The notes below the pieces were generated by a model that searched no databases, was not told the origin of the DNA, and was given only the letters and a program-made list of their open reading frames with translations. Below are positions 1 through 64,000 of a stretch of 64,000 bases of DNA, piece after piece. Each line of letters starts with the position of its first letter. The first letter of the stretch is position 1. The DNA is from Desulforamulus putei DSM 12395 (GTDB lineage: Bacteria > Bacillota > Desulfotomaculia > Desulfotomaculales > Desulfotomaculaceae): assembly GCF_900129195.1 (NCBI RefSeq), contig NZ_FQUY01000001.1, positions 372,001 to 436,000 of the forward strand, given 5' to 3'. Both the position numbers and the translations under genes were made by a program.

Positions 1-597
1 GTGGTACTGTGGGGTCCATCCGGTTCCGGGAAAACAACCGTCTTACACTGCCTGGCCGGCCTGTTTAATCCCTCCTCTGGTAGTATCAGAATTAACGACA
101 GAATCATCTATTCATCTGAACAAAATATTAATGTCCCTACTCGCTTTCGCAACATTGGTTACCTTTTTCAGGATTACGCCTTATTTCCCCATATGACAGT
201 GAAGGAAAATGTTTTATACGGTTTGAAAAGCCGCAGTGGAAATAATGCTCTTTCGGCACAAGAACCGATGGAATTGCTTAATTTCTTTGGCGTAGGGCAC
301 CTCGTGAACCGTTATCCCCGGCAGTTATCGGGCGGGGAAAAACAGCGAGTAGCCCTGGCCAGAGCCCTAGTGGTCCGCCCGGAGTTACTGCTTCTGGACG
401 AACCTTTCAGTGCTTTAGATAAACGCACCAGGATAAGTTTAAGACATGAATTGAAAAACCTCCACCGAAGATGGCAGATTCCCTTTATACTGGTAACCCA
501 TGACGAGGAAGAGGCAGAATTCCTTGGGGACGAAATTATTTCTTTAGAAAAAGGGAAATCTAAAAAGATAAACCTTTTAAGAACCACCCGTTCCTGA
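1..597 (+). CDS. ABC transporter ATP-binding protein (molybdate/sulfate type), 5' end cut by window
   Basis: This is the nucleotide-binding subunit of an importer; it hydrolyses ATP at the cytoplasmic face of a permease. Visible motifs are Walker A GPSGSGKTT near residue 5, a Q-loop LFQDYALFP near 55, signature LSGGEKQRVALARAL near 108, Walker B LLLLDEPFSALD near 128 and an H-loop in VTHDEEEA. Base 1 reads GTG but lies inside the Walker A approach, so the true start is upstream of the window. The C-terminus stops soon after the H-loop, without the TOBE domain of full-length ModC. The order of motifs and the riboswitch candidate just downstream favour molybdate or tungstate uptake, but spermidine or sulfate ATPases look similar. 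Confidence 0.85.
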   Translation: MVLWGPSGSGKTTVLHCLAGLFNPSSGSIRINDRIIYSSEQNINVPTRFRNIGYLFQDYALFPHMTVKENVLYGLKSRSGNNALSAQEPMELLNFFGVGHLVNRYPRQLSGGEKQRVALARALVVRPELLLLDEPFSALDKRTRISLRHELKNLHRRWQIPFILVTHDEEEAEFLGDEIISLEKGKSKKINLLRTTRS

Positions 598-689
598 GTT
601 TGTCTACAACCTGACCTTTTTCTTGGAAATTTTTATTAAAAAAAGGATTTTTAAATATCTATAGAATACAATCATAACAAAAAACCTTT

Positions 690-842
690 ATTTTTACCTT
701 CGAGCCCTGGAACCTGTGACATCATGGTATGGTTCCCCGGCCGACAGGGTTTACCTGGAAGCGGGTAAGCCTCCCCCTTTGGAAGGGATCGATCATAGTG
801 AAGAGGCGAATTTGGTAGGCCACCACTGAAAAAAGGTAACTT
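690..842 (+). ncRNA. Candidate molybdenum-cofactor (Moco/Tuco) riboswitch aptamer
   Basis: A closing helix pairs TTACCTT (694-700) with AAGGTAA (833-839). Inside it are CGAGCC followed by GGAACC (709-714), which pairs with GGTTCC (731-736); the block CCGACAGGGTTTACC; and GCCTCCC with its partner GGAAGGG (781-787). This order of helices and conserved single-stranded blocks is what I recall of the Moco RNA motif. A hairpin at 844-880 (TCCAGG/CCTGGA) overlaps a GGAGG ribosome-binding site at 878-882, so it could serve as a translational expression platform. The only reading frame after it is five codons long. Confidence 0.65.
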
Positions 843-920
843 GTCCAGGCACAGACGGTTCATTTTTCAGCTACCCTGGAGGAAAATAAAGTTTGTACAA
901 TGAATAATATTTGAGACTGA

Positions 921-956
921 AAAGGACGACATCACTTCAGAAGTCGTCTTTCTTTT
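921..956 (+). terminator. Intrinsic terminator after the riboswitch candidate
   Basis: GACGAC (925-930) pairs with GTCGTC (943-948), flanked by AAA/TTT, and is followed by a T-rich tail. It closes the riboswitch transcript without any intervening gene. Confidence 0.7.
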
Positions 957-1379
957 TTATATTAATACGTAAGGGAGATTAGCTAAAGAAGCATAGCCCT
1001 TTTTGAAAAAAGTCTGAGAATTCGAACAGCTCACTGCCTGATTTTGAGAAAATAAAAATTTTATGTACCAAAAGGGTAATAATAACATATATTGAAACAA
1101 AATTATTAATTAACTATATGAGATATTTTGATATTTATTATTCAGTAGTTATGCAGTTTCAGGATAATAATCCCAATTCCATAACCTGGGTTCTAAAGAT
1201 TGTGGCCACTTAGCATTTTGATTTACAGAACTTGCATGATTAACTAGGCCGCAAATGTAGGCAAAAGCTAGAAGCCACGCTGAAATACCGGAGTGTTTGC
1301 GTATTCCAGACTGGGAAAACAGCAGAGACAGGTCAAACAAATCCCAGATTGACTTGAGTACCGGAATTCCGGCACCTTG
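957..1379. other. AT-rich intergenic stretch with a possible transposase remnant
   Basis: There is no intact gene here. At 1149-1340 on the minus strand, a 63-codon frame contains FSQSGIRKHSGISAWLLAF and GLVNHASSVNQNAK. This resembles the N-terminal part of an IS4/IS1634-type transposase, but no catalytic DDE residues and no inverted ends are visible. An insertion here could have started the decay of the neighbouring jet genes; that is inference. Confidence 0.35.
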
Positions 1380-1795
1380 ACCGTGATCCTTTTTCTCAAA
1401 AGTCGGTTTACACAGCTGCGTAAATTAAGAGAACTCCAATGGATTGATGTGGAAGTGCGGGACAATTTCCGACAGTATATCGTAATCCCTCACTACAGCA
1501 GTCGCATAATGGCCGTATTAAAGTAATTATGTGAGGAACGGTCAGTTGAATACCAGCGTTTTGCCTTTGTTACCTATCAACTGCTAACGGGAGAAGAAGC
1601 CAAACAGCGTCCCAGTTTTGCCATTCTGGAAACAGATAGGATGACCCAACAGTTTCTGGAAGAATTAAGAGTGTGGTCAACAATATGAAGTACCATATGG
1701 AGCAAGTGGCAGGTAAAGCCACCGTCCAGGAAGTGTTGGACCATCATTTTGACGAATATAAAGCTAAAATTGTGGATCGCAGCTATCAAACCGTA
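1380..1795 (+). pseudogene. Remnant of Wadjet jetA (DUF5716-like)
   Basis: From about 1416 the frame reads LRKLRELQWIDVEVRDNFRQ, then a TAA stop (in ...RIMAVLK), then LCEERSVEYQRFAFVTYQLL. After a frameshift near 1672 it continues with QEVLDHHFDEYKAKIVDRSY. This succession matches my recollection of the mid-region of JetA, the kleisin-like subunit of the Wadjet anti-plasmid complex. An internal stop, at least two frameshifts and missing ends show that it is dead. Near 1830, removing two single-base insertions restores an RYRSRLLELV-like JetA segment. Confidence 0.5.
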
Positions 1796-1799
1796 TTAT

Positions 1800-2044
1800 T
1801 GCTGTGGGCGATTACCGGTTCCAGGCTGTTGGAACTGGTCCGACTGGCCTCTCACTATAAACTTCTGGAGCCGTTGGATGGTGACGTCCGTTCGGACGAG
1901 TACCGGTTTCGCCTGTTTCATACCTTGTTGCACGCCATCGATGCCGATCAAATAGAGCAATTACACGAAAAAATCCTGCGCTATGAAGCAGGCAACGAAG
2001 GAGGGCTGTTTGATGAAGTGGTTGAAGAGGCTGCGGTTGATTAA
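1800..2044 (+). pseudogene. Probable 3' remnant of Wadjet jetB
   Basis: The open frame ends ...FHTLLHAIDADQIEQLHEK... and EAGNEGGLFDEVVEEAAVD. It is joined in frame to the jetA remnant, and its stop overlaps the likely start of the jetC remnant by about 20 bases. Position between jetA- and jetC-like pieces is the main reason to call it jetB (the MukE-like subunit). I do not recognise the sequence itself with confidence. Confidence 0.35.
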
Positions 2045-2761
2045 CTGGCATTATTTTCGTGACCAAAGCCCTGTCCTTTAAGCCCGTCCAAAATGTGCGT
2101 GACTTTGTCTATGATTACATACTGGACATACTGGCACCCCAGGAATTGCAGCTGGAGCTCTTGAAGCAGAACTTTGAGATTCACGAACGGTACCCTTTTA
2201 ACCGTCCTCAAGGATGCCATCCCTTACATCGGGGCCGGGGCCATTGTGCGCCAACTGGAAATCAAAAGGCAGCAACTGGCAGACATAGAGGAGGAAATCA
2301 GGTTACAACAGGCGCAACAGGAAGAACTGTCAGGTTGGGCCGGACGGCTGGCAGACAAGACCACCCGCTACCAAAATATGGCCGGGCAGTTGTCTTTACC
2401 GTTTACCATCCGGGAACTGGAACTGACGCTAGAAGATTTCCTGGCGGAACTGGCCCGCCTGGACCTAACTGAATTGGAACAACTCAAGCAGGAGTATGAA
2501 TACTGGCAGGGGCGTCAGAAAGAACTGGAGAAGCAGGTGAGACAAACCGGCGTAAAGAAAGCTCTGGTTGGAGAAGAACTAACCCGCCGCTCCGGAGAGC
2601 TTGACTTGCAGTCAACCAGGGTGGGGGAAGCGGAGCAAAGCTGGGGCATGCCCTTTGGTGAGGAGTATGCGGCAAACTTAACTAGGCTATTAGAAGATAA
2701 AAAGTATAAAGACTGGTATCCTGTTCTGGAAGCTATGTTGAGACATAGAAAAAGATTGTAA
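2022..2761 (+). pseudogene. Remnant of Wadjet jetC (MukB/SMC-like ATPase)
   Basis: A TTG at 2022 opens a frame reading LKRLRLINWHYFRDQ, like the JetC N-terminus. After about 12 codons it jumps to another frame reading TKALSFKPVQNVRDFVYDY, which in intact JetC lies well over 100 residues further on. The Walker A region is therefore deleted. A further frameshift near 2190 leads into a long heptad-rich coiled coil (for example IEEEIRLQQAQQEEL) that stops at 2761, far short of the usual size of about 1,000 residues, with no C-terminal ATPase half. No jetD is present downstream. Confidence 0.5.
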
Positions 2762-2885
2762 CAGGAAAGTTATGAATTTGACACTTTTTAGGAAAATGAG
2801 TGAGGACAGTACCCCGGCGCCTGATTACTGGACTAAGTCTGAGGAGAGAAATATAATAAATTAAAGACCTTTAAGGGGTGAGCTT

Positions 2886-3443
2886 ATGGCAGTGGTTTTA
2901 TCGGACAGGATTTACACTGTTGAAGACTATATGAAGTTGGATGACGGTCAACGATACGAATTAATCGGGGGAAATTTGATTATGGTACCATCGCCAAGCA
3001 CTAATCATCAGCGAATTACCGGGAAAATCTACAGGCTGCTCTCTGATTTTGCGGAAAAAAAGCAACTTGGGGAAGTTTTTGATGCGCCTATGGATGTTGT
3101 GTTAGACAATCAGGTAATTCAACCAGATATTTTTTATATTTCAAAGGATCGGTCTTCAATTATTGGGGAGCTAAACATCCAGGGGGCACCGGATCTGGTG
3201 GTTGAGGTATTGTCCCCGTCTACTGCCGCCTATGATAGAAAGAAAAAAAGCCGGTTATATTTTAAACACGGGGTCAAGGAATACTGGCTGGTAGACCCGG
3301 ATGTCAAGTTTGTTGATGTTTATGTGGCAGGTGAAAAGGAATGGCTTTGGATAGGTGCCTTTGATCAAGAGGATGTTTTAACCACAGCACTTTTACCGGG
3401 TTTGGAAATAAGCCTGGCAGAAGTTTTTAAGGGATTGAAATAA
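2886..3443 (+). CDS. Uma2 family (DUF820) putative endonuclease
   Basis: A 185-residue protein of the PD-(D/E)XK-fold Uma2 family, which is abundant in cyanobacteria and Firmicutes; its physiological role is unsettled. Family hallmarks are visible: RYELIGGNL near residue 24, QPDIFYIS near 78, APDLVVEVLSPST near 98, DRKKKSRLY and GVKEYWLVDP near 130. The Asp/Glu/Lys set needed for nuclease chemistry appears intact. GGGGTGA precedes the ATG. It stands alone between the dead Wadjet locus and a long non-coding region, so it has no obvious partner. Confidence 0.85.
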   Translation: MAVVLSDRIYTVEDYMKLDDGQRYELIGGNLIMVPSPSTNHQRITGKIYRLLSDFAEKKQLGEVFDAPMDVVLDNQVIQPDIFYISKDRSSIIGELNIQGAPDLVVEVLSPSTAAYDRKKKSRLYFKHGVKEYWLVDPDVKFVDVYVAGEKEWLWIGAFDQEDVLTTALLPGLEISLAEVFKGLK

Positions 3444-3484
3444 TGTAAAGGATTGGCACATTCTTAGCTGATGAAAGATACCAT

Positions 3485-3524
3485 TAAGAACTACTAAGAA
3501 CTACTAAGAACTACTAAGAACTAC
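3485..3524 (+). repeat. Four tandem copies of a 10-bp unit (TAAGAACTAC)
   Basis: Four exact head-to-tail copies of TAAGAACTAC, followed by a partial unit GAACTACC, just after the Uma2 gene. A 10-bp period suggests a slippage-prone minisatellite rather than CRISPR, because there are no spacers. Confidence 0.9.
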
Positions 3525-3823
3525 GAACTACCGCTAACCTCACAAAGATCATAGCAGACGGTCAAGGATGCCCGGTCTTAGAACTGTAAAGAGGAACAAC
3601 CCCCGATGCCCGGCTGGTTCGAAGTTAACATAAAGTTTTTGCGTTGTCTGGCCATTGCCGCCGCCCCCCCTCGGTAGTTCTCTACATAGTTTCCGCTAAA
3701 GCCAGCGGGTTTTCCTCTCTGTTGATAGATACTACCGGGGTGTCCGCTTATATTGTAACAGGTTATACTTAATATAACAATTATTCATATATCATGGGGC
3801 AAAGGCTTCTACTGCGGCTGGTA

Positions 3824-4100
3824 GGCTGTCAAGGCAGTTGGCGGTCTTGGGGCGTCGCGATAGCAGCCCCATGACCGCCGTCCCTCGGACAGCCACTAAC
3901 CTTTGGGTTGGCAGATGCAGAGGCAGGAGGGCTGGCGTGGAATCTGCTGCGAAGCGAATGCAGATTCCATGACAGCCCGTCCGTTCCCGGGGACAGGCAC
4001 CAGGCTAAGCACGGGTTAACATAATATGTTGTCTATTGGAGCTCGACCCCAGAGGAATACCCTTTAGCGATGTACCATTGCTACACATCATCTGGGGTCG
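3824..4100 (+). repeat. Cluster of three strong imperfect palindromes with GCGA-containing loops
   Basis: Hairpin 1 spans 3824-3894: GGCTGTC/GACAGCC outside, and GGCGGTC with TGGGGC against GCCCCA and GACCGCC inside. Hairpin 2 spans 3929-3978: GGGCTG with TGGAATCTG against CAGATTCCA and CAGCCC. Hairpin 3 spans 4044-4100: CGACCCCAG/CTGGGGTCG. Each apical loop includes GCGA. A fourth GC-rich palindrome (GGGCAGGG/CCCTGCCC) lies at 4331-4356. They could be REP-like mobile palindromes or structured RNA; no gene accompanies them. Confidence 0.6.
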
Positions 4101-4168
4101 CATTAATGTAAAAGCCCCAGGTAATAACCCAGGGCAATAACTATCAAAGGAAAAGGAGCCATCCCTGA

Positions 4169-4312
4169 CCCACCCTGGATGATCTGACAGCAGAACAGGT
4201 ACAAACTGCTGCTACAGTTATCATCGAAAAGAATATCTTCAGCAACCCCCTGGGTCTAGTGGCACTGAAAGATGCCAGAATCATGGATAATACTGTAAAC
4301 GACCTGATCTAA
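4169..4312 (+). pseudogene. Short coding remnant of unknown origin
   Basis: A 47-codon frame containing LDDLTAEQVQTAATVIIEKN and ending MDNTVNDLI has protein-like composition. It has no ATG/GTG/TTG start and sits directly after an in-frame stop. It may be the 3' end of a lost gene. I do not recognise the family. Confidence 0.3.
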
Positions 4313-5764
4313 CCTCTGGATCAGGCAGAAGGGCAGGGGGCGTCAGCTCCCTGCCCGTATACAAGGCGCCACCTGGCAGCCTGCCGTCCCTATCTGTGAA
4401 CAGCGACATACAAAGCAACGGTTGCAGGTCTTAGCGATGCTGAAGGCAGCCAAACAAAGAGGCCGCGAATTGAGCTGAGCACACGCCGTAAAAGGCACCC
4501 GGGCTGCCACGACCCACTGGCTCCCATAACAAAGTAACCCTGCGGAGCGAATTGATGGCCTCCAATGTTTGGCCTGAAGCGAGCCAGTAGACCTGCCCTG
4601 CGGCGTCAGAGCTGGAACAGAAAGGGCGTGCAGGCTAACAAAACCTACGCAAGGACAGGGATTGAAAGGTGGACGAAGCTCCCGCCCCACTACATAAACC
4701 GCCACCATGAACAGCGTACAAAACCAGACGGATCGGCACCCGCTGGGCACCCCCGATGAAATGTCCCAAATGCCACTCAGCGCCGACCCCAGACGGGAGC
4801 CAGGGTGCTAAAGGAACCCATCTTTGTTAGCTAATAAGCTACAACAACCTGGATGTTACCTTTGATAGCTAATACCCTTGCAGCACTCTGGCGAGGTACC
4901 CGTAAAGACCCAGACGAGAGCACGGTAGGAAGAACCTGGAAGAAAGCACAATCTCCCTGGCTGATCAACCAGCGAACATATGTACCAAACGCCTTGGCAG
5001 TGCAAGGTACCCGATGACCCGGACGGAAGCATCCATGGGCCGGTGGCACTGACATTAAACCCTGTAAAGTGGCCCACACCTATGGATCAACCGTAACCTG
5101 CACCGGCTCATGGATGCGCAGGTGATCGCAAGACCCCGGCGGAAACCAGGGGCTGGTGCAGAACATCATCTTTGCCAGCTAATGAATGAACCGACAGCAA
5201 CACCGTCCTGGCAAGCAATAGCCCTGGCCAGCCGTTGGTGCGGTACCCGAAAAGACCCCGAAGGAATGCCTGGATGTACCGGCAGCATGGGTTCAAGCCA
5301 AAACCTGCATATTAAACCCAAAAGGAATCTCCACAACAACCAGGCCTGGCGCAGCGAATCCTTGACCGCCTGCACAATGCAAATGCAGACACCGGGTTAG
5401 CATAAAGCCAGTAAGAATCATATCCATCAGCCACAGAAAACCTGGCAGACGAGTCAAGGACGACAGGCCGGCGGGCAGGTGCAGCAGGTGCAGGTAGAAA
5501 CAATCCTGAAGCCCTTTTCTCTTATTAGAAGTTAACATAATATACATTATCGGAACCAATATAAATGGTGCTGAATCATAAATGTGCCGAATCTAAAACC
5601 ATCTGAAACTGCTTAAAAATATAAACTGCTTAAAAACTAAAACTACTTTTTTGACAGGTTATATACTTCCTTACCTTCTGCTTTTCACAAGCATTTCGCA
5701 AAAGAGATCAGGTAAATACGGGCTGGAAAAACAGCAACAACTGCCCGGAACAATATCTGCGTGA
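4313..5764. other. Long non-coding stretch with decayed, internally repeated sequence
   Basis: No convincing gene is present; the open frames are short and out of register. Two segments resemble each other about 340 bases apart. One, from about 4782, contains GACCCCAGACGGGAGCCAGG, then TTTGTTAGCTAATAA, then GGTACCCGTAAAGACC. The other, from about 5124, contains GACCCCGGCGGAAACCAGG, then TTTGCCAGCTAATGA, then GGTACCCGAAAAGACC. The phrase PWLINQRTYVPNALAV near 4960 recalls the copper-amine-oxidase-like stalk repeats of Firmicute surface proteins. This may therefore be a dead surface-protein gene, but that is weak inference. Confidence 0.4.
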
Positions 5765-6358
5765 AACACGGCAAACTCTTACTTCTTTATTACACTGGTA
5801 CCCGGCTGGCTGGGCATGAAATCCATTGAAGTACACGTTTCAATGGCTGAGGTGGCCAAGAGTGTGCTGATTTACCTAGGTATACCCTTTGTTGGTGGTA
5901 TGTTGACCAGGGCCTTGCTGATTCCCCGTAAGGGTAAAGAATGGTATGAAAAGGAATTTGTGCCCCGCATCAGCCCTTTAGCGCTGATTGCCCTGCTATT
6001 TACCATCGTCATCATGTTCTCCTTGAAGGGCAAATACATTGTTGAACTACCGATGGATGTGGTGCGAATCGCCATCCCGCTGTTGATTTACTTTACCGTC
6101 ATGTTCTTCTTGTCCTTCTTCATGAGCAAGCTAAGCTGCATCAATTATAGCCAAAGCACCACCCTGGCCTTTACCGCTGCCAGCAACAACTTTGAGCTGG
6201 CCATTGCAGTGGCTGTGGCCATATTTGGTATCAAATCTGGAGCCGCTTTCGCAGCAGTTATCGGCCCCCTCATTGAAGTACCTGTGATGATTGCCCTAGT
6301 GAATGTAGCCTTGGGCATTAAGAAAAAATACTTTACCACAAGTGGTGCGGTGAAATAA
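5765..6358 (+). pseudogene. C-terminal half of an ACR3-type arsenite efflux gene
   Basis: The frame starts after a TGA at 5762 and reads [20 protein letters not shown], then [18 protein letters not shown]. It ends with the ACR3 signature [20 protein letters not shown] and [18 protein letters not shown]. About 195 of the usual ~350 residues remain, so the first half of the transporter, including its conserved Cys-containing helix, is missing. An internal ATG at 5816 gives 180 residues but no Shine-Dalgarno sequence precedes it. It is probably non-functional. Confidence 0.8.
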
Positions 6359-6380
6359 TAACTCCCTGAAAAGAAAAACA

Positions 6381-6425
6381 GTAAACCCGGAAAGGAACAC
6401 TCCCCTGTTCTCTTCCGGGTTTTCA
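6381..6425 (+). terminator. Intrinsic terminator after the ACR3 fragment
   Basis: AAACCCGGAA pairs with TTCCGGGTTT, with an inner GGAACA/TGTTC helix, followed by TTTCATTTC. Its survival fits decay of a once complete transcription unit. Confidence 0.7.
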
Positions 6426-6439
6426 TTTCGTTAGCCCTG

Positions 6440-6500
6440 GTAATCACAGATTGCACTGCACTTACATCAGGTTCCGGCAGGGTTTTTTACCAATCCATAG
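6440..6500 (-). pseudogene. 3'-end remnant of a second CopZ-like gene, same in-frame TGA
   Basis: Read on the minus strand, this gives LVKNPAGT, then TGA (6467-6469), then Cys, and after a 2-base deletion AVQSVI. That is the same C-terminus as the metallochaperone gene ending at 8836 (LIKNPAGT, TGA, Cys, AVQSVI). About 60 bases are alignable, at roughly 75% identity by eye. It lies directly downstream of the ACR3-like gene, so a complete chaperone gene may once have followed the transporter. Confidence 0.6.
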
Positions 6501-6512
6501 AGTAAATTGAGG

Positions 6513-7493
6513 TTATTGACGATTTTTTACCCCAGGCAGGTTCCCTTCTGCCGGTAACACCCTATCCCAGTATGCCTTTAATTTTCCTGTCAGTCGAAAA
6601 AAGCCAGCCATAAAACATACCTGAATCAAAGGTTTAACAGCAATAATCATCACTGTTAGCGGGGAAAAGAACAACACCGCCAAGGCCAGTGCTATGGAGA
6701 TATTTTTACCACTGACACCATAAGTCAAAGCCACCATATCGGGGTAGTTTAATTTGGCCAGTCGGGCATAGAGCACTGAACTGCTAAAAAGAAGCAGATA
6801 AAAGATAACCAGCGGCACGCTGATGGTCAATATATACCGGGGGTTTTGTATGAGGTTAACGGCTTCCGCACACATGGATATGAAAAAGACCATGTACATC
6901 CCCAGGGCTGAGATCCCTGGGAAAACCGGTTTCAGTTCAGCAAACCGCTGGTACCCTATACGCTTGACTAGCCAAATCCGGGTTAGGTTGCCCAGAATGA
7001 GCGGCCCCACAATAGTTATCAGGATGGTCTTAAGCATTTGCAAAGCATCCACCGGCACATATTTTCCAGCCAGTACCAGCATCCAGGCGGGGATTAAGAA
7101 AATCCCTGCCAGTAAACTCATCACGGTTATCACCAGAGTCATGGGAGCATTACCTTTGGCCATACCGGTCCAGGCCACAATCATACCTGCGCAGGGAACC
7201 ACCCCGGTGAGGATGAGACCCACCGCAAAATCAGGATAACTTCCTAGAAAAGTTTTAGCCAGGAAAGCTGCTAACAAAGGAGATACCAAATAGTTAAAGA
7301 GCATCACCACTGTCATAAAACCCAACCGCTTTGCCGCCCCGGTTACTTCTCCAAGCTTAATCCCTACCATCATCGGGTAAAGCATAACAAACAATGAAAA
7401 GGGATACAGTACTTGCAGTTGATGGCCCAAATTTGGAAAGACCGATCCCACTATAAGTCCTAACACCACAGCCAGCATCAATAGTTTAATCAT
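6513..7493 (-). CDS. ACR3-like arsenic efflux / bile acid:sodium symporter family transporter
   Basis: A 326-residue, about ten-helix membrane protein of the BASS/ACR3 superfamily. The phrase GVVPCAGMIVAWTGMAKGN near residue 98 matches the ACR3 segment that carries the catalytically important Cys next to a trans-membrane break. A second conserved stretch, ALTYGVSGKNISIALALAV, corresponds to the second inverted half. It probably exports arsenite or antimonite driven by the proton gradient. It is diverged from the ACR3 fragment at 5765-6358, so the two are paralogues and not one broken gene. No ArsR regulator or ArsC reductase is adjacent. Confidence 0.75.
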   Translation of the reverse strand: MIKLLMLAVVLGLIVGSVFPNLGHQLQVLYPFSLFVMLYPMMVGIKLGEVTGAAKRLGFMTVVMLFNYLVSPLLAAFLAKTFLGSYPDFAVGLILTGVVPCAGMIVAWTGMAKGNAPMTLVITVMSLLAGIFLIPAWMLVLAGKYVPVDALQMLKTILITIVGPLILGNLTRIWLVKRIGYQRFAELKPVFPGISALGMYMVFFISMCAEAVNLIQNPRYILTISVPLVIFYLLLFSSSVLYARLAKLNYPDMVALTYGVSGKNISIALALAVLFFSPLTVMIIAVKPLIQVCFMAGFFRLTGKLKAYWDRVLPAEGNLPGVKNRQ

Positions 7494-7576
7494 GTGTGTG
7501 CTTATTTATAAATTTAAAGATATTCATTAACTCAACTCCCTAAAACGACATTTTCTTGTATATGGCGGATTTTTTC

Positions 7577-7606
7577 ATAAAAAAATAGTAGGCGCGAACC
7601 TACTAT
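7577..7606 (-). terminator. Intrinsic terminator after the ccdA remnant
   Basis: On the minus strand ATAGTAGG pairs with CCTACTAT around a six-base loop and is followed by a run of T. Confidence 0.75.
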
Positions 7607-7646
7607 CAGGTATTATCTAATTAAATGAAGATTGAATCTTTAGCAA

Positions 7647-7939
7647 CTAACCAATAACGCTGTAAAGTAAGTAAAAACCCAGGGCTATCAGGCCACCCCA
7701 CTAATTTTCTGTATCACCCGGCTAAAGCCATCAAACTTGGAAGCATTTTTCAGTACAGAGGTACAGGTGCCGGCAGCCAGCAGCGGGATGCTGCGGCCCA
7801 TCGCATAGGTAAACAGTAAAGAAAAGCCGTACCACATGCTGCCTTTGGCAGCAGCGTAGGCCAGTACTGTGGCTGTAATGGGGGTGGTACAGGGGGACGC
7901 GATGATGGCAAAGGGGATACCCAGTAAAAAAACCTTACG
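7647..7939 (-). pseudogene. Fragment of cytochrome c biogenesis gene ccdA
   Basis: The recognisable part reads KVFLLGIPFAIIASPCTTP, then AYAAAKGSMWYGFSLLF and YAMGRSIPLLAAGT. These are the Cys-Pro-containing helix and following helix of CcdA, which carries electrons from thioredoxin across the membrane. The first half of the gene is missing. Near 7690 a frameshift separates it from its natural end (GGLIALGFYLLYSVIG, stop at 7647). An apparent ATG at 7996 lies in unrelated sequence. Confidence 0.75.
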
Positions 7940-8011
7940 ACAGTTCAATAAAGTACTTTTAACAAACAACAAAAACAAAAACCAGGATGTTTTCACCCTG
8001 GCTTATATATT

Positions 8012-8731
8012 TTAGGCTTTACCGGTTCTGATCATCTGCGCAAATTCAGAGGGTAAACCAACTTCTTCAATCTCCCTGGCTGTTTGTTCAAAGTCATAGG
8101 GAACCTGGATGAATTCAACAGTCAAATTCCTTTCCGCAACATCAAGGATGGCATAAGTCACATTGGGATTGCCATGCTTGGGCTTGCCGGCACTGCCCAC
8201 ATTAATGATATGGCCTTTTGCCAGGGTTTTATGGAAGGGTAAATGGGTATGCCCGCAGATTAAGACATCGCAGTTATTTTCAGCCAGAAGTTCATTTAAG
8301 TATTCATCCGGTATATTTTCAAACAGATATTCGTTGAGCTGTCTGGGACTGCCGTGAACAATCAGGAACCGGAACCCTTCCTCGGTAAACGCTACCCGTT
8401 GTGGCAATTCCCTGAGCCATGCCTTATTTTCTTCGGAAGTATGTTCCTTGGTCCAAAGTACTGATCTTTCACCCAGTTTTAAGGCCTTTTCATCTTTGTA
8501 GTCACAGCCGCAAATGAGTCTCATATTGCCAATGGCATCATCATAATTGCCCATGACAGTGGGGATAGCTTTCCGGCGGAGCAATGCAATGACCTCATTG
8601 GGTCGTGGACCGTAGCCTACCAGGTCCCCGGCACAATAGATTCGGCTAATTTCTCTTTTTTCAATATCTTGCAAAGCTGCTTCTAAACCTAAAAGATTGC
8701 TGTGAACATCCGCAAAGACTGCTATTTTCAT
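8012..8731 (-). CDS. Metallophosphoesterase, YfcE/calcineurin-like
   Basis: A cytoplasmic metal-dependent phosphodiesterase of about 239 residues. The five calcineurin-like motifs are present: DVH at 8-10, GDLVGYGP at 35-42, GNYDD at 61-65, HGSPR at 126-130 and GHTHLPF at 160-166. The family includes cyclic-nucleotide and generic phosphodiesterases, so the substrate cannot be read from sequence. The second ATG (8731) is chosen because it gives the family's MKIAVFAD start and lies 12 bases after AGGAGG; the ATG at 8740 is only three bases from it. Confidence 0.85.
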   Translation of the reverse strand: MKIAVFADVHSNLLGLEAALQDIEKREISRIYCAGDLVGYGPRPNEVIALLRRKAIPTVMGNYDDAIGNMRLICGCDYKDEKALKLGERSVLWTKEHTSEENKAWLRELPQRVAFTEEGFRFLIVHGSPRQLNEYLFENIPDEYLNELLAENNCDVLICGHTHLPFHKTLAKGHIINVGSAGKPKHGNPNVTYAILDVAERNLTVEFIQVPYDFEQTAREIEEVGLPSEFAQMIRTGKA

Positions 8732-8835
8732 AATCAGCATCTACCTCCTAGCTCATTTTACAACATAAAGCAAAACTTTTCGTAAACCCAATGTAAAAAA
8801 AAATTAAAAATTTAACTCTCCTTGACTCCAAATCA

Positions 8836-9303
8836 TTAACAACTTATCTTATTTTTACCCCTTAAAGCTTCGGCAATCACCGATTGCACTGCTGGACGAC
8901 ATCAAGTACCAGCCGGGTTTTTTATCAGACACTCTTTACCACTATTAGCCCCAGTATGTTCCTGAATGTCTCTGAGGTTATGGCAGCAGTTTTTTATCCT
9001 CACATGGTCAATAATATCTTTAGTGGAGACGTTCTTACAATAACAGACCGGGACAGTTGGGTCGGTTTCCTTAAACCAAACCTTCACCTTTACATCGTCT
9101 TTATAAAATATTTCCCGCCCAAAATATACTACCGGGCAGTTTTGATTAAGGCACATGCTGTATCCTTCCAGAAGATGAGGTAAGCGGTCCTCCTTGATAA
9201 GACTTTGTAGAGTTTCATGTCTCATAGGCTTACTTCCGCTTCCGCAGACAGGGCAGAGAACAGCGCCCGCCTCCAGAGGGGTTCCCCCACAAACAACAGT
9301 CAT
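8836..9303 (-). CDS. CopZ-type Zn/[2Fe-2S] metallochaperone, predicted selenoprotein (TGA at 8902-8904 read as Sec)
   Basis: The protein matches the N-terminal domain of Archaeoglobus CopZ, which binds Zn and a [2Fe-2S] cluster. Visible segments are LCPVCGSGSKPM near residue 16, NCPVVYFGREIF near 54, VCYCKNVSTKDI near 85 and GKECLIKNPAGT at 122-133. Relatives continue NPxGxCCLGxV. Here a TGA stands where the first Cys of the CC pair belongs (residue 134), and the same frame continues as CRPAVQSVIAEALRG to a TAA at 8836, giving 155 residues. A second copy at 6440-6500 keeps the same TGA-Cys. AGTAGGAGG precedes the ATG. A conventional reading would end at 8902. Partner metal (Cu, As or other) is unknown; nearby arsenic transport genes suggest metal stress. 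Confidence 0.7.
8873..8887 (-). promoter_or_regulatory. Candidate bacterial SECIS hairpin
   Basis: On the minus strand GCAATC-GGT-GATTGC forms a perfect 6-bp stem with GGU in the apical loop. An AGC/GCT helix can form below it. The loop begins 20 nucleotides after the TGA, inside the 16-37 window known for bacterial SECIS elements, and carries the GU expected for SelB contact, as in E. coli fdhF. Confidence 0.65.
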
Positions 9304-9681
9304 GATTTTGCCTCCTACTACTCGTTAATTATACGTTTATACGTTTTCTGTAAAATCAATTAAATATTTTTCACCAGCATAGTTGGGATTATGGTCTTGA
9401 TTATTAAGCCTTTTACCTTAATAATTTTGCATCACTGTATTAAAATACCTTTAGTGGTTGAACAAACCATCTTTTTGGAGTAAAGTAAAGTAAATAACTT
9501 ATGTTAATTGGCAGTGTGCCATTCCTTCTTCATATTCTTTAATTTTTCTTCAAAAGAATTTTAAATCCTGTTTTGTACCTATTTAGTTAAGATTAAAGTA
9601 TCCGAAAATATTCATAAGTATTACTTTAACTACCTTCGTCCTAAGTAGGTTGCAACTGAGACATTTTAGGGAGGTTTGCCA
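9304..9681. other. Divergent intergenic region upstream of the metallochaperone and FapA-like genes
   Basis: AT-rich spacer between divergent genes. The only clear structure is an inverted repeat at 9400-9425 (ATTATTAAG / CTTAATAAT with an eight-base spacer), which could be an operator for the metallochaperone gene. I see no confident promoter. Confidence 0.4.
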
Positions 9682-11508
9682 ATGAAAGAAAAAAATGAAC
9701 GAAAAACTGCCAGCTTAAACCCTGGGACAGATACCTCGTCGCCCTCCCCCAATAATAACAACGAAGGTGTAGCTTGGGTTACCGGTGGTAAGATTTATGT
9801 ACAGGATCCTGAAGAAGGCGGTCGGAAAGCCACCATTATAACTTGTCCGGAAGTTCAAATACTGGTGAACGGTAATCCTGTCTCCGGTATTTCGGAGATT
9901 TCCCAAAAAGATCGGATCGAAGCCATACCCTTTAGTCATAACGACCCGGGTTTTGTGAAAGTTCACATTTCCCCGGATAAAATGTCGGCCTTTCTGGAAA
10001 TAAAAAACGAATACCGCAATACATACGAATTAATTGATTGTGCCCCTTCCCCCAACCTTGTTTTAAAGGCCAGGCACAAAAAAGAAGTCATTTTTAATGA
10101 GACCCGGGACTCATTGGTAAATCTTTTAAACAAACACAAAGTATCCTATGGCATCGATTTAAGCGCCATTGACAGTATCGTAAAAGATTCAAAGGATGGT
10201 ATGATTCTGGTCGCCCGGGGACTTCCCCCCGGTCAATCAACCGATGATATGGTTGAACTTCTGTTTGAACATAACGCCGGCACTCCCCAGGAAGATATCA
10301 AGGGTACAATCGATTTTAAAGAACTGGGTACTATACCATCCGTATCCGTGGGCGATACTTTAGCCAGAAAGATGCCTGGTCAAGAAGGCTCTCCTGGCAT
10401 TACTGTTACCAATCAGCTTTACAAAGCCAAAGAACCCAAAAGAATTAGTTTGCTTGCCGGACCCGGCGTTGAAATTGTTGAGGACGGATTAAGGGTTATT
10501 GCCACCAGCGAGGGACAACCCAAGGTGCAAAAGTCAAGTAACAACTGGTTTTTTTCCATAGAACCCGTGCTAACAATACCTGGTGACGTAAATGTCAAAA
10601 CAGGCAACATTCGTTTCAAAGGCGATGTTATCATCATGGGTTCCGTGGACAATGATATGAGTGTCAGCGCTACCGGCAATATTACGGTGCAAAACATTAT
10701 TACCAAATGTAAGATAACGGCCGGCGGAGACGTAACCATTAAAGGCAATATTGTGAATGCCGAAGTGGTTAGCGGTGGTTTTATTGTACTATGCAATACA
10801 TTAAAACCCTTACTCCATGATTTGTTAAGAAACCTTGAGGACCTGTTCATTTCTGCCAATTTGATGATTGAAAAGCTTCCTCCGAATACCAAAGTAATCT
10901 TTGGCAATGTTCTGGTTCTTCTCATTGAGAAGAAATTCATTAATTTAAACAGTTTACTGGATAAGATAAGCAAAAAGATCAAGGTACTGGATTTAAAGCT
11001 CCTTGGCAATTACGAGCATATCCTGCAAAAAACAATTAACCGGCTAAGTGGCATAAATATTCTTCAATATCAGACTGCTGATGAATTTCAAAAAACCCTG
11101 CAAGATCTCAGCAATTTCTTTTATTATGTGGACAGCCTGGTGGACAAGCGAAGTGTGGTGAGTATTAAAGTGGCCTTGAACTCCGTAATTAAGAGTTCCG
11201 GAGATGTTACGGTAAGCCAGGGTTGTTTCAATACCCATATTGTTGCCGACGGAAATGTTAAAGTTGGCGGGATTGTCCGCGGGGGCATCATTCAAGCCGC
11301 GGATGATGTGTATATTAAAGAAATCGGCTCTCAAATGGGAACAAAATCTCTTGTCATGGTGGCCAAAGACAAGAAGATAAAAATCGACCATGCCTTCGAA
11401 GGAGTCTCCGTACAGGTAGGAAAAGTGAGCAGGACTTTGGAGAAAGAGATGGTCAAGATTGTAGTTAGCCTGGATGATGAAGGCCACCTGCAAATAAGAA
11501 ATTATTAA
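9682..11508 (+). CDS. FapA family (DUF342) beta-helical protein
   Basis: A soluble protein of about 608 residues with the flagellar-assembly/polymerisation-associated DUF342 domain, whose function is unclear. The centre and C-terminus show repeated beta-helix-like strands with regular Gly/Val spacing: NVKTGNIRFKGDVIIMGSVD, SATGNITVQNIITKCKI, then after a helical insert of about 130 residues VIKSSGDVTVSQGCF and ADGNVKVGGIVRGGIIQ. The N-terminus is low-complexity (SSPSPNNNNEG). AGGGAGG lies seven bases before the ATG at 9682; an in-frame TTG at 9676 is too close to it. It stands alone between its own promoter region and a terminator. Confidence 0.8.
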   Translation: MKEKNERKTASLNPGTDTSSPSPNNNNEGVAWVTGGKIYVQDPEEGGRKATIITCPEVQILVNGNPVSGISEISQKDRIEAIPFSHNDPGFVKVHISPDKMSAFLEIKNEYRNTYELIDCAPSPNLVLKARHKKEVIFNETRDSLVNLLNKHKVSYGIDLSAIDSIVKDSKDGMILVARGLPPGQSTDDMVELLFEHNAGTPQEDIKGTIDFKELGTIPSVSVGDTLARKMPGQEGSPGITVTNQLYKAKEPKRISLLAGPGVEIVEDGLRVIATSEGQPKVQKSSNNWFFSIEPVLTIPGDVNVKTGNIRFKGDVIIMGSVDNDMSVSATGNITVQNIITKCKITAGGDVTIKGNIVNAEVVSGGFIVLCNTLKPLLHDLLRNLEDLFISANLMIEKLPPNTKVIFGNVLVLLIEKKFINLNSLLDKISKKIKVLDLKLLGNYEHILQKTINRLSGINILQYQTADEFQKTLQDLSNFFYYVDSLVDKRSVVSIKVALNSVIKSSGDVTVSQGCFNTHIVADGNVKVGGIVRGGIIQAADDVYIKEIGSQMGTKSLVMVAKDKKIKIDHAFEGVSVQVGKVSRTLEKEMVKIVVSLDDEGHLQIRNY

Positions 11509-11528
11509 AGCCACCCTCAGGTGGCTTT
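11507..11528. terminator. Bidirectional terminator hairpin
   Basis: AAAGCCACC-CTCA-GGTGGCTTT immediately follows the FapA-like stop codon and faces the convergent small membrane gene. Confidence 0.65.
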
Positions 11529-11557
11529 ATCATTTGCTTTTTTTCCTTTGTCAGTTG

Positions 11558-11758
11558 TCAGTGATCCTCCTCTTCGGATTGACCAAAGAAATAATACAGT
11601 ACGAAAATACTTGCAACCAGCGGTATCAAAACCAGGGTGTTTTCATAACTGTAACAATGAACGATGCAATAAAACAGCACAAAAAGCAAGAGACAAGGAG
11701 AAACTTTCGACAGATAGGCCAGAAACTCTTTTACTGTGGGATTGCCCGTTGTTTTCAT
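11558..11758 (-). CDS. Small two-helix membrane protein, unknown function
   Basis: A 66-residue protein starting at an ATG behind GAGGG. A short charged N-terminus (MKTTGNPTVKEFLAYLSK) is followed by two hydrophobic helices (PCLLLFVLFYCIVHC and LVLIPLVASIFVLYYFF) and an acidic tail (GQSEEEDH). I do not recognise the family. A longer in-frame ATG at 11860 lacks a ribosome-binding site. Confidence 0.5.
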   Translation of the reverse strand: MKTTGNPTVKEFLAYLSKVSPCLLLFVLFYCIVHCYSYENTLVLIPLVASIFVLYYFFGQSEEEDH

Positions 11759-11886
11759 TCCCACACCCTCGTTTCTCAGGCAAAATATGCTTGTGAATAT
11801 TGTAGCATAATTAGGCCGTGAAACAAGGGGGAGACAGTGTAATGACAAAATATTTGACAAAATCCCTTGTCTTTTAGTAAATATTT

Positions 11887-12330
11887 TTATTTAATGATTA
11901 ACAGTGAAGTAGTTAGCCCCTTTAGTATTTTTTCTTTAACCTTACTGGATGTGTTGCCGGGTGATTTGGGTTTGGTTCCCAGTATTAACAGATCATAGTT
12001 CCCTGTGTTCAATTCCTGGCTAATTTCCTTTGAGGGATTCCCCTGCCTCAACTTCCATTCAAATTGGATGCCGGCGCTTGCAGAGAGTTCCCTAAATTTA
12101 TTATAAATGTCCTTTTGTCTTTCATCAGCCATATGATAAATATATTGAATAAATTGCTCCTTGGTGATGGCGCTTGCCAGTTGATCCACATAACCATAAT
12201 GGGTTAATCCTGTTTCTGACACATGCAGCACCGTAACATGCGGTTTTGTTAACATAACCAGTTCCGCGATTTTTGTTAAAAAACCTTCATCTTCTTCCCC
12301 GTGTACAGCCGCCAAAATATTTTTATACAT
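11887..12330 (-). CDS. Universal stress protein (UspA domain)
   Basis: A 147-residue UspA-fold protein. The N-terminal strand MYKNILAAVHG and the C-terminal DLLILGTKPKSPGN...GLTTSLLIIK fit the family. The usual ATP-binding motif G-2X-G-9X-G(S/T) is altered (GTKPKSPGN, no clean second glycine run), so nucleotide binding is doubtful. AGGAGAGG precedes the ATG. It lies downstream of a YeiH exporter and its microprotein on the same strand. Confidence 0.8.
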   Translation of the reverse strand: MYKNILAAVHGEEDEGFLTKIAELVMLTKPHVTVLHVSETGLTHYGYVDQLASAITKEQFIQYIYHMADERQKDIYNKFRELSASAGIQFEWKLRQGNPSKEISQELNTGNYDLLILGTKPKSPGNTSSKVKEKILKGLTTSLLIIK

Positions 12331-12364
12331 GCATACCTCTCCTATTATTCTGCCCCGATATAGT

Positions 12365-12403
12365 ATGGCAGGGTAAGGACTCTGTTAGTCCCTACCCTGC
12401 CAT
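12365..12403 (-). terminator. Inverted repeat between the YeiH-1 unit and the stress-protein gene
   Basis: ATGGCAGGGTA pairs perfectly with TACCCTGCCAT across a 17-base loop. There is no T-run on the minus strand, so it may be an attenuator or RNA-stability element rather than a classical terminator. Confidence 0.5.
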
Positions 12404-12429
12404 GAAAATCAAAACTTTTTTGGTGTTTC

Positions 12430-12555
12430 TTACGCTAAAACCTTGGACAGTATCAATAACAGTAAGCCCAAACCTATAACCATATAATCCTGCTTTCTAA
12501 CCTTACGGTCAGCTGCCCTTTGATCTTCTGTTGCACAACTGTTTTTTTCGGTCAT
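12430..12555 (-). CDS. Single-TM microprotein paired with YeiH-1
   Basis: A 41-residue frame. Its hydrophilic N-terminus (MTEKNSCATEDQRAADRKVR) is followed by KQDYMVIGLGLLLLILSKVLA, one trans-membrane helix. AGGAGG sits at good distance from the ATG, and the gene starts 39 bases after the exporter stop. The same arrangement recurs after the second exporter, with the similar core EDYVALSLALFIVIIVLIV. That recurrence supports a real gene and suggests an accessory subunit. No function is known to me. Confidence 0.6.
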   Translation of the reverse strand: MTEKNSCATEDQRAADRKVRKQDYMVIGLGLLLLILSKVLA

Positions 12556-12594
12556 GAACAGGCACCTCCTACATTCATCGTAATGAACCTGCTA

Positions 12595-13668
12595 TTATAA
12601 AGGAAGGATGAATTTTACAACTACCAGGGCAAAGGCTGCCTTAATAAATCCTACAATAAAGCCCAGTACGATACCGTCTTTACCGGCAGCTTTCATGTCG
12701 GAGAACTTGGTGGTTAAACCGATGCTGGCAAAACCTAAGGTAAATGCCCAGGTCATAAAGGTGTTGGCCATCTTGACTTCTTCTTTGCTGAACAGACCGG
12801 CGGTGTTTGCCAGCACGGCGATCAGGAATGCAATGATAAAAACAGGGAATTTGTCCATCACAAACTGGGTCTTGTTGATCTCACCGGCAGACTTGCTGTC
12901 GTTCTTAAGAACCAGCATTACAACATACAGTACAACAAAGGGCAACAGCACCACACGACCCATGTTATAAATACCGGCCATCAAACCGGCTTCATCACCA
13001 TATGCCATACCGGCAGCCAGAACCTGAGCGGAGTTAACAATACCAACGCCCACCCAAGCGCCAAACTGGTTTTGGGTTAAGCCAAATAAGTGGCCTAAGG
13101 CCGGGAAGGTAAACAGAGCTAAAAGACCAAAGATCAAAATGGTAGCAATGGTGTAACACATTTCCTGCCCCTTTGCTTTTACAGCAGGGCCGGTGGCTAC
13201 GGTAGCGGAAACACCGCAGACCGCAAAACCGGAAGCCAAACAACCGGCTAGGGAGTCCGTCATTTCATAGCGCTTGCGGAGCCAGAACATTAAGGCCACA
13301 GTACCGAACAGTGTCACAGCAATAAAAATCATACTGGTGGTACCTACTTTTACCAGAGAAGCCAGGGTATATTTGGTACCCATCACGACGATACCGGTCT
13401 TCGTTAAAATGGTGGAATATTTAAGACCAGGTTCTAATACAGAAGGTACACCTACAGTATTACGAATCAGCATACCAAAAATAATAGCTAATAAAACATA
13501 GTTCAGGTGAGCAATCTCATAAACCTTTTTAAAGTTGCCCTTAATGTATCCTTCCGCCCAGGTTGCGGCGATAGCTACCAATACAACAAGAATAAGTCCA
13601 GGGATCGCTTTGGCAATTTGAGTACTCAAGCTTTGACTCTGAGCTTGGCTAATTTGAGTTTGTGCCAA
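12595..13668 (-). CDS. YeiH family putative sulfate/sulfur-oxyanion exporter (copy 1)
   Basis: A 357-residue polytopic membrane protein of the YeiH/UPF0324 family, annotated as putative sulfate exporters, though transport has been shown for few members. Typical segments include LNYVLLAIIFGMLIRNTVG, GFAVCGVSATVATGPAVKAK and NSAQVLAAGMAYG. It starts at TTG behind GGAGGTG. The N-terminus is extended and Gln/Ser-rich (AQTQISQAQSQSLS). It is followed by a microprotein gene and is paralogous to the gene at 18570-19691, with a sensory gene cluster between them. Confidence 0.85.
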   Translation of the reverse strand: MAQTQISQAQSQSLSTQIAKAIPGLILVVLVAIAATWAEGYIKGNFKKVYEIAHLNYVLLAIIFGMLIRNTVGVPSVLEPGLKYSTILTKTGIVVMGTKYTLASLVKVGTTSMIFIAVTLFGTVALMFWLRKRYEMTDSLAGCLASGFAVCGVSATVATGPAVKAKGQEMCYTIATILIFGLLALFTFPALGHLFGLTQNQFGAWVGVGIVNSAQVLAAGMAYGDEAGLMAGIYNMGRVVLLPFVVLYVVMLVLKNDSKSAGEINKTQFVMDKFPVFIIAFLIAVLANTAGLFSKEEVKMANTFMTWAFTLGFASIGLTTKFSDMKAAGKDGIVLGFIVGFIKAAFALVVVKFILPL

Positions 13669-13779
13669 GTTAACACACCTCCATGCTGATGGTTAATTTT
13701 AGGTTTCAATGACATAAGTAGGGATTATATTATACCTGTTTTTTGTCCCCTACCCCCTTTCAACAAAACTTTAAAATTA

Positions 13780-14247
13780 TTAGTACACCGAAACCATTGG
13801 TTCCGTAGTATACACTTGATTGTTTGTGTTGTTTTGGACATTCCTGATTAAGAATAATCGATCTTTAAACATTCCGGTAAGATATAAGTTGTCATTGCAG
13901 TTGATGTCAATTGTTTCATTAAACTTTGGTCCAACATATTTTTTAAAACTACATTTGATAATCTCGTTTTTATGGTTTGTTATTTCAATGTCCCCTTCTA
14001 TGCAACCCAAATCTCCATCGTATGTTTTTTTCCAGGATACTTTGTTTACAGTACCAGTTACGCTATCTGCCTCAGGAACGCGCGATCCCCTTAACAAAGT
14101 GTTGATTCTATTTACATTTAACATCAATTTAGGAAGCAAAATGATTACCAGCGGTGTCATACAAATAAGGAGTATAAAAATCCATCCATACCATTTCACA
14201 AGCTTTTCTTTTTTTCTGCGGGAGACATGAATGTGAATTTTATCCAC
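13780..14247 (-). CDS. Membrane-anchored protein of unknown function
   Basis: A 155-residue protein with a basic N-terminus (SRRKKEKLVK), one trans-membrane helix near residues 20-42 (WIFILLICMTPLVIILLPKL) and a beta-rich extracellular part. That part contains EADSVTGTVNKVSWKKTYDG, Cys at CIEG and CSFKK, and NCNDNLYLTG. A GTG start follows GGAGGAGG. I do not recognise a family; the external Cys residues could form a disulfide. Confidence 0.6.
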   Translation of the reverse strand: MDKIHIHVSRRKKEKLVKWYGWIFILLICMTPLVIILLPKLMLNVNRINTLLRGSRVPEADSVTGTVNKVSWKKTYDGDLGCIEGDIEITNHKNEIIKCSFKKYVGPKFNETIDINCNDNLYLTGMFKDRLFLIRNVQNNTNNQVYTTEPMVSVY

Positions 14248-14282
14248 AACATTACCTCCTCCATTGCATTGACCTTTATATT

Positions 14283-14309
14283 GTTACAATTGTTACTTTT
14301 GTTACTTTC
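14283..14309. repeat. Three GTTAC boxes at 9-bp spacing
   Basis: GTTACAATT, GTTACTTTT and GTTACTTTC follow each other with a 9-bp period just upstream of the 13780-14247 gene. They could be binding sites for a regulator of that gene. Confidence 0.4.
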
Positions 14310-14339
14310 TGAACTGCAAAATGTTTTTGTTAATTGGTT

Positions 14340-14361
14340 GATCTTAATGAGATCTTAATAT
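14340..14361 (+). promoter_or_regulatory. Direct repeat GATCTTAAT with 11-bp period
   Basis: GATCTTAATGA is followed at once by GATCTTAATAT. An 11-bp direct repeat is the usual layout of OmpR/PhoB-class operators. An orphan OmpR-type regulator is encoded at 19815-20531, but a link is speculative. Confidence 0.3.
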
Positions 14362-14406
14362 TTTTGGTAGGCACGGTCAATAAAATGCAGGCGGATTGGC
14401 ATTTAG

Positions 14407-14453
14407 GAATCATGCAAATGACACATTTGTGTCATTTGCATGATTCTTTTTTT
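14407..14453 (+). terminator. Perfect 19-bp-stem hairpin with T-tail
   Basis: A 19-bp perfect stem (left arm starts GAATCATGCAAATG, right arm ends CATTTGCATGATTC, two-base loop) is followed by seven T. No gene on the plus strand ends here, so it terminates either a short unannotated RNA or the leader of the kinase operon starting at 14634. Confidence 0.7.
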
Positions 14454-14633
14454 GTCGTAATCATTACTTATTAATTGTCTTGTATATGACTTTTTTAAAC
14501 AAGGAGGAAGCATTGGACAAAAATGAATTTATTTAAGAGGAATTTACTATATATCGTCAAAATATTATAATTTATACACTACACATAATCATTTTTAATT
14601 TAAAAACCAAATCTTTCACGGCATGGTGACAAT

Positions 14634-16277
14634 ATGTCATTTAACAAAAAACTTACAAAGCTGGCTTTAATATTATTTATTATTGTTTGTGTATGTTCTG
14701 TTTTGCTCTTTCAAAACTTTTTAACCACCTACCAGCAAATTGGTAGGATCGAGGATTACCAGGAGCAATTAACTGACTTTAAAGAATTATCCAGTAATAT
14801 TGACGCCATGACTTCCAGCCTGCAGGATTATATCTTATTATCAGATGCGCAGTATCTGGATCGCTTCTATAGATACAGCGCTATGATCATAAAAAAACAG
14901 ACTGACCTTTATGATTCTGACAACCTCCCAAGGAACCAGAACATACACGATTTAATTGAATTAAGCAAAACTTATTTGTCCTTTGCCTCCCTGGAAGTAA
15001 TCCCTACCATACAAAGCAATAACTATTCACAAAAAGAAATGCAGGATTTTTATTTGCGGAACCAGGACTTTACCAGGCAAATGAATGTAAAACTAAGAAA
15101 TTTAAGTGAAACCTATGACAAGGAATTAGATAATTATTTTCAATCCACCCTGGCAAATATAAACAGGAAAATAATTTTGTTACTGGTCCTTTTGTTCGTG
15201 TCACTGCTGCTCTTACCCTATGTTTTATACCTTTTGTTAAAACCTTTTCTGACCAAATGCATATATACCGGTGAATTGGCTGAATACACGGACAGCGCCT
15301 TTATGTTTGTTGACAGTTCCGGTAATGTTAAATATGTCAACAAATCCGCCCGGGATTTGTTCGGTTTACTCCCGGAGGCGGTGTTAGATAAAAACATTGA
15401 ACATTTCCCGGAACTGTTCCCCCGTTTGCAGAATATTACTCAACCGTTATTGCATGCTTTGTTAACTCAAAAGGAACTGTTAAGAACCAGAGTCAATTTT
15501 AATAATGACGGGCGTACCATTGATTTGACCGTGGACTATGTTCCTCTTTTCCTGTTGAATAAATTAGTGGGAGCCATGATGATTGCCAGGTTGGCCAATG
15601 AACAAAAAGACAAGTCACTTTTATTAGACACCCTGGAAAAAGAAAGAAAAAGAATCTCCATTGAGATTCATGACTGGATCGCCAGGTATATGTCAACCAT
15701 CATCCATTCACTGGATTATAACCTCCGGTTGCATAAAAACGGTCACTTAAAAGGTGACGAATTACTGCAAAATTTAAGGGATCTGCGCAACCACTGTCAA
15801 AATGCCGCCATTGAAATGCGGGGTATCATGAATGACATCCACCCTTATTTAATCGACAAAGTGGGCCTTATTTCGGCGCTGGAATCCTACATTCAAACCT
15901 ATGAAAAGTTAAATAAAATTAAAGTGTATATCTTTTACCAGGACAGGGCTTTACGAGTTAAAAAGAAGGATGAAATCATCATTTACCGAATCATTCAAGA
16001 AGCCCTCAGCAATATTGTCAAACATGCCAAAGCCACGGAAGTAGATATTAATTTTACCAAACAACAAGATACCCTGAAGATAGAAATTATGGATAACGGG
16101 GGAGCTGAGGGGGATTTTCTGGTAGGCAAAGGATTATGGGGCATGAAGGAACGGGCCGCTCTCATTGGCGGAGATATTGTTTTTGGGTATTGTGAAACAG
16201 GTTTTTGTGTTACCTTGACTGTCCCGATACAACCAGGAGGCCAAGAAGATGGAGAAAATCAAGATCATGTTGATTGA
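14634..16277 (+). CDS. NarL-type membrane sensor histidine kinase with PAS domain
   Basis: A 547-residue kinase. TM1 lies at about 8-30 and an external helical sensor of about 150 residues follows. TM2 lies near 180-205 (IILLLVLLFVSLLLLPYVLY). A PAS domain spans about 215-310 (SAFMFVDSSGNVKYVNKSA). The HisKA_3 box carries the phospho-His in ISIEIHDWIARYMS, near 344. The HATPase has N-box EALSNIVKHAKATEV and G-box GKGLWGMKERA. It should phosphorylate the response regulator whose gene overlaps its 3' end by 29 bases. The signal is unknown; flanking YeiH exporters hint at a sulfur oxyanion. Confidence 0.9.
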   Translation: MSFNKKLTKLALILFIIVCVCSVLLFQNFLTTYQQIGRIEDYQEQLTDFKELSSNIDAMTSSLQDYILLSDAQYLDRFYRYSAMIIKKQTDLYDSDNLPRNQNIHDLIELSKTYLSFASLEVIPTIQSNNYSQKEMQDFYLRNQDFTRQMNVKLRNLSETYDKELDNYFQSTLANINRKIILLLVLLFVSLLLLPYVLYLLLKPFLTKCIYTGELAEYTDSAFMFVDSSGNVKYVNKSARDLFGLLPEAVLDKNIEHFPELFPRLQNITQPLLHALLTQKELLRTRVNFNNDGRTIDLTVDYVPLFLLNKLVGAMMIARLANEQKDKSLLLDTLEKERKRISIEIHDWIARYMSTIIHSLDYNLRLHKNGHLKGDELLQNLRDLRNHCQNAAIEMRGIMNDIHPYLIDKVGLISALESYIQTYEKLNKIKVYIFYQDRALRVKKKDEIIIYRIIQEALSNIVKHAKATEVDINFTKQQDTLKIEIMDNGGAEGDFLVGKGLWGMKERAALIGGDIVFGYCETGFCVTLTVPIQPGGQEDGENQDHVD

Positions 16278-16863
16278 GGATCATAACGTCTTTCGGGAGG
16301 GCTTAAAAAAGCTTCTTGAACTGGAAGACAGCATGCAAGTGGTGGCGGAGGCCGGATCTTGTGAGGAGGCTCTGGCAAAGCTATCCGGGGATATCGATGT
16401 GATTCTGCTGGACATCGGTCTTCCGGATGGGGACGGCCTGGAACTGGCCGGTAAAATAAAGCAAAAATACCCTCATATTAAGCATGTGGCCCTTACCACC
16501 TATGACGATCCGATTTTCATAAAAAAAGCCATGGAATGCGGTGTTAAGGGCTTTGTTCCCAAATATGCTTTCTTTGATGAAATTAAGTCCGCTGTTTTAA
16601 TGACTTATAAGGGTGGCTCCTATCTTTACCCCGGCCTGAATACCGATAGTCTGCTGAATCTTTCCGATACGGGATTAATGGAAAAAGAAATACAAATCCT
16701 ACAACTGCTCGCCCGTGGAAAAAATCAAAAGGAAATTGCCGCCGATCTTTATATAAGTCTCTCTACCTTTAGAAGGAGATTAAAGGATATTTTTGCCAAA
16801 CTGAATGTTCACTCTGTGGAAGAAGCTCTTACCGCCGCAGTAAAGAGGGGTATCATAAAATAA
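16249..16863 (+). CDS. NarL/FixJ family response regulator
   Basis: A 204-residue regulator with a receiver domain (acidic pocket LIEDHNVFREGL, phospho-acceptor Asp in VILLDIGLPDGDG near residue 55) and a C-terminal LuxR-type helix-turn-helix (EKEIQILQLLARGKNQKEIA). The HTH recognition part is slightly unusual (LYISLSTFRRRLKDIFAKL). GGAGG precedes the ATG inside the kinase 3' end; translation is probably coupled. Likely targets are the adjacent YeiH genes, by neighbourhood only. Confidence 0.9.
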   Translation: MEKIKIMLIEDHNVFREGLKKLLELEDSMQVVAEAGSCEEALAKLSGDIDVILLDIGLPDGDGLELAGKIKQKYPHIKHVALTTYDDPIFIKKAMECGVKGFVPKYAFFDEIKSAVLMTYKGGSYLYPGLNTDSLLNLSDTGLMEKEIQILQLLARGKNQKEIAADLYISLSTFRRRLKDIFAKLNVHSVEEALTAAVKRGIIK

Positions 16864-16885
16864 GCTTTAAACCCGGAGGATACAA

Positions 16886-18361
16886 ATGAAACAATCCCCC
16901 CCATTTAAAAGCATCTTTCCTACTTTCGTAACAATCTTTTTTATTAGCATTTTTATTTTGTTTGGTATTATGGAATTCCGTCATACCAAGAATATCATCA
17001 GTAGGTATGAGACCGGAATCATGCAAATCGCTGTTAATAAAACAAACACCTTTCATGAAGATCTAAAGACCGTAACCATAAATATTGCAAAAAGAGTTGA
17101 GAACAAACAGAGCAACCAACAATTATTGAACCAATTTATTTTTTTTGATTCCCGGATAACGAATCTATATATCGTGAAGGCAGACGGGACGATACAAAAT
17201 ACCACCTCCCAATACGGTCAGGATCAATTCATCATTGAATTGGCAAAACAAACTGAACGCCTAAAAAGTTACGAAGTTCTGGTCTCCGGTTTGCACCTGG
17301 ATCCTTCATCCAGGCATGAAGTAATCACCATGATCGTCCCCATAAAAAACAAAAGAACATTGTTAGCGGTTAACTTCCGGCTTGATCAGTTTCAAAATGA
17401 AATTATTCAAGATTTTATGAACCAAAACTACCGAGTTGCTGTTTTTGATTCTTCCGGTAATCCTGTGATCTGGCCCTTTGAGAAGGTAAAGGCAAATGTT
17501 TTTGATCCTCAGCAAGAGACTTTTTACTATGACAATAAGAGATATACTATCGTAGCCTCAGATGCAGGTGACAGTCTCTGGAGATTGTATTTTTTCTTTG
17601 AAACCAATAATTTTGAATTGTACAGGGCCATAACGGTTTTATTATTGGTATTTGCCCTTTATATCTGTCTTTACGAGTTGCTGGTTGAATTTTGGGGAGT
17701 TAATACTGCAAAGACATACTTTGAAAATATCGACTTTGCCATCTTTAATCAGATTCACGAGGGAGTTATCATCGCCAACAATTCAGGCCGTATCATTTTC
17801 GCCAATGAAGCGGCCCATCATATGTTTGCCGATCGAAAAAACACGTTAAGAAATATTAAGTTAAAAGAACTCTTCGGCAATACAGATGATTTTCAAAGAG
17901 AAAATGAAGGATCTACCACCTTAACGCTGAAATTCAGAGATAAACTGCTTAAAGCAATTCATTCTCCCATCATCAAGAACAATAAAATACTAGGTTCATT
18001 GACGGTCATCAGGACCGATGTCAAGGAAGATAATATTTATCATCAAATCCTGGACAAATTAATAGATGCCCTGCCCCAGGGAATCATTTTTGTCAACAAG
18101 GATCATGAAATTTCCCTGGCAAATTTAATGGCCAAGTGTTACCTTAAAAATTTAATCCCTGGTACCAGCATCGAGGTCATTGACCGTAAATTGGCTGCCT
18201 TTATTTATAACAATATTGATTCCAGGGCAACAAAAAGGCTGGAACTCTCCGGCGGCCTTACCTGTGAGGTAACCCCGGTCTATGATGACGACGGAATCTA
18301 TACGGGAACACTGGTTGTAATACAAAATGATATCATCCTCACATGCAGTTCTTTAAAATAA
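16886..18361 (+). CDS. Membrane sensor with extracellular Cache-like domain and two PAS domains, no output domain
   Basis: A 491-residue protein. TM1 lies near 12-30; an extracellular region of about 200 residues resembles dCache domains (LYIVKADGTIQ, VITMIVPIKNKRTLLAVNFR). TM2 lies near 247-268 (ITVLLLVFALYICLYELLVE). PAS1 begins near 287 (FNQIHEGVIIANNSGRIIFA) and PAS2 near 390 (DALPQGIIFVNKDHEISLAN). The chain ends after PAS2 with no kinase, GGDEF, methyl-accepting or HTH part. It is 22 bases after the response regulator and has a Shine-Dalgarno GGAGG. It may present a ligand signal to the neighbouring kinase. Confidence 0.75.
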   Translation: MKQSPPFKSIFPTFVTIFFISIFILFGIMEFRHTKNIISRYETGIMQIAVNKTNTFHEDLKTVTINIAKRVENKQSNQQLLNQFIFFDSRITNLYIVKADGTIQNTTSQYGQDQFIIELAKQTERLKSYEVLVSGLHLDPSSRHEVITMIVPIKNKRTLLAVNFRLDQFQNEIIQDFMNQNYRVAVFDSSGNPVIWPFEKVKANVFDPQQETFYYDNKRYTIVASDAGDSLWRLYFFFETNNFELYRAITVLLLVFALYICLYELLVEFWGVNTAKTYFENIDFAIFNQIHEGVIIANNSGRIIFANEAAHHMFADRKNTLRNIKLKELFGNTDDFQRENEGSTTLTLKFRDKLLKAIHSPIIKNNKILGSLTVIRTDVKEDNIYHQILDKLIDALPQGIIFVNKDHEISLANLMAKCYLKNLIPGTSIEVIDRKLAAFIYNNIDSRATKRLELSGGLTCEVTPVYDDDGIYTGTLVVIQNDIILTCSSLK

Positions 18362-18409
18362 AAACTACCCTTACCGTTAAATAAGAGAAACGGTAAGGGT
18401 AGTTTTTTT
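18361..18409. terminator. Bidirectional terminator
   Basis: AAAACTACCCTTACCGTT pairs with AAACGGTAAGGGTAGTTTT and ends in a run of T. It separates the plus-strand sensory operon from the convergent YeiH-2 unit. Confidence 0.9.
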
Positions 18410-18551
18410 ACTGGTGAACGATTAAAACAATAATAACGATAAACAGCGCCAGTGAAAGTGCGACGTAATCTTCCATCCTCTCAGTGGCAAAGAGCGTATA
18501 CATCCTGGGTTCATAATCATCCGGTTTGGTTGGTTTTCTTTCTTTTGGCAC
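18408..18551 (-). CDS. Single-TM microprotein paired with YeiH-2
   Basis: A 47-residue frame with a GTG start behind GGGGTGA, 18 bases downstream of the exporter. The polar N-terminus (MPKERKPTKPDDYEPRM) is followed by MEDYVALSLALFIVIIVLIV. The acidic/Gln-Asp-Tyr entry into a single helix parallels KQDYMVIGLGLLLLILSKV of the microprotein after YeiH-1. The stop codon overlaps the bidirectional terminator. A membrane partner of the exporter is the simplest reading; no homologue is known to me. Confidence 0.6.
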   Translation of the reverse strand: MPKERKPTKPDDYEPRMYTLFATERMEDYVALSLALFIVIIVLIVHQ

Positions 18552-18569
18552 TTCATCACCCCGACATTT

Positions 18570-19691
18570 TTATGGATTTTCAGAAATAAAAAGCATCACA
18601 ACGATCAGCGCCAGCACGGCTTTCATCAACGCGGCCGCCGATCCTACTGCCAAAGGCTTACCCCCCGCTTTTCGTAACTCCGAGAAAGAGATCTGCATGC
18701 CAAGCCCCGTTAAACCGATGGCAAAAAACCAGTTATACAGTTTCCGTATAGTGATAAGCTCCGGTGATGGAGGCGAGTTTTGTCCCAGCAGTCCGAATGA
18801 AGTAAGAAAAACCATAATTAAAAAACCAAGGACAAAGACGGGAAACTTACTCCATAAACCGGTGTGTATATTAATATGGTCATCCGGCAGCCGGGCGGAA
18901 CGGCTGCTGAGGGCTGCCAGCGCCAACACAACAAAGGGCAAAAACAAAACCCTGGCCAGATTATAGATCTCGCCGGTTTTCAAGCTAACCGAGGCATGGT
19001 TGGCTGTCCCGGGGTCATAGATGAGACAAACCGCCAGAACTTGTCCCGAACTGAGGATCCCTGTTCCTGACCATACACCGAACTGATGCGGGCTCAGGTT
19101 TAAGAAATTGCCAATCACTGGAAACAAAAAAATAGAAACCACCCCAAAGGACAGAACGGTGGCAATGGAGAAAACCACATCAGTGGTTTTGGCCCTGACG
19201 GCCGGCGCTGTGGCGACAATGGCCGAAACCCCGCACACAGCAGTCCCGGCTGCCAGCACGGCGGCAGAGGCCGGGTCCATGCCTGTTTTTTTACCCAGCC
19301 ACAGGGTGAAAACCAGTGTCATTATAACAAAGGAAAGAACCAGGATGATTGCCGTTACACCCAGCTGTGCTACTTCCACAAAGCTGTACAATGACCCCAG
19401 AAGGATCACTCCCAGTTTGATAAACAGCCGGGAAGTGGAGACACCTGCTAAGATCCAATCGGGAAGCGTAAATAAATTTCCGATCAGCATACCGATGATG
19501 ATAGACAAGAGTATGTAATTTAAGCGCAGGATATCAATAAGTATTTTTTGAGTGATGGGATTTGAGCGAAAATATGCCTCTAAACCGGGCCAGGGAATTC
19601 CTATGTCTTGCCCCCCCATGGTAAAAACGGCTATAGCAAACATTAAAAGAATGCCCGGAACGATTTTTAACACATTTTTGTTTTGATGCAT
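18570..19691 (-). CDS. YeiH family putative sulfate/sulfur-oxyanion exporter (copy 2)
   Basis: A 373-residue polytopic protein, paralogue of the exporter at 12595-13668. Matching segments are LNYILLSIIIGMLIGNLFT, GTAVCGVSAIVATAPAVRAK, ILSSGQVLAVCLIYD and IGLTGLGMQISFSELRKAGG. The start is the ATG at 19691, eight bases after AGGAG; an in-frame GTG at 19697 is closer to it. The two exporters bracket the two-component/sensor genes in a convergent layout, which suggests duplication around one regulatory unit. Confidence 0.85.
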   Translation of the reverse strand: MHQNKNVLKIVPGILLMFAIAVFTMGGQDIGIPWPGLEAYFRSNPITQKILIDILRLNYILLSIIIGMLIGNLFTLPDWILAGVSTSRLFIKLGVILLGSLYSFVEVAQLGVTAIILVLSFVIMTLVFTLWLGKKTGMDPASAAVLAAGTAVCGVSAIVATAPAVRAKTTDVVFSIATVLSFGVVSIFLFPVIGNFLNLSPHQFGVWSGTGILSSGQVLAVCLIYDPGTANHASVSLKTGEIYNLARVLFLPFVVLALAALSSRSARLPDDHINIHTGLWSKFPVFVLGFLIMVFLTSFGLLGQNSPPSPELITIRKLYNWFFAIGLTGLGMQISFSELRKAGGKPLAVGSAAALMKAVLALIVVMLFISENP

Positions 19692-19779
19692 TTGCACCTC
19701 TCCTAGGCTTCTGTTATAATTTGACTTTCTTATATTATAACAACAAATTAAGAATTATCGACATATTTTGATATAAAAT

Positions 19780-19813
19780 CAACAGGCTTACGGACTTTGC
19801 CGTAAGCCTGTTG
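19780..19813 (-). terminator. Intrinsic terminator after the OmpR-type regulator
   Basis: CAACAGGCTTACGG pairs perfectly with CCGTAAGCCTGTTG around six bases; the minus strand continues TTTTATAT. Confidence 0.85.
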
Positions 19814-19814
19814 A

Positions 19815-20531
19815 TCATTCACTACTGCCGGTATTCTCTGAAAACTTATAACCCACACCACGGACGGTCTTAATATATGTGGGATTGGCGGGGTTTGGTT
19901 CAATCTTTTGGCGTACATACCGGATATGAACGTCTACCGTTCTGGTATCCACATTAAAGTCAAATCCCCAAACCCTGTCCAGCAACTGCTCCCTGGTAAA
20001 GACTTTACCGGGGTGAGACATTAAGATCTTTAACAACTTAAATTCTTTGGGCGTAAAGCTGACAGGCTGTCCCTCAACCTCCACCTGAAACTTTTCTGTA
20101 TCCAGGACGATGCCGCCGGATCTCAGCTCCCGGCCGGTCATAAGGGCCGGTTTTTCATGTTTGACCCGACGCAGGGCAGCTTTAACCCTGGCCGACAGTT
20201 CCCTGGGACTGAAGGGTTTTGCAATATAGTCATCGGCCCCCATCTCCAACCCCACCACCCTGTCCAGAGTATCTCCCCGGGCAGAAACCATCAGTATTGG
20301 CATCATGGAAGTGGCCGGGTCACTGCGCAGCCTTCTGCATATTTCTAAACCGTCGGGTTCAGGCAGCATGACATCCAGGATTACTAAATCCGGCAGTTCC
20401 ATCTTCGCTAAACGCAACCCTTCTTCCCCACCGGTGGTGGTCATCACCAGGTGTCCGTCCTTTTCCAGGTTAAATTTTATTAACTCCAAAATATTGGTTT
20501 CGTCGTCCACAACAAGTATTTTCGCCAACAC
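19815..20531 (-). CDS. OmpR/PhoP family response regulator (orphan)
   Basis: A 238-residue DNA-binding regulator. The receiver has VVDDETNI and phospho-acceptor Asp in LVILDVMLPEPDG near residue 53, and the conserved Lys in DDYIAKPFSPRE. The winged-helix effector ends RTVDVHIRYVRQKIEPNP and TVRGVGYKF. The GTG start follows AGGGGATC. Most PhoP-class regulators have the kinase gene directly downstream; here a terminator follows at once, so the cognate kinase is elsewhere. Confidence 0.9.
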   Translation of the reverse strand: MLAKILVVDDETNILELIKFNLEKDGHLVMTTTGGEEGLRLAKMELPDLVILDVMLPEPDGLEICRRLRSDPATSMMPILMVSARGDTLDRVVGLEMGADDYIAKPFSPRELSARVKAALRRVKHEKPALMTGRELRSGGIVLDTEKFQVEVEGQPVSFTPKEFKLLKILMSHPGKVFTREQLLDRVWGFDFNVDTRTVDVHIRYVRQKIEPNPANPTYIKTVRGVGYKFSENTGSSE

Positions 20532-20690
20532 GATCCCCTGCTCTGTTTTTATTTTTAATTAAATTGTATAGGGGATTTGTTAAAGTTTACTGAACACTTA
20601 GTTAAGAATTGGTTAAACAAGAAAGCGTCTTTGATATTTTATACCTTAACCCTGGTCATCCATAGGGCCGGGTATTATTTCATAAAGTGC

Positions 20691-20719
20691 AAAATAGTTA
20701 GGACAGGCCTAACTATTTT
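20691..20719 (-). terminator. Intrinsic terminator after mdh
   Basis: AAAATAGTTAGG pairs with CCTAACTATTTT around a five-base loop, 14 bases past the mdh stop. Confidence 0.8.
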
Positions 20720-20732
20720 ACATCATTCAATC

Positions 20733-21659
20733 TTAACCTAACTTGGCAATATTGTTTCTTACGGAATTAATGGATTTCTTGAGGGCAGTCATTTCTTCAT
20801 CATTTAAATCCAATTCAATGACCTTCTCCACCCCGTTGCCACCGATGATGGCAGGAACACCCGCAAATACGTCGGTTTCGCCATATTCGCCCTGCAGGTA
20901 GGCGGAGACGGGTAAAATACGCTTTTTATCCTTCAAGATACATTCAGCCATTTGCATGACGGATGCACTGGGCGCATAATAGGCGCTGCCGGTCTTGAGA
21001 TAGTTGACGATTTCAGCGCCGCCCTTTCTGGCTCTTTCAACCATGGACTCCAAACGGTCCCTGGGAATCAGCTTTTCTACCGGAATGCCGCCAACATAGG
21101 TGTAGCGAACCATCGGTACCATGTCGTCACCGTGCCCGCCCAGCACAAAGGAAGTCACATCTTCAAAGGAAACATTCAGTTCCCTGGCAATAAAGGTGCG
21201 GAAACGGGCGGAATCCAGCACCCCTGACAGGCCAAATACACGGTTAGGGGTAAAACCGCTGGTCTTATAAGCAATGTACGTACTGACATCAACCGGGTTG
21301 GTAACCACCAGTATGTAAGCATTTGGGGAATACTTTACAATTTGCTCGGTAACGCTGCGTACAATGCCTGCATTGATGTTTAAGAGATCATCCCGGCTCA
21401 TCCCCGGCTTGCGGGCCATGCCGGCAGTTATCACCACAACGTCGGACTCAGCGGTATCCTCATAATCATTGGTACCGATAATAATGCTGTCATATCCTTC
21501 CACCGGCGCTGCCTGCATCAGATCCAGGGCTTTCCCCTGGGGAATACCCTCTGCCACGTCAATGAGAACGATATCCCCCAACTCTTTGGCAGCAGCCCAG
21601 TGGGCACAGGTGGCTCCCACATTCCCGGCCCCGACAATGGTAATTTTCTTTCTTTTCAT
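20733..21659 (-). CDS. mdh: Malate dehydrogenase, LDH-like type
   Basis: NAD-dependent oxidation of malate to oxaloacetate. The Rossmann loop [12 protein letters not shown] lies near residue 8; the active-site loop [15 protein letters not shown] carries the substrate-binding arginines that select malate over lactate; [11 protein letters not shown] and the catalytic His in GHGDDMVPM follow. Length (308) is normal. The start is ATG 21659: the longer ATG at 21677 contains the Shine-Dalgarno GGGAGGA itself. It lies downstream of sdhB on the same strand with fumarase and PEP carboxykinase nearby, fitting a succinate-fumarate-malate-oxaloacetate segment. Confidence 0.95.
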
Positions 21660-21739
21660 CCTATCAGTTCCTCCCATATTGATTAATTATCACATATCAA
21701 GACAGTGACATCCACACGCCGTGAGATTAGGACGTTTTA

Positions 21740-22489
21740 TTAACGGCCTAACCATCTTTTAATCCCATGTATGGTGGTGTCTCTGTTTAATTGGGCGATG
21801 GACTTGGTTAAGGGAATTTGCTTGGGACATACCTTGACACAGTTTTGGGCATTGCCGCAATCGGTAATGCCGCCCACTCCCATGATGGCATCCAGTCGCT
21901 CTTCCTGGTTCATGGCCCCGGTGGGGTGGGAATTAAATAATTTCACCTGGGCCAGGGGCGCCGGCCCCATAAACTTACTTTTATTATTAACGTTGGGACA
22001 AGCTTCCATACAGCAGCCGCAGGTCATACAGCGGGAGATGGGATAACACTCTTCCTGAACCTTTTGAGCCATCCGGGGACCGGGCCCCAGGTCATAGGTA
22101 CCGTCAATGGGAATCCATGCTTTAACCTTTTTCAGGTTTTCAAACATGACCGTCCGGTCCACCATCAAATCGCGGATCACCGGAAACTTGCTCAGGGGTT
22201 CCAGAACGATAGGCTGTTCCAGTTGATCCACCAGAGCAGAGCAGGCCTGCCGGGCCTTGCCGTTAATCACCATGGTACAGGCGCCGCATACTTCTTCCAG
22301 GCAATTGCATTCCCAGACCACCGGCGTGGTGGCCTCCCCTTTGGCATTGACCGGGTTTCTTTGGATCTCCATCAAAAGAGAAATCACATTCATCTTATCT
22401 TTATAGGGGATCTTAAACTCTTCCCAATAGGCGGGCTTGCGGGGGTCCGTCTGCCGCTTAATCTTTAAAGAAACATACCGATCGCTCAC
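21740..22489 (-). CDS. sdhB: Succinate dehydrogenase/fumarate reductase iron-sulfur subunit
   Basis: A 249-residue electron-transfer subunit on the inner membrane face. An N-terminal plant-type [2Fe-2S] motif (ECNCLEEVCGACTMVING) is followed by two bacterial ferredoxin motifs, CMTCGCCMEACPN and CGNAQNCVKVCPKQIP. They carry electrons between the flavin of SdhA and the haem of SdhC. The GTG start overlaps the sdhA stop by four bases (GTGA). It is the last gene of an sdhCAB operon. Confidence 0.95.
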   Translation of the reverse strand: MSDRYVSLKIKRQTDPRKPAYWEEFKIPYKDKMNVISLLMEIQRNPVNAKGEATTPVVWECNCLEEVCGACTMVINGKARQACSALVDQLEQPIVLEPLSKFPVIRDLMVDRTVMFENLKKVKAWIPIDGTYDLGPGPRMAQKVQEECYPISRCMTCGCCMEACPNVNNKSKFMGPAPLAQVKLFNSHPTGAMNQEERLDAIMGVGGITDCGNAQNCVKVCPKQIPLTKSIAQLNRDTTIHGIKRWLGR

Positions 22490-24243
22490 TTGCCCACCGC
22501 CTCCTTATCAACATCATAACGCCGGGGACGAGGAGGAATTAATGATGTATCCACCTCTTCATAACTTAATGCGGGGCCGTCGGGAGTAAACCTGGCCTTG
22601 GTGGTCTTTAACCAGTTGACATCGTCACGTTCGGGAAACTCGGGCTTATAATGGGCCCCCCTGCTCTCATTGCGGGCCAGGGCACCCAGGGTGATGACCC
22701 TGGCCAGCTGCAGCATATGCCACAGGTGACGGGTAAAGGCAGCCTCCTGGTTGGCCCAGACCCCTTTATCGGCCAGTTTAATCCTGTGCCACCTCTGGAT
22801 CAGTTCTTGAATCTTGTCATCTGTTTCCTGGAGTTTCTTGTTATAACGGACCACCGTGACATTTTCGGTCATCCAGTTGCCTAGCTCCTGGTGTAGTTTA
22901 TATACATTCTCGCTGCCGTCCATTTGATAAATTTGCTGCATAAAGGATTGCTGTCGCTTGACTTCCCTATCAAAAATCGATTGGGGCAAATCCTGGCAGC
23001 TCTTATTTAACGATTTACTGTAGTTGACGGCATTGGGCCCGGTGATCATACCGCCGTAAAGGGCCGACAGCAGTGAGTTGGCGCCCAAGCGGTTGGCTCC
23101 ATGGTACTGGTACTCACACTCCCCACAGGCAAACAAGCCTGGGATGTTTGTCATTTGGCCGTAATCCACCCACAGGCCGCCCATGGAATAATGAACCGCC
23201 GGAAAGATCCTCATGGGAACCTTGCGCGGGTCGTCTCCCACAAACCTTTCATATATCTCCAGAATTCCCGCCAGCTTTTTATCCAGGATGTCTCTGTCAA
23301 TATGAGAGACATCCAGGTACACCATATTCTGGCCGTCAATGCCCAGTTTCAATTCATAACAAACCTTGTAAATAGCCCGGGTGGCGATATCCCTGGGAAC
23401 CAGGTTGCCGTAGGCCGGGTACCACTCCTCCAGAAAATACCAGGGCTTGCCGTCCTTGTATGTCCAAATCCGCCCCCCTTCGCCCCTGGCCGACTCGCTC
23501 ATGAGCCGGAGCTTGTCATCCCCGGGAATAGCCGTGGGGTGAATTTGGATCATTTCTCCGTTGGCATAATACACACCCTGCTGATACACAGCGCTGGCTG
23601 CAGCGCCGGTGTTAATGGTGGAGTTAGTACTCTTGCCAAAGATAACCCCACAACCGCCGGTGGCCAGGATGACGGCGTCGGCTGCAAAGGACTGGATTTC
23701 CATGGACTTCAGGTTCTGGGCCACAATGCCGCGGCAGACCTGGTTGTCATCCAGGACCACCGATAAGAAGTCCCAGCCCTCATATTTCTCTACCAGACCT
23801 GCCACTTCCCAGCGTCGGACCTGTTCATCCAGGGCATAGAGCAATTGCTGCCCGGTGGTGGCCCCGGCAAAGGCGGTCCGGTGGTGTTTGCTGCCGCCAA
23901 AACGGCGGAAGTCCAACAGCCCCTCCGGGGTACGGTTAAACATGACCCCCATCCGGTCCATCAAATTAATAATGGCCGGGGCCGCCTGGCACATATCCAG
24001 CACCTGGCGCTGGTTGGCCAGAAAATCCCCGCCGTAAATGGTGTCATCAAAGTGGATCAGCGGGGAGTCGCCCTCCCCCTTGGTGTTTACAGCCCCGTTA
24101 ATCCCCCCCTGGGCACAGACCGAATGGGACCTTTTCACTGGCACCAGGGAAAAGACTTGAACCTTTACACCCATTTCGGCAACTTTCAGGGTTGCCATCA
24201 GACCTGCCAGGCCGCCGCCCACAACGATTATCTTGCTTTGCAT
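22486..24243 (-). CDS. sdhA: Succinate dehydrogenase/fumarate reductase flavoprotein subunit
   Basis: A 585-residue catalytic subunit interconverting succinate and fumarate with covalently bound FAD. The dinucleotide fold GGGLAGLMATLKVAE is at the N-terminus; the FAD-attachment His is in RSHSVCAQGGINGAVN; the active-site region includes HPTAIPGDDKLR and ARGEGGRIW. GGGAGG precedes the ATG. Together with a single cytochrome subunit it forms the Bacillus/Wolinella-type complex, which can run in either direction in anaerobes. Confidence 0.95.
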   Translation of the reverse strand: MQSKIIVVGGGLAGLMATLKVAEMGVKVQVFSLVPVKRSHSVCAQGGINGAVNTKGEGDSPLIHFDDTIYGGDFLANQRQVLDMCQAAPAIINLMDRMGVMFNRTPEGLLDFRRFGGSKHHRTAFAGATTGQQLLYALDEQVRRWEVAGLVEKYEGWDFLSVVLDDNQVCRGIVAQNLKSMEIQSFAADAVILATGGCGVIFGKSTNSTINTGAAASAVYQQGVYYANGEMIQIHPTAIPGDDKLRLMSESARGEGGRIWTYKDGKPWYFLEEWYPAYGNLVPRDIATRAIYKVCYELKLGIDGQNMVYLDVSHIDRDILDKKLAGILEIYERFVGDDPRKVPMRIFPAVHYSMGGLWVDYGQMTNIPGLFACGECEYQYHGANRLGANSLLSALYGGMITGPNAVNYSKSLNKSCQDLPQSIFDREVKRQQSFMQQIYQMDGSENVYKLHQELGNWMTENVTVVRYNKKLQETDDKIQELIQRWHRIKLADKGVWANQEAAFTRHLWHMLQLARVITLGALARNESRGAHYKPEFPERDDVNWLKTTKARFTPDGPALSYEEVDTSLIPPRPRRYDVDKEAVGK

Positions 24244-24259
24244 AGCTTAACCTCCCGGA

Positions 24260-24910
24260 TTACTGGATAAAGGCCCAAATCGCAGTCAGACCAACATAGG
24301 AAGAGATTAAAAACAAAATCATGCATAGCTTCCAGATAAAATCCTGTGCTTGTTCCCCTACCACAATGCCCCAACTTACGGTAAAATTCCAAAGACCGTT
24401 GGCAAAATGGAAAGCAGCGGCCACCAGACCAATCATGTAAAAGGCCAGCCACCATGGGTTTGCCAGCAGGTTCTGCATGGTGACATAAGAAATTTCCAGC
24501 CCGTACAAAGAATGGGCAATGCGCAGTTGCCAAACGTGAACCAGTACAAAAACAAAGGTAATCAAGGCCGTTACCCTTTGCAGATAAAACGTCCAGTTCC
24601 TGGTGTAGCAGTACCGGGTAAGGTTATTTTTCGCAACGTAAACAATATAGAGACCGTACAAGGCATGAATGGTAAGAGGAAATGCAATCAATAAGACTTC
24701 CATGACACCCAAAAAAGGAATGCTTTGCAGACGGCTCACCGCGGTATCATACAATGACGGGCTAATTGCCGCAAGCGAATTTGTGATTAAGTGCTCCATT
24801 AGAAAGAAACTGATGGGAAAGACTCCGAGAAAAGAGTGAAGTTTCCGAACAAAGAAATGATAATTGGCCAATCCGCTGTTTTCTGACGGTACTACGCTCA
24901 CTTGCGACAT
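24260..24910 (-). CDS. sdhC: Succinate dehydrogenase cytochrome b subunit (Bacillus type)
   Basis: A 216-residue membrane anchor with five predicted helices that binds haem b and menaquinone. Conserved histidines sit in FFLMEHLITNS, LTIHALYGLYIVYV, VFVLVHVWQLRIAH and AAAFHFANGLWNF. GGAGGGG lies before the ATG. First gene of sdhCAB. Di-haem B-type anchors couple quinone chemistry to the proton gradient; that role is inferred from family. Confidence 0.9.
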   Translation of the reverse strand: MSQVSVVPSENSGLANYHFFVRKLHSFLGVFPISFFLMEHLITNSLAAISPSLYDTAVSRLQSIPFLGVMEVLLIAFPLTIHALYGLYIVYVAKNNLTRYCYTRNWTFYLQRVTALITFVFVLVHVWQLRIAHSLYGLEISYVTMQNLLANPWWLAFYMIGLVAAAFHFANGLWNFTVSWGIVVGEQAQDFIWKLCMILFLISSYVGLTAIWAFIQ

Positions 24911-24942
24911 CAGAACCCCTCCATAATGAACTTACAAGGAAA

Positions 24943-24951
24943 ATTATATCA
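24943..24951 (-). promoter_or_regulatory. Extended -10 promoter for sdhCAB
   Basis: The minus strand reads TGATATAAT, an extended -10 (TGnTATAAT), about 33 bases before the sdhC ATG. No good -35 is seen at 17 bp; a TTGACT lies only 12 bp upstream. Confidence 0.5.
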
Positions 24952-25010
24952 TATTTTTAAAGTCAAACTTAATAAAAACCCCCCGGAGATCATGTATACA
25001 AGACGAACCG

Positions 25011-26555
25011 TTAATTGCCGTGAGCTTCCACGGCCATTAGTATTTCATCCCTTAAGCCTTTATACTTGCTGAGCCAGTTTCTTCTCTCCTGACGCAATTT
25101 GTTAACCAGTTCATGATAGGTGTCCGAATCATAATAATTCCTGGGCAGATAAGAAGTCATATCAACTCCCGGGATCTCCACAGGGACTTGATATCCCCAG
25201 TCCGGATCCTGTTCCCATCGGATGGTGCCCCTGGCAATTTCCTTCATGATGTCCGTGGACATGCCAATGGTGATCTTCTTCCCCTCCCGGCCCGGCTGCG
25301 CGCCCACCGACCCGGTGTTTAAGAGATAACATTCCATGTCGGGGTTGGCCTTTAATATTTCCAGCAGACGGTTGCCCTCTGCCGCTTCGGGGCCCATGAT
25401 AAACGGGTTGGTGCCCACTTCCCTCTTGGATTGCCCGGCCTTGCCGGGATCACCGGCTGATGTCTCAATGGATTCCCCGAGCATAAAATAAGCAGCCGCC
25501 TGTTCCGGCGTGAGTTTTGCCACCGGTGGAATGATGTCGTTCCGTCTGGTGATAAAAATAATCTTATTGGCTTTTTCCAAATCGATTTTATCGTCCGTTC
25601 CGATAACCTCGCTTCTCAAAATAACGCCCCGGCCGTTGGAGGTCAGTTCCACGTTGTTAAAATCAATGGTGCCGTCTTCCAGAACCATCACATTTTCAAA
25701 AATGGCATGGGGAGAAACGGCAGCCTGGTAGAGAACTCTCTGGGACTCATCCAGACCCTCTGTCTTAATATAAAAACCGTTTTCTGTCCCGTAGCAGTAA
25801 CCCCGCTCATCCATCAACACCACATCGTCCTGGCGAATCATGACTTTTTCCGGAGCTGCCAGGCCGTGGTCATGCATGGTCAGGGTGGTTTTGCCGGTAC
25901 CGGACAAGCCGAACATAATAAAGCCAACATCCCTTAGTCCACCATCCGGCGCTTTGACCCTTAAAACCTTGCTGCCGGCATGGAAACCAAGCCCTCCCCT
26001 TTCCTTCATGGCAAACATGGCCTTCCGCAAAAAGGACTTTTTGCACTCGCCAAAATAATCCGGCCCCAATATATAAGTAACTTTTTCCAGGGGGTGACAG
26101 AAAATAATGCGCTGGGGCCATTCGGGCACGTAAATGCTTACAAAATCCGGTTCTGCATCCTTGTTTTTCGGCTCAAAGGTCATGTTTTTCCACTGAAAGG
26201 GAATACTGGCGAAGTCTTTGGTAATGTATAAACGGCAATGAAAACTGCAGGACGAGTGCAGGCACAATTGCCGGTCCATACGAATCACTTCTTTGTCCTT
26301 TAAAAACTCATGAACCTGGTCAGCCAGATCCAGGGCCTTTTCCGGTGCCATCCCCTGCTGGTCTACCCCCGGTTCAAAGCCCTCGCATTCCACGATAAAG
26401 GTAGCCCTGGCACTGCGGTTTCTCATCCGGGAAATATAACTGGCGCTGCCGTATTTGGTGGTTCGTTCTTTATGAGACGCCAGTTTTCTCAACTCTTCCA
26501 GGGTAGGATTATCAATGATTTTTTTGGCATCCACCTTACGTTTAAGCTTTTCCAT
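25011..26555 (-). CDS. pckA: Phosphoenolpyruvate carboxykinase (ATP)
   Basis: A 514-residue enzyme converting oxaloacetate and ATP to PEP, CO2 and ADP (or the reverse). The PEPCK P-loop FGLSGTGKTTLT lies near residue 220; the metal-binding kinase-2 motif RQDDVVLMDERG near 248; NPFIMGPEAAEGN and the adenine-binding C-terminal region follow. The ATG at 26555 behind AAGGGG is chosen; a longer frame to 26762 runs back into non-coding DNA up to fumB. The gene joins the C4-acid block to gluconeogenesis. Upstream palindromes at 26605-26669 suggest dedicated control. Confidence 0.93.
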   Translation of the reverse strand: MEKLKRKVDAKKIIDNPTLEELRKLASHKERTTKYGSASYISRMRNRSARATFIVECEGFEPGVDQQGMAPEKALDLADQVHEFLKDKEVIRMDRQLCLHSSCSFHCRLYITKDFASIPFQWKNMTFEPKNKDAEPDFVSIYVPEWPQRIIFCHPLEKVTYILGPDYFGECKKSFLRKAMFAMKERGGLGFHAGSKVLRVKAPDGGLRDVGFIMFGLSGTGKTTLTMHDHGLAAPEKVMIRQDDVVLMDERGYCYGTENGFYIKTEGLDESQRVLYQAAVSPHAIFENVMVLEDGTIDFNNVELTSNGRGVILRSEVIGTDDKIDLEKANKIIFITRRNDIIPPVAKLTPEQAAAYFMLGESIETSAGDPGKAGQSKREVGTNPFIMGPEAAEGNRLLEILKANPDMECYLLNTGSVGAQPGREGKKITIGMSTDIMKEIARGTIRWEQDPDWGYQVPVEIPGVDMTSYLPRNYYDSDTYHELVNKLRQERRNWLSKYKGLRDEILMAVEAHGN

Positions 26556-26604
26556 ACATCTGTCCCCTTTCCATAAAGACAATTCCCTCGCCTTTATTCC
26601 CTTT

Positions 26605-26617
26605 GTATACTGTATAC
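26605..26617. promoter_or_regulatory. Palindrome GTATAC-T-GTATAC upstream of pckA
   Basis: A 13-bp perfect inverted repeat 50 bases before the pckA start, in the likely promoter. Possible repressor operator. Confidence 0.45.
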
Positions 26618-26644
26618 ACACAAGAGGGATTAGCAATCCTTTTT

Positions 26645-26669
26645 GTTTTTGATTACTTAAATCAAAAAC
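26645..26669. promoter_or_regulatory. Inverted repeat GTTTTTGATT-N5-AATCAAAAAC upstream of pckA
   Basis: Two perfect 10-bp arms with a 5-bp spacer, 90 bases before the pckA start. Symmetry and spacing suit a dimeric DNA-binding regulator; the identity is unknown. Confidence 0.5.
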
Positions 26670-26746
26670 AGTTAGACAGTGGAAGGACTGCCACCGGGAA
26701 CCTGCCGCGACCTTTAGCCAGTTAATTGACTGATTCATACCTAAGG

Positions 26747-26770
26747 GAGTAAACTTGATCAAGTTTACTC
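26747..26770. repeat. 24-bp perfect palindrome over the fumB stop codon
   Basis: GAGTAAACTTGATCAAGTTTACTC is fully self-complementary and contains the fumB TAA. There is no T-run, so it is either a weak terminator/processing hairpin or a protein-binding site. Confidence 0.6.
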
Positions 26771-27319
26771 CTCCGCATAGATTTTTCTTCCCTCCTGATA
26801 AAGGTCTCCACCAAAGGCGTCATTTACCACAATGGCCGGGAAGTCTTTCACCGTAAATTTATAAATGGCTTCCGGCCCCAAATCCGGATAGGCCACAACC
26901 TCTGCCTGCTCGATACATTTGGAGATCAGCGCCGCAGCGCCGCCGACCGCAGCAAAATAAACAGCACCGTATTTTTTCATAGCTTCAGTCACAGCCTCTG
27001 ATCTGGCGCCTTTGCCGATCATGCCCTTGAGGCCTATTTCAATAAGCCTGGGGGCATAAGCATCCATGCGACCTGCAGTGGTGGGCCCTGCGGAGCCGAT
27101 CACCCTGCCCGGAGGGGCCGGGGAAGGCCCCACGTAGTATATAATTTGTCCTCTAAGGTCCACCGGCAATTCTTTCCCTTGATCCAATAACTCTACCAAC
27201 CTTTTATGGGCCGCATCACGGCCTGTATATATGACTCCGTTTATCAAAACCTGTTGACCAATACGGAGATTGGCCGCGGTTTCATCAGTAAGGGGTGTGG
27301 TTAAACGAACTCGGGTCAC
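26765..27319 (-). CDS. fumB: Fumarate hydratase, class I, beta subunit
   Basis: A 184-residue C-terminal-type subunit of the oxygen-sensitive [4Fe-4S] fumarase that interconverts fumarate and malate. Typical segments: LRIGQQVLINGVIYTGRDAA, GSAGPTTAGRMDAYAP and AVGGAAALISKCI. The GTG at 27319, eight bases after GGAGG, is preferred; the frame also opens upstream to 27364 inside fumA. It follows fumA by 13 bases. The symbol is used for the split subunit and not for E. coli FumB. Confidence 0.9.
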   Translation of the reverse strand: MTRVRLTTPLTDETAANLRIGQQVLINGVIYTGRDAAHKRLVELLDQGKELPVDLRGQIIYYVGPSPAPPGRVIGSAGPTTAGRMDAYAPRLIEIGLKGMIGKGARSEAVTEAMKKYGAVYFAAVGGAAALISKCIEQAEVVAYPDLGPEAIYKFTVKDFPAIVVNDAFGGDLYQEGRKIYAEE

Positions 27320-27332
27320 TTTTACATCCTCC

Positions 27333-28175
27333 CTATATGACAACAGACTTATGCCTGGCAGCATGGCAGTTGATGTTTACCGCTACAGGTAGACTGGCAA
27401 TGTGGCAGCCGAAAATTTCGATATGAACGGCCAGAGCAGTGGTTCGGCCACCCAGCCCGGAGGGCCCGATACCCAGTTTGTTTATTTTCTCCAGCAGTTC
27501 CTGTTCCAACCGGGCGATATCAGGCAGCGGGTGCGGCTCCCCCACCGGCCTTAACAAAGCTTCTTTGGCCAACATCGCACACTTTTCCATGGTACCGCCG
27601 ATTCCTACGCCGATAATCAATGGAGGGCACGGGTTGGGTCCGGCGTTCTTGACAGTATCCAGAACAAATTTTTTGACACCTTCCACCCCTTCGGCGGGCT
27701 TAAGCATTTTTAGGGCGCTCATATTTTCACTGCCCCCGCCTTTGGGAGCCACTGTAATCTTTAATTGCTCTCCGGGAACGATTTTCGTGTGGATCACTGC
27801 CGGTGTATTGTCACCGGTATTGACCCTTTCCAATGGGTGTCCAACAATGGATTTTCGTAAAAAACCTTCTTGATACCCTTTCCTGACACCCTGGTTAACA
27901 GCCTCATAGAGATCGCCGTTTATAATATGCACGTCCTGCCCCAGTTCCAAAAAAACCACCGCAACCCCGGTATCCTGGCACATGGGAATGGATTCAGCAG
28001 CGGCAATCCCGGCGTTTTCCACCAATAAGTTGAGAATTTCCTTGCCGCTCTGGGAGACTTCGGTCTCGCAGGATTTTTTAAAGGAGTTTATGACATCTTC
28101 TCCCAGTCGGTAGTTCGCTTCCTGGCATAAACGGGCCACTTCTGAAATGATGACACTGCAATCAATGGTCCTAAT
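27333..28175 (-). CDS. fumA: Fumarate hydratase, class I, alpha subunit (possible ATT start)
   Basis: A 281-residue N-terminal-type subunit that holds the [4Fe-4S] cluster. Cys residues sit in SIPMCQDTGVAVVF, NAGPNPCPPLIIGVG and MEKCAMLAKEAL. The family normally starts M-R-x-I; here that position is ATT (28175), nine bases after a perfect AAGGAGG. The in-frame TTG at 28184 abuts the Shine-Dalgarno with zero spacing, and no ATG/GTG lies near. A sigma-54 promoter precedes the gene. Confidence 0.88.
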   Translation of the reverse strand: MRTIDCSVIISEVARLCQEANYRLGEDVINSFKKSCETEVSQSGKEILNLLVENAGIAAAESIPMCQDTGVAVVFLELGQDVHIINGDLYEAVNQGVRKGYQEGFLRKSIVGHPLERVNTGDNTPAVIHTKIVPGEQLKITVAPKGGGSENMSALKMLKPAEGVEGVKKFVLDTVKNAGPNPCPPLIIGVGIGGTMEKCAMLAKEALLRPVGEPHPLPDIARLEQELLEKINKLGIGPSGLGGRTTALAVHIEIFGCHIASLPVAVNINCHAARHKSVVI

Positions 28176-28226
28176 GGCTGGCAACCTCCTTAAGTTTGAT
28201 GATATTGATTTACGGATTCATCTTAA

Positions 28227-28242
28227 TGCAATATTCGTACCA
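28227..28242 (-). promoter_or_regulatory. Sigma-54 promoter for fumAB
   Basis: The minus strand reads TGGTACG-AATA-TTGCA, matching the -24/-12 consensus TGGCACG-N4-TTGCW at all key GG and GC positions. It lies about 50 bases before the fumA start, and a sigma-54 activator gene sits next to it. Confidence 0.8.
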
Positions 28243-28299
28243 CAAGCCACAATGCGCCCGGTCTTAAATGACAGTCCCTTAAACAGATCATTAATGCTG

Positions 28300-28328
28300 C
28301 ATAATATAGTATTATATACTATATTATG
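28300..28328. promoter_or_regulatory. 29-bp inverted repeat, likely activator (UAS) site
   Basis: CATAATATAGTA-TTATA-TACTATATTATG has two perfect 12-bp arms. It lies about 60-100 bases upstream of the sigma-54 promoter, the normal distance for an enhancer-binding protein, between fumA and the regulator gene. Confidence 0.65.
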
Positions 28329-28444
28329 TGACAAATTTAAGTAAATGTGCCGGTATTTTTACTGAAAGCAGTTCTAATTTTTATAAATTAAAGCCCTAAA
28401 AACAACTATTTCAGGGTCACTTGTTTCTAATAATTACAATCCTT

Positions 28445-29812
28445 CTAATTATTAGAAATGTTTATATTGTGTTTTTTAATTTTATTATACAAGGTAGCCA
28501 GGGAAATATTTAAATGACGGGCCGCCTCCCTTTTTCCCTCTACACCGGTCCCGTATTTCTTCAGCGCCCGTTCAATCATCATCTGCTCCATCTTATCCAG
28601 AGGCATCAAGTCTGCTTCGGTGTTTACTGCCTCCGGGTAATTTACGGACAGGTGGGGCGCCAATTCTTTGTAGGTAATGATATCAGTATCTAAAGAAACC
28701 ATAACCCTTTCCAAAACATTTTCCAGTTCCCTGATGTTGCCCGGCCAGTGATAGTGATGCAGCGCCGTCATGGCCTCCCTGGACAAACCGATCACCTTTT
28801 TACCTAATTTCCGGTTCAACCTGACAATCATGTAATTGGCCAGGTCCATGATATCTTCAATGCGTTCCCGCAGGGGAGGTAGGTTGATCTCCACCACATT
28901 CAAGCGATAATACAGATCCTCCCTGAATAAACCTTCCCGTACCAACTGTTTAAGGTTCCTGTTAGTGGCAGCGATAACCCGAACATCGACGGAAACGGGT
29001 CTGGTTCCCCCGATCCGTTCAAATTCCCTCTCCTGCAGAACCCTTAGCAGCTTGGCCTGCAGCAACGGGTTCATGTCCCCAATTTCATCCAGAAACAGTG
29101 TGCCTGAATTGGCCAATTCAAATTTGCCGATCTTATCCTTGATGGCCCCGGTAAAAGCTCCCCGCACATGCCCAAATAACTCGCTTTCCAACAGGGTTTC
29201 CGGGATGGCGGCACAGTTAATGACGATAAAGGGTCCATCTTTTCGTGAACTGGCATGGTGAATGGCATGGGCAAAAAGTTCCTTACCGGTACCGCTCTCT
29301 CCCAGCAGCAACACAGTGCTGCTGCTTTTGGCGGCCATCTGCCCGGTCATTATACATTCCTTGATGGCCTGACTACGACCAATGATCTGTTCAAAATCAT
29401 ATTTACTTTTGGTAACCTGACCATACTTGTCGGAAAGATTTTGAATAATGCTGGTGCTTTTCTTTAATTCTTCGATTAATTTAATAATATCTGTAATGTG
29501 TTGAAAAATAACCACAGCACCGACTATTTGATGATCGATTATGATGGGTACGGCATTGGAAATGACCTCGGCATTGCTTCCCCCGACCCTGGTGCGATAA
29601 CCTTTTACCGGTACGCCTGTTTTAAGGGCCAACGCAAGGGCGCCATCGGGAGAGGCCTGAAAAATGTTTTGCCTGGTACGTTCCTCAAAGGATAGTCCGG
29701 TAATACGACAGAAGGCGGGATTGACGTAAATAATATTACCATCTCGATCCGTCACTTCAATGGCTTCCTGCACCGAATCCAAAATGGCGGAGATCATTTC
29801 TATGGGCAGCAT
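28445..29812 (-). CDS. PAS-containing sigma-54-dependent transcriptional activator
   Basis: A 455-residue enhancer-binding protein. A PAS domain spans about 5-110 (AIEVTDRDGNIIYVNPAFC); the AAA+ core carries Walker A GESGTGKE, the sigma-54-contacting loop GAFTGA, Walker B TLFLDEIGDM and the R-finger region; a Fis-type HTH closes the protein (REAARHLNISLATLYNKIKK). No receiver domain, so it senses a small ligand through PAS, perhaps a C4 acid. The third ATG (29812), eight bases after AGGGGGG, is taken as start. It is adjacent to and probably drives fumAB. Confidence 0.92.
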   Translation of the reverse strand: MLPIEMISAILDSVQEAIEVTDRDGNIIYVNPAFCRITGLSFEERTRQNIFQASPDGALALALKTGVPVKGYRTRVGGSNAEVISNAVPIIIDHQIVGAVVIFQHITDIIKLIEELKKSTSIIQNLSDKYGQVTKSKYDFEQIIGRSQAIKECIMTGQMAAKSSSTVLLLGESGTGKELFAHAIHHASSRKDGPFIVINCAAIPETLLESELFGHVRGAFTGAIKDKIGKFELANSGTLFLDEIGDMNPLLQAKLLRVLQEREFERIGGTRPVSVDVRVIAATNRNLKQLVREGLFREDLYYRLNVVEINLPPLRERIEDIMDLANYMIVRLNRKLGKKVIGLSREAMTALHHYHWPGNIRELENVLERVMVSLDTDIITYKELAPHLSVNYPEAVNTEADLMPLDKMEQMMIERALKKYGTGVEGKREAARHLNISLATLYNKIKKHNINISNN

Positions 29813-29879
29813 AACCATCACCCCCCTTCCTTTATTCGCCCGTTAACAGCAAAAACCTGCTAAAAAAATGACGACCGGT

Positions 29880-29920
29880 CGAACAAATGTTTTGCATAAC
29901 CTGCCGATAAATGTTATAAT
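29880..29920 (+). promoter_or_regulatory. lexA promoter with overlapping SOS (LexA) box
   Basis: CGAACAAATGTTTT (29880-29893) resembles the Gram-positive LexA box CGAACRNRYGTTYG. It overlaps the -35 TTGCAT (29892-29897), which is 17 bp from a consensus TATAAT (29915-29920). LexA bound here would block RNA polymerase, giving autoregulation. Confidence 0.8.
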
Positions 29921-29973
29921 ATACCAAATACAAGTCTTATCCTATGTGTTTAAGAAAGGTTGTGAACCCTTCC

Positions 29974-30606
29974 ATGTTAAATCCCCGGGAAGAAGCTGTC
30001 TTAAATGTTATTATAGAAAATGTAAAATTAAAAGGTTATCCCCCGTCCGTCAGGGAAATCGGTGAGGCTGTGGGTCTTTCGTCCAGCTCTACCGTCCACT
30101 CTTATTTGAAAAGGTTAGAACAAAAAGGTTATTTACGCAGGGATCCTACAAAACCCCGGGCCATTGAAGTAATTGGGTTGGAAAATGGTAGGGATCACCA
30201 TGCTGCGGAAACCAAACCATGTAACCAGGATGAACTGGTCAGTGTCCCGGTTGTGGGTGAAGTAGCCGCCGGTCTCCCCCTCCTGGCCGTGCAAAATTAT
30301 GACGACAGGGTGATCCTTCCCCGGAGCTTTACCGGGTACGGAGAATTTTTTATACTGACAGTTCGTGGCGAAAGTATGATTGATGCAGGCATTTTACCCG
30401 GGGATTTGCTCCTGGTAAGAAGACAGGAATCCGTCAATAACGGCGAGATAGCTGTGGCCCTGCTGGATGATGAAGCAACCGTTAAAACCTTTTATAAGGA
30501 AAAAGACAGAATCCGGCTGCAGCCGGAGAACAGCCTTATGGAACCCATTTATGTCCGTGATGTAAAAATCCTGGGCAAGGTGGTAGGTCTGATGAGAAAA
30601 ATATAA
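29974..30606 (+). CDS. lexA: LexA SOS repressor
   Basis: A 210-residue repressor with an N-terminal winged HTH (PPSVREIGEAVGLSSSSTVH) and a C-terminal S24 peptidase domain. The self-cleavage Ala-Gly is in EVAAGLPLL; the catalytic Ser is in RGESMIDAG; the catalytic Lys is in EATVKTFYK. RecA-stimulated self-cleavage derepresses DNA-repair genes. The ATG at 29974 gives the standard length; an ATG at 29944 adds ten residues but has no ribosome-binding site. Confidence 0.93.
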   Translation: MLNPREEAVLNVIIENVKLKGYPPSVREIGEAVGLSSSSTVHSYLKRLEQKGYLRRDPTKPRAIEVIGLENGRDHHAAETKPCNQDELVSVPVVGEVAAGLPLLAVQNYDDRVILPRSFTGYGEFFILTVRGESMIDAGILPGDLLLVRRQESVNNGEIAVALLDDEATVKTFYKEKDRIRLQPENSLMEPIYVRDVKILGKVVGLMRKI

Positions 30607-30629
30607 AGGTCGCTTTTAACGCGACCTTT
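30605..30629. terminator. Bidirectional terminator
   Basis: AAAGGTCGC-N7-GCGACCTTT lies between the convergent lexA and MerR-like genes and includes the lexA stop. Confidence 0.8.
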
Positions 30630-30631
30630 AC

Positions 30632-31039
30632 TTATTTGGACTGACAATCTTTGTTGTAATGCGGGCAAGCACTGCAGTGGTCTGCTTTGTCTTCTATGAC
30701 ATAGCAATATGTACCCTGTTCTTTCCAACAAGGCTTGTTTACATTCACGTTATCACCTTTAGCGCTGTTGCCTCCGCCGCTACAGTTCTTGGTATTCCAG
30801 CAGGGATACATGCTGATGATTTGCAGTACGCCGGCAATGTTTAAACCTTTTTCATTAATAAGATAATGAATAAACTGCAGCCGTTTTACATCATTGTTGC
30901 TATATAAACGCTGCTTGTTACGACGTGATGGTTGAACCAACTTATGCTTTTCCCAAATGCGCAGGGTTTCCGGATGTACCTTTAAAAGATCAGCAATAAC
31001 CCCTATGTTAAACATGGGTTGATCATCATTACAAAACAA
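30632..31039 (-). CDS. MerR family regulator with cysteine-rich tail
   Basis: A 135-residue protein with an N-terminal MerR winged helix (NIGVIADLLKVHPETLRIWE, then RNKQRLYSNNDVKRL), closest in style to HspR/GlnR-like members. The C-terminal 55 residues hold eight Cys in CWNTKNC, CWKEQGTYC and CSACPHYNKDC, which could bind a metal or Fe-S cluster. A TTG at 31039, eight bases after AGGAG, is the best start. Target genes are unknown; it is monocistronic. Confidence 0.8.
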   Translation of the reverse strand: MFCNDDQPMFNIGVIADLLKVHPETLRIWEKHKLVQPSRRNKQRLYSNNDVKRLQFIHYLINEKGLNIAGVLQIISMYPCWNTKNCSGGGNSAKGDNVNVNKPCWKEQGTYCYVIEDKADHCSACPHYNKDCQSK

Positions 31040-31209
31040 AGTGTTATCTCCTCTCACTTAAAATTTTGTATTTTTTATATAGTATATAGTCTATAAACTA
31101 AATTTGTAAATAAGCTAAATCCTTGTAAAATCTTAAGTTTTTATTAAATATCTAGTGGTTTTGGGACAAGCCTCGAAATTTTGCAGATTTTGCCGAAAGT
31201 GGTATGACC

Positions 31210-31533
31210 TTAGTCTACTTCCACTTCCAAATCCAGCAGCAGGGCATGTTGCTGGGCTCCGTAGACATCCGTTTCTCCCAGGGCGCCGGAAGGATATGGC
31301 CGGACAATGGTGGCTTTGATGGCGTAGGCGGGAGAAAACTCTACAATTCCAATAACCTCCTCTTCTCGGATACCGTACAGCTTGGCGATGGTGGTTTTAT
31401 TAATCACCCGGGAACGGCAAGCAGCCTCAAAGGAATTCTTGTCTTTAAAAATAACATCCAAGGTCAATTCATAGGGTCCGGAATTCTTACTTCGAATAAC
31501 AGAGGCGATTTGCTGTAATTTTACCAAGGCCAT
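31210..31533 (-). CDS. DUF4387 domain protein
   Basis: A 107-residue protein of the DUF4387 family (LTLDVIFKDKNSFEAA, INKTTIAKLYGI, GAQQHALLLDLEVEV). Members usually follow or fuse to AtuA/DUF1446 proteins; here the start abuts the AtuA-like stop. Biochemical role unknown. Last gene of the TRAP operon. Confidence 0.85.
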   Translation of the reverse strand: MALVKLQQIASVIRSKNSGPYELTLDVIFKDKNSFEAACRSRVINKTTIAKLYGIREEEVIGIVEFSPAYAIKATIVRPYPSGALGETDVYGAQQHALLLDLEVEVD

Positions 31534-32901
31534 TTATTTCTCCTCCCCCACCGGTATGATTTCTGCCGGGAATAACATTAGCGGGTCATCAATTTCCATC
31601 AAATGATAAATGTTAAAGTTGTAAACAGCGCCCGCTTTAAAGTCCGAGGGTGAGTAAGGGAATGCCAAATTGCCTGCAGTGGCCACCCGCCCCGGGTAAC
31701 CATAGTGCAGCATGGTAGAGCGGGCAAAGCTGCAGATGGTGTTGGCGATATCCTGGGTTTCCGCCACCGCTTCAATGATTATGCCCAATTCATGGGAGTC
31801 AATGGATTGTTTCGGTTCAAGCTTGCCCATGACGCCATTTTTGCCATAGATATTGAAGTGCAGGAAATACCGGTAGCCATAGCGCTTAAAGTTGTCTTTT
31901 ACCCTGTCCCGCACAGCCTCCACAATATGGTCAATTTGCGAAATCATGATGGGATCCCGGCACCCGGCTATGGACACCGTCCGGTAACCCACAGGTTTGG
32001 CTCCCTCTAACTTGACAACGTAGGTTTCGCTGGGAAGGAATTTGCTGCCGGTAACCCTAACCGCCCTTTCCGTTTCCTGTGTGAAGGTTGTTTCCCGGAG
32101 ATCCAAAACGCCCCCCGGACCAGGCAATATATAGGGATTGGTCTTTTCATACAGCGTATGGGCCGCCACCGAAGTGGGCGTGCACCGGCGGATTGGGTTC
32201 AGGGGCTCAACGATGAAACTATCCTCCCTCAGGGTCCCCAGTAAACAATCACTACCACTGCCCGGCGAGGCAGCGATGGCGCCGCATTCCAGTATCTTCC
32301 CCATATGGATGGCCAGCCCTTTGTCATAGCCCTCCAATAAGGCCGAGGCGCTGAAAACTGCCGGATCGTAAGACCTGCCGGCCAGCACCACCCGGGCCCC
32401 CTTCTCCAGGACGGACATAACAGGTTCCGGTCCCATTTGGGCAACAATTCTTGCTGCGGCAGTGATTTCCTCTTCCGTCAGTTGGGGAGCCGGATGTAAA
32501 GGGGAAATTTTTTTCTCCTGCAAGGCCTGCAGCACCAACTCTTTGCTCAATTCGGCATGGATGATGCCCAGGGAAAATTGCCACCCCTTTTCCCGGGCCA
32601 GTTCAATAATGATCTCTTTATTCCACTGGAGATGGGCCTCTGCGCCGCAGCCGCCGGCAGTACCAATCACCACCGGAATGTTCCGTTCCAGTCCCGCCTC
32701 TATCATAAGCTCTAAATCTCGTTTTACGGCAGTCCGGTCGGTAAAAGATACCCCGGCCCCTAGGTAGTAAGGACCCGGGTCGGTGGAACCTGCATCAACG
32801 GCGATCAGGTCAGGTTCCCGTTCCAGACCTGCCCGAAAGGATTCCTCCGGAAAACCGTAACCCAATATGGCAGTGGGAGATAAAACCCTGTATTCTCTCA
32901 A
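31534..32901 (-). CDS. AtuA-like (DUF1446) acyclic terpene utilisation family protein
   Basis: A 455-residue protein of the AtuA/DUF1446 family, implicated in acyclic terpene and branched-acid catabolism in Pseudomonas but biochemically poorly defined. Recognisable segments: AVDAGSTDPGPYYLGAG, VVIGTAGGCGAEAHLQWN and GKILECGAIAASPGSGSDC. It follows dctM after a hairpin spacer and pairs with DUF4387, a recurring association with TRAP transporters. The substrate is probably a hydroxylated or branched organic acid (inference). Confidence 0.85.
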   Translation of the reverse strand: MREYRVLSPTAILGYGFPEESFRAGLEREPDLIAVDAGSTDPGPYYLGAGVSFTDRTAVKRDLELMIEAGLERNIPVVIGTAGGCGAEAHLQWNKEIIIELAREKGWQFSLGIIHAELSKELVLQALQEKKISPLHPAPQLTEEEITAAARIVAQMGPEPVMSVLEKGARVVLAGRSYDPAVFSASALLEGYDKGLAIHMGKILECGAIAASPGSGSDCLLGTLREDSFIVEPLNPIRRCTPTSVAAHTLYEKTNPYILPGPGGVLDLRETTFTQETERAVRVTGSKFLPSETYVVKLEGAKPVGYRTVSIAGCRDPIMISQIDHIVEAVRDRVKDNFKRYGYRYFLHFNIYGKNGVMGKLEPKQSIDSHELGIIIEAVAETQDIANTICSFARSTMLHYGYPGRVATAGNLAFPYSPSDFKAGAVYNFNIYHLMEIDDPLMLFPAEIIPVGEEK

Positions 32902-32920
32902 TTGTTATCCCTCCAAAATA

Positions 32921-32950
32921 AATAAGGTAAGACCTCTGTCTCACCTTATT
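32921..32950 (-). promoter_or_regulatory. Intercistronic hairpin between dctM and the AtuA-like gene
   Basis: A 13-bp stem (AATAAGGTGAGAC / GTCTTACCTTATT, one G-U pair) with a four-base loop and no strong T-run. Probably tunes distal gene expression or mRNA stability. Confidence 0.6.
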
Positions 32951-32967
32951 ATATACCCAACTGCCGG

Positions 32968-34248
32968 TTATTTCATCAAGACCCGCGGAATGTACAGGGA
33001 AATATCCTCCCAAAGCACAAAAACAACAAGCATCATGATCATGATAGCAATGAAAGGCAAAACCCCCTTGACCACGTTCTCCAGACGGTCCTTGGCCATG
33101 GCGCTTACTACAAACAGGTTGAGACCCACAGGCGGCGTAATCATGGCCAATTCCATATTCACCGTCATCACCACCGCAAATTGAATTAAGTCGATGCCCA
33201 AATGATGAATCATCGGCAGCAAAATCGGCAGGGTGATAAGGGTAATGGAAACAGCTTCCAGGAAAGTACCCATGACAAAGAACATCAGGTTGGTGGCTAG
33301 GAAAAATAAATATTTGTTAAGATGGTTCTCCGCAATCCAGTCGGCCACCGCGTTGGGGACCTGGTTGGTGGTCAAGAAAAGGGCAAAGATCATGGCAGCC
33401 GCAATAATCATAAAGATCATGGAAGAAATATTAATGGACTCAACAAAGATAGAGCGGATGTCTTTCAAGTGTAATTCTTTATATACAAATGCCGAAACCA
33501 GGATGGTGTAAAACACAGATAGGACTGCAGCTTCTGTGGGAGTCACAACCCCCGTGTAGATACTGCCGAGAATAAAAACCGGTAGAAAGCCCCCGGGTAA
33601 AGCTTTAAGCGTCGATTTCCAACGTTCTTCCCAGCCAGCCTTTTCTCCCCGACCAAAATTATTCCTCCTGGCCGTTATCACGGCGGAGGCTAATAAGACA
33701 GCAGCCAGCAGAAGCCCCGGCAATAGCCCCCCCATAAACAATTTTCCGATAGATTCCTCTGCCACCACTCCAAAAACCACCATGGTTACACTGGGAGGGA
33801 TCAAAATACCCAACGTGCCGCCAGCGGCCACCAGACCCATGGCATATCTTTTGGGGTAGCCGTTGTCAATCATGGCCGGCAGCATAATGGAACCAATGGC
33901 TGCCGCTGTGGCCGGGCTGGAGCCGGAAATGGCGGCAAATACGGCACAGGCCAGCACAGTTACTACCGCCAAGCCGCCCGGTAAATGACCCAGCCACGCT
34001 CGCAAAAAATCAATTAAATACTTGGCAATGCCACCCCGGGACATGAGAACCCCGGCAAAAACAAAGGCCGGTATCGCCATCAGGGTAGGCGATAAGAGAG
34101 AAGCAAACATTCGCTGCACAATCATATAAAGGCTGTAATCCATGGTTGTGGCCAGCACAACAATGGCAGATGTGGCCAGCGCGACGGCAATAGGTACATT
34201 GAGAAGAAAAAGAATAACAAACAGGCTAAAAATGCAAGCCGTCGCCAT
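32968..34248 (-). CDS. dctM: TRAP transporter large permease
   Basis: A 426-residue integral membrane protein with about 12 helices of the DctM/SiaM family. Typical segments: SGSSPATAAAIGSIMLPAM, GTLGILIPPSVTMVVFG and NMELAMITPPVGLNLFV. It imports an organic acid with sodium, using the DctP-type binding protein. It overlaps the dctQ stop region by 23 bases. Confidence 0.92.
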   Translation of the reverse strand: MATACIFSLFVILFLLNVPIAVALATSAIVVLATTMDYSLYMIVQRMFASLLSPTLMAIPAFVFAGVLMSRGGIAKYLIDFLRAWLGHLPGGLAVVTVLACAVFAAISGSSPATAAAIGSIMLPAMIDNGYPKRYAMGLVAAGGTLGILIPPSVTMVVFGVVAEESIGKLFMGGLLPGLLLAAVLLASAVITARRNNFGRGEKAGWEERWKSTLKALPGGFLPVFILGSIYTGVVTPTEAAVLSVFYTILVSAFVYKELHLKDIRSIFVESINISSMIFMIIAAAMIFALFLTTNQVPNAVADWIAENHLNKYLFFLATNLMFFVMGTFLEAVSITLITLPILLPMIHHLGIDLIQFAVVMTVNMELAMITPPVGLNLFVVSAMAKDRLENVVKGVLPFIAIMIMMLVVFVLWEDISLYIPRVLMK

Positions 34249-34753
34249 GTTGTTCCCCCCTGTTTTTTGCTAACCAGTGCGTTCCGCCATCCCTTAGCAA
34301 GTTATATAGCTTCTCAATAAACCGAATCCCCAGCATCACACCGCTGGCAGGCATAATCAGGTTGACAATCCAAAGGGGAAACTGGCTGTCAGTGGAGCGC
34401 TGGCCGTACAGGATATAGTTTTGTACCAGTTCCACACCGTAATAGACAAAGAAAATGGCAAAGGCCAGCCCCAGGGTATTGGAAAATATGCTGACCAACC
34501 ACTTGGCGCGGACCGGCAGATAATTATAGAGCATATCCACTTTGATATGGTGATCGTTACGCAATGCCACGGACAAACCCGCCATGGTACCCCAGATAAC
34601 AAAATAGACCGAAAACTCATCCAGCAGAGACTGCGGTTTGCCAAAAAAATACCTTAGGATAACGTTAATAAAAACCAATGTAAGACCAATAAACAGCATG
34701 CCACCGGAAAAATAATCTTCAAAGGCGGTATAAATCCTGCTAAGTTTTTTCAA
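34226..34753 (-). CDS. dctQ: TRAP transporter small permease
   Basis: A four-helix membrane protein of about 176 residues (DctQ family), with FINVILRYFFGKPQSLLDEF and RNDHHIKVDMLYNYLP. The TTG at 34753 just after GGGGGAG gives the normal N-terminus (LKKLSRIYTAFEDYF); spacing is short, so the start is uncertain, and the frame is open to 34807. It partners DctM. Confidence 0.85.
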   Translation of the reverse strand: MKKLSRIYTAFEDYFSGGMLFIGLTLVFINVILRYFFGKPQSLLDEFSVYFVIWGTMAGLSVALRNDHHIKVDMLYNYLPVRAKWLVSIFSNTLGLAFAIFFVYYGVELVQNYILYGQRSTDSQFPLWIVNLIMPASGVMLGIRFIEKLYNLLRDGGTHWLAKNRGEQHGDGLHF

Positions 34754-34778
34754 GTGACTCCCCCCCATAGGATGAAAG

Positions 34779-34802
34779 GGGGCGGTAAAGATTAACCGCC
34801 CC
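34779..34802 (-). promoter_or_regulatory. GC-rich hairpin between dctP and dctQ
   Basis: GGGGCGGT pairs with ACCGCCCC around eight bases. Such hairpins between binding protein and permease genes commonly keep the binding protein in excess. Confidence 0.65.
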
Positions 34803-34816
34803 ATCAAAGAGCTTTC

Positions 34817-35833
34817 TTATTTACTGGCCCTGGCTGCCTCAACATACTCTTTGCCAATCTTGTCGGTATATTCCGCATACACAGGTTCCAGCGCTTTTAT
34901 AAAGGCGGCCCGGTCGGTTTCTGTCAGCTCATAAATTTCCACTTTGCCGCTGGCTTTGATCCTTTCAAAGCTCTTGGCATTGAGTTCCTCAGCCAGTTTC
35001 CGTTCAAAGGCGGTGGCTTCTTTCATGGCGTCATTGATAATTTGCTGCTGTTCAGGAGTTAAACTGTTCCAGAACTTGGTGTTGGTCAGCACCACATAGT
35101 CCAGACGACCGTGACCGGATACAGTGAGGTATTTCTGTACTTCAACATATTTCTGCGTGTCAATGTTGTTGAAGGTGTTTTCCTGACCATCAACAGTGCC
35201 ATTCTGCAGGGCCTGGTAGACTTCCGCAAAGGCCAAGGTCTGAGAACCGGCGCCCAGGGCCCTGAACTGGGCATCCAGCAGGCCGCCGCTCTGGGTTCTG
35301 AATTTTAACCCCTTGAAATCAGCGGGGGTTTTTAACGGACGCTTGGAATTGGTGAAATGCTTGGCACCGTTAGGCCACCAGGCCATCCCCAGCATGCCCT
35401 TGGGCTCCAGACTCTTCATCAACTTTTGACCAGCGGGACCGTCATAGAAATTATAGGCAGCCTGGTCACTGCTAAACAGAAAAGGCATATCAACCAACTG
35501 GAAAGCCGGTACAAAACCAACCAGCTTGGTTACGGAAGGAGCGATAAACTGTACGTTGTTCGCCTGCAAGGCTTCTAATTCTTCCTTATCGCCGCACAAC
35601 TGGGAGGATGGAAATACCTGCACTTCCATCTTACCGCCGGACTTCTGCTCCACCAGTTCTTTAAATTTTAAAGCCGCCTGCCCCTTGGGGGTTGTTTCTG
35701 CCACCACATGGCTGAACTTAATGATGATTTTTTCATTCTTGGCCTTGGTTCCCCCGTCACCGCCACAGCCTATTATAGATAACGACAACACCGCTACTAA
35801 AAATATGGCAAAAATTGTTTTAATTTTGTACAC
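34817..35833 (-). CDS. dctP: TRAP transporter substrate-binding lipoprotein (DctP family)
   Basis: A 338-residue extracytoplasmic solute receptor. A lipoprotein signal ends in the lipobox LSIIGC. The DctP fold shows KFSHVVAETTPKGQAALKF, the conserved Arg region KGLKFRTQSGGLLDAQF and ENTFNNIDTQKYVEVQKYL. The Arg pairs with a ligand carboxylate, so the substrate is probably an organic acid. GTG start after GGGGAGG. First gene of dctPQM-atuA-DUF4387. Confidence 0.92.
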   Translation of the reverse strand: MYKIKTIFAIFLVAVLSLSIIGCGGDGGTKAKNEKIIIKFSHVVAETTPKGQAALKFKELVEQKSGGKMEVQVFPSSQLCGDKEELEALQANNVQFIAPSVTKLVGFVPAFQLVDMPFLFSSDQAAYNFYDGPAGQKLMKSLEPKGMLGMAWWPNGAKHFTNSKRPLKTPADFKGLKFRTQSGGLLDAQFRALGAGSQTLAFAEVYQALQNGTVDGQENTFNNIDTQKYVEVQKYLTVSGHGRLDYVVLTNTKFWNSLTPEQQQIINDAMKEATAFERKLAEELNAKSFERIKASGKVEIYELTETDRAAFIKALEPVYAEYTDKIGKEYVEAARASK

Positions 35834-36262
35834 TGTAAATACCCTCCCCTAAAATAAATATTATGAATAATCTGATAAATCAGGCCGGAAATCACCCCCT
35901 GGGGAAAAATAATAAATATACCCTCAATATACTTAATATAAATACTGTTATTCGTTAAATTGTATGTCTTAATACTAGTATGTTATAACTCATTTACCAA
36001 CAAAAAAACCGTTAACGGTAGAATTTCAACCCTGAACGGTTATTCATTATCTTTCGAAGTTTGTTTGGGAGGGCGACTGTCAACACCGGGTTAAAGTGGT
36101 CCTTTACAGATCTCCACCTTTTCGCTGTTTACGGCTTTTCTGGCCTTTTTAGTTATTCCATAGGAGAACTTTATGATATAATTGCACTGGTACCTATGTA
36201 CAAAAAATTATTACAAGTGTTAGGTCCCCGTCGGGCTTATTGTTGGAAATTGGAGAGAAAAA
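35834..36262. other. Divergent intergenic region with possible cbiM/cbiN (PDGLE-like) remnant
   Basis: AT-rich DNA between dctP and cbiQ. A palindrome CTGATAAATCAG lies near 35871, and ACCGTTAACGGT near 36009. From about 36075 the plus strand reads NTGLKWSFTDLHLFAVYGFSG, faintly like the PDGLE-type C-terminus of cobalt-transport CbiM/CbiN proteins; this is weak. No full gene is visible. Confidence 0.3.
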
Positions 36263-37042
36263 ATGCTGCCAATAGAAAGATACGCTTACTGTAATTCCCT
36301 ACGGGGCATGCACCCGGGGGAAAAGTTTTTATTTGCTGTGGCTTCGATGACAACCTGCCTGGCCCTAAACTCATTGACTGTATCAGGAATTGTATTGCTT
36401 CTGATGGCAGGGGTTACCGTACGGAAAGGAAGAATCCCCCTTTATTTTTATATAAAACTTTTATCAATCCCCCTGTTCTTTTTCATGGCAGGAACCATTA
36501 CCATTGCAATCAATGTTATTCATAGTTCGGATCAAGTCTTGTGGAGCTGGCAATGGGCCAATCTGAGGTTCGGTATTACGGTAGAAAGTCTCCTCGCCTG
36601 CGCCAAACTTTTTCTCAGGTCAATGGCCACTGTATCCTGTTTATATTTTTTATCTCTTACTACGCCTTTAATAGAGATTATTTCGATATTAAGGAAACTT
36701 AAAATCCCCGAACTGTTCCTGGAGTTAATGTCCCTGATCTACCGCTACTTATTTATTTTGCTGGAAATGGCAGAAAAAATATACACTTCTCAATCCGCAA
36801 GACAGGGATATACCTGTATAAAAAACAGTTACCGGTCGATGGGACTTTTGGCCTCCAGTCTTCTAATGCGGTCTCATCAACGTTCTCTGGATATATATAC
36901 GTCCTTAGAAGCGAGAGGTTATAACGGCACCATCAAGGTGTTGGAGCAAAGGTATCAATTATCAAAAAGAAACTTATTATTAATCGCCGGTACTGAATTA
37001 TTTTTAATCTCGGTGCATTATTTAAACGGAGGAAACCTTTAA
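36263..37042 (+). CDS. cbiQ: Energy-coupling factor (cobalt/nickel) transmembrane protein
   Basis: A 259-residue T-component of an ECF importer, about five helices. The coupling-helix signatures with the Ala-Arg-Gly motif are seen: SQSARQGYTCIKNSYRS near 175 and YTSLEARGYNG near 212. Start YAYCNSLRGMHPGEKFLF is typical of CbiQ. GGAGAG precedes the ATG. The stop overlaps the cbiO start (TAATG). The substrate-binding CbiM is not encoded here, so this pair would need a remote S component. Confidence 0.88.
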   Translation: MLPIERYAYCNSLRGMHPGEKFLFAVASMTTCLALNSLTVSGIVLLLMAGVTVRKGRIPLYFYIKLLSIPLFFFMAGTITIAINVIHSSDQVLWSWQWANLRFGITVESLLACAKLFLRSMATVSCLYFLSLTTPLIEIISILRKLKIPELFLELMSLIYRYLFILLEMAEKIYTSQSARQGYTCIKNSYRSMGLLASSLLMRSHQRSLDIYTSLEARGYNGTIKVLEQRYQLSKRNLLLIAGTELFLISVHYLNGGNL

Positions 37043-37890
37043 TGTCAGGAAATATTTTTGAAATACAGGATCTTCATTTTAACTATCCTGATGGCACCGC
37101 TGCCCTGCAGGGCCTGTCCGTCTCCATTGAAAGAAATAAAAAAATCGCCCTTTTAGGATCCAACGGAGCAGGCAAATCAACTTTTTTACTGCATTTAATC
37201 GGCATTTTGAAACCTGATAAAGGGAAAGTCATTTTTAACGGTCAAGAATTAAAATATGACCGTGCATCATTAATAAATTTGCGCAACAAGGTGGGATACG
37301 TTTTTCAAGACCCGGACACCCAGTTGTTTTCCGCCAGTGTCTGGCAAGAAGTGTCCTTTGGCCCTATGAATTTAGGTTTGACCAATGAAGAGGTAGAAAA
37401 CAGGGTCATAAAAGCTTTGCTGGATACAGGTGCATCCCATTTAAAAGATCGGGCCACCCATTTTTTGAGCTATGGTCAAAAAAAACTGATTTCCATTGCA
37501 GACATTCTGGCCATGAACCCGGATATGATCATTTTTGATGAACCCACTGCCTCCCTTGACCCAAAGTACACTCATCGCATCCTTGATCTTTTAAATGACA
37601 TCAATGAAAGGGGAATCTCTATCATCATGGCCACCCACGATGTGGACAAGGCCTACCAATGGGCTGACATCATATTTGTGATGAAGGATGGCCGGATTGC
37701 AAAAGTGGGTCCACCGGAGGAAATATTCAATGACGAACATTTGATAGAAAATACCTCCCTGGAAAAACCGTTATTGCTGAAAATTTTTCAGGAACTACAG
37801 CTTGGCGGCTATATTTCCCAAAACATTACCGCACCAAGAAATGTCAATCAATTAATTAAAATTCTTCATCAGAATGCTGTAAATCAATAA
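37042..37890 (+). CDS. cbiO: Energy-coupling factor (cobalt/nickel) ATP-binding protein
   Basis: A 282-residue ABC ATPase of the CbiO type. Walker A GSNGAGKST near residue 38, Q-loop VGYVFQDPDTQLFSASVW, Walker B DMIIFDEPTASLD, H-loop MATHDVDKAYQWAD. The signature is LSYGQKKLISIA instead of LSGGQ, a substitution also seen in some CbiO proteins. Translationally coupled to cbiQ. Confidence 0.92.
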   Translation: MSGNIFEIQDLHFNYPDGTAALQGLSVSIERNKKIALLGSNGAGKSTFLLHLIGILKPDKGKVIFNGQELKYDRASLINLRNKVGYVFQDPDTQLFSASVWQEVSFGPMNLGLTNEEVENRVIKALLDTGASHLKDRATHFLSYGQKKLISIADILAMNPDMIIFDEPTASLDPKYTHRILDLLNDINERGISIIMATHDVDKAYQWADIIFVMKDGRIAKVGPPEEIFNDEHLIENTSLEKPLLLKIFQELQLGGYISQNITAPRNVNQLIKILHQNAVNQ

Positions 37891-37907
37891 CATTAGTGTG
37901 TTAATGC

Positions 37908-37934
37908 AAAACCGGTCCTGTCGGACCGGTTTTT
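37908..37934 (+). terminator. Intrinsic terminator after cbiO
   Basis: AAACCGGTCC-N4-GGACCGGTTTTT. Confidence 0.9.
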
Positions 37935-37968
37935 AAATAATCCTTTGTGTTCTTAGTTTAGCGATTCT

Positions 37969-39210
37969 CTATTTTACCTGCAGCACGTTCCTGGCCGCAT
38001 TCAGGATACCAATGCGCACATATTCCTTGGATAAGCCGCCCTGCAGGTAAACTGCGTAGGGTTCCCTCAGGGGAGCATCAGCGCTTAGTTCCAGGGAAGC
38101 GCCCTGGACAAAGGTGCCGGCAGCCATAATTACGTCATCTTCGTAGCCGGGCATGTAGTCCGGTTCCGGCAAGGCGTGGGCATCGATGGGAGAGGCTGCT
38201 TGAATGCCCCGGCAAAAGGCAATCAGTCTCTCTGGAGTTTCCAGGGCAATGGATTGAATGATATCCGACCTGGGCTCATCGTAGGCCGGCGAAACCTTGA
38301 AGCCCAGCCTTTCAAATAACCGGGCGGCAAACACCGCTCCCTTGAGGGCTTCGGCCACGATGTGGGGCGCCATGAAAATACCCTGAAACAGCAGCCGCTG
38401 GTGTCCCAGGGACGGACCCACTTCGGCCCCGATTCCCGGGGCCGTCCAGCGGTTGGCAGCCATCTCCACCAGTTCCCGGCGCCCCGCAACATATCCCCCG
38501 GTGGGCGCCAAACCGCCGCCCGGGTTTTTAATCAGCGAGCCGGCAACCAGGTCTGCACCCACCGCAGGGGGCTCTGCGGTGTCCACCAGTTCGCCGTAAC
38601 AATTGTCCACAAACACAACCGCCCCGGGAGCATGGGATTTGATAAAGGCCACCAGCCTCCTTAACTCCTCCAGTGAAAGGGAAGGACGCCAGGCATAACC
38701 CCGGGAGCGCTGCACCAGAACCACTTTGGTCCTGGCAGACAGCGCCCTTTGTATGGCCTCCCAGTCCAGGGTCCCCTGAGGAGTCAATTCCACTTGTCTG
38801 TAGCCGACCCCCAGGTCCTTCAAGGAACCGGGGGCATTTCCCCTTTTGCCGATTAATTCTTCCAGTGTATCATAGGGTGAACCCTGAACGGCCAGTAATT
38901 CATCGCCTGGTCGCAGCAGACCGAACAGGGCGATGGCAATGGCATGGGTGCCTGACACGATTTGGCTCCTGACCAGCGCTGCCTCCGCCCCAAAGACATG
39001 GGCATAGATTTTTTCCAGGGCTTCCCTGCCGGCATCGTTATAACCGTAACCGGTGGAACCTCTCAGGTGATAGTCGGAAGTTCGGGCCAGGTGAAACCCT
39101 TCCAGGACCCTGGCATGATTCACCATGGCCCTGGCTTCGATTTCACGGTATACCGGTTGCACTTCAATTTCTACTTCACTGGCAAGTTTGTCCAACTGTT
39201 CGAAATCCAT
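37969..39210 (-). CDS. Methionine gamma-lyase family / aluminium-resistance-like PLP enzyme
   Basis: A 413-residue fold-type I PLP enzyme conserved beside hfq/miaA in clostridia and annotated as aluminium resistance protein or methionine gamma-lyase family. The PLP lysine is in AGSLIKNPGGGLAPTGGY; VFVDNCYGELVDTAEP holds the ring-stacking Asp region. The substrate has not been settled in the family; a Cys-S-conjugate or gamma-lyase activity is plausible. GGAGGCAAC precedes the ATG. Confidence 0.88.
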   Translation of the reverse strand: MDFEQLDKLASEVEIEVQPVYREIEARAMVNHARVLEGFHLARTSDYHLRGSTGYGYNDAGREALEKIYAHVFGAEAALVRSQIVSGTHAIAIALFGLLRPGDELLAVQGSPYDTLEELIGKRGNAPGSLKDLGVGYRQVELTPQGTLDWEAIQRALSARTKVVLVQRSRGYAWRPSLSLEELRRLVAFIKSHAPGAVVFVDNCYGELVDTAEPPAVGADLVAGSLIKNPGGGLAPTGGYVAGRRELVEMAANRWTAPGIGAEVGPSLGHQRLLFQGIFMAPHIVAEALKGAVFAARLFERLGFKVSPAYDEPRSDIIQSIALETPERLIAFCRGIQAASPIDAHALPEPDYMPGYEDDVIMAAGTFVQGASLELSADAPLREPYAVYLQGGLSKEYVRIGILNAARNVLQVK

Positions 39211-39250
39211 GTTGCCTCCATGATTGTTAATTTTTATGGCTCTGAAGGTA

Positions 39251-40249
39251 TTATATTTCCTCCAGAGCCTCTGTCAAGTCTTCCTTGTTAATGGTCATCA
39301 GGTCGTCCCGGGTAATGTTTTTCCGTCCCACCAGGCGCACCGCCTGGTGACGCATGGCCCGCTCAATCAAGTTGCGGACCAGCCTGGCATTACCGCTGTG
39401 TTCATGCTTCCGAGTTTGATTTTGCAGGATTTTATAAAGCTCCTCCCGGGCCAAGGGGGCTAGAATATACTGGCGCTGTTTCAGCATCAAGTCGGCAATC
39501 TCCATCAGCTCATCGAGGGTGTAATCCGGAAAGGTGATATGTATGGGAAAACGGGAGCGCAGCCCCGGGTTGGTTTCTAAAAAGTAATTCATTTCATCCT
39601 GGTACCCGGCTAAAATAATGATTAAATTGTCCTTATTGTTTTCCATGCTGGCCACCATGGAATCAATGGCTTCTTTGCCAAAATCCTTCTCGCCGCCCCT
39701 GGCCAGTGAGTAAGCCTCATCGATAAAAAGGATGCCCCCGAGGGCTTTTTTGATCTGATCACGGGTTTTGGCAGCCGTATGGCCAATATACTCTCCCACC
39801 AGGTCCGCCCGCTCAACCTCAATGAGATGACCTTTGGGCAGTACCCCCATTTCCTTAAATAACCGCCCGATGATTCTGGCAACAGTGGTTTTGCCGGTGC
39901 CTGGGTTCCCTTTGAAAATCATATGCAGCACCATGGGTTCGTAAATAAGCTTTTCCTTTTGTCTGAGCTTTTGAATTTCCACAAAGGCCTGAATTTCCTT
40001 GACCAGTTTTTTGACACTGGACAGGCCGATCAGCTGGTCCAGCTCTCCTAAAATTTCCTGGGTGGCTTTTCTGCTGGCATCTTCGTTACCCTGGGTTTTG
40101 TCCTGCTGTGGAGGCTGCTTGCCCGTCAAGGAAGATTTTCTGAGCGGACCGCCTGGTTTTGGTGATTCGGGCCTGGGCGGGTTTTGCCACATTCTTATCT
40201 TAACCAGGGTATTCACCTCCGGGCGATAACGTAATAGGTTGTTAAACAT
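39251..40249 (-). CDS. spoVK: Stage V sporulation protein K, AAA+ ATPase
   Basis: A CbbX/SpoVK-type AAA+ protein of about 310-332 residues needed for late spore maturation in Bacillus. Walker A FKGNPGTGKTTVARIIG, Walker B GILFIDEAYSLARGG, sensor and arginine-finger region GLRSRFPIHITFPDY. The N-terminal 60 residues are Pro/Lys-rich linker. The start is unclear: the ATG at 40249 has no ribosome-binding site, whereas GGAGG near 40218 would favour a start inside the frame (a CTG at 40207 or the ATG at 40192). Confidence 0.88.
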   Translation of the reverse strand: MFNNLLRYRPEVNTLVKIRMWQNPPRPESPKPGGPLRKSSLTGKQPPQQDKTQGNEDASRKATQEILGELDQLIGLSSVKKLVKEIQAFVEIQKLRQKEKLIYEPMVLHMIFKGNPGTGKTTVARIIGRLFKEMGVLPKGHLIEVERADLVGEYIGHTAAKTRDQIKKALGGILFIDEAYSLARGGEKDFGKEAIDSMVASMENNKDNLIIILAGYQDEMNYFLETNPGLRSRFPIHITFPDYTLDELMEIADLMLKQRQYILAPLAREELYKILQNQTRKHEHSGNARLVRNLIERAMRHQAVRLVGRKNITRDDLMTINKEDLTEALEEI

Positions 40250-40290
40250 TATACGCTCAGAGGTTTAAATTGTTACCAAAAAATCAAAAG

Positions 40291-40311
40291 GCCCCTCCGT
40301 CCGGGAGAGGC
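40291..40311 (-). terminator. Intrinsic terminator after hfq
   Basis: The minus strand forms GCCTCTCC / GGAGGGGC and continues CTTTTGATTTTTT. Confidence 0.7.
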
Positions 40312-40324
40312 AATCAGTGTTTTA

Positions 40325-40567
40325 TCACACAGGCTTGTTTTCCGAAAAGGAGGTATTAACGGGACGCAGCGGGCTAATTGTTGAAATGGCATGCTTATAA
40401 ACCATCAATTGTTTACCGTCGCTTTCCAAGATAACGGTAAAGTTATCAAAACCTTTCACCATACCCTTCAATTGAAAACCATTGATGAGAAATATGGTTA
40501 CCGGGATATTTTCCTTTCTTACTTGGTTTAGAAAGGCATCTTGTAAATTAATCTGGGGTTTCGTCAT
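40325..40567 (-). CDS. hfq: RNA chaperone Hfq
   Basis: An 80-residue Sm-like hexameric RNA-binding protein. Sm1 covers [16 protein letters not shown] and DNFTVILES; Sm2 is the diagnostic YKHAISTI. The C-tail is short, as usual in Gram-positives. The ATG at 40567 follows GGAGGG; the open frame to 40627 lies within miaA. Order miaA-hfq is conserved across bacteria. Confidence 0.93.
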
Positions 40568-40619
40568 GAGGGTTCCCTCCATCATTGGAAAATATTTTCT
40601 TTCTCTACCATGTACTGTT

Positions 40620-41573
40620 CTACACACTTACTAATTCTCCTGCTATTTGTTTAGCAATTTCCCTGGCAACCGCATTTTTGTCGCTGTAGTCCTGCATGTT
40701 CAGCCAGTGAATTCGTTTATCTGCCCTGAACCAGGTAAGCTGTCGCTTGGCAAAGCGCCGCGTATTCCGTTTTAATATTTCCACCGCCTCTGCCAGGGTA
40801 CATTCTCCCTTAAGATAAGCAATGATTTCCTTATAACCCAGCCCCTGCAGCGCAGTTCCCCATGTATCGTACCGCTGCATCAACTGCCTGACTTCTTCCA
40901 CCAGACCCCTTTGCAGCATCAGGTCTACCCGTTGTTCAATTCTTCTGTACAGTAATTGCCGGTCCATGGTTAAGCCAAACATTTTTAAACGGTACTTGGG
41001 AGCGGTGTTTGTTTGCGTGTACTGATATTCTGATATGGGCTTGCCGGTTTGATAATACACTTCCAGGGCCCGGATTACTCGCCGGATGTCATTGGGGTGC
41101 AGCCGGGCAGCGGATGCCGGGTCCACTGCGGCCAGTCTTCTGTGCATCTCCTCGTTTCCCAGTGTTGCCGCCTGCTGTTTAAGTCGTTCCCTTAACTTTT
41201 GATCCCTGGGCGCCGGGGTAAAATCATAGTGATCGATGACCGAACGAACATACAGTCCCGTACCGCCCACCAGCAGCGGCAGGTTCCCCCTGTCGGTTAT
41301 TTCCACGATTAACTTCTCCGCGGCCGTTTGGAACATAGCCACGCTAAATTCTTCATCGGGGTCCACAATGTCTATCAAATGATGGGGAATGCCTTGCATT
41401 TCTGCCGGGGTTGGTTTGGCCGTCCCAATATCCATGCCCCGGTAAACCAGCATGGAATCGGCAGAAATCACTTCTCCCTTAACCATTTTGGCCAGCTCAA
41501 TGGCCACATCCGTTTTGCCGGAGGCAGTGGGACCTACAATAACAACTAAAGGTCTCAGGTCCTTCACTGGCAC
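40620..41573 (-). CDS. miaA: tRNA dimethylallyltransferase
   Basis: A 317-residue enzyme adding a dimethylallyl group to N6 of A37 in tRNAs reading UNN codons. P-loop [11 protein letters not shown], catalytic segment [18 protein letters not shown] and [15 protein letters not shown] are visible. The product is the substrate for MiaB, encoded at 50655-52034. GTG start, overlapping the upstream methyltransferase by ten bases. Confidence 0.95.
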
Positions 41574-42364
41574 GGCACCACCTTTTCAATAATGCCGTAG
41601 GCCACGGGAGAATATCTTCCTCCCTGAATCCTATGAAAGTTCAACCGCTGAAATTCCTCACTGCCCCGGTTTTCTTTCATCACCACTCTCTTTCTGGCCA
41701 CCCGGACTGCCTCAGCCACCGCTTCCTTTGCCAAGGGACTGTTGTTGGCAAAGGGACGCAGCGGGGCCATGGAGCTGGACTTTTCCCTGGCAACCCGGAA
41801 CATGGGGTCAAAATAAACCACGTCAAAGGAACCGGCGGGCAGGTTTTTCAGATACGTCAAGTGATCTGTATGGACCACTTGAATTCTCCTCATGGCGTTG
41901 AGTAGTTCCGGTTTTTCCCCGGTGTAGGACTGTAAACCTCGGCGCACGATTTCCGCCACCGGTGCGGCATCCTCCAGACCAATGACCGTCCCCCGGGGAC
42001 CTACCACATAACTGGCCACCAGGGCATCCGCAGCCAGACCTAGGGTGCAGTCCAGCAGAGAATCACCCTCTTTAAGATTCATGGCTCTAATCATTTGGTC
42101 AGTTTTCCCAGACTGGATTTCCTTTATACGTAATTTGGCTAATCCTGGATGAAAAAACAGTTCCTTTCCATCAATAACCATAGATAATTTATCCTGAGAT
42201 ACCAGCAGGATGGCGTCCGCCTGACCTTGCTCCCGGACAGCTGCCAGGGATTTCTTTTCCCGCCGTATATACGGGACATTCAGTTCCCGGCTTAATGCCA
42301 GGGCCTTTTCTTCCAGGTCTGCAGCGCTGCGGATGCCTGTGGTAATAACAAGGGACCTTTTCAT
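41564..42364 (-). CDS. Class I SAM-dependent methyltransferase (RsmJ-like)
   Basis: A 266-residue Rossmann methyltransferase. LLDCTLGLAADALVASYVVG is the SAM-binding motif I, and the catalytic-type motif is VVYFDPMF, similar to DPPY-like motifs of RsmJ/DUF548 relatives that modify 16S rRNA. An N-terminal ribosome- or RNA-binding-like region of about 100 residues precedes it. The ATG overlaps the mutL stop by four bases. Substrate unproven; conserved between mutL and miaA. Confidence 0.8.
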   Translation of the reverse strand: MKRSLVITTGIRSAADLEEKALALSRELNVPYIRREKKSLAAVREQGQADAILLVSQDKLSMVIDGKELFFHPGLAKLRIKEIQSGKTDQMIRAMNLKEGDSLLDCTLGLAADALVASYVVGPRGTVIGLEDAAPVAEIVRRGLQSYTGEKPELLNAMRRIQVVHTDHLTYLKNLPAGSFDVVYFDPMFRVAREKSSSMAPLRPFANNSPLAKEAVAEAVRVARKRVVMKENRGSEEFQRLNFHRIQGGRYSPVAYGIIEKVVPCQ

Positions 42365-44274
42365 CGTTTGAACCTTTTATTCAGCTCCTCATGGGTAATT
42401 TGAATGAGGGTGGGCCTTCCATGGGGACAGGTAAAGGGCCGCCGGCAGCGGGCCAAGCCCTCCAACAGGGCCTTCACTTCTATGCTGCCCAGATTCTTTC
42501 CCGCTTTCACCGCTTCCCGGCAGGCCATGGCAGCCGCCAACCGGTCGATTACCAGTCCCCTGTCCAGTTTATGGGAAGGACTTTCCTGTAATCTGGCCAG
42601 CAGGTCCATGAAGATTTCCCCGGGAGCTGTCAAAGCCTGGGGCGGTACGCCCCTTAATAAAAAAGTATCTCCGCCGAAGTGTTCCAGTATAAACCCGATC
42701 TCGTTAAAATCAATGACATGGCGCACAACCAGTTGGGCCTCATGATGGGGTATTTCCAGGGTGACGGGCTCCAGCAGCATTTGGGACGGAACCTCCTGCT
42801 GCAGCAGGTCCTGGTATCTTTCATACAAAACCCTCTCATGGGCGGCGTGCTGGTCGATGATATATAAGCCGCCTTCGCCGTAGGCCAGCACATAGGTGGG
42901 AGGCACCTGGCCGGCCGGTGTTAAAGCGGGAAAAAAAGTCTCCGGTTGATAAGGACTTTTATTTTCAAAAACCCTGGGATGATGCAGGGTTTGCAGCAGC
43001 CCATCCTGACTCTCCGGAACCCTGTCAATGCTTTGAGGTTCCGCCGGTTGCGGTGTTTCTCCGGGCCGAACAGGCAGTGAAAGACGTAGCTGCTCTCTGC
43101 CCGTGACATTGGCAAAGGACTCCCCGGCCCTTGCTTCGTTTTCATGGCACCGGCATTCCGGAATCTTTGCCGGTTGTTCACTGGCCTTGGGTTTTTCAGT
43201 TTGTGCTTGTTCGCCCGGGGTCTGCGCTTCCTGAGACCGGGTATTTGTCCTCCCCGGCATGTTCTCCCACAACCCACCGATGGCTCCGGTTAAATTAAGA
43301 TGCTTACTCAGGGCTTCCAGCAGTTCCTCCAGGACCTCTTTTTCCCTGGCCAGCCGCACTTCCATTTTGGTAGGGTGAACATTCACATCCACCTGGGTGG
43401 GATCGAGGGTCAAATGCAAGATGGCAACAGGAAAGCGCCCGGCGGGGATTTGGGTTTGATAGGCCTGTTGTAGAACGGAAGAAACCAGCCCACTGCGAAT
43501 GTACCTGCCGTTAATGAAGAAATTTTGATACTGCCGGGAGGCACGGGTCAACACAGGCTTGCTGATGAGCCCGGTCAGGGATAACAAACGCCCCTGGTAG
43601 TTGACCTCCAGCATGCTGCGCACGTTATCCGTCCCGAAGATGCCGGCAGCGGTATCCTTTAACGAACCGTTCCCGGGACTGGAAAAAAGAACTCTACCGC
43701 CGCTGCGCAGTTCAAAACGGACATCCGGTCTGGCCATGGCCAGTCTTGACATTAAATCACTGACCTGACCGGTCTCGACGGTGGCTGATTTGAGAAATTT
43801 TCTTCTGGCCGGCGTATTAAAAAAAAGGTCTCTTACCTCAACAGTGGTCCCGACGGGGCACCCGGCAGGGGAAATTTCTTTTATCTGCCCGGCCTCGATG
43901 TGGACCACGGTGCCCCCCAGGTCACCTGCTGTTCTGGTAGTTAACGTTACCCGGGCCACGGCAGCAATGCTAGGCAAGGCCTCGCCCCTGAACCCCAGGG
44001 TAAGGATGTTATTTAAATCCTCGGCCCGGCGAATTTTACTGGTGGCATGACGCTGAAAGCAAAGTTCGGCATCCCGGGCTGACATGCCGCACCCGTTGTC
44101 AACCACTTTGATGCCCGTGATACCACCCTGTGACAATTCCACTGTAATTCGGTCGGCCCCTGCGTCCAGACTGTTTTCTACCAATTCTTTGACAACCGAA
44201 ACCGGGCGTTCCACAACCTCTCCGGCGGCAATTTGGTTGGCTATGGTTTCATCCAGTACAATGATGTTCCCCAA
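42361..44274 (-). CDS. mutL: DNA mismatch repair protein MutL
   Basis: A 637-residue GHKL ATPase that links MutS to strand removal. N-terminal motifs: NSLDAGADRI, DNGCGM, GFRGEALPSIA. The C-terminal nicking-endonuclease motif DQHAAHERVLYE is intact, with ACREAVKAG and CPHGRPT, so it is the MutH-independent endonuclease type. A Pro/Glu-rich linker spans about 345-450. TTG 44274 after AGGGGTGA is favoured; the frame opens upstream to 44319. Confidence 0.94.
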   Translation of the reverse strand: MGNIIVLDETIANQIAAGEVVERPVSVVKELVENSLDAGADRITVELSQGGITGIKVVDNGCGMSARDAELCFQRHATSKIRRAEDLNNILTLGFRGEALPSIAAVARVTLTTRTAGDLGGTVVHIEAGQIKEISPAGCPVGTTVEVRDLFFNTPARRKFLKSATVETGQVSDLMSRLAMARPDVRFELRSGGRVLFSSPGNGSLKDTAAGIFGTDNVRSMLEVNYQGRLLSLTGLISKPVLTRASRQYQNFFINGRYIRSGLVSSVLQQAYQTQIPAGRFPVAILHLTLDPTQVDVNVHPTKMEVRLAREKEVLEELLEALSKHLNLTGAIGGLWENMPGRTNTRSQEAQTPGEQAQTEKPKASEQPAKIPECRCHENEARAGESFANVTGREQLRLSLPVRPGETPQPAEPQSIDRVPESQDGLLQTLHHPRVFENKSPYQPETFFPALTPAGQVPPTYVLAYGEGGLYIIDQHAAHERVLYERYQDLLQQEVPSQMLLEPVTLEIPHHEAQLVVRHVIDFNEIGFILEHFGGDTFLLRGVPPQALTAPGEIFMDLLARLQESPSHKLDRGLVIDRLAAAMACREAVKAGKNLGSIEVKALLEGLARCRRPFTCPHGRPTLIQITHEELNKRFKR

Positions 44275-44284
44275 AATGTCACCC

Positions 44285-45640
44285 CTAACCGTCTGAACGA
44301 AACTCCTGACGTTCCTCACGCCGATACATCATGAAGGTATCAGTGGACTTATCCTGCAAATATACATAATTAAAACGGTAGTCGTGCTTGTATTGTTCAT
44401 AGGCATCCCATCCCTCTTCCTGGCAATATTTGCAGGCCTGAATGGGGATGGTAATGGCCAGCACGTGGTATCGTTTGCCGTCGGGATGGTACGCCTGGGA
44501 ATCAATGGTTATATAGCCGGGGCACTGGGCGCACACCCGCACCTTTTCAATTTGTTTTTCTTCAATGAACTGGGTATCGTAATAAATGGGTTTGGTACGC
44601 TGGTAGTATTTAGCCCCGTTGGCCAGAGCAAACTTGTCTGCTTTGTGCCGGTTGGCCCATATTTCTTGCAGTTCCCCCACCACCCTGTGGATTTCGGATG
44701 TAACCTTGGGATTCTCTTTAAACCGGTCCGGATTGTATTCCGGTTCAAGGACGGAGGAATAATCCTTGCCCGCCAGCGCCAGTAAAATGGCCAGGTTTAC
44801 ATAAGGTAAAGCGGTCTCAATGGCATACCCGCCCTCAAGGACAGCCAAATCCGGCTTTAATTTTTCCGTCAGCCTGGCATAACCCTGGGCAGTGATGCGC
44901 ATTTGGCCCAGGGGATCGGTAAAGTGATTGTCCTGACCGGCGGAATTTACCACGAAGTCCGGTTGAAAATCCGCCAGAATGGGTGAAATCAAGTGATCCA
45001 TGACATAGTGGAGCCCGGCATCCGTCACTCCGGGCGGCAGCGGTATGTTAATAGTGGATGCATAGGCGCCCGGCCCCCCTAACTCATAGGTAAAACCGGT
45101 GCCGGGATAAATGGTACGGCCGTCCTGGTGAAAAGAAATAAACAGCACATCCGGGTCATGGTAAAAAATGTCCTGGGTCCCGTCACCATGGTGGACATCG
45201 GTGTCTACAATGGCAATTTTTTTCACGCCGTAGGTCCTTCTCAGGTATTCCACCAGCACCGCTTCATTGTTAATATTGCAAAAACCCCGGTTGCCGTGGA
45301 CCACCCTCATGGCATGGTGCCCCGGCGGGCGGACCAAAGCAAAACCGTTCTTGATTTGTTTGGCTATAATTTTATCTCCCAAGTGCATGGCCGCTCCGGC
45401 TGCAATACGGTGGGCCTCCAATACCTGGTCACTGACCGACGGCACACAAAAATGGACCCGGCAAATATCATGCTCGGAGGCCAACCGGGGAGAAAATTCT
45501 TCAATTTCCGGGAGATCCAGAATGCCTTCCTCAAACATCTGGTCCCGGGTGTACAAAAGCCGCTCTTCACGCTCCGGGTGGGTGGCGGAAATGGCCCAGT
45601 CAAAGGCAGGAAAGAAAATAATGCCGGTCTTTTTCATCAT
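44285..45640 (-). CDS. Histone deacetylase-like (AcuC/HDAC class) amidohydrolase with C-terminal zinc-ribbon-like tail
   Basis: A 451-residue arginase-deacetylase fold. Active-site features: RPPGHHAMR, the zinc site DTDVHHGDGTQDIF, SFHQDGRTIYPG and SAGQDNHFTDPLGQ. Substrates in bacteria include acetylated enzymes, acetylpolyamines and acetoin-related compounds. A tail of about 100 residues carries CAQCPG and CKYCQEEG, a possible zinc knuckle not usual in AcuC. It overlaps the hydantoinase gene by four bases, so the two are co-translated. Confidence 0.85.
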   Translation of the reverse strand: MMKKTGIIFFPAFDWAISATHPEREERLLYTRDQMFEEGILDLPEIEEFSPRLASEHDICRVHFCVPSVSDQVLEAHRIAAGAAMHLGDKIIAKQIKNGFALVRPPGHHAMRVVHGNRGFCNINNEAVLVEYLRRTYGVKKIAIVDTDVHHGDGTQDIFYHDPDVLFISFHQDGRTIYPGTGFTYELGGPGAYASTINIPLPPGVTDAGLHYVMDHLISPILADFQPDFVVNSAGQDNHFTDPLGQMRITAQGYARLTEKLKPDLAVLEGGYAIETALPYVNLAILLALAGKDYSSVLEPEYNPDRFKENPKVTSEIHRVVGELQEIWANRHKADKFALANGAKYYQRTKPIYYDTQFIEEKQIEKVRVCAQCPGYITIDSQAYHPDGKRYHVLAITIPIQACKYCQEEGWDAYEQYKHDYRFNYVYLQDKSTDTFMMYRREERQEFRSDG

Positions 45641-47319
45641 TTCATCAACCTCCCCCCGGAACCGATGTGACCTAAAATTCCCCTGGGTGTTTGCACCGAT
45701 ATGTGATACAGCCTGCCGGTGGTTCGCCAGTCGCGCACGATATTAAAAACATCCCGGTTGGTGATTTCAATCTCCTGCACATATTCCAGCAGGTTCATTT
45801 TTTCCGCCCGCTTCATCAACCAGGATTTGGCCAATTCCACCGCCCCGATTTCATCCAGCTTGCCGCTCAGCTTCCCCTGGTAGCCCTCTTCTTCTACAAT
45901 AAAAATCTGACGCTCGGTATCCGCCAGCAGGTTCACCTGCAGCGTAGGTCTGGCCACCGCTGCTCCGATGGCGTTGGCTACCGGCGCGTAGGGAGGTAAG
46001 ATGGGGGTACAACCCAAACGGGCGGCGATTTGAGGAACAAAACCGGCAGCGCCGCCCCCCACCCCCACGACGTTTTGCGGGCGCAGCTTTTTCTTCTGCA
46101 GTACTTCCCAAACCCGGTAAGCGGGCTCCTGCTCCCATTCCACAAACATCTGCTCGATTTCCGTTACCACCGTGTTAATCACCAGACCGACAATGGTGTG
46201 AGCCACTTCCATGGGCCCCATGCCCACCGGGGCCCCCAGCCGTACCATAGCCTCCCGGGCCCGGTCTTCATCGCCGATTTGGGTCATGCCCATAACCCGT
46301 AAAGCATCGGTAGGTGTAGGCAGCGGACCACCCAGGCAGTAGGCATGGCCCACCCGCTCTGAATAAATAATGATTTCCTTGCCTACCCGTTCCACCACAC
46401 TGTCGCCGCCTACCGGCACGGAGTGTACCGCCAGCGCCCGTACCTGGGTAAACCGGTCACCGATTTTGGCGCCCCGGGAAGCCAGCAGCGGCTGGCCGGA
46501 AAGAATTAAGGCCAGGTCGGTGGTGGTGCCGCCGATATCCACCACCAGGGAGGTTTCTCCCGCCGGTGTAAGGGCCTGTACCCCCAGGGTGCTGGCAGCG
46601 GGCCCGGAGAAAATGGTTTCCACCGGCACTTGTTCGGAAACCGTCAGGGGCAGGGTGCCGCCGTCCGCCTTTAAGATGAACACATCGGCGCTGATGTCCC
46701 TGCGGGCCATGGCATCCCGCACCGCATTGGCAAAATAATGGTACTTATCCCTGGTGGCGCAGGTTAACACGGTATTGGTAATCCGGCGCGGAAAATTTAA
46801 TCTACCGCCGGCCCGGTGCCCCATTTCCACCTGCCATTCAGGATGATGTTGCTTAATATATTGAGCCACCCGAAGTTCATGGGCGTTGTTGCGGGTGGAA
46901 AATTTCCCTATCACGGCAACCCTTTGATATCCCTTGTCCTCCAGCCACCGGAGCGCCTTTGCCAGTTCCGCTTCTTCCAGGGGAATGATTTCACGGCCAC
47001 GATAATCAATGGCCCCGGTTAAGAAGAAAACGTCATCCTGTTGCCGGAACTCCATGAAAGTACGGCCGGGCCCGGGCAGCAAGAGCACCCCCACCGGGTC
47101 GTATTTCTTCTCGGCGATCAGATTGGTCACGATGGTGGTACTAAAGACAACCCGCTGGATCTTTTCACCGGGTATTCCCTTTAATAAGTTGTCCAAGGCA
47201 TCTCCCAGCGAAATCAGCAAATCTTCCTGGGTTTCCACCTTTGCGGTTGCACGAACAGCACCGCCATCCAGCAGAACAGCATCTGTGCAGGTACCTCCAA
47301 CATCAATGCCAATAAACAT
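45637..47319 (-). CDS. Hydantoinase/oxoprolinase family protein
   Basis: A 560-residue protein of the HyuA/oxoprolinase A actin-like ATPase family, which opens cyclic amides using ATP. GIDVGGTCTDAVLLDGG is the phosphate-1 motif, and DIGGTTTDLALI the second phosphate motif; GGGAAGFVPQIAARLG is the adenosine motif. No HyuB partner is adjacent, so substrate (hydantoin, 5-oxoproline, acetone-type carboxylation) is open. AAGGAGG precedes the ATG. It sits with the HDAC gene between mutS and mutL. Confidence 0.85.
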   Translation of the reverse strand: MFIGIDVGGTCTDAVLLDGGAVRATAKVETQEDLLISLGDALDNLLKGIPGEKIQRVVFSTTIVTNLIAEKKYDPVGVLLLPGPGRTFMEFRQQDDVFFLTGAIDYRGREIIPLEEAELAKALRWLEDKGYQRVAVIGKFSTRNNAHELRVAQYIKQHHPEWQVEMGHRAGGRLNFPRRITNTVLTCATRDKYHYFANAVRDAMARRDISADVFILKADGGTLPLTVSEQVPVETIFSGPAASTLGVQALTPAGETSLVVDIGGTTTDLALILSGQPLLASRGAKIGDRFTQVRALAVHSVPVGGDSVVERVGKEIIIYSERVGHAYCLGGPLPTPTDALRVMGMTQIGDEDRAREAMVRLGAPVGMGPMEVAHTIVGLVINTVVTEIEQMFVEWEQEPAYRVWEVLQKKKLRPQNVVGVGGGAAGFVPQIAARLGCTPILPPYAPVANAIGAAVARPTLQVNLLADTERQIFIVEEEGYQGKLSGKLDEIGAVELAKSWLMKRAEKMNLLEYVQEIEITNRDVFNIVRDWRTTGRLYHISVQTPRGILGHIGSGGRLMK

Positions 47320-47456
47320 GACGGGCCTCCTTAATGTAATAATCCAACCGACATCCCCTGCAGAATAACATTTATTCGCCTCAACCGGATATCATTATTC
47401 CAAGTTTATCATAATCCCTTTTATAATTGCATTAGGAAAAAGAACAAAGAATCAAT

Positions 47457-50069
47457 TTATTTCTTTTTTCGTAGCTTTCTTTGCAGTTTATCCAGGTAAT
47501 TAAGGCTTTGGAGCGGCGTCATATTAGGAATGTCCAAGGCTAAAATTTCCTCCCGCAGCCAATCATGCTCCGTCGAAAACATAGTTAATTGTTGTTCATG
47601 AATTGCGACAGCCACCTGGTTTTTGCCTGCCACAACCTCCTGGGCTGCCCGCTGGTGATATTCCAGTTGTTGGACCAGTTCAGCGGCCCTGTGGATAATG
47701 TCGCCGGGCAGGCCGGCCAGCCTGGCACAGTGCACGCCGTAGCTTTTACTGGCCCTGGCCCGTACCACCTTTCGTAAAAAAGCCACCTGGTTCCCTTGCT
47801 CCTTAACGGCAGTGGCATAATTTTTCAGCCCGGGCAGCAACCCCTCAAGTTCGGCCAGTTCATGATAATGGGTTGAAAAAAGAGTCCGGCAACCTACTGC
47901 ATTATGTAGATACTCAATGACCGCCTGGGCAATGGCCATACCCTCCAGATTTGAAGTGCCCCTGCCCAGTTCATCAATAATGACCAGACTTTTGGGGGTG
48001 GTGTGGTCAAGAATTTGCTTGGTTTCGAACATTTCTACCATAAAGGTGCTTTGTCCGGAGGTAAGATCGTCCGAGGCCCCTACCCTGGCAAAAATCCTGT
48101 CAACAATGCCGATTTTGGCCCGGGAAGCCGGCACAAAGCTCCCCACCTGGGCCATCAGCACAATTAAAGCCACCTGCCTCTGGTAGGTACTTTTGCCACC
48201 CATATTAGGCCCGGTAATCAAACACAGCCGCTGGTTCTCTGTATCCAGGTAGGTGTCATTGGGCACAAACCCCCCCGGCCCCAAGGTCACTTCCACCACC
48301 GGGTGCCGTCCCTCGGTGATCTCAATTCTCCCGTCATCAGATACCTCGGGCCTTACATACCCCTGGCGGGCTGCCACCTCTGCCAGGGATACCAGCGCAT
48401 CAATTTGCGCCACCAGGGCGGCGGTTTTTTGGATTCTGTGCACTTCGGCAGCCACCCTGTTGCGGATCTCCACAAATAAATTGTATTCCAGCTCCACCAG
48501 CCTGTCTTCGGCCCCTAAAATCATGCTTTCATATTCTTTCAGCTCCGGGGTAATAAACCGCTCGGCATTGGCCAGGGTTTGCCGGCGTTGGTAATAGTCC
48601 GGCACTGCATTGAGATTGGCGCGGGTCACTTCCAGATAGTACCCAAAAACCTTGTTAAAACCCACCTTTAAATTTTTAATACCGGTCTTTTCCTTCTCCC
48701 TGGCCTCCAAACCGGCCAGCCAGGCCTTGCCGTCCCTGGCGGCGGCACGCAGTTGATCAACTTCCGCATGATAACCTTCTTTGATTAAACCCCCGTCCCT
48801 GAGAGAAACGGGCGGGTTTTCCGCTAGGGAGGAAAACAACAGGTCTCTCAGATCAGCCAGGGTATCAAACTGTGCACAGATACTTCGCAGCAACGGGCTC
48901 TGGCACTGCTGCAAAGCTTCATGTATCAAAGGAAGTTTCTCCAGTGAACCCAGCAGTGCCGTCATGTCCCGGCCGTTGGCGCTGCCGTAGGCTGCCCGTG
49001 CTGTTAACCGCTCCAGGTCATAGATTTGTTTCAGGGCCCCTGCCAGTTCCTCGCGCAGCAGGAGGGAGTTCACCAATTCCTCCACCGCATCCAACCGTTC
49101 CTGAATTTTAACCAGGTCGATCAAGGGCTGTTCCAGCCAGTTTTTCAGCATACGGCCCCCCATGGCGGTGCGGGTCTTATCCAGGACCCAAAGCAGTGTC
49201 CCCTTTTTCTCCCCGACTCTTAGGGATCTGGTGATTTCCAGGTTGCGCCTGGCAACGCCGTCCAAAACCATGTAAGCTTTGGGAGAGTAAGATGTAATTT
49301 CGGTAATATGCTTTAACTTACGCCTTTGGGTTTCCGTCAAATAACGGAGCAAACTGCCGGCTGCCTGGCACATGGCCTGCTTGTTCAAATAAGCGGCTAT
49401 CTTGTCTGCCCCGAAATGATCTGTGAGAATTTGCCAGTAGTCCGGCAGATCCGAGATATGGCCGAGGGTTGTTAATGTGGTGGCTGGAAGGCTGTTTAAA
49501 ACCCTGGCCGCCTTTTCATCCTTTATCACGTCATGGGTCAGCAGCACTTCCCTGGGCGACAACCGTACAACCTCGTCCAGCAAACCGTCCAAAGCCCAGG
49601 GGCCTTCCATTTCCGTCACCTGGAATAGTCCCGTTGATAAATCGGTTACTGCCATGCCATAGGTGCCGGTATTCACCTGACAAAGGGCCACCAGGTAGTT
49701 ATTATCCTTTTCATTTAACATGCTCCCGTCGATGACGGTACCGGGCGTAATCACCCGCACCACTTCACGTTTGACGATTCCCCTAGCGGCCCTGGGATCC
49801 TCCACCTGTTCGCAGATGGCCACCTTATATCCTTTATCAATTAATTTACTGATATAATTATCCGCCGAGTGAAAGGGTACGCCGCACATGGGAACCCGTT
49901 CCGGTTCCCCGGCATCCCGTCCCGTCAGAGTTATCTCCAACTCTTTGGATGCCAATTTGGCATCTTCAAAGAACATTTCATAAAAGTCTCCCAGACGAAA
50001 AAATAAAATCGCATCGGGAACTTGTTTCTTAATTTCCAGGTACTGCTGCATCATTGGAGTTAAGGCCAC
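47457..50069 (-). CDS. mutS: DNA mismatch repair protein MutS
   Basis: An 870-residue mismatch sensor. The Phe-x-Glu mismatch-reading motif lies in GDFYEMF near residue 27; Walker A GPNMGGKST, Walker B LVIIDELGRGTS and STHYHELAEL are present near 610-720; a C-terminal HTH dimerisation part follows. Full normal length. It probably heads an operon with mutL downstream, interrupted by two metabolic genes. Confidence 0.96.
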   Translation of the reverse strand: MALTPMMQQYLEIKKQVPDAILFFRLGDFYEMFFEDAKLASKELEITLTGRDAGEPERVPMCGVPFHSADNYISKLIDKGYKVAICEQVEDPRAARGIVKREVVRVITPGTVIDGSMLNEKDNNYLVALCQVNTGTYGMAVTDLSTGLFQVTEMEGPWALDGLLDEVVRLSPREVLLTHDVIKDEKAARVLNSLPATTLTTLGHISDLPDYWQILTDHFGADKIAAYLNKQAMCQAAGSLLRYLTETQRRKLKHITEITSYSPKAYMVLDGVARRNLEITRSLRVGEKKGTLLWVLDKTRTAMGGRMLKNWLEQPLIDLVKIQERLDAVEELVNSLLLREELAGALKQIYDLERLTARAAYGSANGRDMTALLGSLEKLPLIHEALQQCQSPLLRSICAQFDTLADLRDLLFSSLAENPPVSLRDGGLIKEGYHAEVDQLRAAARDGKAWLAGLEAREKEKTGIKNLKVGFNKVFGYYLEVTRANLNAVPDYYQRRQTLANAERFITPELKEYESMILGAEDRLVELEYNLFVEIRNRVAAEVHRIQKTAALVAQIDALVSLAEVAARQGYVRPEVSDDGRIEITEGRHPVVEVTLGPGGFVPNDTYLDTENQRLCLITGPNMGGKSTYQRQVALIVLMAQVGSFVPASRAKIGIVDRIFARVGASDDLTSGQSTFMVEMFETKQILDHTTPKSLVIIDELGRGTSNLEGMAIAQAVIEYLHNAVGCRTLFSTHYHELAELEGLLPGLKNYATAVKEQGNQVAFLRKVVRARASKSYGVHCARLAGLPGDIIHRAAELVQQLEYHQRAAQEVVAGKNQVAVAIHEQQLTMFSTEHDWLREEILALDIPNMTPLQSLNYLDKLQRKLRKKK

Positions 50070-50145
50070 AAATATCTCCTCCCGTACCCAATTATACCAT
50101 AGACAAACCTGCTGCAGGCGACTTCCTAAAGCATTGTGCCAAAAG

Positions 50146-50187
50146 GAAAACCCCCTGGAGTTTGATCAAGTTCCAGGGGGCTTTTCT
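50146..50187 (-). terminator. Intrinsic terminator after ylbF
   Basis: On the minus strand AAAAGCCCCCTGGAAC pairs imperfectly with CTCCAGGGGGTTTTCC around TTGATCAAA. Confidence 0.8.
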
Positions 50188-50244
50188 CTTATCATAAGAT
50201 AAACTATCAGGTTAGTGTCGTAGAACTACGACTGTTGCTTAACC

Positions 50245-50622
50245 TCAGGTGTAAGGACCGCAGGCAGAGCAGCTATGGGTTTCCGGAGGGTTCCCTTCAA
50301 TTCCTTCACTGATGCGCTCATTTACCTGATTGAGGAATTTTTGGAACTGGTCCTGTATCTCTGCAAATTCCCTAATAAGAGGATTTGCCATCATCTGGTC
50401 TTCTAGGGCGTACACTTCGTTTAGTTGCTCATCGGTCAGTTCATGGCCCTGCATCCGCATCATTTGATGGGAGTGTTGGAGATGCTGAAATTTTTCAATT
50501 AAAGCAACGGCATCAGCGTCTGACATCATGGCAGCCTCTTTTTCCCGCATGGTTTTATATTTCTCAGAATTAGCAATCAGTTTACCCAACTCCAAAGCCT
50601 TTTCTAAAACCACATCACTCAT
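50245..50622 (-). CDS. YlbF/YmcA family regulator
   Basis: A 125-residue helical protein of the Com_YlbF family. In Bacillus, YlbF, YmcA and YaaT form the Y-complex that binds [4Fe-4S] clusters and steers RNase Y. The body is two long helices (KALELGKLIANSEKYKTMRE). The C-terminus ends HSCSACGPYT, two Cys that could take part in cluster binding. ATG 50622 lies eight bases after GGAGG. Located between miaB and mutS, a common Firmicute order. Confidence 0.85.
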   Translation of the reverse strand: MSDVVLEKALELGKLIANSEKYKTMREKEAAMMSDADAVALIEKFQHLQHSHQMMRMQGHELTDEQLNEVYALEDQMMANPLIREFAEIQDQFQKFLNQVNERISEGIEGNPPETHSCSACGPYT

Positions 50623-50654
50623 CAATTTCACCTCCCCCAGTCATATTCAGAGAA

Positions 50655-52034
50655 TTAATCATTGGTACCGTTAAGCACCAGTTCTCCCTCTAATAAATTG
50701 AGCCTGCCCTTTGTGATCTTGACCTGCACCAGCTTCCCGGTCAGTTCAATGGGTCCCTGAAAAACAACCAGCTTATTGGTGCGGGTGCGGCCGGCCAGCA
50801 AGTCAGGGTTGTTTTGGGTTTCCCCTTCCACCAGCACTTCAAAGACTTTGCCTTCTTCCTGCCGGTTGTTTTCACAGGAGATTTTATTCTGCAATTCGAT
50901 TAACCGTTGAATTCTTTCACTTTTTACTTCCTCAGCGACCTGTTCCATTTTGGCGGCGGGTGTGCCGGTGCGAATGTTATAGACAAAGGTAAAGGCGCTG
51001 TCATAGCGGACGCGTTTGACCAGGTCAAGGGTATCGGCAAAATCCTCCTCGGTTTCACCGGGAAAACCCACCATTAAATCCGCTGTGATGCTGGCATTGG
51101 GAACCGCACTTTTGATTCTTTGGATGAGATCCAAGTACTGTTCCCGGGTATAACCCCTGTTCATCAGTTTCAGGATACGGTTGCTGCCTGCCTGGGCAGG
51201 CAGGTGAAAATGCTCGCACACCTTTTTCGCCGAGGCGATTACATCAATCAACCTCTGATCAAAATCCCGGGGGTGCGAAGTCATAAACCGAATGCGCTCC
51301 AAACCCTCAATTTTATCCAGGTCAAGAAGAAGATCCGCAAACCGGTAATTGACATCCATATCTTTACCGTAGGAATTGACATTTTGCCCTAACAGTGTGA
51401 CTTCTTTATAACCTTCCTGCACCAAATCTTGAATTTCTTTAATGATATCCTCAGGTTTCCGGCTGCGCTCCCGCCCCCGCACATAGGGAACGATGCAATA
51501 GGTACAGAAATTGTTGCAGCCATACATAATGGTGACCCAGGCTTTCAGTTTATCTTTGCGGCGTACCGGGACATTCTCGACGATCCCTTTCTCGGTGGCC
51601 CAAACCTCCAGCACCGCCTCGTGATTTTCCTGCACTTGATGGATCATGCGCGGCAGTTCATGCACATTATGGGTGCCAAAGATCAAATCCACAAAGGGAA
51701 AGTTGTGACGTATCTTCTTTGCCACATCCTCCTGCTGGGGCATACACCCGCATACCCCTAAAATCAAGTCCGGCTTTGCCACCTTTAACTTTCTTAAGCG
51801 TCCAAGCAAACCGTATACCTTGCTCTCCGCTGTTTCACGGACACAACAGGTATTTAAGATGATAATGTCCGCCTCTTCTTGGGCATCCGTAGGGATGTAA
51901 CCCAGGTCCTCCAATATCCCGGACAGGGATTCGGCGTCCCGTTCATTCATTTGACACCCGAAGGACTGGATCAAATATTTCTTTTGCCCCTCTACCTTTT
52001 TGTTTGGGGACTTATATTCAATCTTTTCTACCAT
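50655..52034 (-). CDS. miaB: tRNA-2-methylthio-N6-dimethylallyladenosine synthase
   Basis: A 459-residue radical-SAM methylthiotransferase acting on i6A37 made by MiaA. N-terminal auxiliary-cluster Cys are in [17 protein letters not shown] and GVCGCMPQQ; the radical-SAM triad is in [14 protein letters not shown]; a TRAM domain closes the protein ([20 protein letters not shown]). All six Cys are present. Same strand and order as ylbF-mutS. Confidence 0.96.
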
Positions 52035-52290
52035 CTATATTTAAGCCTCCGACAAGCAGTTGGGATAAATTTCATTGAGCACTAACATTTTCCCATATTT
52101 TTTACTGGAATGCAAACTGATAGTTATATTTTTCAGTTTTTGTAATGTAAACATACTAAATTATTATCAGGGCAAATGGGGGCTTATTTTTTTTAACATT
52201 TGAGTCGCCCTTTTTGAATAGCAGTAAAATTAGCAAACCCGCACCGATTTATAATGAAACGGGTCCAGTCAATCCCCCTTCCAAACAAGC

Positions 52291-52307
52291 ATACCCCTAA
52301 CGGGTAT
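52291..52307. promoter_or_regulatory. CsoR/CstR-like operator 1
   Basis: ATACCC-CTAAC-GGGTAT is an inverted repeat of the CsoR/CstR class (ATACCC...GGGTAT), about 55 bases upstream of the promoter -35 for the 52455 gene. Confidence 0.5.
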
Positions 52308-52359
52308 ACTGTTATTTTCCGAATCGCCACTTAATAATTATATTGCGTTATTCTAGTAG

Positions 52360-52388
52360 TTGACTAACAAAAAATTACATGTTATCGT
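52360..52388 (+). promoter_or_regulatory. Promoter for the ferredoxin-cytochrome b operon
   Basis: TTGACT (52360-52365), 17 bp, TATCGT (52383-52388). The -35 is good and the -10 weak. Confidence 0.5.
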
Positions 52389-52398
52389 ATGTATTAAT

Positions 52399-52416
52399 AA
52401 TACCCATGGGGGTATT
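52399..52416. promoter_or_regulatory. CsoR/CstR-like operator 2
   Basis: AATACCC-ATG-GGGGTATT is a near-perfect inverted repeat placed at or just after the expected transcription start. That position would let a repressor block initiation. CsoR responds to Cu(I) and CstR to persulfide. Confidence 0.6.
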
Positions 52417-52454
52417 GATGCTGGAAATAACGTCATTCTTCAGGAGGGATTTAT

Positions 52455-53468
52455 GTGTCCGGATTATCCAGGCGAGAGTTTCTCAAACGTAGCCTAGCTA
52501 CGGGTATCGCAGGTGGCGCTGTTCTATATGGAGGTAACAAAACAGCTGGGGCCTCCACTAAATCTTTGACTGGTCCGGTAGGTACTCTTATTGATCTGAC
52601 AAAGTGTAACGGTTGTGCCGGTGAGAAGGTAGCTAAGTGTGTGAGTTCCTGCAGGCAGACGAACAAGGATAAGTACCCCTCCCCAGTACCCTCGGAACAA
52701 ATACCTTATTACTGGCCTAATAAAAAGAAAGAAGACTGGCAGGACAAAAAGGAAGTTACCACTCGCCTAACCCCCTATAACTGGATATTTGTACAAAAGG
52801 TAAAGGTCGAACATGAGGGTAAGCAGGTGGAAGTGGCTATTCCCAGGCGGTGTATGCATTGTGATAATCCGCCCTGTGCTAATTTATGTCCCTTTGGAGC
52901 ACAGGCGAAGACAGCTGAGGGTGTGACTTTGATCAACAAAGATCTATGCCTTGGTGGAGCAAAATGCCGTGATGTTTGCCCCTGGGGTATTCCTGCCCGT
53001 CAGGCGGGAGTTGGGTTGTACATGAAGATAGCACCAGAATATCTGGGTGCAGGTGTTATGTACAAATGCGACCTGTGTTATGACCGCATCAAAACCGGTG
53101 GCCAACCTGCCTGTGTGGAGGCTTGCCCTAATGGTGCAATATCCTTTGGAAGCAAAGCTGAAATGAAGAAACTGGCCCAACAGAGAGCTAAAGAAATTGG
53201 TGGTTTTATATACGGTGATAAAGAAAACGGAGGTACTTCTACCTTCTATGTGTCCCAAGTTCCCTTTGAAAAAATCCATGAAAAATTGAAGGAAAACAAG
53301 TCTAAGCAACCAAACCCAACGGCCCCGGGATATCCCTTAATGCCTGTTAAAGTAGGTAACTTCTTAGATACAGCCAACGGTATGGTACTCAGTATGCTGG
53401 TTGCTCCGGTAGCAGGTGCAGCACTGGCAGGTTTTACCGCTTATAAAAAAATGAAAGGTGATGAATAG
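52455..53468 (+). CDS. Tat-exported ferredoxin-like electron-transfer subunit with C-terminal membrane anchor
   Basis: A 337-residue protein. A Tat signal (SRREFLKRSLATGIAGGA) leads to four Cys clusters typical of FdhB/HybA/PsrB subunits: CNGCAGEKVAKCVSSC, CMHCDNPPCANLCPFG, CLGGAKCRDVCPWG, and CDLCYDRIKTGGQPACVEAC, enough for four [4Fe-4S]. A C-terminal hydrophobic helix (MVLSMLVAPVAGAALAGF) anchors it. It should carry electrons between the membrane cytochrome b encoded next and an extracytoplasmic partner. No molybdopterin catalytic subunit is adjacent. GTG start after AGGAGGG. Confidence 0.88.
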   Translation: MSGLSRREFLKRSLATGIAGGAVLYGGNKTAGASTKSLTGPVGTLIDLTKCNGCAGEKVAKCVSSCRQTNKDKYPSPVPSEQIPYYWPNKKKEDWQDKKEVTTRLTPYNWIFVQKVKVEHEGKQVEVAIPRRCMHCDNPPCANLCPFGAQAKTAEGVTLINKDLCLGGAKCRDVCPWGIPARQAGVGLYMKIAPEYLGAGVMYKCDLCYDRIKTGGQPACVEACPNGAISFGSKAEMKKLAQQRAKEIGGFIYGDKENGGTSTFYVSQVPFEKIHEKLKENKSKQPNPTAPGYPLMPVKVGNFLDTANGMVLSMLVAPVAGAALAGFTAYKKMKGDE

Positions 53469-53469
53469 C

Positions 53470-54225
53470 ATGGCTGAAAAAATTCTTCAGGGCGAGAATA
53501 AGGTAAAACGCCACGGTTTTTCAGTATTATTTGTGCACTGGACAGTTGCCATTTCCACATTCTTGCTTATTCTTAGCGGATTTGGACAAATGCCAATGTA
53601 CAAGCGCTATCATATAGCCGACCTGCCAGGCATGAGTTGGAGTGCGGATTATTCCGTCACCATTGTAATCCATTATATAGCTGCAGTAGCTTTAATTTTT
53701 GCAGTAGCCTATCACATTGTGTATCATGTGCTGAGAAAAGAATATGATGCCTTGCCGCGCAAGGGTGACTTAAAGGCATCCTATCAAATTATTAAAGCAA
53801 TGATTACCAAGGGACAGGAACCACCCAGTGATAAATACCTGGCAGAGCAAAGACTTGCTTACGCCTTTATCGGTGTTAATCTCTTATTAATTATCATTAC
53901 AGGTATAATTAAAGTATTGAAGAACCTACCGACCGTTGATTATTCCCCAACATTTTTAGTTTGGGTTAACAACCTGCATACATTAGCCAGTATGCTTCTG
54001 GTCTTTGGCATTGTGGGGCACCTGGCAGCCTTCCTCTTTAAGGAGAACAGAGCGCTGCTTCCAGGTATGTTCACCGGCAAGATAGACCTGGAGTATGTAA
54101 AACATCGTCATAGTCTCTGGTATAGTAAGCTTGCAAAACAAGAAAGTTCAAAAGGAAGTCGCTCCAACCTCACCTCTGGCCATGCCTGTCCGGAAAATTG
54201 TCACGCCGGAGGTAGGAATCAGTAA
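53470..54225 (+). CDS. Membrane cytochrome b (formate dehydrogenase gamma/b561-like)
   Basis: A 251-residue protein with four to five helices, haem-b type. Candidate ligands are His in LFVHWTVAIS, VIHYIAAVAL, VAYHIVYHVL, VNNLHTLASM and GIVGHLAAFLF. It probably exchanges electrons with menaquinone and the ferredoxin encoded immediately upstream. The ATG at 53470 follows AAAGGTGA and lies one base past the ferredoxin stop codon; an overlapping in-frame ATG at 53458 is less likely. The tail has CPENCHAGG, an unusual Cys/His end. Confidence 0.85.
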   Translation: MAEKILQGENKVKRHGFSVLFVHWTVAISTFLLILSGFGQMPMYKRYHIADLPGMSWSADYSVTIVIHYIAAVALIFAVAYHIVYHVLRKEYDALPRKGDLKASYQIIKAMITKGQEPPSDKYLAEQRLAYAFIGVNLLLIIITGIIKVLKNLPTVDYSPTFLVWVNNLHTLASMLLVFGIVGHLAAFLFKENRALLPGMFTGKIDLEYVKHRHSLWYSKLAKQESSKGSRSNLTSGHACPENCHAGGRNQ

Positions 54226-54260
54226 GGAAAAGTTATTATGACCGTTTTTGCTGTACAAGT

Positions 54261-54300
54261 AAAGAAACCCAGGCAATCGAAAATTGCCTGGGTTTCTTTC
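54261..54300. terminator. Bidirectional terminator
   Basis: AAAGAAACCCAGGCAA pairs perfectly with TTGCCTGGGTTTCTTT around seven bases. Confidence 0.9.
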
Positions 54301-54314
54301 ATATTTCTCAAAAG

Positions 54315-54446
54315 TTATAACAAGCTCTTGCCGTTTCTTAAAATGACTTCCATGATGGCTGTGGTATCCAGGGTAATGTTGGGAACGACCCATAGTGCCA
54401 GTAACACGATGGCCATTGATAAAACTGCTATTAATATTTTTCTCAT
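54315..54446 (-). CDS. Small single-TM protein, unknown
   Basis: A 43-residue frame starting MRKILIAVLSMAIVLLALWV and ending TAIMEVILRNGKSLL: a signal-anchor-like helix and a short extracellular tail. The ribosome-binding site is weak (AGAGGA, about 13 bases away). It is convergent to the cytochrome b operon and uses the same terminator. Confidence 0.45.
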   Translation of the reverse strand: MRKILIAVLSMAIVLLALWVVPNITLDTTAIMEVILRNGKSLL

Positions 54447-54774
54447 TTTATAACTTCATTCCTCTCTTCCGGCACACCATTTAGTCACAATTATAGAGCC
54501 TAAATATTAAAAATCCAGGAAACAAACATTAAAAATTTATACTTTTATATATAGGACGTCATATAATGCTTTTTGTAACATATTTTTTAAATTCGTACAA
54601 TAACAAAGTAAAACAGTTAGAATTTTCCTTTTATTATAAACCATGATTTCATGGAAAAATATCAACCAGAAGACATATTTCAAGGGACTTTTGTCCCAAT
54701 TTTTACCCCGCAGGGGATATCCAAGCTACACAACTCGACTTGAATTGTACATCATTTACAAAGAGGTGTAGTGT
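54447..54774. other. AT-rich intergenic region
   Basis: I see no gene or strong structure in this stretch; it probably holds the promoters of the two flanking small membrane genes. Confidence 0.4.
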
Positions 54775-54870
54775 ATGATAAGACTAGGAGACTTCTTGTA
54801 TCTTCTCATTATCGGTAGTGTCTTATTGTTCTTGCTGGCCCTTCTTGCAACCAAGATAAAAATACGATAA
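54775..54870 (+). CDS. 31-residue membrane peptide, unknown
   Basis: The frame MIRLGDFLYLLIIGSVLLF...ATKIKIR is one hydrophobic helix with a basic C-end. AAGAGGTG lies at good distance from the ATG. No homologue is recognised. Confidence 0.45.
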   Translation: MIRLGDFLYLLIIGSVLLFLLALLATKIKIR

Positions 54871-54889
54871 GAGGTGACTTAAGCCCGGT

Positions 54890-55140
54890 ACCCAAAAGAA
54901 GCAGTACATTGACCAACAGACCCTGGTTCAACCCCTGGTTTCTTACAGTAGCTTACTGGCAGATCCCCAGGCAACCATAAAAATCATGAACCGGGCCTTT
55001 AATTCTGCCTTGTCTAAAAAGATGGCAGCCCACATCACCGTACCCATGGATGTATTTAATTTACCCTGTGACCTTGCAGTACGTCCTACCGAGCCTTACT
55101 TGTTTACCATGCCCAGCTCGGAGGATGCTGTTATTCAGGG
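54890..55140 (+). pseudogene. Inverted internal fragment of a thiamine-diphosphate enzyme gene
   Basis: The plus strand reads QTLVQPLVSYSSLLADPQAT, then KMAAHITVPMDVFNLPCDL and RPTEPYLFTMPSSEDAV. This looks like residues ~110-200 of a pyruvate-oxidase/acetolactate-synthase-like TPP enzyme. It has no start. The N-terminal part of such a gene lies next to it on the opposite strand (55141-55385), so the gene was broken by inversion. Confidence 0.6.
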
Positions 55141-55385
55141 GGCCATGGAACCATACCAGGTCCCGTTGTACCAATGCATACCGCCACTTCGCCGGTTAAT
55201 TTGGCATGGGCGGAAGCCATCAAGGCAGCGGTTTCCTCATGGCATACCGCATAGATTTTAACTGCCTGCTGGCGGGCCAGGGCATCTAACAGATAAAAAA
55301 TACCATCGCCCACCACGCCAAAAACAAGCTTTACTCACCAGCTTGCCAGTTGATCCAGCATGACCTGGGCCACTGTTTTGAACAT
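55141..55385 (-). pseudogene. N-terminal fragment of a thiamine-diphosphate enzyme gene
   Basis: From an ATG at 55385 behind GGGGAGG: MFKTVAQVMLDQLASW, a TGA where relatives have Gly, then VKLVFGVVGDGIFYLLDAL, with the catalytic-type Glu in CHEETAALMASAHAKLTG. The frame is lost after GTTGPG near 55150. This is the PYR domain start of a pyruvate-oxidase-like enzyme, inactivated by nonsense mutation and rearrangement. Confidence 0.7.
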
Positions 55386-55546
55386 GATCTAACCTCCCCT
55401 CTAAGTTATTTTAATTTTTACCAAAACCAGACGGCTCATACAGAAAACCGGTTGTACATTTACCTCAACTACATAATGAATTGCTTTTCGTACTGGGACC
55501 GGCACACAAAAAGGCACCACCCGAAGTGGTGCCCTTGTTCATAATA

Positions 55547-57184
55547 TTATCGTTTTTTCCCTTTCCTGGCCCATTCCATTTCCCGCAGTTGAACCCTGCG
55601 GATCTTACCGCTTACGGTTTTGGGCAGAGAATCAACAAATTCGATTTCTCTGGGGTATTTATAGGGGGCGGTGACTTTCTTGACGTGCTCCTGCAAGTCC
55701 TTTACCAACTGGGGTGAAGGTTGATAGCCCTCTGTGAGCACCACAAAGGCCTTGACAATTTCCCCCCGTAAATCATCTGGACTTGCTACCACCGCAGATT
55801 CTGCCACGGCCTCATGCTCAATTAAAGCGCTTTCCACCTCGAAGGGCCCGATACGGTAACCGGAGGCCAGGATCACATCGTCGGCGCGGCCCACAAACCA
55901 GAAATACCCGTCTTCGTCTTTTACGGCCCGATCGCCGGTAATATACCAGTCGCCCCGGAAACAACGCCGGGTCCTCTCGGGTTCCTGCCAGTATTCTTTA
56001 AACAGTCCCGCCGGCCGTTCCGGAACAACCCTGATGGCAATATCTCCCTCCTTACCGGGAGGTAAAATATTGCCGTCATCGTCAATGACCTCCACATCAA
56101 AGCCGGGCGCCGGCTTACCCATGGAGCCGGGTTTCACGGGTACACAGGGGAAGTTGCCGATGACCAGAACCGTTTCAGTCTGTCCATAACCATCCCGGAT
56201 GGTTAAACCGGTGGCTTCCTTCCATGTTTCAATAACCTCGGGGTTCAGCGGCTCCCCTGCCCCGGTACAGCTTCTCAGGGCGGGAAATTTATACTGGGAT
56301 AAGTCTTCTAACACCAGCATACGATAATTGGTGGGCGCTCCGCAAAAGGTGGTAATGGGGTACTTTTGCAGAACCTCCAGACAGCGCTTGGTGTTAAAGC
56401 GGCTCTCATGATAGACAAACAGTGCCGCTCCCTGGTGCCAGGGGCCGAAAAGGCTGCTCCAGGCCGCTTTGCCCCAACCGGTATCAGATAAATTCCAGTG
56501 CAGGTCATCCGGGGTAAGATCCAGCCAGTACCTGCCGGTGACCATATGGGCATAAGGATAACTGGCATGGGTATGCAAAGTCATTTTGGGGTTGCCGGTG
56601 GTGCCGGAAGTAAAGAATAAAATGGCTCCATCTGTACTTTTTGTCTTTACGGTAGCAAAGTCCCCAGGGTACTTTTCTATTTCGGTCTGATAATGCAGCC
56701 AACCTTCCCTGGGTTCCCCCACTACCACTTTCAGTTTGACAGTGGGCAGGCTGTCTTTAATTTCATCCACTTTAGCTGCGGTTTTTTCATCTGTAATAAG
56801 GGCAATCGCCCGGGCTGTTTTTATCCGGTAGGACAGGTCTTTGGACGTCAATTGAATGGTGCCGGGACTTACAATGGCGCCCACCCGCAGACAGGCCAGG
56901 AAGGATTCCCACCACTCTATGTATCGGGGCATGATCAGAATGACCACATCCCCAGCCTTAACACCCTTTTCCACCAGCAGGTTGGCCAACCGGCTGGAAC
57001 GTTCCTTAAAATCCTTAAAAGTACGTTTAATCTCCCGGTCATGTTCATCTACCCAGAGCATGGCAAGTTTGTCCGGGTTCTGGGCCCATTTATCCACCAC
57101 ATCGGCGGCAAAGTTAAAAAACTCGGGAACATTCCATTGAAAATTTTGTCGTTCCTTTTCATAATCTGTCATATTGCTAACCAT
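55547..57184 (-). CDS. Acyl-CoA synthetase (AMP-forming, medium-chain/acetate-type)
   Basis: A 545-residue adenylate-forming ligase. P-loop ILFFTSGTTGNPKMT near 195, A5 motif DGYGQTETV near 340, hinge GDRAVKDEDGYFWFVGRADD and the catalytic Lys in PKTVSGKIRR near the end are all intact. It activates a carboxylic acid with ATP to acyl-AMP and then acyl-CoA; chain length cannot be fixed by eye, but it is closer to ACSM-type medium-chain synthetases than to Acs. GGAGGGAG lies ten bases before the ATG. Confidence 0.9.
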   Translation of the reverse strand: MVSNMTDYEKERQNFQWNVPEFFNFAADVVDKWAQNPDKLAMLWVDEHDREIKRTFKDFKERSSRLANLLVEKGVKAGDVVILIMPRYIEWWESFLACLRVGAIVSPGTIQLTSKDLSYRIKTARAIALITDEKTAAKVDEIKDSLPTVKLKVVVGEPREGWLHYQTEIEKYPGDFATVKTKSTDGAILFFTSGTTGNPKMTLHTHASYPYAHMVTGRYWLDLTPDDLHWNLSDTGWGKAAWSSLFGPWHQGAALFVYHESRFNTKRCLEVLQKYPITTFCGAPTNYRMLVLEDLSQYKFPALRSCTGAGEPLNPEVIETWKEATGLTIRDGYGQTETVLVIGNFPCVPVKPGSMGKPAPGFDVEVIDDDGNILPPGKEGDIAIRVVPERPAGLFKEYWQEPERTRRCFRGDWYITGDRAVKDEDGYFWFVGRADDVILASGYRIGPFEVESALIEHEAVAESAVVASPDDLRGEIVKAFVVLTEGYQPSPQLVKDLQEHVKKVTAPYKYPREIEFVDSLPKTVSGKIRRVQLREMEWARKGKKR

Positions 57185-57328
57185 CCTATACCTACTCCCT
57201 CCATTTTTCTGTAGCCAATAAATGCTTGGTCTTGCTTAATGCGGGGTACCCCAAACCTGTTTTTCAAATTTACTGATTAATTATGAAATTTATTATATCA
57301 GATTATGTCAAGGATATGGACAAATTTT

Positions 57329-57349
57329 AGGGTCCTTTTTAGGGACCCT
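57329..57349 (-). terminator. Hairpin terminator-like element
   Basis: AGGGTCC-N6-GGGACCCT lies after the glycan-gene remnants and upstream of the synthetase; the minus strand continues AAAATTTG, so termination strength is uncertain. Confidence 0.5.
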
Positions 57350-57371
57350 GGCAAATTTTCTTTAATTTTTA

Positions 57372-57640
57372 TGTAGAGTTTTGCGAAACCAAATGAAAGA
57401 CAATGTCCGGCTGAAAGCGCCGGATTTCCTGATGAAGAGTTGTGTAATCCAGGATGTCGACAGTCAAAAATGTTATATCGTCATGGTCCGGCGTGTGCGA
57501 TCCCTTGCTCCTGATGATTGCCAGGATCTCAACCTCTTCGGCCTTCAAGCGACGGATCAGATGGGAGCCGATGAAGCCACCGGCTCCGGTTATCAGCGCT
57601 CGTTTCTTCTTTACCCCAAGTCTTTCACTCCCTCAAGGTA
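57372..57640 (-). pseudogene. N-terminal fragment of an NAD-dependent sugar epimerase/dehydratase
   Basis: The minus strand reads VKKKRALITGAGGFIGSHLI (Rossmann GxxGxxG), then RSKGSHTPDHDDITFLTVDI and RRFQPDIVFHLVSQNS. It ends about 85 residues in, so the catalytic YxxxK half is missing. Confidence 0.7.
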
Positions 57641-57789
57641 CTGACGGTACCAGGCCAGGGTTTTCGTCAATCCCTGCTCCAACTCCCACCGGGGAAGCCA
57701 CTGCAAAATCGTCCTGGCTTTGCTGCTGTCACTGTATTGATGCTGGATTTCACCGTCCGGGAATGCAGTGACTTTAGGGAATAAAAGTT
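57611..57789 (-). pseudogene. C-terminal fragment of a GDP-mannose-dehydratase-like epimerase
   Basis: The minus strand reads PDGEIQHQYSDSSKARTILQ, then LPRWELEQGLTKTLAWYRQY and ends at a TAA at 57611. This is the characteristic substrate-domain end of extended SDR sugar epimerases. It abuts the N-terminal fragment of a second epimerase gene, so two tandem genes once lay here. Confidence 0.7.
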
Positions 57790-57993
57790 CATCTGCCGGG
57801 ATAAACCGGTCAAGGTTTTGAGTCCTTTCCAGTAGGCAATCCAGGCTGCCGGCAGGATGAGGGCGGAGATCAAACAGCCAGTGATCAGAACTTTAAAGTG
57901 TTTTTTCATCATCAACCACAGAGCAAAAAACGGTATGAACAGTACTGGCGTGTACTTGACTAAACCATTTGTTAGCCAACAATAAGTAACCAA
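57790..57993 (-). pseudogene. Fragment of a polytopic membrane glycosyltransferase-like gene
   Basis: LTNGLVKYTPVLFIPFFALW followed by further hydrophobic helices (FKVLITGCLISALILPAAW) resembles GT87/DUF2029-type membrane mannosyltransferases. It is fused out of frame to the epimerase C-terminus near 57790, marking a deletion junction. Confidence 0.5.
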
Positions 57994-58215
57994 TCATTAC
58001 CGCGCTGCCAAAGACGTCAAGGCTTTCTATCCCGGCCGCGTCGCCGTGGCCCCGAAATTTAACTGTTCTGTATGAACCCCTGACAAGTCTCGCCAGGCTT
58101 TCCCCGTAAAAGACAATTATTCCTGTTTCATGATTTTTTCCGGTTTGCCAAGAAGGATTTGGTCACCTGTGGTCGAATAAACTACATAATATGTAAAAAT
58201 TGGAAGGTGACCTTC

Positions 58216-58905
58216 ATGAGTGACGCCGTCAGTATCAAAGGAACCAGGCACGGCCTGTTAATCCTGGTTGACCAGGAGCGGGATTTTGAGGAAATTAAGC
58301 AAAATTTATATAAAAAGATGGAGGCCGCCCGGGGATTCTTTAAAGGGGCCAAGTTTGCCTTTTACCAGGAACCGGTGGAAAATGAGCAAAGACGGGTGCT
58401 GGAAGAAATCTGCCTGCAATACGGGCTTATCCACCAACCTGAAATTAAAGCAAAGGTCGACAGCACAACAGCTGCCGGTCCCGCCGTCGAAAAGCAGGCA
58501 GCAAACCAACCGGAACAAATGCAACAGGCCGCCGCTAAAACCAAATCAGATACTCTTCTGGTGAAAAGGAGCCTGCGTTCCGGACAGCAGATTAACTATC
58601 CCGGCCATGTAGTTGTCCTGGGTGACATTCACGCCGGCGCTGAAGTGGTGGCCTACGGCAATGTTCTGGTCATGGGCTGCTGCCGCGGCGTAGTCCATGC
58701 CGGGGCCAACGGTGATCGGAACGCCCGGGTGGTGGCCCACCGCCTCTCCCCCGCCCAGCTAAGAATCGGTACATCTATCGCCTGTGCCCCGCCTGATGCC
58801 CAAACCCAGGCAAACTACCCGGAAATTGCTTATCTTTCGGACGACGGCCAAATCATCGTAGAGTCCTACAACAGCAGCCGCCCCGCCGGACGCCATACCA
58901 CTTAA
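58216..58905 (+). CDS. minC: Septum-site determining protein MinC-like
   Basis: A 229-residue FtsZ-assembly inhibitor. The N-terminal domain (VSIKGTRHGLLILVDQERDF) precedes an Ala/Gln-rich linker and the C-terminal beta-helix domain with the MinC hallmark RSLRSGQQINYPGHVVVLGD and AHRLSPAQLRIG. No minD or minE is adjacent, which is unusual. ATG 58216 follows GGAAGGTGA. The final residues (SSRPAGRHTT) are a non-conserved tail. Confidence 0.85.
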   Translation: MSDAVSIKGTRHGLLILVDQERDFEEIKQNLYKKMEAARGFFKGAKFAFYQEPVENEQRRVLEEICLQYGLIHQPEIKAKVDSTTAAGPAVEKQAANQPEQMQQAAAKTKSDTLLVKRSLRSGQQINYPGHVVVLGDIHAGAEVVAYGNVLVMGCCRGVVHAGANGDRNARVVAHRLSPAQLRIGTSIACAPPDAQTQANYPEIAYLSDDGQIIVESYNSSRPAGRHTT

Positions 58906-58915
58906 GAAAATAAAG

Positions 58916-58954
58916 AACCCGGAACTCCTGAGATTTCTCAGCAGTTCCGGGTTT
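58916..58954 (+). terminator. Intrinsic terminator after minC
   Basis: AACCCGGAACT pairs with AGTTCCGGGTT, with an inner CTGAG/CTCAG helix. Confidence 0.85.
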
Positions 58955-58956
58955 CA

Positions 58957-59256
58957 GATTAATTGTCTTTAAAAATTTGTAGGTTGTATACATATTCTTT
59001 ATTTCTAATAGACCCGAATAAAGTCTCATCTGTTGTCCTAAATTCTCACAAACATCAGACTGTCTGGAAATGATTTCAGCCACTGCCAGGCATCATACAA
59101 AGCAGGCAGTTTCTCCTTTTACATCAATATGCTAGCAGCACGTACGAGTCAAACTTTTCTTTATAATTAATCCTAAATTCATCGCACCATATGGTCGTCA
59201 ATTAGTTTTATCTACCGTTGGGCTGCTGCACACATCAAACATGCGGTGCATACTAA
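58957..59256. other. Intergenic region with no recognised feature
   Basis: I see no coding potential; the minus-strand frame at 58853-59083 is antisense to the end of minC and its terminator. Confidence 0.4.
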
Positions 59257-59344
59257 GACTCAAGAGAACCGTCCCCGTGATTCAGATGAGAGAACCGTCC
59301 CCGTGATTCACCAGACTCAAGAGAACCGTCCCCATGATTCACCC
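59257..59344. repeat. Three REP-like copies of GAGAACCGTCCCCGTGATTCA
   Basis: The unit AGAGAACCGTCCCC(G/A)TGATTCA occurs three times in 88 bases, two copies preceded by GACTCA. The complement GGGGACGGTTCTC is a familiar end sequence of REP-type elements mobilised by TnpA(REP) Y1 transposases in Firmicutes. No transposase is present here. Confidence 0.75.
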
Positions 59345-59353
59345 ATTAAGACG

Positions 59354-59893
59354 TTACTCCTTTAACATATTATAGGCTGCCAGCAGCCCCGCAATGGTCT
59401 TGCCGTCTCTGATTTTGCCGTTGTATATCATCGCAATGGCATCCTGCAGGGGAACCGCCTCCACCTGAACAAACTCGTCTTCATCGGGGCTTTGCTCACC
59501 GGGGGTAAGGTCTCGGGCCAGGAACACGTGCATCAGCTCATTGGTAAAGCCCGGGGTGGTATAAAACTCGCATATTTTCTCCAGGGAACCGGCGGTATAG
59601 CCGGTTTCTTCCTGCAGTTCCCGGCGGGCGCATGCCACGGGGTTTTCCCGGGGATCCATTTTGCCGGCGGGGGCTTCCAGTAAGACCTCTGACACCGGGT
59701 AGCGGTACTGGGTGACCAGCAGGACCTTCTTGTCCTCGGTGACGGCCACGATGGTTACCGCCTCGGAAAATTCAACCACCTCTCTGCCGCTTTCTTTACC
59801 GTTGGGCAGCAGCACCTGATCTACCCGCAGGTTTAAAATCCTTCCTTCATAAACTCTTTTCGAGGACAGGGTTTTTTCCCGTAAATCTTTCAT
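59354..59893 (-). CDS. NUDIX hydrolase, ADP-ribose pyrophosphatase type
   Basis: A 179-residue Mg-dependent enzyme splitting ADP-ribose into AMP and ribose-5-phosphate. The Nudix box lies near residues 75-97 (APAGKMDPRENP, then RELQEETGY). The N-terminal strand YEGRILNLRVDQVLLPNG and a Pro about 16 residues after the box (TTPGFTNE) fit the ADPRase subgroup. AGGAGG precedes the ATG. Confidence 0.9.
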   Translation of the reverse strand: MKDLREKTLSSKRVYEGRILNLRVDQVLLPNGKESGREVVEFSEAVTIVAVTEDKKVLLVTQYRYPVSEVLLEAPAGKMDPRENPVACARRELQEETGYTAGSLEKICEFYTTPGFTNELMHVFLARDLTPGEQSPDEDEFVQVEAVPLQDAIAMIYNGKIRDGKTIAGLLAAYNMLKE

Positions 59894-60072
59894 TCATTCA
59901 GCCTCCTGTTTCGTTGTGTATTCTTCCATTTATTCCCTTCGTATCTGTCAGATTCCTGCCGGGTTTTTGAAGTTCGTGTTCAAATGTTTGTATGAAAGTT
60001 GGCCTACTTTATGAAGGAGTTTCATAGAATATGTAGAAATAATTTCCTGTCAGTAGTTAAGGAGGGCATGTA

Positions 60073-61071
60073 ATGTCTGTTGCTACAGTAGGGATCCCGA
60101 GGGCGTTAGCCTATTATATATATTTCCCCAGGTGGCGTTCCTTCTTAAATGAATTGGGCGTAAATGTTGTCACCTCAGGCCTGAGTAACAGGCAAATGCT
60201 TGACGAAGGTGTCAAGGAAGCGCTGGCGGAAGCATGTGTCCCTATTAAGCTTTATTTTGGTCATGTCCTTTCCCTTAAGGACAAGGCAGACTACATTTTT
60301 GTGCCCAGGCTGTACTGCTTGAACAGCAAAACCCTTTATTGTCCAAAATTCTTAGGGTTGCCGGACATGATCAAACACAGCCTGAATCATTTGCCGCCGA
60401 TCATCGACACCATGTTTAACAACCGGTATAAAGGATTTCTGGCCAGGAGAACTGAATTGGCTAAGTCTTTTTTTCAGTTAGGCAGTAAATTTACCAATGA
60501 CAAACTAAAAATTCTTAAAGCCTTTTACCGTTCATTAAAAACCGAACAACGCTACCTTGAATTATTACAATCAGGCCTGCTGCCCAATCAGGCCATTGCC
60601 GTGTTGGGCGGGGCAAAAAACGTTAACATTGCTTATCCCGAAGACTCCCTTAAATTTGCTGTCCTGGGATATCCTTATCATCTTTACGATGATTTTATTA
60701 ATGTAGGTGTTTTAACCAAACTGCGGCGCCTGGGGGTTCAGGTGGTAACCACAGAAAATTTGCCCCCAGGGATCCTGGCCAGGCAGAAACACCCGTACCC
60801 GAAAGACATGTTCTGGACCTTTAGCGACCGGGCCTTCCGGGCTGCCCTTCACTTCTTTCGTGAAGGTCGGGTGGACGGCATCATCTATGTGACCGCCTTT
60901 GGCTGCGGACCTGACGCCATGGTTTATCGCCTGATTGAAATGGAATCAAAGAAATACCCTCATATTCCTTTTATGATTTTGATGATTGATGAGCACAGCG
61001 GAGAAGCCGGCATATCCACCAGACTGGAGGCCTTTACAGATATGGTCAGGCGCCGCAAAAAGGGGGTCTAG
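60073..61071 (+). CDS. Acyl-CoA dehydratase activase-related protein (DUF2229), subunit 1
   Basis: A 332-residue DUF2229 protein: VGIPRALAYYIYFPRWRSFL, the Cys in EACVPIKLYFGH and the end ILMIDEHSGEAGISTRLEAF. The family relates to the 2-hydroxyacyl-CoA dehydratase component and often occurs fused to activase domains in very large proteins; here the parts are separate genes. AAGGAGG precedes the ATG. Followed five bases later by the second DUF2229 gene. Confidence 0.85.
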   Translation: MSVATVGIPRALAYYIYFPRWRSFLNELGVNVVTSGLSNRQMLDEGVKEALAEACVPIKLYFGHVLSLKDKADYIFVPRLYCLNSKTLYCPKFLGLPDMIKHSLNHLPPIIDTMFNNRYKGFLARRTELAKSFFQLGSKFTNDKLKILKAFYRSLKTEQRYLELLQSGLLPNQAIAVLGGAKNVNIAYPEDSLKFAVLGYPYHLYDDFINVGVLTKLRRLGVQVVTTENLPPGILARQKHPYPKDMFWTFSDRAFRAALHFFREGRVDGIIYVTAFGCGPDAMVYRLIEMESKKYPHIPFMILMIDEHSGEAGISTRLEAFTDMVRRRKKGV

Positions 61072-61075
61072 TCCA

Positions 61076-62182
61076 ATGCTGAAGGTCACATTTCCCCGCA
61101 TGGGCCACTCCTATATTGCCTTCAAAATGCTGATGGAAGAAATGGGCAACGAAGTGGTTGTTCCTCCCCGCCCCAGCAAAAGAACCCTGGATCTGGGGGT
61201 ACAGCATGCCCCGGAGTTTGCCTGCTTGCCCTTTAAGATCCTGCTGGGCACATATTTAGAAACCATTGAAATGGGCGCCAACACCTTAGTTACTTCCGGG
61301 GGACACGGCCCCTGCAGGGCCGGTTTATATGCTCAGGTCCACCACAGGATCATTCAGGATTTGGGCCATAAGGTGAACATGGTTTGTTTTGAAGCGCCGC
61401 TCCGGCACCCCATTGACTTTTTGAAAAAGGTCAACTTTCTTAACAGCGCCAGGTTGTCCTACCGGGCTGTCTACCAGGCCATTAAAAAGGGCTGGCACAA
61501 GCTTAAGGCCCTGGACAATGTGGAAAGGTTAACCCACAAAATTCGACCCAGGGAACTGGTGGCCGGCGCCACTTCCAAGGTGTACCGCCAGGTCCAGCTC
61601 TGGCTGGACCAGGCGAAAACCTATCAGGAAATTGATGAGGCCTATCACGAATCTGTCAAGGCATTAAACAACATCCCCCAGGACCCTGACCGCATGATTT
61701 TAAAGGTGGGCATTATCGGAGAAATTTATGTTCTCCTGGAGCCGGCCAGCAATCAGGAAATTGAAGAAGTGCTGGGTAATTTGGGGGTGGAGGTGGAACG
61801 CTCCATTTTCCTAACCGGTTGGACCAGGGACAATTTAAACAAGAACAGTAAAGATTTGGTTACCTGTCACGAAGCCGCCAAGTCCTGGATCCCGGTGGCC
61901 ATCGGGGGACACGGTCAGGATTCGGTGGGACATACGGTGCTTTACGCCCAGCAGGGATTTGACGGGGTGGTTCAACTGGCCCCCTTCACCTGTATTCCGG
62001 AAATTGTCTCCAAAACAGTGTTAACCAGGGTCAGCCGTAAGTATAATATCCCGGTCCTAACGTTTTTTTTAGATGAGCAAACAGGAAAGGCCGGTATGGC
62101 TACCCGGCTGGAAGCCTTTGTGGACCTGTTGAGAAGAAAAAAACTTGCACGTCTGGATACCCATCCGGCTGTAACGAGTTAG
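61076..62182 (+). CDS. Acyl-CoA dehydratase activase-related protein, subunit 2
   Basis: A 368-residue protein, a distant paralogue of the preceding gene: TFPRMGHSYIAFKMLMEEMG, Cys in APEFACLPFKILLG, GGHGPCRAGLYAQVH and APFTCIPEIVSKT, and the shared end FFLDEQTGKAGMATRLEAF. The conserved Cys could hold an Fe-S cluster as in dehydratase subunits. ATG 61076 is taken; the frame is open back to 60986 inside the upstream gene. Confidence 0.85.
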   Translation: MLKVTFPRMGHSYIAFKMLMEEMGNEVVVPPRPSKRTLDLGVQHAPEFACLPFKILLGTYLETIEMGANTLVTSGGHGPCRAGLYAQVHHRIIQDLGHKVNMVCFEAPLRHPIDFLKKVNFLNSARLSYRAVYQAIKKGWHKLKALDNVERLTHKIRPRELVAGATSKVYRQVQLWLDQAKTYQEIDEAYHESVKALNNIPQDPDRMILKVGIIGEIYVLLEPASNQEIEEVLGNLGVEVERSIFLTGWTRDNLNKNSKDLVTCHEAAKSWIPVAIGGHGQDSVGHTVLYAQQGFDGVVQLAPFTCIPEIVSKTVLTRVSRKYNIPVLTFFLDEQTGKAGMATRLEAFVDLLRRKKLARLDTHPAVTS

Positions 62183-62191
62183 GAGTAGTGT

Positions 62192-63151
62192 ATGAAGGCT
62201 TATTTAGGAATAGACGTAGGCTCCGTCAGTACAAACATTGTTATTGTAACTGAAGATAATGAAGTAATTACCTCCCTGTATCTGCGGACCCGGGGACGCC
62301 CCATTGAGGCGCTGCAGGCGGGTTTAAAAGAGGCTGCCGCAGGCATTCCCTCCGACCTCCAAATCGCCGGGGTTGGCACCACCGGCAGCGGGCGTTTTTT
62401 AGCCGGTGTGATGGTGGGGGCGGATGTCATTAAAAATGAGATCACCGCCCATGCGGTGGCCGCTTCACTGGTCCAACCCAACGTGCAGACCGTGCTGGAA
62501 ATCGGCGGCCAGGACTCCAAAATTATTATCTTGAGGAACGGTGTGGTAACAGACTTTGCCATGAACACCGTCTGCGCGGCGGGTACCGGCTCCTTCCTGG
62601 ATCAGCAGGCTGCTCGCCTGGGTATCCCCATTCAGGAATTCGGCAGACTGGCTTTAAAATCTACCTCCTCGGTCCGGATTGCCGGCCGGTGCACAGTTTT
62701 TGCGGAATCCGACATGATTCACAAGCAGCAAATGGGCCACCGGGTGGAAGATATCATTAACGGCCTCTGCGAAGCGTTGGTTCGCAACTATTTAAACAAC
62801 GTGGGCAAAGGCAAAGAGATTCTGCCCCCGATCCTCTTCCAGGGGGGAGTTGCCGCCAATGAGGGAATTAAAGCCGCCTTTGAAAGGGCCCTTGGTTTTG
62901 ATGTACAGATACCCAGGTATTACAATGTTATGGGCGCCCTAGGGGCTGCGCAGTTGGCCAAAGAAGAAATGAGCCGGGGCGGTAAAACCAGGTTCAAAGG
63001 TTTCGATGTGACCAGCCTCTCCTATAAAACCCGCAGCTTTGAGTGCAATAGCTGTTCCAACCTCTGTGAAATTGTCGAAGTGCTGGAAAACGAAGCTATC
63101 ATTGGCCGCTGGGGCTCCCGCTGCGGCAAATGGGACATCGCAGATTTATAG
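62192..63151 (+). CDS. Acyl-CoA dehydratase activase (BadF/HgdC-type ATPase)
   Basis: A 319-residue ASKHA ATPase that in relatives injects high-energy electrons into 2-hydroxyacyl-CoA dehydratases. Phosphate loops GIDVGSVSTNIVIV and GGQDSKI are present. The two Cys that bridge the homodimer [4Fe-4S] are in NTVCAAGTGSFLD and AGRCTVFAESDM. An added C-terminal motif ECNSCSNLCEIVE plus CGKW suggests a second metal site. Third gene of the operon; no HgdA/HgdB-type dehydratase follows. Confidence 0.9.
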   Translation: MKAYLGIDVGSVSTNIVIVTEDNEVITSLYLRTRGRPIEALQAGLKEAAAGIPSDLQIAGVGTTGSGRFLAGVMVGADVIKNEITAHAVAASLVQPNVQTVLEIGGQDSKIIILRNGVVTDFAMNTVCAAGTGSFLDQQAARLGIPIQEFGRLALKSTSSVRIAGRCTVFAESDMIHKQQMGHRVEDIINGLCEALVRNYLNNVGKGKEILPPILFQGGVAANEGIKAAFERALGFDVQIPRYYNVMGALGAAQLAKEEMSRGGKTRFKGFDVTSLSYKTRSFECNSCSNLCEIVEVLENEAIIGRWGSRCGKWDIADL

Positions 63152-63188
63152 AAAATGGCTACGCAGCAATGCATAGCCATTTTTCTTT
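63152..63188. terminator. Bidirectional terminator
   Basis: AAAATGGCTA / TAGCCATTTT with a flanking T-run, between the activase gene and the convergent kinase gene. Confidence 0.85.
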
Positions 63189-63196
63189 CGTCAATC

Positions 63197-64000
63197 TTAT
63201 TTTGGTATGGTAAACCGGAAGGTTGTTCCCTGCCCCGGCTTGCTGAAAAGGGTAACGGCACCGCCGTGCAGTTCCACCAGATGTTTGACAATGGCCAGCC
63301 CGAGACCGGTGCCGCTGACGGAGCGGGAGCGTGACTTGTCCACCTTGTAGAATTTATCCCAGATAAATTTCTGTTCATCTTCCGGGATACCGGGGCCGTT
63401 GTCTCTGACTTCGGCAATGATTTCGTTCTTGCCTTCCATTAATTTTACCAATACTTCTCCCCCAGCGGGTGAAAAACGCAGGGCGTTTTCAATCAGGTTG
63501 ATCAGGATCTGCCCCAGGCGATCCGTGTCTGCTTCCACTATCACCGCCTGTTGCGGTGTCTCCAACCGTAAATGGATTTCCCTTTCCGCGGCCAGTCCCT
63601 GCATTCTCTGCACAACACCGGTGAAAAGGCTTACCGCATCTACCCTTTCTTTATAAAGGTCCACCTCGCCTGTCTCGATCTTTCGCAAATCCAACAACTC
63701 ATTGGCCAGGCGCCTCAGCCGCAGAGTCTCTTCCAATATGTTGTTCAGGTATTCCCGTTGCTTGGCCGGGTCTTCCACCACCCGGTCCAGCAAAGCCTCA
63801 GCATTGCCCTGGATGATGGTGAGCGGGGTTCTTAATTCGTGGGATACTCTGGCAACAAAATCCCGCCGGGTTTCATCAACCCGGCGCAGCAGGCTGATCT
63901 TTTCTTCCAGTTCACGGGAAAGGGTGTTTAACGATTCCGCCAGCCAACCAATCTCATCATCACGGGAGATGCGGACCCTCTTGCTATAATCGCCCTGGGC
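63197..64000 (-). CDS. Sensor histidine kinase, 5' end beyond the window
   Basis: The C-terminal 267 residues of an EnvZ/PhoR-class kinase. A HAMP-like segment ([20 protein letters not shown]) is followed by the dimerisation His box [17 protein letters not shown]. The ATPase has N-box [14 protein letters not shown]1 [11 protein letters not shown]-box and G2 [18 protein letters not shown]. The frame is open to the window edge without a start, so a membrane sensor part must lie to the right. It is not next to a response regulator in this window. Confidence 0.93.

Follow-up and report, generated by a model that had tools for sequence, protein, structure and literature searches.

Described selenoprotein forms of the CopZ N-terminal domain

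Two reviews, of 2022 and 2026, list a selenoprotein named "(2Fe-2S)-binding protein (copper chaperone CopZ family) form 1" (PMC9312934, PMC13188914). It is assigned to cd10141 with WP_245779778.1 as the example, and the 2026 table gives its motif as GxUC (PMC9312934, PMC13188914). Form 2 of the same lists is the Csac_0668 family, entered as CU in the 2026 table (PMC9312934, PMC13188914). CopZ is absent from the main text of the 2008 paper cited by both reviews, and no experiment on any member was found in the literature. The gene at 8836-9303 encodes a protein of the form 1 family with the same Sec motif (NPAGT-U-C), that is, a CopZ-like [2Fe-2S] domain with Sec in GxUC, the match being to the description in the table. 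The first-pass annotation of this DNA had taken a Sec-Cys pair in a metallochaperone for a probable new selenoprotein family member; since form 1 already stands in both reviews (PMC9312934, PMC13188914), a new family was rejected, and the gene is a well-supported addition to an already listed selenoprotein class, located beside a decaying arsenic-resistance locus.

The other described relatives differ from it in defined ways. The Csac_0668 family (NCBIfam model NF045877) shares the CopZ N-terminal domain, and some of its members contain Sec, but there Sec belongs to a CU pair near the N-terminus and NPxGxCC keeps its cysteines. The protein has no Sec near its N-terminus and scores 102.5 with NF045877 (190 needed) and 71.8 with NF047645, the model for CC forms (100 needed), so that membership of either family by cut-off was rejected. 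The N-terminal domain of Archaeoglobus fulgidus CopZ (2hu9) has the fold, the zinc and [2Fe-2S] cysteines and NPxGxC in common with it; however, it carries Cys in place of Sec and lacks a CC pair at the positions corresponding to 106-107, and full CopZ adds a copper-binding domain. Bacterioferritin-associated ferredoxin (Bfd) shares the fold of the [2Fe-2S] half, but has neither the zinc half nor Sec, and its cysteines are spaced differently.

Form 2 (CU) itself was encountered in L044 and L045 (genomes G130 and G053), which have an in-frame TGA near the N-terminus (GGC-U and KKC-U, respectively) and an intact NPxGxCC; L045 exceeds the NF045877 cut-off, which L044 narrowly misses. L152, L153 and L186 are likely form 2 as well.

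An in-frame UGA at a conserved cysteine of the domain

The window is the whole stretch of 64,000 nucleotides analysed, and its features are collected in Table 1. On the minus strand, a frame of 155 codons extends from the ATG at 9303 to the TAA at 8838-8836, with a single in-frame TGA at codon 134. The translation around it reads ...CLIKNPAGT-U-CRPAVQSVIAEALRGKNKISC, the TGA (8904-8902) being followed by 21 further codons in frame before the TAA, as had been read initially. Ordinary ORF calling yields a product of 133 aa only.

Table 1. Features of the Sec gene and of the neighbouring arsenic island (positions within the window).
Feature	Position	Strand	Basis
Truncated acr3, profile positions 166-327 of 327	5816..6358	+	TIGR00832, 223.5 bits of 282.8
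What is left of an older Sec CopZ copy: final codons, TGA (6469-6467), damaged hairpin, the gene's terminator	6375..6487	-	Lies in a stretch with 84% identity to the intact G006 locus (L053)
ACR3-like permease (bile-acid/arsenite transporter superfamily)	6513..7493	-	TIGR00832, 108.6 bits, below cut-off
DsbD/CcdA-type membrane gene fragment	7688..7996	-	Collinear with L053
Metallophosphoesterase, also in relatives' arsenic loci	8012..8740	-	TIGR00040, 58.9 bits
Selenoprotein gene, stand-alone CopZ N-terminal domain	8836..9303	-	Translation; zf_CopZ over cut-off; same-TGA homologues
bSECIS hairpin GCAATC-GGT-GATTGC	8873..8887	-	Compensatory changes at 3/6 pairs; frozen synonymous sites
TGA read as Sec134, first position of CC in NPxGxCC	8902..8904	-	phmmer alignment with C118 of 2hu9; TGA in 46/46 full-length Sec relatives
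Cys106-Cys107 pair	8983..8988	-	In every Sec form covering the site, 0/34 Cys forms
CYC (87-89), candidate [2Fe-2S] ligands	9037..9045	-	Invariant in alignment; matches 2hu9
CPVC (17-20), predicted zinc-site cysteines	9244..9255	-	zf_CopZ match to residues 16-72; invariant in alignment
AGGAGG ribosome-binding site, 5' of the ATG	9311..9316	-	Sequence reading

Both halves of the CopZ N-terminal domain fold, the zinc half and the BFD-like [2Fe-2S] half, were found in the sequence and in the predicted structure. In Pfam, zf_CopZ matched with 59 bits, over its cut-off, and the BFD-like [2Fe-2S] domain (Fer2_BFD) below threshold. Among Protein Data Bank sequences, 2hu9 alone matched, and the predicted structure (pLDDT 87.9) superimposes on it at TM scores of 0.72/0.85; structures of Bfd came second in the fold comparison. 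In the alignment with 2hu9, Sec134 stands opposite the first Cys of CC (C118), which bears out the original placement of the TGA on a conserved CopZ cysteine; the CC pair at 106-107 lies 27 residues before it. An HMA copper domain was not found (no PF00403 match in the protein), and the accurate name is therefore stand-alone CopZ N-terminal domain. Thus, the earlier designation as a CopZ-type metallochaperone was right for the zinc/[2Fe-2S] domain but overstated as a name.

The hairpin and the conservation of UGA among relatives

The perfect six-pair hairpin pointed out in the first-pass annotation, with its GGU loop starting 20 nt 3' of the TGA, agrees with the published bSECIS rules (six pairs, GGU loop, 20 nt, energy). 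A shorter fold of the hairpin stretch has -7.4 kcal/mol; over a 49-nt stretch, the folding energy (-9.5 kcal/mol) was not lower than that of shuffled sequences (z 0.38). Furthermore, 25 of the 2086 TGAs in the window (about 1%) are followed by a hairpin of such shape. Geometry by itself is weak evidence and the energy gives no signal; the comparison with relatives decides. A search of 5800-9700 with Rfam gave one weak match, which was taken as chance.

Were the TGA an ordinary stop, the protein would end at 133 residues, as ORF calling has it, and the downstream frame (CRPAVQSVIAEALR) would be a chance extension, behind which a hairpin could fall as it does behind other TGAs of the window. The relatives make this very improbable. 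Matches are present in 43 of 150 related genomes; among the closest matches, with identities of about 40% or more, almost every one has a single in-frame TGA, which occupies the same position. When the profile was run over 399 genomes of the phylum, every full-length match above about 165 bits had the TGA, and full-length matches without it scored 160 bits at most. Homologues across Bacillota preserve the TGA (46/46 full-length Sec genes), the downstream frame and the hairpin; of 50 Sec genes, 48 stay open for 15-24 codons behind the TGA before a stop is reached, the downstream protein is conserved, and relatives ending at the TGA with no such frame behind it, which would have spoken for termination, did not appear. 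Cys homologues have NPxGxCC where Sec forms read NPxGxUC.

Selection on the nucleotides points the same way. Synonymous codon use was compared at conserved residues of the 46 full-length Sec genes. For the five codons that the hairpin covers (V-Q-S-V-I), the normalised synonymous entropy was 0-0.28, TCG being used in all 46; for 34 other conserved codons it was at least 0.76. The stem is paired in 99.5% of cells (33 sequences), and three of the six pairs show replacements on both sides: two went from A-U to G-C and one from G-C to U-A. The covariation score exceeded that of all 500 shuffles, which ignore relatedness; the changed stems come from several parts of the tree (L064, L104/L106, L108, L111), and a further one is in the fragment L115, which is off the tree. 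A lower stem (columns 13-14 with 37-38) was weak, with 73% paired, and was not retained. Taken together, frozen synonymous sites and compensatory changes are strong evidence that the hairpin acts as a working SECIS, and they argue against an ordinary stop.

The genome also encodes the machinery that the first reading had proposed to look for: tRNA-Sec (70.9 bits), selB, selA directly upstream of selB, and selD (G000:C31:16587-17510). Because the selD match itself has one in-frame TGA, SelD is probably a selenoprotein, too. Among the genomes examined, selA was over cut-off in all 40 with the TGA form, which again speaks against termination, and in 29 of 38 with Cys forms. That the gene at 8836-9303 encodes a selenoprotein at all is close to certain, and comparison could give no firmer grounds for reading its UGA as Sec. 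The gene is a clean example of UGA recoding, in which ORF calling cuts the protein to 133 residues and even the full protein stays under both NCBIfam cut-offs.

A single origin of Sec together with a second cysteine pair

In the tree, 46 of 46 Sec forms lie on one side of one branch (SH-aLRT support 98), so that a single state change is needed, and no Cys revertant was found within the Sec clade among the sampled sequences. Every one of the 49 Sec forms whose sequence extends over residues 106-107 has a CC (or CU) pair there, and 34 Cys forms all lack it. Sec and the CC pair both trace to the one branch and are therefore one event, not repeated co-evolution. With a single origin of Sec, no sampled revertant and the CC pair, the clade is a good one for studying the role of selenium beside an iron-sulfur cluster.

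Some members carry additional TGA codons or are shorter. In L099 (5995-6453, G046; L061 is the same gene), the CC pair at 106-107 becomes C-U through another in-frame TGA, one base off a TGC of the close relative L093; this codon may encode a further Sec, or it may have arisen by mutation or sequencing error. L180 (G410) has a second TGA at an N-terminal Cys of its Sec gene (LUG for VCG) and may carry two Sec residues, unless this is an artefact. L112, L113 and L114, from Negativicutes/Sporomusaceae MAGs, are frames of about 66 residues that contain the [2Fe-2S] half alone, with the CC pair and UC, so the Sec half may exist on its own.

A decaying arsenic island next to the Sec gene

The ACR3 island in the window is decaying: its acr3 (5816-6358) is without the first half, and the DNA between the CopZ remnant and the next permease is missing relative to the genome G006 of the same genus. 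The remnant corresponds to what had been annotated as a second copy at 6440-6500. TGA-TGT is indeed kept there, but 2 nt have been deleted behind it and the hairpin has decayed to GCAATC-TGT-GATTAC; with the frameshift, this is a pseudogene remnant, and a second functional copy was discarded. The intact gene groups with the copy of G003 (70% identity), and the remnant resembles that of G006. In two other genomes of the genus (G001 and G005), similar remnants of the CopZ C-terminus, consisting of TGA region and terminator, occur in unrelated places (L086, 7511-7617, and L087, 7169-7283).

In G006, the Sec gene is convergent with acr3, about 100 bp apart, and arsP, ArsR-type genes, a DGC-domain gene and a DsbD_TM gene are also near. 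Overall, 11 of the 51 Sec loci (about a fifth, window included) have an ACR3 or ArsP gene no more than 5 kb away, compared with 5 of 34 Cys loci. At about 0.8 full acr3 genes per genome, the chance level for acr3 is estimated at roughly 0.3%. The ACR3/ArsP link is probably real but partial, and related loci are not independent.

Elsewhere in the window, at 3480-3537, there are four direct copies of a 10-nt repeat unit (AGAACTACTA type).

Possible function

The comparison of relatives shows that the TGA at codon 134 is decoded and the frame continued to the TAA, with the bSECIS hairpin just 3' directing decoding; by analogy with the known bacterial pathway, SelA and SelD would make Sec-tRNA(Sec), which SelB on the hairpin would deliver. 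The product is a stand-alone CopZ-type N-terminal domain with a predicted zinc site and a predicted BFD-like [2Fe-2S] site, Sec134-Cys135 taking the place of the CC of NPxGxCC beside the putative cluster and the second pair, Cys106-Cys107, having come along. Such a protein could be a cytosolic redox module in which the selenol works together with Cys135 or with the CC pair and electrons are stored on the [2Fe-2S] cluster; its target may be a toxic soft metal or metalloid that is reduced or handled, and at an acr3/arsP locus the best candidate would be arsenic. The arsenic neighbours suggest a testable substrate. We infer this role because Sec adjoins the predicted [2Fe-2S] site, the CC pair is specific to the Sec clade and ACR3 or ArsP is near the 11 loci counted above. 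Against it, 40 of 51 Sec loci have neither ACR3 nor ArsP nearby, and the linkage of CC pair and Sec, which arose once on the tree, counts as one event only. A [2Fe-2S]/selenol redox module acting on soft metals or metalloids has, in our estimate, about an even chance of being the correct description.

The same residues could instead be mainly soft-metal ligands; with Sec134 and the cysteine pairs, the selenoprotein would then chaperone or buffer Cu(I), As(III) or Hg(II) without redox turnover. Kinship with CopZ, the vicinal CC and UC pairs, the metal and metalloid exporters that adjoin part of the loci and the plasmid-borne Cys relatives by mer genes would all be in keeping with this. However, the HMA copper domain is absent, a linkage to copper was rejected, as only one of the 51 Sec loci has a heavy-metal ATPase nearby, and the bacterial selenoproteins known so far are mostly redox proteins (PMC9312934); a pure ligand role is possible, but on the doubtful side. 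A general Bfd-like electron carrier for some partner, to which the arsenic neighbours would be incidental, is unlikely: the second rank of Bfd structures in the fold comparison, the many Sec loci devoid of arsenic genes and the short form with the [2Fe-2S] half suit it, but several distant branches have more ACR3/ArsP neighbours than the rough chance level would give.

Carried further, the redox reading of the protein would make the GxUC clade an always-Sec, [2Fe-2S]-linked, selenium-dependent system, in which UC and the CC pair reduce arsenic or another metalloid or ferry it to the ACR3/ArsP exporters. This is quite unlikely as it stands; if it were true, selenium would be a working part of arsenic resistance, not of copper handling.

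Cys forms of the domain on two plasmid records (H1 and H17) adjoin merB or merA, which suggests that some of the Cys family is linked to mercury.
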